Shown: one piece after another, positions 1 through 64,000 of the stretch
Layout: every line of letters starts with the position of its first letter
How positions within the stretch are numbered: the first letter of the stretch is position 1
Assembly: GCF_037975245.1 (NCBI RefSeq)
Contig: NC_092572.1
Coordinates: forward strand, 13,830,269 to 13,894,268
Length of the DNA: 64,000 nucleotides
DNA from: Apostichopus japonicus
Taxonomy: Eukaryota; Echinodermata; Holothuroidea; Aspidochirotida; Stichopodidae
Direction of reading: 5' to 3'
The notes under the pieces: generated by a model
What the model saw: only the letters and a program-made list of their open reading frames with translations
Databases searched by the model: none
Told to the model about the DNA's origin: nothing
Translations under genes and position numbers: made by a program

Positions 1-115
1 CATAACCTAAACCTATGCACTCGGCATTGTGACTTTGAACAAGGTGTGGTCACATAGGTTCTTTTCAATTGTGCACGTTTATCAAAGGGTCCAGACTCGA
101 AAAGTTTTTACTTAC

Positions 116-9689
<9,574 letters not shown>

Positions 9690-10189
9690 CTTCAACGAAA
9701 GATTTTAAACCGTTTTATACTTAAATATGAGTCTACATGAGAATTAGAATGTTAATATCATCGTGTTTTCTTCCTTCGTCCGAGATCCATCGTTCTGTCT
9801 CGCGGTTTAGGCTTCCATCGATACCAAGAATTTGCTTACTCACATGTAACCATGGAGATGTACCGTTGAAGTATCTCTTCAGTAAGGACAAGTTAGATAG
9901 TCCAGAGAGGGAAAAGTCTGAAAACCTATGACCATTGGTTTTATCCTCATGCCGAGGAGACTGAAATTCAATTAAAACAGAATAAAAATACTTCCCACTT
10001 AAGAAACAATAAATTCCATGTTGAATGGGGCTAGATATGTGGGTTAATATCAACGATTCCACTGACTTCGATACGTTTAACATGTAGTTTTCACAGGAAT
10101 GTCGTTTACCAACTGATGGCGCTATATCATTTTCTGACTTCGGTCATGGTAATCAAGGTTGTGCCATTCAACGCTAAAACAAAGCTCTT
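9690..10189. other. CFAP91 upstream and promoter-side region, no gene seen
   Basis: Holds the 5' untranslated and presumed promoter sequence of CFAP91. I see no TATA box or coding exon I can support. A 116-codon open frame on the minus strand (9733-10083) has no recognisable domain. The right boundary is the target-site duplication of the foldback element. Confidence 0.5.
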
Positions 10190-10195
10190 CTCGTA

Positions 10196-11556
10196 TATGG
10201 TAGGCCATACGGGAAATAATTGCTGATTTAATGTCCGTACGAATTAAAATTATTACCGGTATTAATTCTATTTAATACCGGCATTAATTCTCAGCCAATC
10301 ACCATGCAGCTTCATATGCCGGTATTAAATATAATTAATACGGGCATTAAATATAATTAATACGGACATTAAATATAATTAATACGGGCATTGAATAGAA
10401 TTAATACGGGCATTAAATAGAATTAATACGCGCATTTAATAGAATTAATACGCGCATTAAATAGAATTAATACGGGCATTAAATACAATTACTACGGGCA
10501 TTAAATAGACCAATCACATCAGCAGGATTCTCACTTGTTCATCTGATCTATTCGCCGCGCCAACCTACAACTTACGTTCTTCGAAGGATAACAAGACGGT
10601 TCAAAGCATTGCGAACTGATAAAACATCGGACTGGGATTGAGGGTCAACATTTGTCAATAACCTACAAGTATCGTTCGCTTCTCGACGAAAATCATGCAA
10701 AAATTGTTCTTTGTCTGTCATGCGTGCCATTGCGTTGTATGTTGTACCTTGCTTGCTAGCTACAACTACACTGCTTTCACGCTGGGGGATTAACACTAGC
10801 TCAGACTGAGCATGGTAACAAAATTCGCTGATGTGATTTGTCTATTTAATACCCGTATTAATTCTATTTAATGCGCGTATTAATTCTATTTACGCAGTGG
10901 CGTAGGAAGGTACTTTTGAGTGGGGGGGCTGAAGACTGATGGCTGGCCTGGGGGAGGGGTCTAAGGGGAGGGGGTGTCCCCCTCCCCTTTGGAATTTTTT
11001 TGCATTTCCAGGTGGCCTCAGATGCAATTTGGTGCAATATAGCACACTTCAACACCCACTCCATTTTGTAAAGAATTTTACATTTTCACCTGCCCTTAGA
11101 TGCAATTTGGTGCTTCAAATGAGATTTTTTTCTCATTTGGAAATGAAAAAGGGGTTTTCTGACTTGCGGGGCGGGGGGGGGGGGGCGGAACGATACTTCT
11201 GCCCCCCCCCCATATTTTTCACTGGGGGGGGCTGGCGCCCCCCCCCCAGCCCCCCCGGTTCCTACGCCCTTGTATTTACGTGGTAGAAAAGTTCGCTGAT
11301 GTGATTGGTCTATTTAATACCCGTATTAATTCTATATAATGCCCGTATAAATTATATTTAATGCCCTTATTAATTCTATTTAATACCCGTATTAATTATA
11401 TTTAATGCCCGTATTAATTATATTTAATACCGGCATATGAAGCTGCATGGTGATTGGCTGAGAATTAATGCCGGTATTAAATAGAATTAATACCGGTAAT
11501 AATTTTAATTCGTACGGACATTAAATCAGCCATTATTTCCCGTATGGCCTACCATA
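10196..11556. mobile_element. Foldback-type DNA transposon, 1361 bp, with 6-bp target duplication
   Basis: Long inverted arms begin TATGGTAGGCCATACGGG at the left and end with the reverse complement CCCGTATGGCCTACCATA at the right. CTCGTA flanks both ends (10190-10195 and 11557-11562), a 6-bp target-site duplication. Inside the outer arm comes a stretch matching in inverted orientation (CAGCCAATCACCATGCAGCT on the left), then subterminal tandem units of about 23 bp of the type ATTAAATAGAATTAATACGG: roughly eight on the left, several on the right. The core (about 10520-10830) holds a 74-codon minus-strand frame of unknown nature and no transposase, so the copy is non-autonomous. A MITE interrupts the right arm. 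Confidence 0.88.
10895..11272. mobile_element. hAT-type MITE, 378 bp, nested in the foldback element, 8-bp TSD
   Basis: Left end CAGTGGCGTAGGAAGG; right end, read inward, CAAGGGCGTAGGAACC: short imperfect terminal inverted repeats with the CAG...GGCGTAG pattern typical of hAT superfamily ends. TATTTACG occurs on both sides (10887-10894 and 11273-11280), the 8-bp duplication hAT elements make. Interior is G-runs and C-runs with no transposase. It splits the tandem ATTAATTCTATTTA units, so it arrived after the host element. Confidence 0.88.
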
Positions 11557-11562
11557 CTCGTA

Positions 11563-13456
11563 CTGCTCAATTGAGCGTTTTATCTAGCTGTCAGTCCACG
11601 TTAGCTCCCCTCAAAGGTTTGTTTGTCGAAGGGCCTACCACGGAATTTTGTACCATGAGCTACCGTACCACTCGGCCCTCGCAACTAACGACATACCGGC
11701 TTAGGATATGACTCAGGTCGGGGCCGGGTCAGAACGTAGAACTCAGTTACTAAATTGTGCTTATGCTGAATTTACTTGGAATGGGAGGAAAAGGGTGGAG
11801 GCGGCCAAGTCACATGTCGCCCAAAGCGAACCACTCGTATTACAGCAATTGGTGGTCTCTTTGTTGTTATCAAATACCTCATTATTAAATGATAGGTATA
11901 GGCGGTAATTTAGTCACGTGACCATTAAATAACCTTTCTTCAGTGCGGATATACAAGCTTACAAAAACCAGGGAGTTGGAGTAGTAGCTACCTGCAAAAA
12001 CTAGATATTGATCTTTGGTTCACGTCTCTCGAGGCATTTACACCGTATAAGACACTTGCTCAGGCTTTAGGGGAGACAGCACTTACGGAGACCTCAGTGC
12101 GGCCGGGTGTTATCAGGGAATTCATAGCTACAACAAGTATCCACCATCTCTATTTATGACCAGCTATATGCCTATTTATTGCACCGTTTGACACTGAAAA
12201 TAACATCTTGAATTAGAAGGACTACAATACTGCTAGTTCGACTTCAGATCATCTTTCTCATAATGGCCTAGTCCGTATATAATCACTTTATATTGTTCAA
12301 TATACCAATTGGATGATAAGATACATGGACCTTAAAAGGGAACCATTTTCTTCCTATCAGATATTTGTATCGTAGAGGTTACCTTGTTATATGTTCATTA
12401 TAAAATATTACAGTGCACCATAGAAAATACCATAAACGCAGTGAAAATTAAAATTTATCTTTAAATACATATATTTTATTGTTAAAATCCGTTCGTGACA
12501 GATCTATTGCCATATGGTTAGAACATAAGGCGAAATGCCTTCCCGAACTGTTCACATTATTCCGGGATTTCTTTTCTATAAAAAATCTTGCCAATTAAAA
12601 CATTAAACTTTTACACACTTTCCACTAATTTCCCTTACGTTTACTCACAAGGAAACCTCAAAGGTAGTAAGATATTGTTTAATATTGTCTATACGAGGGG
12701 AAATATATATATATATATATATAATGCTTATACGACTTCGACATATCTTTGCCTCCGGCTCGGCGAAGCTTTTACATCAATAAAACTAAAAGCGAGAAAT
12801 AAAATGTGACTTTAAAACGCGAGACTGCATAATTATATAGCCTACCGTAGAATGTAATTGCCCTTTGATAGATTTATGAAAGATCGCTTAGCAACGAATG
12901 CAAAACAATTTGGCTATCACATCCAAACACATTAAATTGATCGTAACGTAAAATATGTATAAAAATGGATAAAAGGTAAAATAATATCAAAGGGTAAACA
13001 TAAAGCAAATTGCACTGCTGTAAGGGATCGAATCAGTTCCACCCATAAAACTTTGAAATACAATCGATCATACATATATGCGCAATGAGTGACGCAGGCA
13101 GCTTGGCATGGTTTTACTATTTGCCTCCGTCATTATGTAAATATATTATGATCTATTTAATTTGGAGGTAGCGTGCATGCGTACTTATATAGTTCGTGTT
13201 AGCCTTATAGAAAAACAAACACCCAACATCTGATGAGGCTATTATACCTTATTATCATAAACTGGAGACTGCTGCGTCATCGACGTACCCGTTAAGAAAA
13301 TTATGTTGGGTGCACCTGCAATATCTTATTTAGTGATATGTGAACTGTAAAGTGCAAACCCTTAAGAAATGGGCGTAGCATCGTGTGTTTTCATGACGTC
13401 ATTTAGCAAAATCCATCAAAGTGTCCTACTATCGGGCTCTCCATGCATACGGCATG
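11563..13456. other. Intergenic region, no supported gene
   Basis: AT-rich, with a short (AT)n run near 12703-12722 and no coding exon or named repeat that I can support. It lies between the foldback element and the 3' end of the CARD gene. Short open frames here (for example 11708-11908) have no domain and no splice context. Confidence 0.5.
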
Positions 13457-13462
13457 TTTATT
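13457..13462 (-). terminator. Candidate polyadenylation signal of the CARD gene
   Basis: TTTATT on the plus strand is AATAAA on the coding strand, about 70 bp downstream of the stop codon at 13533. Position is suitable for a compact 3' untranslated region. Sequence evidence only. Confidence 0.45.
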
Positions 13463-13532
13463 GTTATTAATTGTTGCATTTAACAGTTGACAATATATAG
13501 GCCTGTTTTATGACTCTTAATCAATCAATCAA

Positions 13533-15659
13533 TCACAAGAAAGAGCTATTTTGCATTTCATCTGTGCTTATATCAGCCGTTTCTAATAAATCTGCTAGCT
13601 TCGGCTGAGCGGTCCTGACAGCTAGAGTAAAACTCTTGAATGCGTTCGGTCCTCTGTGAGGGAGAATGTCTACCAAGGCTCTAGACTTGTCTTCAGCCGT
13701 TCTATAACCGCGAAGTTTGAGTTGGTCTGAGTCGTTTAGAATACCCTCACGTGATAGATCTACGATGACGTCATCTGGTTTAAGATTCAACACCAATGAT
13801 TCTCTGCGTACCAGTATTTTCTTGTTGTTAGTGTTGGTGTCGTCGGCGGGATGTTGTACGTATGGTGTTGAATCCAGTTTCTTGATGATATGCGGATAAC
13901 GCTCTTGCAATGATCGCCTGAAATGCTGGTAAGCTAGAGCTGATTTCGTTGGTAGGATGTTCAACAGCCGTTTTGTCCGTTCTTTGCGATCACGTATTGA
14001 ATACAGTTTATCGACCTCAAATTGAGTGAGAACCATTCCACTGAGGTAGAGAATTATGTGCTCAATATCGAGTTGCTCAACAATATAGCTTTGGTTGTAT
14101 TTTAATTTATCCTTGTCTCGTTGTAACATCGGGATCTGAGTTCTGGATTTGAAAAGGAAAAAAAAAATAGAAAAATATATTGTCACCAACATGCACGACG
14201 AAATAGTTGCATTCCATAATTTATATCTAAATCTCTCCTTTATAAAGTCGTGGATCCGCTATTGTCTTTTATTGTGGCTGTAGCCTAGAATGCTCCAAAC
14301 AAATTTATGAAGATGACTCAGAACTTGAAAATGATTACTCATTCAATATAAAAGCTGGCCTGATTCTACCATTGTTTTCTTGACAACAATGGGTGTAGAC
14401 ATGGTAACATCCAAGGTGACAATTAACAGTAACATCTACATAGAAAAATGAAAAAAGTGAAAATTCGTATGTAGACAATGTTGAACAAAAGCAACGGATG
14501 GTCACACATGACTGCAACTTGAACACAATGCTTACATGACTGGGTCAGCCAGGCTACCTGATCATTACCCCTCTCCATGCGTGGAGCTGGTAGTTAGGGT
14601 ACCTTAACAGCCACCCAGTTTCAGGGACGAAATTTAGGGTTCCCTGATAATCCCCTTCTAGGGGTATTAAGTGTTCCTTGCTCAACCCCCCCCCCCCTTC
14701 CTTCGTCCATCCTGCCTGCTCGAGTTTTGTTGCCTAATGGGAAAAGGGGTCTACCAGTAGCTGCAGTAGGCCCACATTCTTCAAATTTCGAACATACCCC
14801 TATTTTCTTCAAATGTATGGCTTCAGCAATGGACCAATATGGTGGAGCCATGCAACTGCCCCCTCAAACTAAAATTCCGCCCCTCCAAACAAACACTCTG
14901 CCCCACTTCCAAATTTGACATTAAGTTTACCGTATATCATACATAGTTATAACGTTACGGTATAGTAAATCATTAGAAAAGCTAGAAGACTATATATCTT
15001 GGATTTTATTCACAGGATTAACTTTGCCGGGGGACATTGAGAACCAAAATAACGCAAAATATATGTCATAAATATCTCTAAATTAATGCGAACAGTGACA
15101 CATGAATGCCTTGTTCTTCGTGTGAAGCCGCTGTAAGATCGCTTTAGTTCAGTGATACAGGTTTGAGATTGGAGAGGGGTGGGGGGGGGGGAGGCAGAAA
15201 TCAGATCAATATTCAGAGATGTCGAGCTCCAGTGAAACATACATAGCCTCTCCCACTTTGCCCGGGCCTGCTATAGTGTCGCGGCCTTATATATGGATGT
15301 GCTCGATATAGGAAAGGAGGGAAAACCAAATCCATTTAAGGGAAAAGAAATAATTAAAAAGAGAGATTTGTTTTGACTTGCAATTGACTGAATGAATCAA
15401 AGAAATTTCAACTAGCTATGCTTTATCAATATTACCCACATGCCTTCGTGTACTTTTATAGAAAGTGTTTACGGTACCGTATGCCTACTATATAGGATAT
15501 TTTTAAATAAGTCTCCACTGCATGTTTTCATATTTAGAACGAAAAAACAGCTGCTTTATTCTAGAATAAAACATAGTAAAATTTTACTGAAGCAATTCTT
15601 AGTATCTTTTTAAGGTCCACTTGATCATAAAGATAACGTACTAACCTCTGCGGATCCAT
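13533..15659 (-). CDS. Tandem CARD-domain protein, 207 residues
   Basis: Two coding exons: 15659-15646 (ATG plus 13 nt: M-D-P-Q and two bases) and 14142-13533, joined in phase across a 1.5-kb GT/AG intron (donor GTTAGT, acceptor TTCAAATCCAG). Residues about 14-95 form a first CARD (SYIVEQLDIEHIILYL, then a basic RDRKERTKRLLNILP segment) and residues about 117-194 a second (RRESLVLNLKPDDVIVDL, then KSRALVDILPHRGPNAFKSF). ILP followed by F-x-x-F/L is a typical CARD helix-4/5 pattern. Nothing else follows but a 13-residue tail, so it looks like a cytosolic adaptor with no kinase, NACHT, caspase or death domain. CARDs pair with other CARDs in apoptosis and innate signalling. The partner is unknown, and an adaptor (RAIDD- or BCL10-like) role is inference. 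Confidence 0.85.
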
Positions 15660-16176
15660 GACACAAAAGTTTTCTCCAAACTGCCAGCTGCGGTGACTCG
15701 ATCGCTGCCCTCGTATATCTGCAAGAGTGCCTACTTCCGACCCGTGTGTTTGCCACTAGGAATGACGTACAGCGATGAAGCTTGAACGGTAACTATATTT
15801 GTTCTGGTCCAAAAATTAACTTTTAAAATTATTCTCAATAGTCAATAATGGCACATCAAAAGGTGCACATATATATTTCACTAAAACATGTAAAACGGAC
15901 AAATTATTCCAACAGTCGTCGATTTTAATAAGACTTGTTCATGCACAGTTCGCACACAGACTGCATTCTCGTATGTCACAAAGTACAAATATCAAGCTTT
16001 CAGTGAATCAATCTCACTAGCTTTACATGGGCACGATCGATTTATCTTTTCAAGTAGAAAATTTAGGGTAGTCTATTCATGTTATTGTTTGACTTTCTGC
16101 TTTACCCTTTCATGTGGAATCAATAGACCATTGTCTCGCTGTGTACTTACAACAATAGGTGAACGAGTCAGCAAGG

Positions 16177-16530
16177 ATGGTCGGTTGGTTAACGCCGACG
16201 ATATTTTTCATAATAATTACCGGCGGGCCACGTCATACTCTTGAACAAAGACTGGAATTTCCAGACAACCTTAAAATTCACCCGCCTACCGACGGCAACA
16301 ATTGCCCTCATTATCTCAAGCAGTCAAACAAGTGCTCAAAATATTGTCCGATATGCGAGCTATATAAAACGCAGCCGAGGGAAACGGGGTTAACAACTAT
16401 AGACGTAGCCGTGATCGAGACTATAGGATCAAACCAGGGAGTTGTTATGGAACAACTCCATGATCAAACTGTGGTAGATGATATTACCGTGGTCCAGGTG
16501 GGGCAAACACGATTTCAACATTTTAGCTAA
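16177..16530 (+). CDS. Possible small secreted cysteine-containing protein, 117 residues
   Basis: Open frame from ATG at 16177. It starts MVGWLTPTIFFIIITGG, a good signal-peptide-like hydrophobic stretch. Then follow a charged segment and a cluster of four cysteines (NNCPHYLKQSNKCSKYCPIC) within about 20 residues. Base composition is more GC-rich than the very AT-rich DNA after it, which favours coding. It is divergent from the CARD gene, about 520 bp between start codons, so a shared promoter region is possible. I do not recognise a family. It could instead be a 5' exon of a longer gene or chance. Confidence 0.4.
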   Translation: MVGWLTPTIFFIIITGGPRHTLEQRLEFPDNLKIHPPTDGNNCPHYLKQSNKCSKYCPICELYKTQPRETGLTTIDVAVIETIGSNQGVVMEQLHDQTVVDDITVVQVGQTRFQHFS

Positions 16531-17605
16531 AAATGTCGTTATTTGAATCAGATTTCCGACTAATTTTTCAACAGTTCAAATTTAAGTACCAAGATTTCAG
16601 CATATCTCAAATATCGACCTTTCTCAGGAACCCCTTTTATACAAAAAACAAAACAACTAACAAAAACGAAATCAACTTAAAAACAATTATTGTTGGATTC
16701 TTGAGTCTCTGTATTGGATTGCAACAGAAGATTAAATGTACAGAACAAAAAAGATGATTATTATGATGATTAATATATTCATTTTTACATCTTTAGTAGG
16801 AGAATCAAATGGGGTTTTACCCATCAACATATGTGAAGTACACATCTTGGCAAACATGAGTTGGAAAAAAAGACAAAATACCATATATATAATTCCTCAT
16901 AATTATAATCAAATGTTAGCATATAAAGTTACTAAAAATTAAAAATGTACCTGGTTTTGTTTTTTCCTACTTTTTTTATTCCGGCAATGGGCAACCCGAA
17001 CTTGATTGTACTCCAGAATTCTATCCTAAATTAAGATCATCAACAGACTTAGCGATTGCAATGCAAGATGTGAATCACTCAAAATTACACACTGCCTATC
17101 AACCCCCCCCCCACTCTCCCTACGTGTCCTACCCCATCCCACACATTTTCCTACAAAAGTCTACATAACTAATTTAACTTCAGTATTAAGTTATTCCTCT
17201 ATTTTTCCCCGATCTTTATTCCTTCGTTATTTTTTTGGGCACTAAACACTTATTTTACTCAGAATTCTATCATTTACTAAATTCATCAAGCTAGTAGTTG
17301 CAAGGTTAAATATGAATTATTCATGCTGAATTATCCACTGGCCGTCCCACCCACTCCTGCATTATTTATAATGCTCCTAGAAAGCAAACTTAACTTGAAT
17401 GACCCCGCCACTGACTATATACTCAAAGTTTGTCAAATTTACAGGCCTGACGTTCGATCCTAGTAGGATCTTCTTCCATCGAAAGGATCGAAGCAGATCC
17501 TGCTAGGATCTAACTGTTTTGTCTAAGGTTTTACCTACACAGGTTTTCTGCAGTAGATAAGCAGTTTGTTGAGTTTTTTCTCTCTACTTGAAAGTTTAGT
17601 GCCAA
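16531..17605. other. AT-rich intergenic stretch, no supported gene
   Basis: Short frames of Lys/Ile/Asn-rich codons only, as expected from AT-rich DNA. A C-run lies at 17103-17112. Around 17447-17510 is a GATCCTAGTAGGATC / GATCCTGCTAGGATC palindromic segment whose reverse complement resembles 33902-33942 (see findings). Confidence 0.5.
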
Positions 17606-17920
17606 GTATATATCATATTTCCTAGTGATTGGATCCCATGTAAAAGTATATATATTAGATTTCCTAGTGATTGGATCCCAAGTAAGAGAATATATCTGAT
17701 ATCCTAGTGATTGGATCCCATGTAAGAGAATATATCAGATTTCCTAGTGATTGGATCCTTTGTTAAAGTATATCATATTTCCTAGTGATTGGATCCCATA
17801 TTAAAGTATATATCATATTTCCTAGTGATTGGATCCCTTGTTAAAGTATATCATATTTCCTAGTGATTGGATCCCATATTAAAGTATATATCATATTTCC
17901 TAGTGATTGGATCCCATGTC
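17606..17920. repeat. about 36-bp tandem repeat, eight copies
   Basis: Eight units built on TTTCCTAGTGATTGGATCCC followed by an AT-rich spacer (ATGTTAAAGTATATATCATA). Unit length varies from about 33 to 39 bp through spacer indels. The core is nearly invariant. Confidence 0.92.
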
Positions 17921-18065
17921 CAGTGACCACACACCATAGATAGGGAAAGCTTATCCATGAATGCAACAGGTCCATCCAGGTACCACACACCATAGATAAG
18001 GAAGGCTTATCCATGAATGCAACAGGTCCATCCAGGTACCACACACCATAGATAAGGAAGGATTA
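17921..18065. repeat. about 57-bp tandem repeat, 2.5 copies
   Basis: Directly abuts the 36-bp array. Units share ACACACCATAGATAAGGAAG and TTATCCATGAATGCAACAGG with TCCATCCAGGTACC. Nearly identical copies suggest recent duplication. Confidence 0.88.
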
Positions 18066-19607
18066 TCCCTTCCACCCTAAGAGCATAGAGTGCCAGGTCT
18101 ACTATAGAAACGACATGCTGTAACAACTACAGTGACTTGTAAACATTGTCTATCCATGCTTCTACAAACCCTTTCATCACACAGTTATTCTACATCCAAT
18201 ACATCTTGACCTACTGGAGTAACTAATACAACTCTAGTAGCTCTTATATCATCTCATTCTTTGAGTGTTTTTTATAGAGGCTAAAAAAAAAAAATGATTC
18301 AGGTCATTTACCATCTTTAAAGAAATTAGCACACAGTGAGTGAAGAAAAACTTGCTGAATTTAACAAAACTATTTACACATCAAAATGCTGCAATTTACC
18401 AGTAGCCATGCCACAATCAGAGAGAAGACATTCTTCTCAAACCTGATGACCTTGAAATGACCTTCGATCAACACTAAATAGTGAACATTGTTTGTTGACA
18501 ATCTTTAACCTTTCAAGGATGAATTTCAGCAGCATTTTAGTCTCGATATTTTCAAGTCCAAGAAAAAGGGGGAGGGGGAGGAAAGGAAAATAGAAAAACG
18601 TAAACACTCAGTACTAGTATTGTTTCTACAACTGTTCTGGTTTGCAAGATATTCACATTTGAAATATTGGTTAAATCTCTCGAAGTCCTGCTTTTTAAGG
18701 CAAAATTTATGATGTGGTCGGCTCCACAGTGCAGACCTAAAATGTGTCTGCTACTCCATTGCTTTTATACAATTATTCAAATAACTCAACCAAAACATTG
18801 TCCTTTCACTTCATATAAACGCTATTTCAGTGGCAAAACTGATTTAACACGTCTATCGACATAGGCCATTCGGAAACTTAGGCCTCCAAATTCTGTTCCA
18901 CTTTTAGTGTCCCTATAAGACACTGACTAAAGTCTTTTTGCTGATTTGGAGGTAAACCAAAAAAAAATTGCTTAGCTACTCCATAATACTACAGTAATAC
19001 AGTAATTGTTGTACTGAACCTCAATTTATTACTAGTTACCTAGTAACAGAACAAAAAAAGCAACAGCAAAGTTATTAGATATGCATAAATGAGCACAATA
19101 CTTTAAAGCCATATTCCAAAGGCTAAAAGGTAATTGCTTAACAAACTTGCACGGCAAATGTCTGTGTATTGGACTCAAATCCACATCCTCATAGCATTTT
19201 TGCAGTGAAAAGATATTAAAAACTTTTGCTAAAATTTGGTGATATTAATGTAATTAAGCATCTGGCAATAGCAGAGTACATAATGTCATCATTGGAATCA
19301 AGCTGAGAGTTTTATTTTGCATTTGCTTTGGCAACGTTTTGCATTTCTGTAAAATATGTAGACCATAAAGCCATAGGGAAAAATTTGAATAAAATATTCC
19401 TACCAAAAATATGTTGCAATTTTGATGAAATTCTAACAAACACAGAAACATTTATGACTGATTGTACACATTTCAAACGTATCACATTTCATGTATAAAT
19501 TCACAGAGAAGATTATACTAAGCGAAGTAAAGATTTTTCTAGAACCTTAATGCGATGACAAAACACACTAAACGCTACTATGATCCAGTTTCTGGTGAAA
19601 TACTTTT
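18066..19607. other. Intergenic region, no supported gene
   Basis: AT-rich; short A-runs and a purine run near 18562-18595. No exon with splice context or domain was seen on either strand. Confidence 0.45.
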
Positions 19608-19790
19608 GAGGAAAGAACCTGGGCACCAAAACCAAACTACCGAACGACTGATCCGCTCTCAACCCCAGTCCCCTTGCATCGGGACTGCGACTGTGTGATC
19701 ATCGTCAGGTGTGCATCACCATTCCCCTCGAAAGATAACAGATACTACACATGATCTTAGCCAAAAGGCAGAGAAATAGATTACTTGAGC
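19608..19790 (-). repeat. U2 snRNA 5' domain fused to a dispersed repeat tail
   Basis: On the minus strand, 19790-19735 reads TTCTCTGCCTTTTGGCTAAG then ATCATGTGTAGTATCTGTTA. This is the conserved 5' domain of U2 snRNA (including the branch-point-recognition GTAGTA) with a few changes. After about 50 nt the U2 match ends. The remainder (19719-19608) instead matches 32600-32695: GCACACCTGACGATGA, CGATGCAAGGGGA, GATCAGTCG, and a TTGGTTCTTT-like end. There are no Sm-site or stem-loop III/IV sequences, so this is not a functional U2 gene. Either a U2-headed SINE or a chimeric retropseudogene made by template switching would explain it. Confidence 0.7.
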
Positions 19791-20978
19791 AAGTCAGACA
19801 GGTTACAATCAATCAAACCATATCTCTAGTCAGGGTAAAGGAAGGTATGGAGAATGAGGTTTTCAACTAGGCATGTGAAATATTCATCTCTATACGAGAA
19901 GTTTTTAACATTTCCCTATCAACAAAATATCCCTTCAAATAAGACCATGTTTTTTTTATTAAAGTAGCGCTCACACATATTTGGTCATTTTGGTATGACT
20001 GTTTCGATGATATTCCAAGTTTAGAATGAGAGAGCCTTGCGTCGATCATGTTATCAGTGACATACCTTGTATGGGGTAGCCTTGCCATGAGATTACGTAT
20101 CATCAAGGTACATGCTTCTTTGCGCTTCGCTTTACAGCCTTTTTAAAAAACGATAATAGTCCAGAAGAAAAATTTTGTGAAAGAGGAACACAGTCCAAGC
20201 ACCCTGGTGATATTTAACAATCTAAATTACTACACTCTCTACATATTGATTTATACCAAAAAATTGTGGGACTTCTTCTCTCAAGTGTGTGACTTGGTGG
20301 TTCTGTCATTTAAATGTGGGTTATGCCATCTAAAAACTAGGAATACCGATTTGTTCGTCATTATGAAGCTGTGTGTCAGTACTAATAGTTCCTTTTCGTT
20401 GGTATCCTTCATTCAAAGGTTTATACCAGTCGGAAAACTGAAATTGGACAGATGACAGAACCATACTGGTGACATTTTCATTCGTTTCCCTGTTCCATAT
20501 TTGAGATTTCCTTTTTTCTCGACAACATCTGAAGTCGACATGCTTTGCATCAGAAGTGATCTTGAAGACAACTGGTTTGATATCATAGAAGCAAACTAAG
20601 CATTTCATTTTGATCTTTTTCTTCAACATTTAATCATAATTTTCTACTTCAATAATTGGAATTTCTATCTCTGTAGGAAGAAGGTATTGCCAACGTTTTT
20701 GTATACACTGTTGACATCACATCCCCTTATTCAAGTAGAGTTGGAACCCGATCAGATCCAAGGTCATAACAATCAGGTGTAAAATAAGGTAAAACAAAAC
20801 CTTTTGCTGTCAGTGTGAAACTACTGTCTGACACCACACCTGTTTGCTTGATCAAGTTATCTCATGATACAAACAGAGAACTACGCTCGGTCTGTTTAGC
20901 TGCAGAGACTCTTTCCGCTGTTTGCAGACACCGGTAGCGCCGATACTTCCCAACGGGAGAGGGAATGTCTCCCATCTT

Positions 20979-23900
20979 TCAGGGTAACAGGTGACTACCT
21001 CGACAAGTAGCACTAAACTTCTTGTACAGTTTATGAAATTTATCCAATTTGATGTAGGCTCTCCTGCCCCTATTTATTGCCTCTGTGATCAGTTGAGCTT
21101 CTCTTAGACTGGTAGCGATACATGTGACTTTCCTGGCTGACATGGAAGTCCGTTTGATCCTCTGTAATACAAGTAAAAAGAGACTGACATTAAATATCTC
21201 TAGCCCGACTGTTCAGTGGTCGTCTGCTATCACACAAGTTGTATAGAGCAGCATACAATACTCTGAGCAACATGTGATGCTGGCAGGAAGAAATCTTTAA
21301 GGTCCACCACCTATTGGTGAAGTTTGCCAGCTAACAAGTATAATGAACCCACTGTAACTGTTATGATACGTTTGTTCATTGTGATTGTAGTTCCAGCACC
21401 CTTACATATACCTAAGGCAATATATGAATGTCACACCTAATAGCTATGCAAGGATAATAGATACGTGTACATAGGTCTCTGAACAGAGGCATAGCATTTG
21501 GGGGGTTCAAGATGTTCATTGAACCTTGTCCCCAATGTCAAGGCAACTTCCCCCTGCCCCCTCCCAAGAAAAAAGAAAGTTGGTTAAATTTTTTGAAGAA
21601 ACAGATCACATCTGAAGTTCATGTTTTTGCATGAATAATTACATTGGTAAAGAACATTATGCCATAGATGCCTTAGTCTGCTCTATTTCATGAACAAATG
21701 ATTTTCTAAAGTCTGACAAATTAACTGTCCAGTTCAATTGATACCATACCCATTACCGTGCCTCTTCTCAACTGTAACATCTATACAGCTTCCGTCAATT
21801 GCAGTTTAGATGAAGTAATTGGTCAAGGAACCCGGGTCTTACCCTTGAACCGAGATCTCTGAAAGCCTAGCTACACCAGTACTGAGTGTGTACCCTGTCT
21901 GGCATTAGCAGTTTTATATATGTTCTTAGCTCCTACAGTTTGTGATGATTACTTATTCATTTTGGCTATGCAAGGAGACATGTTGAGTGTTGATGTTACT
22001 TGCATTAAGCAACAGAGTATTACTTCCTGCCTTTGTGAAACTGCATTATAACACATTAGTTGTCCTATAGCCTACACTACCTTTGTGTTAAAAAATAATT
22101 TGCATTTTGATGATTTCAACTATCATATACACTTCCTACAAAGTTATTTGTCACATACCAAGAGAGACCAAGTTTTGCAAGTCTGAAAATGGAAACACAA
22201 ATGACAATTATACCTTTTAAAATAATTCCTAAATATTATTTTCTTATTAGTTTGAGTAGTTTGTTTATCACAAGGCATCTCAATAACAAAAGGAAAGATG
22301 ATGGTTTGGGTTTTTATTCCCCATGAAATAAGTAAACATACCCTTGTGGGATTAAGACAATGCAGATAATCTTCTCTGATTTGAATGCTTCGCTTCAACT
22401 TCTTCTCATATTTCACCCGTTTTATTTGTTGACTGCAAAACCAGGTAACTTCCATTGCTTCCCCAAGAGGCAGTTGTCTCTTCTTTGCTTTCTGAAATTA
22501 ATATATGATAGATTAATATATGAACCATAGCTAACTGACTGGGATATTGTAAACAAAATTGTAAAGATCTCTTCTTTTCTAAAAAAAAAAACCCAAAATA
22601 AATAAATAAGTAAATACATGGATAGATAGATAAATAAGTATATATATGAACAATAGATAACTGACTGGGAAATTGTTAACAAATTTGAAAAGAGCAAAGG
22701 AATAAACCCTCCCCCCCTCCACACTTCTTTTCAAAAAACACCCCAAATTAAATAAATAGATAGATAGATATTGATTGGTTCCTTATGTCCAAGTTATATT
22801 GAATTGTTTTCCTCTTTTAACGTGAATAGCAGAGTTTCAAACTTTGCCGGGAACATCCTTATTATCAATTCCATCTCTACTGACATACCGGTCATGCTTT
22901 TTCAGGTAGTGGCACAGGTCTAACAAGTTTAGAAAGGACCTAAATATGAAACAATACAAATTCAAACTTACTTTGAATTTCTTTTTCTGAAGAGATGAAA
23001 TGCATCCAAGGTTCGGGATGGAGTAGGGGTGATCTTTGGACACCATCTCTCTCTTGGGCAAATGGACCTTCCTGTCTACACGACTGCCAGCGTCATCACC
23101 AGGTGTCTTACTTGTCATTTGTTTGGTATCGGCTGAGGACACTGGAGGAATGGATGTTTCACTGCTGCCAGTGGGATCTGCACCAGAGGCCGGCTTTTCC
23201 AAGTGACTGGAGATGACCTGCATAACCTTGTCCTGCAAACTCTGAATTGCTCCATTTGTCTTGTTTTGGTTTCCTTTCTGGTGAACTTTCTCTGAAGCAG
23301 GTTCTGACGTTGGCTTGTGAACTGTATCTCCACTTTCAGAAGGTGAGAGACCAGTTTGTGTATTTTGTGAAGGACTGTTCACTGCAGGCATCTTCCGATG
23401 TGAGTTCGTCTGATCGACCGATGAGTGCATGGGTATAAGAGGAGGGGGTGCCGCCTTTGGTAAGTGGTTGGTGGGTGATTGTTCAGTTGGTTGTAAACTC
23501 TGAGGTCCAGCAGGAGGTTTCTGTAAATTCAATGATCCTGTGCCGACTGCTGTCTTGGGAGCTGATCCGAGGATCAGGAGATTGTGAGGTCCATTCTGTG
23601 AATTGCAACTGGGTGCGACAGGTTGGTTAGGAGGCAATACAGATCCATCATTCAAGGTCGTCATACTGTCCGTCACTGGATGGCTAGTAGACACACCAGC
23701 AGCACTGGGTATGTGGGTTAAACTGGGTGCAGCTGGATGGCCGGTAGACACACCCGCAGCACTGGGTATGTGGGTTAAACTGGTAGCAACTGGATGGCTC
23801 GTAGACACACCAGCAGCACTGGGTATGTGGGTTGAACTGGTAGTAACTGGATGGCTCGTAGACACACCAGCAGCACTGGGTATGTGGGTTGAACTGGTAG

Positions 23901-26900
23901 TAACTGGATGGCTCGTAGACACACCAGCAGCACTGGGTATGTGGGTTGAACTGGTAGTAACTGGATGGATCGTAGACACACCAGCAGCACTGGGTATGTG
24001 GGTTGAACTGGTAGTAACTGGATGGCTCGTAGACACACCAGCAGCACTGGGTATGTGGGTTGAACTGGGTGCAGTCGGATAGCCGGTAGGCATACCAGAA
24101 CCACCGTGTGAAGTCAAATTGGATATAACAGGGATGGTAGAGAGAACGTATCTGCTCTCTGCATTCGAGTTGGAGATAACAGGATGGTTGACGGATCCCA
24201 TGGAACCACCAGGTGGGATCAAACTGTGCGTAAGGGAATGTCTAGGAGGCTCAACAGAGCCACAGATCAAATTTGGCATCAGAGTACGAAGGCTTGGGGA
24301 CATAACATGTCCAACGTGTGAGTTCAAACTGGGTGTAACAGGATGGCTAGGAAGTATGATGTAACTGGCAGGCCCGACACCAATGGGAGCTGATAGGGTA
24401 GTCGATCCTGGAATCTGTGCTACACCGACCTGACCATCTTGGCGCTGTAGAGCTGACACAGGAAGTCTTAATATGGTATTGGGATACTGACGAGGGCGCA
24501 TTGGTTGGTTCAGAGACCTCATCACGTTGGCTAAGCTCTGCGGGTCTGCCAAATCTGCAGCATTACCAGCTGTGTTACCGGACGGTGCGAGTCTGCCGTC
24601 CGCGGTCTGCGTTTCTATCTGTGGGATATTTACCACTGTGGAAACACTCTGGCCGCCGACGGCGAGGAATGATCTGCGGGCAGCTTGAAGTTCCTGAGAC
24701 AGATTGCTGGGACCTGGACGAGCTGATGCAGTATTCGATGCTGGATTTGTATTGGCTACGTGTTCCATACTACCATATACCACCGGTCTCCTGAGGTGCC
24801 GAGGAAGGTTGAGATTGTGAAGTCTTTGTTGGTAATTTGCTAGCCGGGATGAGTTGCCCTCTTTCTTCCTGATGGAGGCCGCTATCATGCTATTGATGTG
24901 TCCACAAACCCTACCGGATAGGTACAAATGAGACTGAACATTTAGGATACATTGCGTGGACGCACTACCTCTCGACACTGATCGGACTTGGCGGGCTGCA
25001 TTCAACGAGAAACTCTCTTCTACTGCCTTGGCAAATTTTTTCCTGAGACTTCGGTTTTCTTTGGCATCTGCCATTCCAACAGTTTCCTTGATCTCTGAAG
25101 AAGTCATAATTTTAAGGGGCGAACGTTTGTAACCGTTTGTTCGATGAAATATATCGCTCAGCGTCGGAAACAGCGGTGTCTCTTCAAATTCTGGATTAAA
25201 GTGACCCATTGGAAAACCATATTTCAGATTGCTTTCGTAGTTTCTTCTGGCTGTGGGTGTCATGGGTTTATTATCGATGACGGGTTTTAATTTGAGGTAG
25301 GCGGCTATGGTTGCACCCGTATTACGTAAATGGGAAGGATTATACAAGAAGTTGTAGCATCCATTCTTGAAGATTTCCAATTCCTCCACTGACGCTCTGA
25401 TCAGGGCATCCACTTCTCTCACTTCATCTGGTGTCAGACCTCGGTTGGCGGACATCGAAAATAATGCATCTGGCAAATGCCACGTTGCCTCTTTTCTGGG
25501 TTTTTGTCTTGACTTTACTACAGTAGGTCTTGTACACACCTTTTTAGGAACAGTGCCAGTGTTTATCATTTCTTGGCATCTATCTTCCGTCCTTTTGGCT
25601 CGATTTAAAGTCGTTTCATTTCCGTGGATACCATGTACCGCACCGGACATCTCAACGGCTCTCGGCTTCCCTTCGACCCTCCTTCTCTCTGTTGAAGGGT
25701 CTGGTCTTTGGTTTGCGCCTCCACTATCGATGGTTTCTTTGCTTTTAACTTCACCGTTCCTGCTTGGTCTCTTACCCTTCGTCTGTGCACTGCTGACGTG
25801 CAGCATTTCTGCTTCGGTCGCAGGTGGTGAGTGAAGAACATTAGTCAGCTGTTCGCGTTGCTTGCTCTCCGTGAGCTTCTGAGACAGAGCTAATCTGTAT
25901 GACGTAGAGACGGAATGGACGCTCAGATTGTGACGTTTCAATGCTCTGGTATCCTGAAAGACTTTCTGGCATTCATTGCAGAATGGAGTAGACAGAGAAG
26001 TGTTGCTTCCATTGACAGGAATGGATATGGAGTTCCTTGGCTCTGTCTCTCCCTCCCTATCTTCACCGACCACTGCTCTCAACTGATTGTAAGTACGGGG
26101 AGTGTGTGTGACGATCATGTGCTCCTCCAGAGTTACATAGCCTGGTATATCCTCCAGACATAACAAACATTTCACCATCGCCCTTGGCACACTTTTACCT
26201 GCCTTATGATCATCTTGTAATGATCGCAAAGCCTGAAATGAGAGGGCCGTGTCAGGAGAACCTAAAATCTTGCCACAGATCATGGAACCCATCTGGCCCT
26301 TCTTATAGCACTTGACTTTTCCCAAAATCTGTGCACGAACCGTCGACGGAGGCTTAGACAATGCTGTGAGGTCGATGGGTGACTTTCCATCTCTGGTGAA
26401 AGTCAAGGACTGCACTTCGTGCAGATCTTGGTCCTGGTGTTGCTTTAGTGTGTGGGTCTTTGCAATCGTTTTGGTTTTGAATCTCTTTGGACAAAACGGG
26501 CAAATGAACTGGTGGTTTTTCAAGTTGTGAACGAATCTATAACAGTTGGAAACGAAATCGACCTGACAAGCCTTGCATGTCAGAGTACCTGGAGGCCGTG
26601 GTAGATTATGCTGTAGCAACACCTGGAGAGATGGGATACAGGCAGCACATGTCATACACATGCAACTGCAGGCTTCGTATCCTATCCATACTTCGATGGG
26701 TGCCGGGAACCACTCGATCTGTGTCAACCTTTTCCTAGGTTTACCCTGTGATACTGACACATCTGAACTTCCCATTTCACAGTTCTGTGATACAACGTCT
26801 GGGCTTGGCAGAGGACTAACCTGTGGTATAACGCTTTTGCATTCTACACTCGGATGGGAGGAGCGATGGCTTTGTCTGCAAAGTGCGCTCGGATTTACTT

Positions 26901-27537
26901 GGTCAGAGTTCTGCTCTCGTTCTTGGTGGTTGCCTCTCCTTTCGTTGCGCCGACCATCTCTCTCCCCGTTTGCAGATTCTTGACTTTGGTTGACAACAGT
27001 TGCCCTGTCATTGCACTTGTGCGTTATGAGAACGGTCGGGTCGATAAATCCTACCTTGCATTTCTTGCAAACGCTATGAATGAGCCGTGGACTTTTCACC
27101 GCCCTGACTTTGCGGAGCTTCGAAACTGCTTTCCTCTTCGAGGCAACCTCTGGTGACTCTTGCTTGACCTGTTGAACCTGCTTTGGTTGGTTCTCTCTCC
27201 CTTCCGACGGGAGAGGCGTCCGCAGATTAGACTCACAGGTCACTTCCGAGACGTCTTTTGTAGCGATCGTTTTGAGAACATCTTCAGCTGAGTACTTTGA
27301 ATTTAGTGCCACTTCTTCTTTCTGCCCATAGCCTACATTTATGATGTCACCGAGTTTCTTAAGGTCAAAGAGTTTCAGTCGGAGTGACTTTCTCGGTCCA
27401 CTGTCGGCTTTGGACTTGACTTCATCTGGACCACGTTTCTTCCCTCTCGTCGGTGAAGGACTCGTGCTCGAAGAAAGCACGGACCTGCGTCTAGGGGACC
27501 ATCGCTGGGAGTTTTCAGATCCAGTATTCCAAGACAT
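20979..27537 (-). CDS. Large C2H2 zinc-finger protein, about 1632 residues, with a coding minisatellite
   Basis: Exons 27537-22972, 22491-22342 and 21161-20979, all GT/AG and phase 0. The first alone encodes 1522 residues. The N-terminus is basic and Ser-rich. Zinc-finger-like pairs: C157/C160 with H173; C297/C300-like and C321/C324 with H337; C346/C349 with H362/H367; C457/C460 with H473/H478; C520/C523 with H536/H541. Residues about 700-960 are a compact, non-repetitive, probably folded region that I cannot assign (for example NGCYNFLYNPSHLRNTGATI). Then come a Ser/Pro/His-rich low-complexity region and about seven 19-residue repeats of the IPSAAGVSTSHPV type (residues about 1150-1290). The basic C-terminus is encoded by exons 2-3 and ends shortly after KFHKLYKKFSATC. 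A nuclear DNA- or RNA-binding role is inferred. No family name can be given. Exon 3's end could instead be a splice donor at CGAG/GTAGTC. Confidence 0.85.
23672..24084. repeat. 57-bp minisatellite inside the zinc-finger coding exon
   Basis: About seven units, each exactly 57 bp, so the frame is kept (19 codons each). Central units from about 23776 to 24055 are almost identical, including at synonymous sites, differing at single bases (for example GGCTCG versus GGATCG). The minus strand encodes IPSAAGVSTSHPVTTSSTH-like units. Confidence 0.95.
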
Positions 27538-27544
27538 AGTTTAG

Positions 27545-30500
27545 AATCTTTAAAAGAAAAGACAAACATAACCGTGACAGTGTATGTAGAGGAAGTCTTG
27601 TTTGGACAGTTAAAGTTACCTTAATGATAAATCCACCTACTAACATGCACTTCAAAAGTACGTGCCAAAAACGGTGACTGAAAAGCATGATTTTTGGCCC
27701 ACTGCTTTAAACAAACCAAACATTTTGAAGTATTTTAAATAGTTCAGCCAAGGGGAAAGATTTGATATTACAGGCAGGTCTTTGGAAATGACAAAGAAAG
27801 ACAAGAAATATCTGTCTGTGTTCTTCACACAATGTCTTCAAACTTATGGGAAACCTCAGGGTATCCCTTTATCTAGGTGCAGAAATCAACTCTGCTAGAT
27901 TTTAACCACCATTGTTTGATAAAAAGTTACTCTTTTGCAGATCATTAACCAACAATCAAGTACAACCTCCTTGTCTAGTTTATACTTTCTTTTGATCACT
28001 CACAGTAACATTTACCTTTTTGTGGTTCTGGTAGAATATTGTAGAAAGTGTTGTCAATTCCGTAGCAAATGTTGAATGGGTATGACCGCTTGAATTTTGT
28101 GAACAATTCCGTATGAATTTGTGCCAAGTGCATTTTTATCAACAAAAAAATGCTTTCGTAGGAGTGCCTCAAGTCAACACAGGAGTTAAACAATCACAGT
28201 TCTGTATGAGTGTGCTGATTTCTGTCATTCTCAGGTTTTTTTTTTTATTATTACGAATAGAACACAAAACTGAACTGCTCCTTGCCCATAGCGCAAAATG
28301 TTGAGCTGAAATTTCCACCTAAATTCACCTTTATTATATACTTCAAAATGGCCACATTCTGAGTAGTCCACTTATTAACATTGATGAATGACTTACTAGA
28401 TACTCAGACAATGTTCATTGACCAGGGTTACAGAACTAATAACTGCCAATCTGGCTTTAATAATCAGCCAAAACACTTAAAATTAATATTTTGTAGAGCA
28501 GATGTAGCATAAATTTGGTTGTAACCAAACATTCCTGATGATGTACCATAGTCTTGCCATTTCAACATTGTGTGGATACATTGGGAGTAGGTGGTACAGG
28601 TTAATGCATTGCATCCTTTTTTTTAACTTTGCCAAAGCAACTTCAACTGTGTTAAAAACACCACCAGATGACATAGGTCTAGCAACAACACTGTGCTACT
28701 GTACTTAATAGGCTAGTCTTTGCCATGTATGAACCTGCCAAATTTACTTCTGAAAGTTTTCATGGCAATGAAAAAATTGCGAATCCCGGGCTGCCAAGTC
28801 ACCAAAGCCTAAGTACTGTCCATTGTGCCCACCACTCTTGATCTTCCAAACATTAGATCTAACAGTTAGGCCTAGCGCACTGCTAACAGTCACACCCAGC
28901 TAACTGTGAACACTGTTTACCAGTAAATTCTGACTGTTACCTCAACTGTGTACTGTGAAATGTACCCTGCCATATCTAGTACCAAGATACTGTAAGGCTA
29001 CTGTAAGTCAAATGATATTTTGCGCAGTCCTAACACCACCTGCATCACAGGCGACTCCAACGTTGGTCAAGCAATATAAAAGCTAATGATAGACTAACCC
29101 AGCACACAAATTTCCAGCTGGAACTTCAGGATAAAAGCTTACTTTGTTCATTGATAATATAAATGATATATATAGCAGTGGGTTTTCCTTTTACAGCTCA
29201 ACAAAGTATTGTTGTTCTCAAATTGTTTTGAGAATATTTAGTATTTAAATGAATGAATTAATGTTGGTGAGAGATTTTTACATAATGACAGGCCTACGGG
29301 CCTAGTAAAGTGCTCTTTATACTCAAGAGCTACATTAATAAATTTCGCATCTAGGCCTAGGCTAAATTAGCAGTATACATGTAGGTACATGGTGAATGGA
29401 AATAGACATTGCTGTGACTTTGCCACAAATAGATGCCATTTGGAGTTTTTGCTTCCATGGTTTAGAAATCTAATATATTTTGACATTTTTGTGATGAAAT
29501 CTTTCTTTTGTTGTAACTGTGATTTCTTTCTGAAAAGCATTTAACAACAGTAGTGTATAATGGTACATTCCATCAGCATCATCCCCATACTTCTTGCAAC
29601 TACTGTCATGTAAAATTCATCTTGTGTGACTTAACGATTGGTTTTTGTTTGTTTAGAGAAATTGGTCATCTAAAATTGGATTTGATGTGTCACAGCTTAC
29701 ATCACTTGTCATGTTTCTTTATTTAGATAATTATGAGTTCTTTGAGCAACCAAGTAGAACACAGTCGACGTTGAGTGTAACATCTTATTATATTTTATTG
29801 CATAACATAGTCATACTGTGCAGGACAGATATAGAACGAGATGTCCAAGAGTACATGTTGACAGATGCAGAGACAGGGTGAACAAGGACGAGCAGACGGC
29901 ATGCTTTAACTTATATATCAATATGCAAATGCACCCAATAACATACAGGTGTAGATTCTACAAAAATGTAGTGCAATGTTTGCACACAGGTTATCTATTC
30001 TAATGCATATTAAATAACATTACATCACTTTAATCACAAGAGTCGTTTTAGGCACTTGATCACCAGCTATATAGTTTTGCAGTTTTTACCTTAAAAATCA
30101 GACTGTAAGTTTGCTATTTTTTGTTACTTTTGTTTAAAGCAGCTTTTTGCATTTTGTCGCCGTTTTCCCACCCTTTTGATATGTTTATCAAGTTTTTTTA
30201 AACATGTATTCATCACAAAAAGGAAACTAAGATATTAGCTAAGTTTTTTTCCTGCAGAGCATTAATTTGCGAGTAATTAAGGACTTCTGCAGATACAGTC
30301 ATGAGCAGAGGGTCTTCTGACAAATTCCTCATTTAAAATTAATCGCATGCAGTTCCCCGAATCCACTAATTTGAATTCAATCAGTGAATAGCTGACATGT
30401 TTATTTATGAGCCGTTGCTTAAAATAGATTCATTCCCAGCATTCCGAGAAGTTTAGTCCGTCATACACAACGTACACAAATAAAGCATGGTGTTGTAGTA

Positions 30501-31959
30501 CGTATTGGTGTACTGGGTTGCATGCGACGCCGGAAAAGTGAAAATTATTCACCTCATTATTCAATGACATTCATAGAATTTACATTTTCATATTTTGGGT
30601 GTGGTTTATTGCTATGCTAACGGAAAATATCTTTGAAGTATTATGTATGTCGTTATGGCATCGTGGGGTCAATGAGGTTGAGAAAATCATAGAAAAGGAT
30701 GCAAAAAGCTGCTTTAAATTCGGAGTTTGATCAAAATTTCATGAAATGTTATATTCTTGCACGTCTCTATTTCCTTTGTAGGATTGTACCATTTGTTTTT
30801 TAGGGATATTTTATTCCTAGTCTATGATGAAACACCTGACTATTGCAATTGTGTTTAGCTCTCTTACCAAAATGAATTTAAATTACATTCAGTTGGTAAC
30901 AGATGTGAAGAGTTGTTCTCCACTTAATTTGAGAACAACAAACAATTGTGTTGCTGTACAAATACCCCTAATAACAAATGGAACAATCCATCCAGAGAAA
31001 TAAGACTAAGAAATTTGATTCCATTTATATTGTTTGTTAGTAAGTATATTTATTCCTGATTTTCTGAGATTTTGACCAAAATTATTGGCAATTTGAGTTC
31101 TTGTACACTTGTGATACCTTCTCTGCAATGGTACCTTTCTAATTCTACTAGGCCTAGGCCTATTTCTAGTTTGTAAGTTTGATAGCAACTTTTGATGAAA
31201 TTTTGCTCCCATTTCTTTTCAGTGTAAATATTGTGTGACATGTATGACATTTGAAGCAACTGTAAATTTGTCATGGGAGTCTAACAACCCCAACATTAGA
31301 TACAATGTGCGTATACTAAGGTCTAGGCTAGCCTGATAAGTACCTAAGTAGCACTGATAAAGCCTACTGTAGGCTAGGCCTATAAGTATGACTCTATATG
31401 AGAGTAGTAGTAGTATGTTCGTAAGTACAATGCTGTATGCGTTCAGTCAGTACTTAACTTACAAAGCTAGGCCTAGGCCTAGCACTACGAAATTTATTAT
31501 TAGTAGCAAATCAAATATTGACTCAAAAATAATGTTTTGCCACTTTACCACATGACAGTCATCGATGAATTGTATCATTATCGCTTTAAACATATAGTTT
31601 TATGGGTGACCCTTATGGAAGCTGAACCGTATTCACTATAGCCTGGGGTATAGGCCCATGTCTTATTCAGATAATCCCGCTTGAGAAGCGCTTTGTGGAT
31701 ACGGTAATTTCGTTGACGTCTTTGTCACAACTTCACAGTTTAATGTTGCATACTGCCATCTAATCAAGTTTCTATCTTATATACAGTGATGTGCACGTGC
31801 AGAAGCCACTGTGATTCGAATCCCGTTCTGCTCGGGAGCAGTCACAGAACCTAGTCAACATATCTTCTATTTTTCAACAGACTAATAAAGAACTTTAATG
31901 GAACTAACTATTACTTTGAGTTAATCGAGTATTACCCCTCCATTCTAAAAAAGTTACAT
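27545..31959. other. Gene-poor region, no supported gene
   Basis: No exon chain could be supported. AGGCCTA / TAGGCCTA words recur (29280-29360, 31150-31165, 31375-31395, 31465-31482). A possible short exon near 29823-29881 (DIERDVQEYMLTD) has an AG in front and a weak GT after it but no partner. Confidence 0.5.
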
Positions 31960-31984
31960 TATGTTCCCCTCCTAGGGCAACCGC

Positions 31985-32120
31985 AGTGCTGCCAAGTCAC
32001 CCGCTTTGGGCGGGTGTCACCCGCATTTTCGGGTCGTCTCCCGCTCACCCGCCCACCTGTCCGAATCTCCCGCATTTTCCAAAAAACTCCCGCATTTTTT
32101 AAGAATCTCCCGCATTGTAG
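31985..32120. repeat. Cluster of CCCGCATTTT-type short repeats
   Basis: CACCCGCATTTT, CTCCCGCATTTT (twice) and CTCCCGCATTG lie within about 130 bp with intervening CACCCGC / GCGGGTG segments. GC-rich island in AT-rich DNA. An open stretch follows at about 32180-32400 without recognisable domain. Confidence 0.5.
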
Positions 32121-32404
32121 GCCCACAGAGTTTTCCTGTGAAAGTGTATCATTGCTAGCGTGAAATTCATTTCATCACACCAAAATGCGAATTATCTCAG
32201 AACCGCCAGGATCGGAAATTACTCAAAGCCGATCGTGCTAAATATGCCCGGCTGGAAGCAACGTTACCTATACGATTCGTGAAAAATAATACCGTTACGA
32301 CACACGTGAACGCTACAGCGTCCGCAAAATTTCAGAGATTTTTTTTATTTCAAGATATTTTTTCCTCTGGAATGAAAAAAAATAGACACAATACAAATAT
32401 GGAG

Positions 32405-32525
32405 ACAGTATAGATTCAGCTTAGATGACCCGGGAAGTGATGTTTCCGGCCATATGAGGGGCCGTAAGATCCCAAAATTTTCTTGTACGCTTCGCGCCAA
32501 CTCATGGTGGCGCTCCGCTTAGATG
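32405..32525 (-). repeat. Dispersed 'GGAGCGCCACCAT' module, copy 1
   Basis: Reverse complement carries AAGCGGAGCGCCACCATGAG, then TTGGCGCGAAGCGTACAAGA, then CCGGAAACATCACTTCCCGG. The same order of blocks appears at 48445-48545, 50880-51000 (minus), 60300-60405 and 61530-61625. Probably the internal part of a non-autonomous DNA transposon family. Confidence 0.75.
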
Positions 32526-32599
32526 GTGTACGTAACCAACAGCACCAGACAATTTTCACCCGCCTAAAAAACAACTGACCTTCGCATCTCTGCAACCGT

Positions 32600-32695
32600 C
32601 ATGCACACCTGACGATGAGTCAATGGCAGTCTCGATGCAAGGGGATGCAGGTTGAGGGCTGATCAGTCGGTTCGTTGTTTTGGTATTGGTTCTTT
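32600..32695 (+). repeat. Second copy of the repeat tail found fused to U2 at 19.6 kb
   Basis: Matches minus-strand 19719-19608: GCACACCTGACGATGA, CTCGATGCAAGGGGA, GCTGATCAGTCG, ending TTGGTATTGGTTCTTT. No U2 head precedes it here, so the tail moves independently of U2 sequence. Confidence 0.7.
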
Positions 32696-33364
32696 TTACT
32701 CACCGTTTTTGTTAACTTACTTCATAAATTACTTTTCAAGTTTCAGAATATCTTAAATGTGTCACGTGACAACATAGGCTGCGCTATTCTCTAGCTACTC
32801 GGGAGTGATCGAAGAAAGCAGTATGTTTTGTTTGTGTGTACATGACGTAACATTGACAAGAAAAAATCATAGGATGCATGATTCGTCGAAATCGAGCTAA
32901 AATATAGAATTGTGGTTAATTTGCATGTGTTGAGGTGAAAGTTCTTTTCTAATCATGTATAGCCTATATAGCTTCAGATTTTGTCAAACAACTAAACCAG
33001 CAATGTAATATTTGGTGTACGTTTTACTGCGAGTGGGACGAGGGAGCGAATGGACCTCTATATAATGGCAAAGGAAGTTCGAAGACTATAGTGCGTGGCA
33101 GCAAACCGCCGGGTCACCGGCATTTCACGAAGTAGTTATGTAGATGTTACAGTGGTTTCATTCCGACCTGCTTATGCCATGGAACTACTTCGTAAGTAAA
33201 TCAGTAAGAAGAGGAATTAATTTTCATAAATTTCAATCGACTTTTAATTATCATTAATAGTAAATTAGCGAGGGGACGAGGGAGCGAGTATATGTTTCGC
33301 CGTCCATCGTCAGAAGATAATACACAAACTTTTTATTAATTCTTAAAAATATTAATACTTAAAA

Positions 33365-33622
33365 ATGATGGGAACAATATGAATATTTGTGAGGTACGAA
33401 GTAGACCAATTGTAACTTGTTTTCTAGCCACGCCCATCGTCTCTATCAGGCACAACGGATATGAACATGTCAAAGAGAGATACACATTGTCGAGGGTACC
33501 GTCGAGACATTACAGTGTTTTGTGCAGGACGCAATCCCCCTCTACAACAGTGGTATGATCTCTAAATGGTATCGACCAGAAACGAGAACTGTTTAATTCG
33601 TCGTCGAATGCTGTTTATAATC
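33365..33622 (+). pseudogene. Broken duplicate of the second-Ig exon of the downstream receptor
   Basis: Over 90% identical by eye to 36482-36740, including about 60 bp of the preceding intron and the TTTCTAG acceptor. It carries an inserted AG (AAAGAGAGATACAC against AAAGAGATACAC) that shifts the frame, a rearranged CAATCCCCCTCTACAAC, and TGATCT for TGGTCT. Identity stops at TTTATAAT, mid-exon, so there is no donor. It lies 1.2 kb upstream of the receptor's first coding exon. Decayed partial segmental copy. Confidence 0.88.
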
Positions 33623-34317
33623 CATTGTAAACCTTGTAATATATGCATGAAAATTGAAAAGTATATAAATCAAATCAAACTGACAAGTAATGATGATATA
33701 GCGTGAGACTAACAAATAATAATCTTCTGGAGTGAAGCTGACACATAATAATAATCAAAATAAATCTATCTTTCTTCTCTCCATCCCTTGTCCACTAATC
33801 CCCTTACATCTATCTCTTTGTGTTCACCATGCTCATTTACATGTCTGTATTCTGTGCGTGCTTCCGTCCCTTCTGTTACTGTTACTTGTCATTTAACATT
33901 TGAAGAAGATCCTGCTATAGGATCGAAACGTCAGGCCAACTTACTTTTACACAAATGATAATAATGATATAGCGTGAAACAAACACATAACAATTACACA
34001 TAGCGTGAAACAGAGAAATCATGATGTTATAATTTAAGTATATGAATAACAGAATCACAGTAATTCAGACCTCACTATAGTTGAATCAGTCTCATTCTAG
34101 GTATAAGTTGTTTTACTCTTTACAGTTGTCTAATTTTTCCCTGTCACTTTTGGTTATTCATTTACTCATATTATATTGTGCAAAAACCGGCCTTTTTTTC
34201 AAATTCCTTCCTTACCACTTTCTGGCTTGTATCAAATGAAACTGGGGCGTGATCTCTGGTTATACGGTGTGCAGGTTACGATGTCTTCTGCAATATAGAG
34301 ATCGCCACCAACTAAGG
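33623..34317. other. Spacer upstream of the receptor gene
   Basis: AT-rich spacer. Two dispersed words: ATAATGATATAGCGTGA repeated around 33692 and 33958, and a GAAGAAGATCCTGCTATAGG segment at 33902-33942 followed by ATCGAAACGTCAGGCC, which resembles the reverse complement of 17447-17480. No coding exon supported. Confidence 0.45.
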
Positions 34318-34396
34318 GTTGGGTAGCTCAGTTGGTGGAGCACATGGGTTTTGTAACTGTGACTGTGAGGTCTCTGTTTCGAATTCCGTTCTAGCC
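34318..34396 (+). repeat. tRNA-Thr-like relic or SINE head
   Basis: GGGTAGCTCAGTTGGTGGAG is a good A box with D-arm; TTTTGTAA gives a TGT-like anticodon loop; GTTTCGAATTCC resembles a B box. The acceptor stem pairs poorly and the variable region is too long (CTGTGACTGTGAGGTC), so this is not a functional tRNA. Confidence 0.55.
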
Positions 34397-34829
34397 ATAA
34401 ATTTATTTGCTCTTTACCAAATACTAATATCATAAATAGTAAAGCTGAAAGAAACATGACTTTTTTTCCTTGTTGCACATAGTTATGTTTGTGTGACTGT
34501 CAACATAATAACTTATTTCTAACAATGAAAAGTAATACATCATCGAACTTCAATTAAACAGAAAGTGTGAGAGAACTATCATTTGTTATTGTGGTAATTT
34601 CCCTCCCAAACATAATCGTGACACATACTGTAAACTAGGAACAACGTAAGGATTTATGACTAGCGTACAATACAGAGCTATACGGAGATTATTGGTTTAA
34701 CATATTCCGTCAGCAAACAAGAGACGGAAGCCAGATGTACGGTTTATACTATCATTACTAACGATTCGATGGCTGCATTTATCTCGGCCTCCTGCTAATT
34801 ATGATAGTAAATGACGTTTAAAACTCGAA

Positions 34830-37800
34830 ATGGCGAAAGATTTTCGTCTATTTCTATTTTGTGTAGCGTCCTTTCTTCACGGTAGGCATATTTTTTATTT
34901 ACAGCGCTTTACACCACTGCTTTATATATTTTTGCTAAATGTCTTAGTATTGCTAGAGATAAGGTTTCTACTTCTACTGATTTACAGGAGCTGTTAGACA
35001 AACCAATGGTCAGGGTAACTGTTCGATGCCAGACGGACCTTCTAATACAACGATTGAACTATGTGATGTTAGCCTTAGAGGTTCGGTTTGCTTACAATGT
35101 CCAGTATCGAGGGGCAGTACTTCACTGCAATGGTGGATCATGCGTGAAGGACAGAAGGAAATGATCTTTCGAGATAGATATAGCACTAACGAACGTTATA
35201 AGATATTTCTTATCAACAAATGCCATTCAAGTCACTACACACTGACCGTCCCTAATATTAAACCTGGAGGTAATGACGGGATGTACTTTTGCTTAGTACA
35301 CGGAGATGATATCGCGGCTTCGTTCTGGATAAAAGTTACTGGTAAGTTATATAGTTACTTAAAGTATACATCTGAAAAGGGCAAAGACATTATGGGTTAA
35401 AATGGCATCCGGACCAGTAACCTACAGGTTGCAAGCCCTGTGATTAACCAACTGAGCTATCAGTTACCCGTAGTTGGTTAAGACCCCTATAGGTTACCAG
35501 TTCCTTTGTGGGGGAGCCATCAGTTCTGGTTGCGCATGTAAAGTACGAATTTAACATTTTCCGAGTCTCATTTTATCTTAAAATATAATAGCACATTAAC
35601 TTGTTTCTTTCCATCTGTAAGGGCTGCAGTGAGTGTAACTGTTAATTACATGATTGAGACGCTCGCAATTTGAAACCTACATTTGTATGACATTGGGCAA
35701 GGTGACCAGTTCCTACGTCAGTGCTTTTATTTTAAACCACGACCCAATGTTGCGCTCTTTTAACAATCACAAAACATCACATAGTATATATATATAAATT
35801 ATTACATATTATTATGTAGGGGCATAGACAAACGTAGATAGTAATAATCAATGTCTGCAGATCTTAAAGTTGTGAATATGTTTTTCTTAAGATTGAAATT
35901 TTCCACTCTTTTGACAAGCGTTAATACTGACATGAAAATGAATGTGATTGACGAAAATGGTACAAATGATATTTATGAAGTATACACGTTGAAATTAACC
36001 CTCAGTTGACAACATTAATCTACGAGGATGTCTAATTATTATCATCAAGCATTGACCCGAGCATAACAAACGTTTGTTAGGCATATATATGTGAGAGAAC
36101 AACCCAACAACAGCAAATACCAACTGCTCGCTAAACACTTCCATAATTGGTATGCGTATTAACATAACTTATCTGCGTACAAACGAAAGCTATACAATAT
36201 ATCTCTCTAACAGTGGCATGTGGTTTCGGCAAGGTGACACGTTGACTACAGTTTAGTGTATATGATGGGACGTTAAGCCGGTCGCGCATGTACTATCTAG
36301 ACTGAACGTGTATACCGACTCAACTTGACAGGAAAGAGTAATGATAGTCAAAAGACGTAAGCTACAGGCAAACTGCCTGATAAACAACGATTTCCGTGTT
36401 TCGGTGGTATACTCTATAGAGTTGAGTCGTTATGCAATCAAATCGGACAGTGTGTGGCCCGTCTTTAATAGTAGTACAAAATGATGGAAACATCATGAAG
36501 ATTTGAGAGGTACTAAATAGTCTAATTGTAACTTGTTTTCTATAGCCACACCCATCGTCTCCATCAGGCACAACGGATATGAACATGTTAAAGAGATACA
36601 CACTGTCGAGGGCACCGTCGAGACATTACAGTGTTTTGTGCAGGACGCAATACCCCCTACAACAGTGGTATGGTCTCTAAATGGCATCGACCAGAAACGA
36701 GAACTGTTTAATTCGTCGTCGAATGCTGTTTATAATTTTACGTCAGATTTCAAGTTCACGTCTTCTACGTCACATGAGGAAGTACACTGTATCTGTAGCG
36801 GCCCTGATATTTTGATGAGAGAAGTCTCGGCTAACTTTGTAATAGAAACTAAATCAAAAGCGAAAGGTAAGTAAGAACGAGTTCATTGAGACTGCAATGT
36901 CAAGTGTAAACGATTAGTGTCATTAAAAAATAACTATTAAATTCACCACAAAGAAAGAGTAATTTTGCATCTTTTGTTAAAATAATTGCAACGGCTGAAA
37001 GGAAAATAAATATTACAGTACATTGTTGATACAAGAACTACTAGACGAAATCCAATCCAAAGTTATTTTCAGACAGACGATGGAAATTAAGAAATAGCTC
37101 ATCTCAATGCACAAACCATTTGATTACGAAAACGGTTTCGAGTAAACAACGCCATTGAAAAAAATTAAATTTCAACAGTTTCCTCTTTTGAACCTATCTA
37201 CAGATGAGCATAATTCAGGATCCGACGGGACGACGTCACTACTGGCTGTCATAACAATCACTCTTGTTTGCTTTCTTGCTTTGATCATAATCCTTACAGT
37301 CACATTCATCGTAAGGAGATGTAAACAAAGTAAGCTGCTCTTTTAGGTTAACTTGTCACGTGATGGAGTGTTACGACATAGAAGTGTTAGCTCAGTGGTT
37401 AACGCCGATTCCTTTCAATCATAAGGTCCCGAGTTCGAGTCACTCCAAGATTAATGTATGTCGTCCAGTTACAGAGTTGTTGACAATTGACAATTCATAA
37501 CCATGGACGTTAAATATGCATGTAAGAGACTGACTCCGGTCAGCTTGTGGCCTTGATAAGCCAATGATGGCTTCTTCGCGAGTTCCTGCTTGCAGGAGGA
37601 TCTCAAATACATACATACATACATACATACATACATACATACATACATACATACATACATACATACATACATACATACATACATACATACATACATACAT
37701 ACATACATGGTCTTCTCACCATTAAGCTGGTCAGAAGAAGCATTCAAATATGGTTGATATTAAATTTGTGATATCCGATTAGAATGGCTATGCAAAGCTT

Positions 37801-40800
37801 CACCAATGTCGAAAGCGCCCAAACCCTACTCATAATGGAAAAAAGAGGATTGAATCTGACGGGAGGGGCAAACATCGAGGGTCAGAGGGACATCAACATG
37901 GGGCACCTGGCCACTGTGTTGCTATTCTCCCCTACCAGCACCCCTACCCAAACCAATTCCATCATCCATGTTTTGTCTTTTGTAAATAACTTATATCGTA
38001 ATAGTTATATTAAATTCTTGAAACAAAAATTCATATGGAGCACTTCGTTTTTATATTCATGTCATATGCTTTGAGATTCCAACTTGCACTTGCATTTATT
38101 AAACGAAGATGTACCGATGATAAGTCCATCAGAGCAAGCAGTACATGCGAGGAACTCTCTTATTTACACACAAGGCCTGCATGGGTATATTTGTAGAATA
38201 CAAACAAACTTCTGACATTGATCTCTTTCTTTCTATTATCTTCTTCAAGGAAAACGTAGCTTTAAAGCTCAGTCGTGAGTATTCCAAGGTTATTCATTTA
38301 GATTTCTCTTAACTAACATCTATGACCACCATATTTAGTTACATCATATGATAATTAGGAGTGTAAGCTCAATGGTTAACACCGGTGCCTTTCAATCGTA
38401 AGGTCCCCGGTTCGAGTCACTCCCAGATTAATGTATGTCGTCCAGTTACAGAGTTGTTGACAATTGACAATTTATAATCATGGACGTTAAATATGAATGT
38501 AAGAGACTGCTTTCGGTCAGCTTGCGGCTTTGATAAGCCAATGAGGCTTCTTCGCGAGTTCCTGCTTGCAGGAGGATCTAAAATACATACATACAATACT
38601 GCAAACCTTCCGTATACATACACTCGAAATTGTATCCACCACATCAGTAATATCTATACATCTAAGGAATTCTATAATGTTGAGTGTATTGTTTGGCGCC
38701 TCGAGGTTTTTTCCTTCTTATCACAAGAAATTGTCTGAATCTGTCTCGCTCTTCAAGTAAATGCACAGTCCTAAAGTTAACGTGGTTTCATTTTCTTTTT
38801 CTTCATGTTAGGATCTGGAAGAATGGAAACATCTATATTTGAAAATTTTGTTTTGCAAAGACTATTAAATTATTAAGCTTAAATCTATCAATATATTCCA
38901 TTCTTGAACGAATATCGTTCTATAGTCATCCCTCATTTTACTCACTTGCATATCATCCCAAGGCTGCAGTATAGTCTGTCAATGATGTTTATTCTTTTTG
39001 TTTCACAATTTCTTATTTGATTTCATAGAACTCCCTTACCGGTCTTACCAATTTCTGAAAACCTAATACACGAAGATGTACTCTATGAATCACCAGATGA
39101 ATTACAAGGTTTCCGTTCTTTTTCTTTTAAAATTCATTTGAAACAAAGTAGACTTACATGCATCAATTGTCGTACATTAGATATTCTTGAAGAAAGAGAA
39201 ACCCAATGGCTTTAGGTATAGTAAAAAATAGTTGCTATAGGCTTGTTATTTATATAGTCTATAGCAACTACTTTTTTGGACACAAACTTATTTCTAACTA
39301 AAACACTTCGGATACTTTTTGTATTGTGTGGGAGGGTGTATTGCAATATGCTAGTTTTGATCAGAAGCCTGCCAATATGCACATATCAACTGAGTAAGAC
39401 AGGCTTTGCTGCATTTTCGTACCATTACGTAATAATCTTCTTTTGTCACTTTACATTGTATTTGAAAGTCTACATCCAACATTTTCTTCCTCAGAGGTAA
39501 GATATTAATGCAACATATATGATGATAACATAACTTGTTGATGTGTTCACGTCACGTGGGATATCTGATTGGTGTTCATGGATACTGACACAGCTAAGAA
39601 TGACGAGAAATTCCTTATTGAATTAGTGGCTAACAAATTGGCATTGTGTGTCGTTTATTAACAATTGACAGCAACAGTTTCTGCACAGGAATCTAAATTG
39701 ACCACATACGTTAAAATCTTCATCATTTACAGTCTAAAACAAAGTTCACATCAAATTATTACTTTGTAACTATATGGTATGTCATGATGGTCTGTCATGA
39801 TTTTATCCAGTGGTAGTTCCACGTCTATGAATTGGCTTTGATCGTGTTGAATCGAAAGCATAAGTTACACTTGTGCTAATAAACATATCAGTCGAGATGT
39901 TCTGTATATATGCACTTGACACAGAATAACGACCGCACACATTGTGAGCTGCCACAAGTACCTATTGTATTAGGCTAAGAGCAATAGGTGATCAAATTCA
40001 TATTTTGCGTGTTCAGTTTCGTGTCTGGAGTCGACCAAACTTACTTTGCACTTTATGCACATCATTGTCTCGGAAAAATCTGTTACATTTTTTTTTTAAA
40101 TCATATCAACTTCCTTGAGCAAGCACTCAGAAATGTTTATCAAACCGATTTGACAGAAGAGTAGTTTAATCAATCAAATGTTTGCCTTTAATACTAATAA
40201 TGTCTCGAAGATGGTTATGTTAATATTCAAATGGCAGTGCTTAAAACTTACAAAAAATAACTTCCTGTGTAGACAAGAAATTACCTTGTTGTTGAAAGAT
40301 ATGAGACTTATGCACGGGACAGACAAGTTAGAGTTAAGTTGCTTATTTACACTACCTATCACGAGAGTATGGACGGAATTGATGTGCGCGTTGTTTCGGT
40401 TGTATATATGTTTTTTTTTTTTTATAAAATATGCACTTCAAGTATTGTATGAAAACTAGCTGTTTCAAAAATTGACATTTCATCATCTTTTCAAAGAAAT
40501 AATTAAACTATAATATGCATTTCATGTCTGATTTATAGATGTTGTGTACTTTTATGGAGACAACGTTGTTTATCATCGATCAGACATTTTGCTTGGGAAA
40601 CGTCTGCAGAGCTCAGGACGTATGATAAGATGGACAGCTTCTCTTCAAAATGGGAACAGACCATCATTTATAGCTAACACTTTACCAGGTATTACTATCA
40701 ATCAAACACTATTAAACTTGCATGAATGATTTTGTGTTTCTTTCGACTCTTTGATAGTATTTTTTCATACAATAGGACAAAGCATATGTAAGTTAGCTCG

Positions 40801-43029
40801 TGCCTCCTTGACATATAGTCGTGATGACATAATTGGTTGTGAAACTATGTGTTAATTATTTCCAGCTCACTTTATGAGACAAAACGACTTGTAATTGATA
40901 TGCTAATGTTTGATTACGGCAATTTGATTGACAAGGAAGTTGTTATACCTACACTCAATAAAAGAAAACTAACAACGGGATATATAAATGAAGTTTTAGT
41001 AAATCCACAGTTTGTCTGGTCAAATAATTTACTTGAACATTTACAGTCAACATATTGTATCTAACACCGGTATTATTATTTGTGGGATATAATAATCATA
41101 CATTTAATGATGATTTACGTTGTTAGTTAATATCTCACCATGGGAGTAAATGATATCTATTAACGCATATGCAAATACATATAGATATCATACATAAATA
41201 TCCCTAAACGTTTTTTTAATATGTTTTAATATTTTTATAGTAGGAAGTTTGGAATACTGGAAGTTTGATAGATATGATACTAAGGGTCATTAGTACTAGC
41301 ATGCTAAATATTATCAATTGTTCCCATATATATTTTCCTTCGTGCTTTACCCAACCTAATCATTCCCAGACATAGGTGGGTTTAAAGTAGACTATTATTA
41401 TAATAATAATAATAACGCGATTTTCATGGTATCCCTCCAATTCTAATCAAAACTGTCACTACTTGGATACATTCACGTATCATGCAGTTATGGATCCATT
41501 TAAAACCGTTAGCCATTCAACCAGCTAAAACAAAGATCGCTGAGTTTTTGTCTGTTTCACTTGTACAACCGTCAGAGTTGTAATTATGAATATATTTACG
41601 TACCTGTGTGTGTTTGTGCATGTTTTAGTTTCTATTCTCTCACTTTTATTTATTAAATTATGTTTGTTTTGGTAATTTCTTACCTATTTTTCCTTTCTTT
41701 GGGCTGTTGATTTCTTGCTTATATTACAGATTCTTCATCGAGGGATGATTGGTGTGAGATTCGATTGTTTGCAGAATATCTTCGTAACATACCAAAACAT
41801 GTGAATATTGTCGACATCGTGGGATGTGACACTAATAAAAGTACCGTAATAAAACTTGATATTCTATTTCATGATACGAATCCCACAATTTAATGTAAAC
41901 TCAGAATGCTGCAATGTATCATGTAATATAATAAGTGCAGAATCTCTAACCAGGTCATTTTTTGGATTAAATCGTTACCTATATGATAATAGTTTACATT
42001 TCAAAATTATACCGTTATTAAACGATTACAAGAAAGAACAAAAAAACATCTTTTGATTCACTGTTTGAAAGATTTTCGTTTCTTCTTACTGTATACTCTT
42101 GACAGCTCCTCACTTCATTTACACTGAATATGTAACAAATGGAACACTGAAAGACTTCCTGGGTCAAAGTTCAGATGGAAATGAATATTCAACATCTATT
42201 TACAGCCCTCATGGTGACTCAGCTACCGCGTATGCTAAAATAAAGCAGTTGGCGTCGTTCTGCTATGGGGTTTTGGATGCAATGATTTTTCTAGAATCAA
42301 TAGACGTAAGTTGTGAAACGTATAGGCTAGCTAATTATGTAAAAGGTGTCAATAATTACAGCCATGTTTTCTTCTTTCTAGTGATCGTCACTGGCGTTTC
42401 TGCTCTCAATGATGGTGTTCGTTTACCGTCCGAAGAACAAGTTAGCCTAAGCATGTAAAATGATAGCTAAAGGCATAATCATATTTGACCAACACTTAAG
42501 GAGAGTTAGCTCAGTGGTTAGCGCCGATTCCTTTCAATCATAAGGTCCCGAGTTCGAGTCACTCCAAGATTAATGTATGTCGTCCAGTTTAAGAGTTGTT
42601 GACAATTGACAATTCATAATTATGGACGTTAAATATGAATCAAAGAGACTGACTTCGGTCAGTTTACGGCTTTGATAAGCCAATGACGGCTTCATTGCGA
42701 GTTCCTGCTTGCAGGAGGATCTAAAAAAAAATTACAGAAAAAAAATACTCCTCTGTTAGTGCTAGAAATAAACGTAAAGGTGTTCTTTAGGGCGAAGGTA
42801 GTTATGACGAATAAGTAATTTGCAAGATTCTTAAAATGATACAATAGGTTTCTCTTCTTTAAATTAACTAAATTCTAAAATTAATACATATATGCATTGC
42901 ATATATATTAATTTGCATTGTGGAGGAATTGTCTCTATGTTTCACAGGTTATTGTTGACCAGGGTTATATTGTTATGCGCCTTAAGCACAATTATCGGAG
43001 GATATGTCTGCGCTTTATAAATCCAATTA

Positions 43030-43093
<64 letters not shown>

Positions 43094-46057
43094 GGGGGAA
43101 ATGTTCTTCTAGTCAATTACCTGTTTATAGAATTACTTTCTTGTCTTTTCATGTCAAATTCCTTCGAGACCACAGGCGTATATGTGGGCACGAGAAATGC
43201 ACTTTTTATTTTGATTTATATGCACTTACTATTTTGATTTATTATTCTAATACCAGCATCAGTAGTTAAATACGTCAATAAGTAGTGTGGTAGTTACAAT
43301 ATTTCATGACTTAAGTTAATATCCCGTACCCATATATATCTCTGTTTTCTCTACTGAAATTTGAGAACTCTTGCATTCTGGCTATTTAGTGTGCTATTAT
43401 AAGTACAGACCATTATAATCCACTGATTCTAAACTTCTCAGTGCGATCATCCTGGAGTATGTGCTAAAAAGGTTCTTATGACTTCCAGAGATGTCTGTAA
43501 ATTATATGATTTCAACGCCTGTTCAACCACCAAGAAGTTTATATCCGGCATAGACTTTGAGGTACGTATTGTATGGAAACCTAAAATGGTACAAATAACT
43601 CAAAGTTTACATTTTGGCTTAAGATCTTCTTTACCTTTACTTGAACTAGACACATCACATCACATACATGAACTGACATATACTTAATATATCTTTTCGT
43701 CAATTATTAATATATTTAAAAAAATATTTAACTTTCTTAATATCTGATTAAACTTAATTAAAGTTAAAGTGGATAAAGTACATAGTTAACAATTGTTGGT
43801 TGATGTGAACACTAAAGGAAGTTAAACTGGATATTAAATGAAGATAAAACAGATATTTAGGGAAATAGAAGTAGTTATTTAGGGATTATAAAGTAGATTT
43901 TTAAGTCAATTACAAGTTACTTGTCCCTTCATGTCCTCCATTGTATGGAGAATTTTGCCACTTCTAGTTTCTTACGTTAATCAAAGTATTGTAATCATAT
44001 AATCAAAATATTGTAATCTCTTTAAAACTGAGGGCGTTAACCAACTTTGATGTTTCAACGTTAACTTGAAAAAGTGTCCCTATGTGTGAGTAACAGATAC
44101 TTCAGGCTTTGTTGCCTCGACACGTTTTATCTGCATCCATCAGAACAGGTCGCCAATGATGGCGAGGGTATGGCCTTGTATACCCTCCACTATAACATCA
44201 GGTCGTTTGAATTTTGTGAGGTATCACGTAAATGTATATATTTTACTGACACTATACTATCATTTGCAGAGATGTAGCCGTCTCCCATGGTTTGCACCAG
44301 AAACGATATTCAAACGTGAATACAGTCGTTCAAGTGATTCATGGTCTTTTGCAGTATTCATGTGGGAGGTCTACTCAAACGGTAAAGTAACAACTGTACC
44401 TTTTTGTCAAGGAAGCTACCATGTAAGAAAGAATGTTTCTCTGACAGCCAGGAAGACAAAATATTATGTGTATTTCTCGCTTGTTGTTTGCACCGAATGA
44501 AGTTATAAAAGTTAATTTTGTATGTATCTTGCATAAATGTACTGAAAACCCTGACAAATGAAAGAAATGAAATATTACATCAGTATGGGTCTTACATATA
44601 CTTCAAGATTTCAAACATTTAAAACAGTTTGCATTTTCCTGCAGATCCGAGGTCACAATTTCTTCTTGAGTCGCTTATTAAAAACACTCTTCATAAATGA
44701 CTATGTAATTTCAAATTACCACATGCCATTATATAAGTGTGGTAGCTGCGTTACATTTGGAGGCAGGAAGAACATTTAATGAACATGATATTTTCTTCAA
44801 TAATTCTTTTTTTCTGTCCTTGACTGATTAATTGTACAAAGGCCTACACGGATTATTTTCTTGTCACAGGTGAGACACCATTTATCCAGCGAACATTAGG
44901 TGACATTAAATCTGCATTTGATGAAAGCCCTCCTCTGTCGCAACCAAAGCTTTGTCCGAATGAAATGTAAGCACCGTACACTGTTACACATGAATATAAC
45001 ACAATGCAATATCATATTTTGACAGTTCTGGTCGTTTCAATGTAATCTACAATGCTATATACTAATTTCCAGTTACACTGTGCCTACTCTGAAAAGTAAT
45101 CATTCCCTATAAACTGTTAAGATTATCACTGAAAGAAACTTATTCTATATTATTCTGTAGCGTAAGATGTATATTTTGCAAATGTCAACCGTGTGTTATC
45201 TTCTCACGTAAGTTTGATGTTTTACTGATTGTCTTGGGTTTTTTCCCTTCACATCCGACGCAGGTTGTTGCATTTTGACTTAACTTTAACGCATCACTGA
45301 TTGTTAATCTCTATTTTATTTGTGTAGTTAAATACACAGTAGTTCACCATTGTCTTATTTCACTCCAATAATAGCTACCTGTTAATGAAACGTTGTCTTT
45401 GTCTTCAACCCGATAAGAGAATAAAGTTGGCAAAGCTCAAAGAAGAGATAAAACGATTCATTGATGGTGAAAGTGACGTAAGTATGATCCAATTGTTTCG
45501 AGGATAAAATCGGCATTTAGAGAATTATACTCGACATATTCTTTACAGCAGTCCTAATGGGTCTCCTCCTTTAGAGGACCTTTTGTTTTAATTTGGTAAA
45601 GGGGCTGACATACAAGTTCAATCATTGTATCTACATTATTGTAGTACAGGTTTGGATGATTTGCACGGCATGTCAACATGCCGTCAATTCCGAGTATACT
45701 AAAAAGAATGATTAACAAGAAATTAATTCCATTATTTCGTGATTGTATCGGAGGTCGTATATCCCTCATTGTTTTGTTATTCACAATTCAAAGACCAACC
45801 ATGATACATTCATCTTTTATGGTTGTCTTTCTTAAAGCAAAATATATGAGAGTTAGCGTATCATTCATTTTAATTTCTTAAAGCCTACCTGCCTCTCTGC
45901 ATTCTTATTATATTTAATTTTCTTTTCTTTTAAACTTAAATCATTTTCTGAAAATTAGGCTGCATTAGGTAACTTAAAACTAAAGAAACTTACAGAACCA
46001 TCGTTATTTTTCGAACTGCTTACAAAGAAAAGTCTTTCACAGACTAATGAGAGATAA
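34830..46057 (+). CDS. Receptor tyrosine kinase-like pseudokinase with two Ig domains, 649 residues
   Basis: Fourteen coding exons: 34830-34881, 34988-35341, 36546-36866, 37204-37329, 38250-38274, 39029-39108, 40539-40688, 41730-41840, 42106-42305, 43442-43561, 44270-44381, 44870-44966, 45375-45477, 45959-46057. All introns are GT/AG and all phases agree. Signal peptide [18 protein letters not shown]; Ig1 about 25-135 (W in LQWW, closing DGMYFC); Ig2 about 136-240 (LQCFV, VVWSL, VHCIC); membrane span about 255-279; acidic juxtamembrane [13 protein letters not shown] with Y312; kinase fold about 330-615. Decisive changes: VAVK-type Lys is N366 (FIAN); HRDLAARN is H-P-G-V-C-A-K-K at 476-483, losing the catalytic Asp (G478) and Asn (K483); DFG is DFN (496-498); the Gly loop is degenerate. 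The APE motif (522-524) and [12 protein letters not shown] helix remain. Reads as a membrane receptor that binds ligand or partners but probably cannot transfer phosphate. RTK subfamily not assigned. Confidence 0.9.
35405..35480 (-). repeat. tRNA-like relic in receptor intron 2
   Basis: Minus strand: GATAGCTCAGTTGGTTAATC (A box), CAGGGCTTGCAACCTG (anticodon-arm-like with TGC), then GGTTACTGGTCCGGATGCC. The B box is poor. A tRNA-derived SINE fragment or pseudo-tRNA, not a functional gene. Confidence 0.5.
37382..37606 (+). repeat. SINE family B, copy 1 (receptor intron 4)
   Basis: tRNA-like head with A box TTAGCTCAGTGGTTAACGCC and B box GAGTTCGAGTC, then a body with GATTAATGTATGTCGTCCAG, TTGTTGACAATTGACAATTC, ATGGACGTTAAATATG and GAGTTCCTGCTTGCAGGAGG. 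Followed by a long (ATAC)n tail. Copies 2 and 3 lie in other introns of the same gene, all on the plus strand. Confidence 0.88.
37607..37708. repeat. (ATAC)n microsatellite, SINE B tail
   Basis: About 25 ATAC units directly after the SINE B body. Copy 2 has a short ATAC run at the same place, so the array grew from the SINE's own 3' tail. Confidence 0.95.
38357..38597 (+). repeat. SINE family B, copy 2 (receptor intron 5)
   Basis: Same head and body as copy 1 (GGTTCGAGTCACTCC, GTATGTCGTCCAGTTACAGA, TTGCAGGAGGATCTAAAATA), with scattered substitutions. Ends in ACATACATACA, 82 bp after the 25-nt exon 5. Confidence 0.88.
42499..42728 (+). repeat. SINE family B, copy 3 (receptor intron 9)
   Basis: Same head and body as copies 1 and 2 (GAGTTCGAGTCACTCCAAGA, TTGACAATTGACAATTCATA). 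The tail is an A-run rather than ATAC. Confidence 0.88.
42913..43030 (+). repeat. SINE family A, 5'-truncated copy (receptor intron 9)
   Basis: Contains only the 3' half of family A: GGAATTGTCTCTATGTTTCA, CAGGTTATTGTTGACCAGGG, GGATATGTCTGCGCTTTATA then AATCC. Passes directly into an (ATT)n tail. 5' truncation is typical of target-primed retrotransposition. Confidence 0.85.
43031..43093. repeat. (ATT)n microsatellite, SINE A tail
   Basis: About 21 ATT units at the 3' end of the truncated SINE A. Confidence 0.95.
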
Positions 46058-48374
46058 CTTCAGATATACTACAGGGAGGCGCTTGTTGCTTTACATCAGA
46101 AATTTAATGTAACATTGGTACAATTTCTAATTTCAAAGTATTTACAGTCTGTATTTACAAAGCGTTCCAACCCACTAGTTGGTTTGTGAGTTATTACGTA
46201 CTTTTAAACTATTGTAACGAGAGTTGCGAAATATTTAAATGAGCCCGAGACGGTCATGAATTTGGTGACTATTGTTATGCAAATAAGTTGAAAGCTGCGA
46301 CTTTCCCTACTCCTATACTGTTCACTATTAACTCACTGGTAACACATTCTCTTCCACAGATAAACACCAAAACCTACAGTCATTCTCTTTATCGCTAAAG
46401 TTTGCAGCTGTGTTGTGGGGTCGAGTAAAGTTGAGCGTCAAAGCAAACCTCTAGACAGAACGTGAAGACATGCATAGCTCAATAACTATACGATTTACTC
46501 ACTCTGATTAAGAGAACTACAACCATATTGACTTGGCTCTATCGATGATAAGTATTGTCTGTATCTACAAAGTAGAGATGAGTTGTTTAAGCAGTTATGG
46601 CATTGAGCGCCTGAATGGGTAGGGGTAAACGTACACTGACACTTTGACCTATCATAGTGTAACACGCAACATTGGAGGTAAAACAATTGAACGAAATTTA
46701 TTTCAAAAAATTGGCAGAAGTTCACGAAATTTGGCAGCCGTTTATATCTAAACACCTTTACTCTGCCAACATTTCTTAAAGGGAGGCCCTTCCCTAGGAC
46801 ACACATTTGGTAGCGGATCCTTTCGTCCTTCCAAAACTACCTTTCTGGAACACCAGTTTCTTACCTCACCAATATGGAACACAGACCAGCTTTGGACATT
46901 GTTTGCGAAAACCAAATACATTTGGTGGAGAGGTGTCGATAAGAAAAGCTAGACGGTATACTGTACACCAAGATAGCTTTCAATTACCTTCTTCTTCTAT
47001 TGTATTTTAATTATAAGCAGTATGAGAGCAAGTTTATTTGCAATATCAACTTGAGTTCTAACTTTGTATCATCATTTCGTGATCAAGCTGTCGTGTATAT
47101 ATGACAACACTCCATGGATACCGGTCAGTCTGTAGCATGGAACATCATTGTGTTATGGCTGTGCTGCAGGTTACTGTTTAAATTTATTAATACTTAGTCA
47201 CAAGTAAGAAAGTTGCACAATGAAATGTTTTACTACTTCTCGAAAGTTAAAGACTAACTTCATTATCGTTTTCATGATAAAACCTCCTTGTATTAAAGTA
47301 AATGTATAATAGATTCCTGCAGGTTCCTTATATCTTCCTTGTAACCGGTGCGGACAGTATTTTACATCCAGATTCTGTCAACTTAGTGTTTAAACTAATT
47401 CTACTGTACTTCTAGATATGTAAAAATGTGAGACGTAATAAATTTGGTACTAGACAGGATCATGTGTTTGTTATCTCTTTTTCTTTATACAAACTCAAAG
47501 CTTTGGTATATAAGAAATACTTCGGAGAAACATGAAGTTAAAATTCATGGTGACCGATATGTGATTTTATGCATGAGTCTTGCGTACGAATTTACGCGGA
47601 ACAATTGAGCAGACCTGACGATCGAGAGGGTGCGTAAAAGGTGGGGATCATGTCGCACCGGGGCCTGGGACAATACGGGAGACAGGGGTATATGTTAGGA
47701 TGGATCACGTCAGGAATTTTGTTCAACAGAAAACATATTGATACATCTATGAAGTTACTATGAAGTTAGGAAGATATTAATATGTGGGGCGTCGTGACGT
47801 AAGTGCCTAGGAGGCCCGAGCTGACACCAGACAATGAGCGATCATAGACCGTACCCATTCTTTATTGTACGTCAAGTTATTGCATAACTGTTTTTTTAAT
47901 GCATCGCATGCTAACGCAGTGAACATAGTTTTGTTATCCATAATTTTAATATCATGTTATGGATCGAGTCGCTCTGATTCTGCAGCAGATACAGACCAAG
48001 TAACCTACGAAGAATGAAATGTCGCTGTTGGAGATCTTACACATTGAAAGAAAGCTCCGTTTTGCCCAGAAAACTTAAGTTATATAAACATATTTATCGG
48101 ACTAGGGTAGTACCAATGTATAATTCCATCCATTACCCGACATTACCCGCATTATTTCATTGCAATCAATCTGGTTGTTTCCGAATTATGGTTTGTCATG
48201 TTAAAGTCCAACAAAAACAAAGGGAAACAAAATGAGTGTTTCTATTAATTAACAGCTATCACGGTTAAGTAAAAGAAATGCAGCATATGCTGAATCTCTG
48301 GAAAGCTAATTTATAAACAATAAAAAAAATGGAAAAGAACATCAGCAAAATATTACAAGGACAGAAAAGGAAAA
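46058..48374. other. Receptor 3' flank, no further gene supported
   Basis: Includes the presumed 3' untranslated region. The first clear AATAAA I noticed is at 47437-47442, far from the stop, so the true polyadenylation site is uncertain. Short open frames (46495-46806 minus, 46807-47010 plus) show no domain or splice partner. Confidence 0.45.
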
Positions 48375-49112
48375 CAGGCCCGTAGCCAGAATGCCTATTG
48401 GAATAGGCGAGATATTTTCGGGGGGGGGGGGTGCAAGTATGTCTGTGACACTGTTTAAGTGGAGCACCACCATCAGTTGGCGGCTGGGGTACCAAGGAAT
48501 GTTTTAGTAAAAATACCTCCTAGATCGCCGGAAATGTTACTTATATGTAACTATTGAAAGTTGCATCTGAACATCACATTATTTTGAGATCACATGTCTT
48601 TGAACTTACAATTGTTTGGTGTTAAAATAGGAAACTTTGAAGAGGTCAAACAGAACTTTATCCGTCGTTCATACAGATAACTATAAAGACATGGGTAGAA
48701 AAAATAACAGGTGGTCTTTGCTATAGGCCCAAATGCATGATGTAACAGCCATCATTCCTGACAGTTGGCCGGTAGGCCTATATATGCTAGTACTGAGAGC
48801 CACATGAAAATTCGGACTGATTTTTATTTTCGGAGTAACATGCTTAGATGGTAACAAATTGTAGAAGTGTTTTCAATACATTCATTGTCGAAGAGGTAAC
48901 TGAGGTCACCTGAAGTGAGGGGGGGGGGCTGGTGGTGGAGGGAACTTTATGACAATTTTCAAACTGTGTTTTTTTTTGTGTGACTGTTTCTGTATAGTGT
49001 CCCTAAGTATGCCAAGCCAATATATTTTTCATGTCATCAAAAAAGTTTTCTAGGTGGAAGCGCTTCCTTTCCGCTCCTCCGACCCCCCCCCCCCCCCTTC
49101 GCTACGAGCCTG
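48375..49112. mobile_element. Probable hAT-like non-autonomous element, 738 bp
   Basis: Left end CAGGCCCGTAGCCAG; right end, read inward, CAGGCTCGTAGCGAAG: short imperfect terminal inverted repeats. G-run near the left end and C-run near the right end, as in the 10.9-kb MITE. Carries the dispersed module (GTGGAGCACCACCATCAGTT) at 48450. Flanks AAGGAAAA and AAGAAAAG are similar but not an exact 8-bp duplication, so the call rests mainly on the ends. Confidence 0.6.
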
Positions 49113-49600
49113 AAGAAAAGTCGGCTAAGAACGACACCAAATTTGAAAATCCTAGCAGCAGCTATACAGCCGTCATCAGATTAAATTCTGATAGGGCGAC
49201 ATCACCTAAGCTAAATGAACGTGTCTGCATCAAAATGTAAACAACGATCTTCCTTTTACTGTACGTTGCCTGTCGTTATAAAGAGAACTCATTAACAAAT
49301 GAATGTCTAGCACTAACCAACTTAAGAAAGAAGAGTTTTCCCCATTTTCTAGTCTTTTACACGATACTTAATAGCGCACAGATATTATCTTTAATTTAAA
49401 CTTTGTCTTAATGTTCACAATTTTGCACGGAGAAGAGATACTACGTAGTCTGCTGTCCGACAGGTGTATTGAACTTGATGCTCTAGTCAGACTACACTGG
49501 TATAGTGGTAGCTGAGGTGGCAGTTTGCTGTAATCGAACGTAATCACGTTAGTTATACCTACTGTGTTCGAGTAATACTTCATACCTTTCTAGCCAGAAA

Positions 49601-52600
49601 ATGTCTTTCTGGAAAACAGCATGCCTCATCACATTAGCTATTCTCTGTGAGGTAAGTTCAGCATGGTGTGTATTCGTCGATTTTAAAGTGATAAGGTAAT
49701 GTAATTTAATAGTTAGGTTATGCTTGCATTGGCCCACGGAATAAGTGTGCCTCAATTCCACCATGGCTACTGACTATAAACGTTGACTTCGTGTAGGTGA
49801 CTGGTGAGTACTATTGCGGTCTAGGCTTAACGTAAGTAAGGTTTATGCAGTATTTGCGTTAATGAATGAATTTTTGAACTATCGTAAGTTAAATGTGCCT
49901 GATGTAAAGCTTATTCAGCTGACCTTCGAGTGGTAACGTACTTGTTATCAAGCCGGAATCCATGGGATATGGCGGCGTACGCATTCCTGGCCTCCTACAC
50001 CCCCCCCCCCCCCCCACACACACACAAAAGGTATAGTGTAGTTGTTATCCCAGCATTGCATGTATACCTAATTAACAGTATGCCATAATGTATCATTTCA
50101 TGTCTATGTTGTTTTTCTTCTTTGGAGAACCCAAAGTAAAAGAGATCTATTTCTTTGGGAGGACTCAATAACCACCTACACGACAGTCACCTTCAATGAC
50201 CTCGCAGTCCCCCCTTCAAGTGCATACAAAGTTTTATGGTTTGGTAAAATCTTTTTCAGTTTGTTTGGATATGCTCTTTGGCCTTTTAACAGTACAAAAC
50301 ACTAACATAGCATTGCTGCATCGTAACACTTATCCCATTGCAATATTTAACTGTTGAGATGTGATGCATAGACAAATCCTTTCCTCCATATCGCTCGATG
50401 AGTGTCTTGACTTAGCCAATAGTTAACACGTTAGGCTTATAGGGCCTAAGCTATGCATAGGAACCACTCTGACTGTAAACCACTCTTTCATGTCCATGGG
50501 CGCAGATCCTGGTGGGGACAGCAGGACGTGTCCCCACCAACTTTTGCAGTGGTGGGGACATGATATACCGTGTCCCCACCAATTTGTCTTGACCTGCAAA
50601 CGCTGCATTTCAAATTCCCCTGTATTGAACTTTGGCGCAGTTTGATCCAGCATTGTGCAAATGACATGCAGCAGTTCTCATATATAAATCCACAGTTGTT
50701 AAATATATGACGGAAATTGCATTTGCAGTGCTCAGTCTATAATTGTTTTCTGGGAGTGGACCCCAGAGCCATGGTATACAAAAGTCTACTTGGATTATTT
50801 GTCCCCTGATTTTTTTTCTGCAGACGCCCAAGTATTTTCCCAAATTAACTTTATAAGCCATGAGATCTAAAATTTAAGGACCTTTGGGAGCATCTTTGGG
50901 TCTGGGAAGTGCTATTTCCGGCGATCTGGGAGGTATATTTGCCAATTTTTTTTGTCTACGCTATCGCGAACCCATTGTCGTGCTCCGCTTAAAAAGTATC
51001 AGAGAACAGACATGCATCCCCACCATTATTCAAGACTGATCTGCGCCCATGTTCATGTCAGCCCCTATCCATACCACTTATTTAGAATAAAATAGATAAA
51101 TGCAGAAAATTTTAAGAATGTTTTCAAAATACCAGACAGTAGCAAATAAAGGTCTAAGTGTAGACTAGCCCTAATTAAAATTGGTTTGATGTTATTATTA
51201 TGATTATCTCTCATACACCTTTATGCTACTGTAGGCCTACTTTATGTTCCTCATGTGGGCCACAAATATTTTGAAGTTAATAGAATCATTCATTAATATC
51301 GAAAGAAAACTTAGCTAGTTTAGGTGAATATATCTAAGTTAGATAATAAACAAAACAAAAACAACATATGTGGTAGGCTAGTTGGGAGGTTTGTTAAGTT
51401 GACTGGAAACCAAACAATGCTGCAGTTTACATTTCTGCTTTAATAAATGTTATAATCTCAGTCACAATGTCAGGAGACTACTCAGTCGAGTGTGTTATAC
51501 AGTATATAGTGTCATGAATATACATATTAAGTAGTGTTGTAGGGTCTGTAATCAAGAGATAAATTAACTGTAAGAATACATCCTAACATTCCAACAGCAG
51601 CCTCGTAAATACTTGATTCATATTTCTGCATATTGCTACATGTATCTTTAAAGAGGCCATGACACGAAAAATCCAACTCATCGAAAGTAACTTCCTCTGA
51701 ATCTATGAGAAAATCTATGTTCAAAACTATCCTCAACACCTTGAAAACCTCAAGGACTAATTAGTAATTAACGTTTTAATATTCGCATCCGAAAATAGAT
51801 ATCTGAGAATGCGATTTCACAACAAGACAATGATGACGTCATGTTAGGAACACACGTGCAAAGCTCAGGCATGTATCGGATGCGCGACGATCATACCGTT
51901 CCATATACAGTACACGCACATTTACACTGAGAGAACAACCACTGTATTACGCTATATCGTTAGAAATTTCAAGTTTGTTTAACAACTGTTGTAAAATATC
52001 CGAGAGAAATGCCGGTCCGTTGTGTTGTTGGGGCTGCATAAATATCATTACCCATGCAATTAGCCTTCATCCATGGCTGAAGGACGAAAAAAAACACGGC
52101 GATTATGACCAAGTTAGTGCACAACACCAGCGCCGATTTCACTGGGCCTAGCCAGTATGCAGCTCCGAATGAAGCGAACACTTCACGGAAGCATACTACG
52201 ATCCCTCCTTTTTGTTATGAAATAAAACAAATGGACTTTAACGGTTCGACATAAAAGAGTCATTCTTCTGTCAAGTAATCCACAAAAAACTACTCTGAAG
52301 ACCAGAACGGGGAACAGGAAACCTCCAATGGGGCAAGTGGCGATCCTTAGGAGGTAGCGCGCCGAGCACTAGTAGTACTATAGTATTAGCGTTACTACAC
52401 TGAAGTCGCAATAGACGAAGAGATTTTACTGTATCATCAAAATTAACACCCCCTTCATTGCTCTATTGTATACTAATAAGCTATGAGGTTAGCTTCAGAA
52501 GCGATGGGTTACATCTTCTTGTGAACAAATCTCAGTGCCCCAATTTATTTCTGGAATATGCTGGATCAGTTAATTATAGCAATAATTTCTTATTCCTATT

Positions 52601-55600
52601 CCAGGAAAACCATTTATTATGTTGTGGAGGGAGTGGGGGTAATGGGGATGGGTCAAAATAGGTAGGTAAAAAGATTTTATTCCAAAGGTTGTTTAATTAA
52701 ATCTCAAAGCGATTTATTTTAAAGTCACAGAGCCAAAAATTCACACAACATAGTTCAAGTGTTAAATCATTGAACAAAATTTATTCAATATCAGTTCTAG
52801 ACAGTCATTCTGGACAATCTGAACTAACATTAACAACAATCATTGTATTATATGACATAAAAGTAAAACTGTACTTTCCATAAACATTATCATTCTTAAA
52901 TTACACTAATGTAATTTGTGACATCAAAGGAGGTTAAAAGAAAACAACTTACATGAATTTTTTTGCTTTAAGCCTACAAAGCAGTTGCATGTCCATCGCT
53001 ATCAATCGTTGTTGTGACAAATTAATTAGAATAATCCAGAAGCAAATACAATACAGGGTTATTTAAACCAAGAAACACTGCACGACGCAACTCATATGCA
53101 AAAATGTTACCCACGCAGGACGACATGTACAACACTGATGGGCAATGTGAAACACAGCATCACACGCATTAAAACAATCGAAGACCATTAACAGGGTGTA
53201 CTGCTGAGTTTTTGAAGAAAGACTACAAAACAAACCAACTGCTGCTGAAGAAACAGTCTAAACATTCAAGAGTTCTGCTGCCTCCATTGGTCTTTATGAT
53301 GACTTTTCTGTCAAATATCATTGGTGATATGGATATTTTGGCTTCCAGATTAAAGGTACGAATCAACAAGGTAAATGCCCCTAAAAAGATCAATGCCCGT
53401 TCCCTTATGCACATATTATATGACATCACGGTCACACCAATACTTGTGTCTAAATGCTTCAAATCATGCCTTTTCTTTTATTGTTGATGTTGGGTCTGGA
53501 AAATAACCTTTTCATCCTGAATTAAAAGTCTTGAATTTCAATATATCAACACTGAGGGAACCCTGACGGATTGATAATCCAACACAATCGTAGTTTAGAA
53601 AGGCTTCCTATACAATGAGTTTTCTCCTGGCAACTTGAATCCAGTGTAATGACCATTGGCTGGAAAATCATGCATGCACCCGCCATATTGTTTTCAGTTT
53701 CGGCAATATGGTGACTGCATACTTTTCCAATGCAACATGTTCCATGCCTACCTTTCCAGAGTCACTTCAAGGGAAAAAGGATGAATTAATTCCACGTATT
53801 CATCATACTAAGACAGTTTTAAAGATTGGATGTGAATTGGATAAAGTTTCCTTTCTAGAAGGACTTCACAACATGTACATTATATACTGTATTAATTGTC
53901 AGTCTTAGACAAATAAGTTCTGTCTTGACTGCAATTCAGTGGCAAGGAAGGTTGTGATTGCTGTCATCTAGATGCTCTAGATGCTCTGTCATACTCTTCA
54001 CCCATACCTCTCTGCCTTAAACCTGCTCCCTTTCCCCTCTCATATTCTTTTCTCATCCTCTGATACACTACAGTAGGAGCACACCCAAACTGAGGCATAA
54101 AACAGTTACCTGTTGTTGTATGCAGATACCTCTAGGTGCAAATTATGACTCAAATTACAGTACTTATTTAAGTCATTCTCCTCTTTCCTCATCTGACTGT
54201 CATAGATGGCACTTGTAACCAAAGCCAAATATGCTTGCTTTGTTCTTATCTCTAGTGTACTGCACCTATAGTATCAGACCAATAAATGACTGTACCTACA
54301 CTCAAACTACATTACTAACTTTATATGTTCCCTTTATATCTCCCCCCCCCCCTCTTCCCCTCCTTCTTCCCCTCCTTCCTCCCCCAATTTCCTCTTTCCC
54401 TCTTGCAAGATTGTATCCCACCACTTTTTCCATATATTTCCACATCCTCATACCATCCTTGCATCGTCCCGTCATTTGTTAGACTCGGTTCTAGTGTTGC
54501 ACACATTATCCTAGTCTAGTCTTTGAACTTCCCAATTGCTAACATATATATACCCGTGGACATAAAAAAAAAATAAAACTCCAAAAATCCTGCAATTTGT
54601 TCAGATTCACTGCAGATAATAAACTACACAGTGATGTGAAACTATACACTGTACAATAATCAATATAGACTCTCACCCCTATTGTAGTTGCTCATCACTC
54701 TGTAGTAGCTTCCACATCAGCTCTATGTACGTGTAAGCAAAGTATAGTTGATGCAATACCACCACCAACAGGTGTTATAACACTTTCAGGGTAAGTAGGA
54801 GCAGGTGTTTGCCAGTCAGAGGGAAGCTGGCCAGGCTGACTCAGTAAATAAATCAATGCAGTTGTGTAGTAAAACTCCATTAAATAGTAATGGACATATT
54901 TTTCAATATCAGGTTAGAAATTGTGTAGGTGAATCATTAACAGTATTATATATGAGAATGATGAACATATTAATGTCTGAGAGGATGTAAGATCTAAGTA
55001 CTGTATGCTACATACTGTTCAACACTGTTTATGAAGCAACAGAAATACAATAGAGTTTGCAGACCAGCCTATTCATTGCTTAATTTAGTTTCTTGCAACC
55101 ATGGCTGTGACTTAGTTTGCACTGACCTCTTTTTTTTCTTCTGTTTTTTCCTTTTTCCATGTTTTTTGTAATCTTGAGAGGGAAGCTTTCTTCCATTAGA
55201 GGTGCCTACTGTATAAGTAATACATGAGAACATGAGACAGGGTGTGGCGATCATTTGGGTCGGGTACTTTAACAGTTAAGACTCATGTTTATCAGAATAA
55301 ATTTGCTACTGTACTATTACTTCCGTATTTGTCATGCAAATTAATTGCTGACTGGTTTATAAATTCCAAGAGTAAAATTTCTACAGTGAAAGTTGTACTG
55401 GTAAATTTTGGGACGATGATTGAGGAAGGGGGATTGCAGTTGGGAAGGTCCCAGGTGGCTGGAGAAATTACACAATTATGCCGACAGCCCTGCCTCAAAT
55501 CTCTGTGGTTAAAGAGGAAATGAAGCATGCATCTACTTGAAATATTGGTTGTTGGATTCTGTTCATCACCGTTCATATTTAACTGTACTTCTACCATGCT

Positions 55601-58600
55601 ATGGAGTTTGAACGTTCAACCTTCCTCTCGTTCAGTTGGGTCCCTTTGATTGAAGTGTATGCATACCATACCCATATTGACTGTTCAGATTTTAGATGTA
55701 GGCCTACAGTTCTGTGTATAGAGACCATATAGTACTATATATGTCATGGATCAGCAATATGCTACTTTATGAGTCTACATTGAAACAAGAAAAAAGTAAG
55801 GCATGCATGTCTCTATGAGTACTGTACATATCTAGAATACACTGACCTATCTTTTCTTTGCACATGTTCAACCCTAAAAAGTTGCAATGGAAGATTGCTT
55901 TCTCTATATAAACTTGATACAGTATATCAATTGTCAAATTATTTTCCAGGTGCAGGTGTTAGCTAGACCCAACTTACAAGATGAAGTGGAGGGTTCTGGC
56001 AATGAGGTACCAGTCACAGCACCACCACCACCAAAGAAGATGGAAGAAGTAGCAGAAGGGGGTGTGCAGACCACATCACTTCCACAAGAGGAAAAGGTCC
56101 CAGCACCAGCAGCAGCAGAAGAAGGAGACATCCTAGATGTAATCCGATCTGTATCCCTCCAGTACCCCCCTGGGTTATATGCTCCTCCTTTCTATGTTCC
56201 TTTATCCTATGCCTGTCTTCCAGGGGATGTTATAGTTCTAGAAGTCATAATTGACACAGATCTTGCCAAAAAGCTCAGAGTGTTCTCCAAGACTAAATAC
56301 TGCCAAGTGGCAGATAGCAGGTTAACCTACGAACACCTGGACCTGCCAGAGATGGTGACGTACCGACCGGACGCACTGAACAGACACAGCGTGAACATTT
56401 ACAACGCCGTTGTGTCCGTTTGGATTGTCAGCGAGATCGAATACCACTCGCAGAGGAACTTCAAGGAGATGAAGAAGTTTGCTCTCGTCAGCCAGGAATA
56501 TCCGTTAGAGTTTAAACAACCCTTTGCGAGACCGAGACGCAAAGATTTACAGATCTCCAGGTCGTGTCTGAGCTGGGAGGCAGATATGCTGCTCTTCATT
56601 AGTGTGGACTCCTCCTTGCAATGTATTCCAGAGATGGGTAAGAAACTGTTAAATTGTCACAGTTCAAGAGGGTAACGTAGGGAAATCCCAATTCAGAGGA
56701 GAATGGAACAAGTGCTATGGCAGAGTGGATGAAAGGGGTAGAATTAGAAGCAATGAAACCTAGAATGTGGGAGGTCATGGGTTCAATCCTTTTGTGTTTG
56801 GATAAAGTATGATGAGATTTGTCATCCAGGAGAAATCCACAGTTCTCTAATCTGAAAAAAATCCTGTAAAATTGTTGAAATTCCAAAATCATCTAAGACA
56901 TTAAATTGGATAGTCACTTGAAGCATAGTGTAAGTCATGATGCAGCTGCATAGCATCATGAAATAACGGCCTTCCAGGCTGATATTACATTACAGACCGC
57001 AGGGAAAAAGGTTGAAAATTATAAAACCAAAGACCTTCTTATCAATTGATGCTGATTTTGTCCCCACATAAATGGAATTTTGCAGCAAAGCTGTATTTGA
57101 AGTATCTGCCATTCGAAAACCTTTCCATTGAATTACTACGTCAGACATACTACATACTGTACTGTACCTGTGTGTACTGTGCAGCTATTATATACTCTAT
57201 ACTGTACCGTGTAAAGTAGGTTATACTCTAAACTGTACTGTGTAACAAAGCTATACCCTATACTGTACTAATGATTTTAAATGAAATATATCATATGTAT
57301 GAAGATCTGAGGGAAAACTGTAACATCCACAGTTATGTACTGTTCATGTAGACATACACAAACACATAACTTGTGCTTAATGGTGAAACTCTGTACTAAA
57401 CTTTAACACTAAAATTACTCAGGGGCATACACTCTGTACTAAACTTTAATACTAAAATTACTCAGGGGCATTATATGTTGCCTGTACAGCTACAGTACAT
57501 CGCTTAATTATACAGTCCATAAAATGCAGACTCTGATATTTTCTGTATCTTTCCGATTTATAAACCAAGTGTCGTTTTCATAAATACGCTGTGTTGTCAG
57601 CAGCTGTGTGAAAGGAAAAGATTTGTTTTTGCGTGCACATGTTGTGTGTAACTTGATCTGTGTATAACTTTATTAAGGCTGGTACGACTTGACAGTGTGT
57701 ATGCTAGTATACTCTACATATCGGTTCATAGCATACTGTGTGTATCAATTTCAATTTTGTTGAGTTCAGTGATCATATATCTATATATTTCCTTCAAGTT
57801 AAGTAGTTCACACTTGGCAAAAGGACTCAATGGGTTTGAAGTGCTGCAGTTAATACTGATCAGTCTGTATTTGAGTTACTTAATACAGTACTGAGTTACT
57901 AGATTGTAATATTTACAGAACAGGTATCTGTATTGGTTGAAAATTGGAAAATTCCAAATAATTACAACATATGTGAGAAATAATTTCTGGAAAGTTAGAT
58001 CGGGGGTCCAGGGACACAATTATACTGTTGGACAGTCTATCCACTGTGGAGAAAGCTGAATGAATTATGTATCAGGCAAGCCATATAGTCACCATCCAGC
58101 CACATATACGTCCTTCAAGATTTCATGCTTTCCTTAAAGGAATTGTCTGGTGGAAGATTTTGATACATTGTACTCATAGTTCTTATTTTTCTCTTTCTAA
58201 CCATGGATGTGAAACTTGTCCACATTTGTCATTTTCTTCTTGTAGAAATCTGCTTTTCTAATTCACCAGTTTCCCACCAAAAGCACTAATTGTCAAATGC
58301 ATCAATTTGGTGAATGATGCAATGCAAGCAAATAGGCAAATTGAGCGACTTGGAAGTTAGCCCTCCCATTTCCTCAGCAAATACACTCTCGCATGTACAC
58401 GCACAGGTGATTGCCTATTATATATTAAGTACACATTGCGAATGTACGTACGTCCTACCATGCCCAGTTGGTACGTACGTAGCATTGCACATAATACACT
58501 CTCACACTCAAATCACAGTTCATAAACCATTTATTTTTTAGATATGTAAAAAGGAAACCAACTAGAATGCTCTTGAATAAAATCAAATCTCAATGCTGAA

Positions 58601-61600
58601 TATCTTATTATTCATCTTTAATCCACAGTACTTATTGCATGATATCTCCCAAAAAGAGCAGAGATATTTTCTGACAAGTATCTGTTTGGGATGGTAGTTG
58701 TTCACAAAGATCTCTTTCATATGAAAGCTATTACTTAAAGATGATCAGTTGTGTTCTGCACTGTTACATGTGTCTCATGTGTCCACATACAGTACCTAGC
58801 AATTTTGGAGACATTAATTAAGTTTGTTAACAAACTTAATTTGCATGTTGTGTTTGAAGCTGAGGACTTTAACACCTTCCACAGGAGCGTTACATGTTAT
58901 CATGGTCCATTGTGTCACTGATCTGCAGTGGTTTCTTTGCCGTTTGCATATATCTTAAAAATTCAAATCTTGTTGTCAGGATTTCAGCTAATATTTGTTA
59001 ACTGTTAATGATGACAGCTGCCTTTCAAAAGACTGATTGTGTTATTCAAAGTGATTTCAAACATTTATAGATGATGTACATAGTGGGATTGTAATCATCC
59101 ATCAAATGCAAACTGATCATTAGTCTACTAGATACTGTACATGTACAGTATGTATGCAGTACTAATGAATTTAACATGGAGTGCTTATAATATAGACTGT
59201 GTACTGTTCTGTACAGCACATGTGTAACATAGACTATGCAATAGAGTGTACTAAGGTACATCAAGAGTGCATTACAGCAAACTATAGGTCCAGTAATTAT
59301 CAAAACTGGATCTTCAGTTAGCCTGCCACAGACTTTGTGTGCAAGTTTATATTCAACTCAATTCTTTTTAAATATATTGTAAGAACAATGGTTTGAAACT
59401 GTTTAGAAAGTCAGAATATGCAATCTTATTAAAAACAAATTTTCAAATGTTTTGGATTGAAAGGATGTATTATGTACAATAGTGTGTAGTCTCCATGCAG
59501 GAGCAACTATAACAGTTGATGTTGTACAATAGTTATGGTACTTTAGACACAATGTCAAAAATGAAAAGCTGCAGCCCTTGCAGCAGAGCTTCTGCACTGC
59601 TCTGCTTAGGGATGAATCAAAATCAACAAAAAGGGATTATCTCCTCAGACCTGTAGTGCCCAATGTGTATTAAAACTAGACAGGACAAAGGTACCATGTA
59701 TCCTGGCTGCAAGACTGCAGCAGCCCTCCCAGCAGCCAGTTAGGACAATTTCCGAATGATAAATAGCTCTCTAAACTGTCCTCCAATATTTATCATGCTT
59801 CAAAGCACTCATATTGACAGTATGGACAGTTCATAACCTTTATCTGATTCTAATGCTAATACCTCTCTATACTGTTCTCCATAATCATGCTTCAAAGCAC
59901 TCGTATTGACAGTACAAACAGTTCCTAACCTTTATCTGATAGAAAAAACATGGTATTGATACTGCTCATATTGACACTATGAGTGCTCTGAAGCGGGACA
60001 TTCCAATACAGTATACTGTAGATAAAATTATCCGAACTGGGTGCTCTCAGCAGCCTACCTGTACCTTTGACCTGGTACCTGCCATACTGTTGTACCAGCT
60101 CAAGAGATGTTAATTATAAATACTAACGATAAGCCACTGTACATTGTTACAACATTGCTTCATCCTGACATTTCTCTGACACATGTTTACTTGAGTTACC
60201 AGTTTATTACATTGGTTTAAATGGAACTTCTGTGTACGATCCATTAAGTGTATGGGATCATTGACAGGCGCGTATCCAGGATTTTCTAACCCGGGGGGCG
60301 CGAATTACTATCTAAGCGGAGCGCCACCATCGGTTGGCGCGGAGCGTACAAGAAAATTTCTGGTTTTGATAACCCCCCAGATCACCGGAAATGACACTTC
60401 TCGGGCTTGAAAATGACCAACCAAATGTACACTTTTGCCTGAGAACCAAGTATTTCTCAATTTTTTTCCATCCATAACCTTTTTGAAGATTGTCACCAGT
60501 CACACATCATGTTCGACCTCATTGCATGTCCTATGGATCATTGCTTTTGTAGGCGATTCTACGTCACGGCCCACAATATCCGAAAGCCCCACTTTTCAAG
60601 GTTTTAAGCCCATTATTTGTTGAGAATTTGAAAATTCACATTTCTCGTGAATAAAAATCACTTCAAAACATACCCATAATGTTGCACAAATTTCATCTAT
60701 GGACATCCAATAGGGAAAAACCTCCTTCAACCCCTAATAGACAGGTACAAATTGCACGAGTAGAGGAAAGTATGATGAAGAATGTTGGTCAGGAAATTTT
60801 CGAAACTTCAGACACAGTTAATTTATTGGTGAACAAATATTAAAACCTCTTATAATGGCTATTATAAAACTTCGTTGAAGGAAATGAAAAATAGCAGATA
60901 TTTCCGATATCAGGTAAATCGAAACCAAACACTACACACATAGGCGTAGGTCGCGTAGGAGGCGGGGCTGCAGCCCCCACCCCCGCCCCGCAACCCATTT
61001 TTTTCCCATTTTTTTCGGGCACCTACTGAGAGAAAAATAAATAGCAATGAATAGCTTAAAAATTATCTCCTTGGTAATTAAAATAAAGTTCTAAGATTGG
61101 CCTACATTACTACTGTAAAAGAGAGTTTGACATAAATGGATCTGTATGCTTTTTCTCCATCTACATAAGACATTTGGTTATTTACATTAGCATCCGGCGG
61201 TATACTGTGCTACTTTCACGGACCGTAAGGTACACGATGCCATGCAATGTAATGACCGATGCTTGCTTATATGATATTGGCAGCGATATGTTGAACGCGC
61301 GCAAAGCACGCGAAAAATTTTGGCTTTTTTTCGGGCAAGTCGTTACAGCCCCAAATCCATTTGGGCTACGCCTTCGACTACACACATAGACAGTTTTTGA
61401 GGCTGTTCATCGTGGAACAGGCATTTCAATGCTCACTGATATGATGTTATATCTGCTCTTTGCTTTACAAATTCGAACAGGCGTGTAGCGAGTAATTGCC
61501 AAGGGAGGGGCGAAGCCTGTACGCAAACTATCTAAGCGAAGCGCCACCATGAGTTGGCGCGAAGCGTACAAGAAAAAATTTGGCCGAAAATGCCTCCCAG

Positions 61601-63409
61601 ATCGCTGGAAATGACACTTCCCAGGCCTTGTAAGTTGCACCTAAGCATTGTCTATTTTGAAATTACTAGCGATGTCATAAAGAAAATTTGCTCGGGGGGG
61701 GGGGGGCGGTCGCCCCCTTCCCGAAATGCGTCATGTTCCTGACGACCCCGTCGAGTTCAAGACCAGCCACAGTTGGTTCCATATAGCACAATTGTACAAT
61801 TGTTTAAGGCGTCCATACACACACACGCGTTATGATAGACCATATATAGTATTTATATAGATACATTAGTGAGAGAGGGGAAAAAACGTCAAAAATGGAG
61901 TTGTTGGTGTAAGGGGTAGGGTGAGGCGCACACCCCCTCCGTAATCCTTGATCTGTCACTGGCTACCCTGTGTATATAATAGGGATCAGCGCTTTAACTA
62001 TGACTGTTCCTCTTTCTCTTCCCGAAGTCTTGGCTATCTTCTACTCCCTCCCTTTCTCCTTTTTCTCTCTTTTTTATTCTTCTTTTCCCTTCCTTTCTCT
62101 CCTCCTTTTCTTTCCCCCCTTCCTTTTCCCTTTTTTCTTCTCTTTTTTTCTCTCCTCTTTTTCTTACCCGGGGGGCGCGCGGATAAGCACCTGATTGACT
62201 TTACCTCTGAGCATTCATTCCCTTTATTTTCTCAGATGGTTTCCAACTTGCTTACTTCCCGATACCGCTGTCTCTTACCAGAAGAGGAGTTTCACGTAGA
62301 GTAGGAGAGGTTCAGGACCCGTATCTACGTCGCTATTTCAGAAAGGAGAAAAATCACCCAAGGTCAGTTTTGGTGTGAATTAATTGGACCTAAATAATAC
62401 GGATACAAATTGGATAAGAAGTCTCTTTGCTTGTAGTGGTGGTGGGTGGGTGGGGGACGGGGTGGTGGTCGGAGAGGGGAAAAGGCTGTGAAGGTTAATT
62501 TACTGTAGGCTCATTTACATAAATCCTCTTGAATTTTTCTCCTTTGTGGAGAGCGTTCTCCTTTTTGGAGAGCGTTGTGGTCAAGTGCTTAGGGCAGTGG
62601 ACTTCGAGTCTTGGCCAGATTACGGTGTGCCCTTGGGCAAGGCACTTTATCTCCATTGCCTCTCTTCACCCAGGTGTATAAATGGGGACCTGTGAGATAA
62701 AACTGTCAGCTGGGCACTGTTTAGCTGCTGCCATGTGGAGGGATTGTCTCTATGTTTGACAGGTTATCGTTGACCAGGGTAATATTGTGATGCGCCTTGA
62801 GCACCGTTATCGCGATGGATATGTCTGCGCCTTATAAATCCTCAATATAATTAATATAAATCCTCAATATTATTTAATACCTTCTGAAAGGCAGCTGAGC
62901 ACACAAACAGTTTATCATCTTCGGTTTGTACAGTAATATTGTATGGCGTACAGTAATATTACCCGAGGGATTTTAGTTTAAAGGTTTGTAATTGATTTAC
63001 AAACTGTGAAACTCAAACCAGTTGTTTTGATTATATGGAATAGGTTTGACATGAAATGATTGAAACTGTGTAATTTAAGATGCTATTTGCTATTCCATTT
63101 CATCTAGGTCTACCCTTTTGCCTGACATACATGTCCTGTGGATCTTTGATGAATGACTCAATATGCAGTGCTGTATGTGTTGACCTCTGACCCCATTGCG
63201 CTATAGATCTTTCCTGCACTATTCATAAGTTTGTTTTTTCCTCATTTCATGAGTTTTTTGTTATTTTTGTCTTTGTTTTGGCAGATACACTATCACATTC
63301 TTGCTCTTCATTAAAAACTACTGTAAGGGGCCGCTGTGTAGTATTTATCATCGAAAGGAATTTCATACCAATGCTTACATAACTCCACTCATCTTTATGA
63401 CCAGTGAGG
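49601..63409 (+). CDS. Probable secreted protein of unknown family, 3' end open
   Basis: Exons in order: 49601-49651, 55950-56637, 62236-62362, 63285-63409, with phases 0, 1, 2 matching at each GT/AG junction, giving 330 residues before the chain leaves off with GT at 63410. Exon 1 encodes MSFWKTACLITLAILCE. Joined to VQVLA from exon 2 it makes a textbook signal peptide with cleavage likely after Ala22. Next is a Pro/Glu/Ala-rich linker to about residue 75, then a probable beta-rich domain (YPPGLYAPPFYVPLSYACLP, DVIVLEVIIDTD, VSVWIVSEIEYHSQ) running through exons 3-4 (YTITFLLFIKNYCKGPLCSI). I recognise no family. The 6.3-kb first intron makes the exon 1 link the weakest step. Exons 2-4 stand on composition and phase. 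Confidence 0.6.
50495..51051. mobile_element. hAT-like non-autonomous element, 557 bp, exact 8-bp TSD
   Basis: Left end CATGGGCGCAGATC; right end GATCTGCGCCCATG, a perfect 14-bp inverted repeat. TTCATGTC occurs on both sides (50487-50494, 51052-51059). Interior has three GTCCCCACCA / TGGTGGGGAC words near the left end and the dispersed module (minus) at 50880-51000. No transposase. Lies in intron 1 of the putative secreted gene. Confidence 0.88.
52007..52215 (+). pseudogene. Decayed THAP-domain fragment
   Basis: Starts MPVRCVVG, the usual THAP opening. After a one-base frameshift (GGGGCTGCATAA) it continues ISLHPWLKDEKK, then FHWA, stop, PVCSSE, stop, SEHFTEAYYDPS. The C-S-x-H-F block and the basic/aromatic middle follow the THAP C2CH zinc-binding order. 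At least one frameshift and two stops make it non-coding. THAP domains occur in P-element-type transposases and in host genes derived from them. No inverted repeats or transposase body were found. Confidence 0.72.
54331..54420. repeat. Polypyrimidine tract
   Basis: About 90 bp of almost pure C and T (CCTTCTTCCCCTCCTTCCTC-type). Low complexity, in intron 1 of the putative secreted gene. Confidence 0.8.
57387..57470. repeat. 42-bp tandem duplication
   Basis: ACTCTGTACTAAACTTTAA, then ACTAAAATTACTCAGGGGCA, occurs twice head to tail with one or two differences. Intronic. Confidence 0.85.
59132..59151. repeat. Perfect 20-bp palindrome
   Basis: ATACTGTACATGTACAGTAT is its own reverse complement. 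It lies in a 2-kb stretch (57.1-59.3 kb) unusually rich in TACTGTAC words. Confidence 0.85.
59790..59941. repeat. Direct duplication, about 60 bp, two copies
   Basis: ATCATGCTTCAAAGCACTC, ATTGACAGTA and AACCTTTATCTGAT recur in the same order at about 59792 and 59885. A partial inverted copy (CATATTGACACTATGAGTGC) follows near 59970. Confidence 0.8.
60267..60405 (+). repeat. Dispersed module, copy with CAGGCGCGTATCC end
   Basis: Starts CAGGCGCGTATCCAGGA, hAT-end-like; then a G-run and AAGCGGAGCGCCACCATCGG, TTGGCGCGGAGCGTACAAGA, CCAGATCACCGGAAATGACA. No right end was found. Confidence 0.65.
61475..61625 (+). repeat. Dispersed module, copy with CAGGCGTGTAGCG end
   Basis: Starts CAGGCGTGTAGCGAG; then AAGCGAAGCGCCACCATGAG, TTGGCGCGAAGCGTACAAGA, CCAGATCGCTGGAAATGACA. 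A G-run and C-run follow at 61694-61716, as in related elements. Right end not identified. Confidence 0.65.
62032..62168. repeat. Polypyrimidine tract
   Basis: About 137 bp of mostly C and T runs (TTTCTCTCCTCC-like), 70 bp upstream of exon 3 of the putative secreted gene. Long for a splice pyrimidine tract; probably low-complexity expansion. Confidence 0.8.
62566..62850 (+). repeat. SINE family A, nearly full-length copy
   Basis: Same family as 1858-2160 (minus): GTGGTCAAGTGCTTAGGGCA, CCTTGGGCAAGGCACTTTAT, TCCATTGCCTCTCTTCACCC, TGACAGGTTATCGTTGACCA, ATGTCTGCGCCTTATAAATC. The B-box region is shortened here. Lies between exons 3 and 4 of the putative secreted gene. Confidence 0.87.
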
Positions 63410-64000
63410 GTGAGTACATGTACACTGTTGTATACCATGGATAGTGTATTCCATCAATTGTGTTTTTATTTGTTGCATGCAACCCCCTTCTCTTCCCTTC
63501 CCCCTCCCTTCCCCCTCCCTTCCCCCTCCCGACACCCACCCACCCCCCCCCCCTTTTGTCACCTACGTCTATTCCAAAAGGAACAGTTTTATGGAGAAAT
63601 TTCAGTACCAGAGGTATTCTTTCTTTTGCTTCAAAACTCAAAACATGACATTTGCAATACTGCTGGACATGCTTCCACTGTGAATGAACATGTGTTTTTA
63701 AGTTTTATATTCCAACTACCATGCAGCATGTTTGGCAGCCTTGGAATAATCCTGCTGGTAAAAGAGTATAAATGACTTTTGATGAACTTTTATGAAATTA
63801 TCTGGACAAATGTCATCATCATGGCAACAAAGTGAACTGCATGACAGTGAGTCTGTCTGTCTTATAAGTTACAAATCTTTCTTTAAAACTATACCAGAAG
63901 AATAATTCATGGAGGAACTCACAGAGTCTATCCAATAAAATCTCACTTAAGCTTTAATGCACTCCTCTACCTATAGTTAGGAATACTGAAGATGTCCGAA
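63410..64000. other. Right edge; no further exon supported
   Basis: Begins with the donor GTGAGT of the last recognised exon. Contains a C-rich tract (about 63483-63556). No phase-1 acceptor followed by an open coding stretch was convincing, so the next exon is probably beyond the window. Confidence 0.45.

Follow-up and report, generated by a model that had tools for sequence, protein, structure and literature searches.

Receptors of the FGFR family usually carry three immunoglobulin (Ig) domains in their ectodomain, and the ectodomain of PTK7/CCK4 carries seven. In mammalian KIR/LILR and Hydractinia Alr, tandem gene copies combine diverging Ig ectodomains with conserved signalling parts, many copies are pseudogenes, and the arrays signal through short ITIM/ITAM-type tails. 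Kinase-fold receptors without catalytic residues are represented in humans by eight receptor pseudokinases, whose catalytic loops read HRG....H, HRS....S, HRN....N or HKD....N and whose pseudokinase domains can serve as allosteric partners and scaffolds (PMC13259870, Table 2). Caenorhabditis elegans has a lineage-specific receptor kinase family, KIN-16, of which one member, FLOR-1, is without the HRD Asp and the loop Asn (HRALALRS); it acts in immunity, where it regulates the active OLD-1, and oomycete recognition depends on it (PMC10523662).

We analysed a window of 64,000 nucleotides of the sea cucumber Apostichopus japonicus (C12:13830269-13894268) that carries, at 34830-46057 on the forward strand, a gene which, judged by its sequence, very probably codes for a cell-surface receptor that crosses the membrane once, with two Ig-like domains outside and a tyrosine pseudokinase domain inside. 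Our best explanation of the whole, to which we give a probability of roughly 0.6, is a lineage-expanded family of receptor pseudokinases whose signalling is non-catalytic and probably works through pairing with active kinases. The predicted protein resembles the eight human receptor pseudokinases in being single-pass, in having a kinase fold without catalytic residues and in its proposed non-catalytic signalling, but its set of changes (HPG....K, DFN and a beta-3 Asn) matches none of the eight (0/8), and whereas those are separate single genes, ours belongs to a multigene array with divergent ectodomains (comparison with PMC13259870). PTK7/CCK4 is likewise unlike it, with an HKD loop and ALG there against HPG, DFN and two Ig domains here (motifs from PMC13259870). 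Within KIN-16, OLD-1 and other members have the motif and FLOR-1 does not (PMC10523662), whereas all 18 family members whose loop exon we read are dead; KIN-16 is specific to C. elegans and our gene comes from a sea cucumber, and the likeness is functional only. Receptor pseudokinases as such are already known; what differs here is the change set, the fact that it is fixed throughout a multigene array, and the swapping of ectodomains, and in the open-access literature, the scope of our search (subscription journals lay outside it), we found no paper on such a receptor pseudokinase array. With the KIR/LILR and Alr arrays the family shares a tandem arrangement of copies, diverging Ig ectodomains, a more conserved signalling part and broken copies; it differs in that the tail is a whole pseudokinase domain, and no ITIM was found.

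The focal gene comprises 14 exons with a coding sequence of 1950 nt (649 residues plus stop), all 13 of its introns run GT...AG, and the frame stays open throughout, so that the 14 exons joined in phase into a 649-residue Ig receptor by the sequence-only reading stand as proposed. The features of the locus are given below, with reference to two close paralogues, P1 (C12:13.446 Mb) and P2.

33348-33621, + strand: duplicate of exon 3 plus the intron flank upstream of it, truncated at the 3' end and broken by indels and an in-frame stop (90% identity)
34830-34881, + strand: exon 1, carrying the start codon and a probable signal peptide (hydrophobic core judged by eye)
34988-35341, + strand: exon 2, Ig1, V-set-like (V-set E=3.9e-4; 21 against 26 bits, under the Pfam cut-off)
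36546-36866, + strand: exon 3, Ig2, C2-set-like (C2-set_2 E=3.1e-4; 21.2 bits, barely over the cut-off of 21)
37204-37329, + strand: exon 4, predicted transmembrane helix at about residues 255-281 (hydropathy peaks at 3.22, at residue 255)
38250-38274, + strand: exon 5, juxtamembrane, conserved in P1 and P2
39029-39108, + strand: exon 6, juxtamembrane with PLPVLP and Y312-E-S-P
40539-40688, + strand: exon 7, kinase beta1-beta3, Lys replaced by N366 at 40676-40678
41730-41840, + strand: exon 8, alpha-C to beta-4, Glu replaced by F383 at 41768-41770
42106-42305, + strand: exon 9, hinge to alpha-E
43442-43561, + strand: exon 10, catalytic loop HPGVCAKK (HPG at 43448-43456, K483 at 43469-43471) and DFN at 43508-43516
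44270-44381, + strand: exon 11, APE and alpha-F
44870-44966, + strand: exon 12, C-lobe
45375-45477, + strand: exon 13, end of the C-lobe with the conserved Arg (PDKR)
45959-46057, + strand: exon 14, short tail and stop, the least supported exon

The order is thus a hydrophobic leader, two Ig-like exons, a single transmembrane (TM) helix, a juxtamembrane stretch and a kinase domain, and an ATG exon with a hydrophobic product stands at the position equivalent to exon 1 in both P1 and P2. The two Ig matches, obtained in a Pfam search with the ectodomain alone, are weak. The acceptor of exon 14 is unconserved in P1 and P2, and of the 99 nt of this exon only 73 align in P1 and 69 in P2; the last 33 residues are less sure for that reason. 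The kinase domain matches PF07714 over residues 370-607 (E=7.3e-43), which together with the exon-specific conservation in the paralogue (Fisher p=2e-57) excludes chance.

Five residues of the kinase active site (the beta-3 Lys, alpha-C Glu, HRD Asp, loop Asn and DFG Gly) are lost in this protein, and it does not show the motif set of active receptor tyrosine kinases (VAIK Lys, HRD Asp, loop Asn and DFG). The beta-3 Lys is replaced by N366 (FIANTL, 363-368), the HRD triad reads H476-P477-G478, the loop Asn is K483 (loop 475-485), and the DFG triad reads D496-F497-N498 (LYDFN, 494-498). Four of these losses (Lys to Asn, HRD Asp to Gly, loop Asn to Lys, DFG Gly to Asn) had been named by the sequence-only reading and are confirmed here, as is its placing of the alpha-C Glu at F383, since the phmmer alignment with FGFR2 runs without a gap from the beta-3 Lys to the alpha-C Glu. 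To these we add the change of the HRD Arg to Pro, that of the twin activation-loop tyrosines of FGFR2 from YY to FE and, by eye, LQSSGRM in place of the expected LGXGXXG glycine loop. The DFG Asp, the APE Glu (APE 522), the alpha-F Asp/Trp (DSWSF 536) and the C-lobe Arg are kept. We considered E379, one helical turn earlier and with a four-residue insertion behind it, as the true alpha-C Glu, and rejected it: the FGFR2 spacing is equal without any gap, the column of F383 holds Phe in four of the five intact kinases described below and Leu in the remaining one, and E379 is Gln in L040.

A search of solved kinases with the assembled protein gave FGFR2 as the closest among the best 60 solved chains (phmmer, 9.6e-34), with KIT (1e-31) and an EGFR chain scoring near it among the same 60. 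With a profile of five family members FGFR2 reached 1.8e-44, and among the matches listed an EGFR chain came top by whole-sequence score (3.6e-45), a value that sums two kinase copies of 77.6 bits each. Among the solved kinases in those matches, sequence comparison places the kinase domain nearest FGFR. It is like FGFR1-3 in this respect and in its Ig-type ectodomain, single TM helix and C-lobe skeleton, and unlike them in having two divergent Ig domains and no catalytic residue beyond the DFG Asp; a separate, conventional FGFR-like gene lies on C5 (23.880-23.883 Mb; 49-66% identity by exon). The ectodomain matches no receptor tyrosine kinase class, as had been suspected, because it is family-specific and divergent.

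A search of the genome (671,581,487 bases in 35 contigs) with the kinase domain gave at least 87 exon-level matches at E<=1e-5, other kinases included, and C12 carries most of the best of them, around 13.2-13.9 and 7.4-8.2 Mb. We read the DNA of 20 stretches of 10 kb and four small pieces, which yielded the catalytic-loop exon of 18 family loci (the focal gene, P1-P4, L039, L040, L042-L050, L052 and L053); two further loci, L051 and L054, gave the APE exon only, and no loop exon was obtained from L041. Fourteen of the 18 are of the DFN type (the focal gene, P1, P2, P3, P4, L040, L042, L043 and L045-L050), three of the DIC type (L039, L044 and L052) and one, L053, reads DFL. The HRD Asp is replaced in every one of these exons (by Gly, Ala, Val or Leu), Lys stands in place of the loop Asn in 18/18, and the DFG Gly is likewise replaced throughout (Asn in 13, Cys in three, Thr and Leu in one each), with the HRD His and the DFG Asp retained in all 18; the HRD Arg has become Pro in 17 and Leu in P4. 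At the beta-3 site, read in 15 loci, Asn stands in 12, Ser in two and Lys in one (L039). L013 on C2, which gave a nineteenth loop exon, is an intact kinase of a different kind (VAVK, HRDVATRN, DFG) and served as a control from the same genome, showing that the motifs survive assembly and translation; we also considered it as an active relative of the family, and rejected it as being only 26% identical and a kinase of another kind.

Kinase exons 7-13 are all open in five members (the focal gene, P1, P3, P4 and L040), with a GC donor required at exon 11 of P3 and an exon 13 in L040 that seems to be terminal. Every pair of these five except that of the focal gene and P1 shares 40-56% identity, and its dS is saturated or exceeds 2.4, so that the dead site has been kept over a long divergence; and because other members of its multigene family occupy this chromosome too, the losses in the focal gene are old and no private accident. 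The sequences read point to a family that expanded along one A. japonicus chromosome and lost its active site before these copies diverged, after which the replacement motif, HPx....K ... D[F/I]x, was evidently kept. Among the loop exons read, no member has an intact HRD/DFG that would root the family. Active members may exist among the matches outside this reading, namely those on C7, C16, C20, C1, C5, C8, C2 (22.34 Mb) and C11 (4.05 Mb) and those on C12 at 7.395, 7.909, 8.125 and 8.159 Mb.

The three DIC loci (L039, L044 and L052, at C12:13.515, 7.687 and 13.198 Mb, respectively) form a second pseudokinase subfamily with loops of the form HP[VAL]...KK/RK, in which L039 retains the beta-3 Lys. 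VFVKTLK stretches in L042, L043, L047 and L049 were entertained as a second kinase gene, an idea dropped when L047, the one inspected, showed no loop or APE exon after the stretch. With FGFR2 as query, repeated tyrosine-kinase exon matches also occur at C17:13.17-13.61, C18:8.5-8.9, C19:8.83-9.13 and C21:13.30-13.48 Mb, clusters that by their matches are other kinase expansions in this genome.

Downstream of the ectodomain the focal gene is far better conserved in its exons than in its introns. Exons 4-14 are 93.7% identical to those of P1 (1121/1197) and introns 74.5% (3937/5283), the corresponding values for P2 being 94.3% and 74.4%. Across kinase exons 7-13 the comparison with P1 gives a dN/dS of 0.232 (NG86), 0.287 (YN00) or 0.271 (ML), from 22 synonymous changes in 190.3 sites and 20 non-synonymous changes in 700.7 (Fisher p=5e-6). 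Relative to this paralogue, which takes the place of the orthologue that the sequence-only reading had in mind, the kinase exons are under purifying selection by codon statistics. Exons 4-6, encoding the TM and juxtamembrane parts, show no constraint in the same pair (dN/dS 0.83-1.09). The exon dS of 0.12 is well under the intron divergence of about 25%, and gene conversion between copies could lower divergence. The excess of exon over intron conservation, the kinase dN/dS and the family-wide dead site argue that this is not simply a dying gene, and the preference expressed earlier for a functional pseudokinase over a dead gene holds up: in all likelihood, on the sequence evidence, the gene is functional.

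The outer half of the receptor has followed a different course. DNA similarity between the focal gene and P1 or P2 starts abruptly at 36799, within exon 3, and covers everything downstream, with nothing upstream at E<=1e-8. P1 carries two Ig exons of its own, which are 24% (24/99) and 26% (25/96) identical to those of the focal gene, against 94% (278/297) for the kinase. Comparisons of the focal gene and of P1 with P4 give 24-32% for the Ig domains against 53-54% for the kinase, so that fast ectodomain change is general among these copies. Between the Ig2 and TM exons of P1, and also in P2, lies a 68-nt tail of an Ig2 exon of the focal type, with an in-frame stop. This relic marks an ectodomain swap; read most simply, the ancestor of P1 and P2 acquired a new ectodomain in front of a TM and kinase part of the focal type. 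Upstream of the P3 kinase and on the same strand, a TM exon accompanies HYR-domain exons, of which the one tested gives E=1.5e-7; together they may form one gene with that kinase. In L035 and L036 (C12:13410500-13430499), HYR-domain exons and a TM exon lie upstream of a pseudokinase of this family, which may be the shared chassis under another ectodomain. Close to the focal gene itself, the broken exon 3 copy appears to be a local duplication that has since decayed. Between P1 and P2 the Ig exons hold nine non-synonymous and four synonymous codons against eight and nine in exons 4-8 and 10-13, and this excess of amino-acid change in the Ig exons is not significant (Fisher p=0.28). The widely differing outer halves hint at a role in recognition.

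We hypothesize that the folded pseudokinase serves as a non-catalytic module: a ligand bound by the Ig domains would alter how the module associates with an active tyrosine kinase, that kinase would phosphorylate the juxtamembrane YESP tyrosine in trans, and SH2 and SH3 adaptors would dock on YESP and PLPVLP. The motifs PLPxLP (the focal gene, P1 and P2, with PLPKLP in P4) and YESP (the focal gene, P1 and P2) weakly suggest such docking, a step made weak by the lack of constraint on exons 4-6 as a whole. We regard non-catalytic pairing of the product with an active kinase as evenly poised; FLOR-1/OLD-1 pairing is comparable to it and is the nearest documented working (PMC10523662). That the family acts in recognition or immunity is a tentative suggestion, the step from this gene to immunity being one of analogy only; the swapped ectodomains make such a role (immunity or self-recognition) directly testable in an aquaculture animal. 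More doubtful as a complete history is a scenario in which the pseudo-active site was fixed first, the genes then multiplied, and Ig (perhaps HYR) ectodomains were recombined onto a shared pseudokinase chassis, making a dead receptor kinase the common cytoplasmic half of a multigene recognition system. If true, the family would form an array of animal receptors that all signal non-catalytically through a shared set of active kinases. An array whose loss of the active site preceded its diversification would also offer natural variants that can be compared for what a kinase fold does without catalysis.

The state of the family might be taken for decay, with the focal gene a recent receptor tyrosine kinase copy on its way to becoming a pseudogene and its residue losses neutral damage. 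At least 8 of 17 loci (the focal gene and 16 fetched) carry a stop, a frameshift or a lost splice site (P2, L041, L044, L045, L046, L047, L048 and L049), so the family gains and loses copies; the decayed exon 3 copy upstream and a dN/dS of about 1 in exons 4-6 point the same way. We nonetheless consider decay of this gene improbable, given a frame that is open through 14 exons and 13 GT-AG introns, a kinase dN/dS of 0.23-0.29 (p=5e-6), and losses common to copies only 40-56% identical, hence old and kept. It is also very unlikely that the true transcript differs, with unread exons or alternative splicing yielding an active kinase, or with the exons of two genes joined here. Exon 14 is weak and the donor of exon 6 poor (gtttcc), but exons 4-13 recur in P1 with the same boundaries, and loop and DFG lie within one conserved exon in 14/14 DFN-type members. 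Exons restoring the Lys, HRD or DFG, which the sequence-only reading had named as grounds for abandoning it, were not found in frame in the introns; a scan between exons 9 and 11 for an alternative exon gave no HRD-like loop, the single DFG match (42651) lies inside a repeat with stops on both sides, and the two V/I-x-x-K matches (40234 and 41440) have no kinase context.

Two further readings accept a functional gene and assign the pseudokinase another part. As a decoy or ligand sink, the receptor would matter for its ectodomain, with the pseudokinase only keeping it folded, placed and inert, in a dominant-negative-like manner. Ectodomains that diverge much faster than the kinases would fit this, as would the cytoplasmic tyrosine motifs of the focal protein, which are YESP, YSNG and YLLM only, with no ITIM found; a pure decoy, however, would have no use for some 300 cytoplasmic residues that are conserved and include an invariant HPx....K and D[F/I]x, and no part of the protein is better conserved than the pseudokinase, which leaves this reading unlikely, if less so than decay. 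Far less credible is a cryptic enzyme that binds a nucleotide and transfers phosphate or another group by a rearranged site built on the DFG Asp and the loop Lys. Both of these residues are kept in 18/18 loci, and a conserved Arg (RW in beta-2) is present in 5/5 intact kinases, yet an acidic residue stands at the HRD position in 0/18, the focal protein is without the beta-3 Lys, the alpha-C Glu and the glycine loop, and L039, the sole member with a beta-3 Lys, has DIC for DFG. A receptor pseudokinase that signals without catalysis remains the reading we prefer.

The introns of the focal gene contain three copies (89-92% identical) of a 228-nt repeat, at 37380-37607, 38357-38584 and 42499-42726, of which the 5' part looks tRNA-like by eye (GTTAGCTCAGTGG...GGTTCGAGTC); ARAGORN called no tRNA in it, and it is probably a SINE. 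Elsewhere in the window, an open frame of 1567 codons lies on the reverse strand at 22840-27540; it includes a stretch of tandem repeats around 23.6-24.1 kb and gives weak matches to C2H2 zinc fingers that fall under the Pfam cut-offs.
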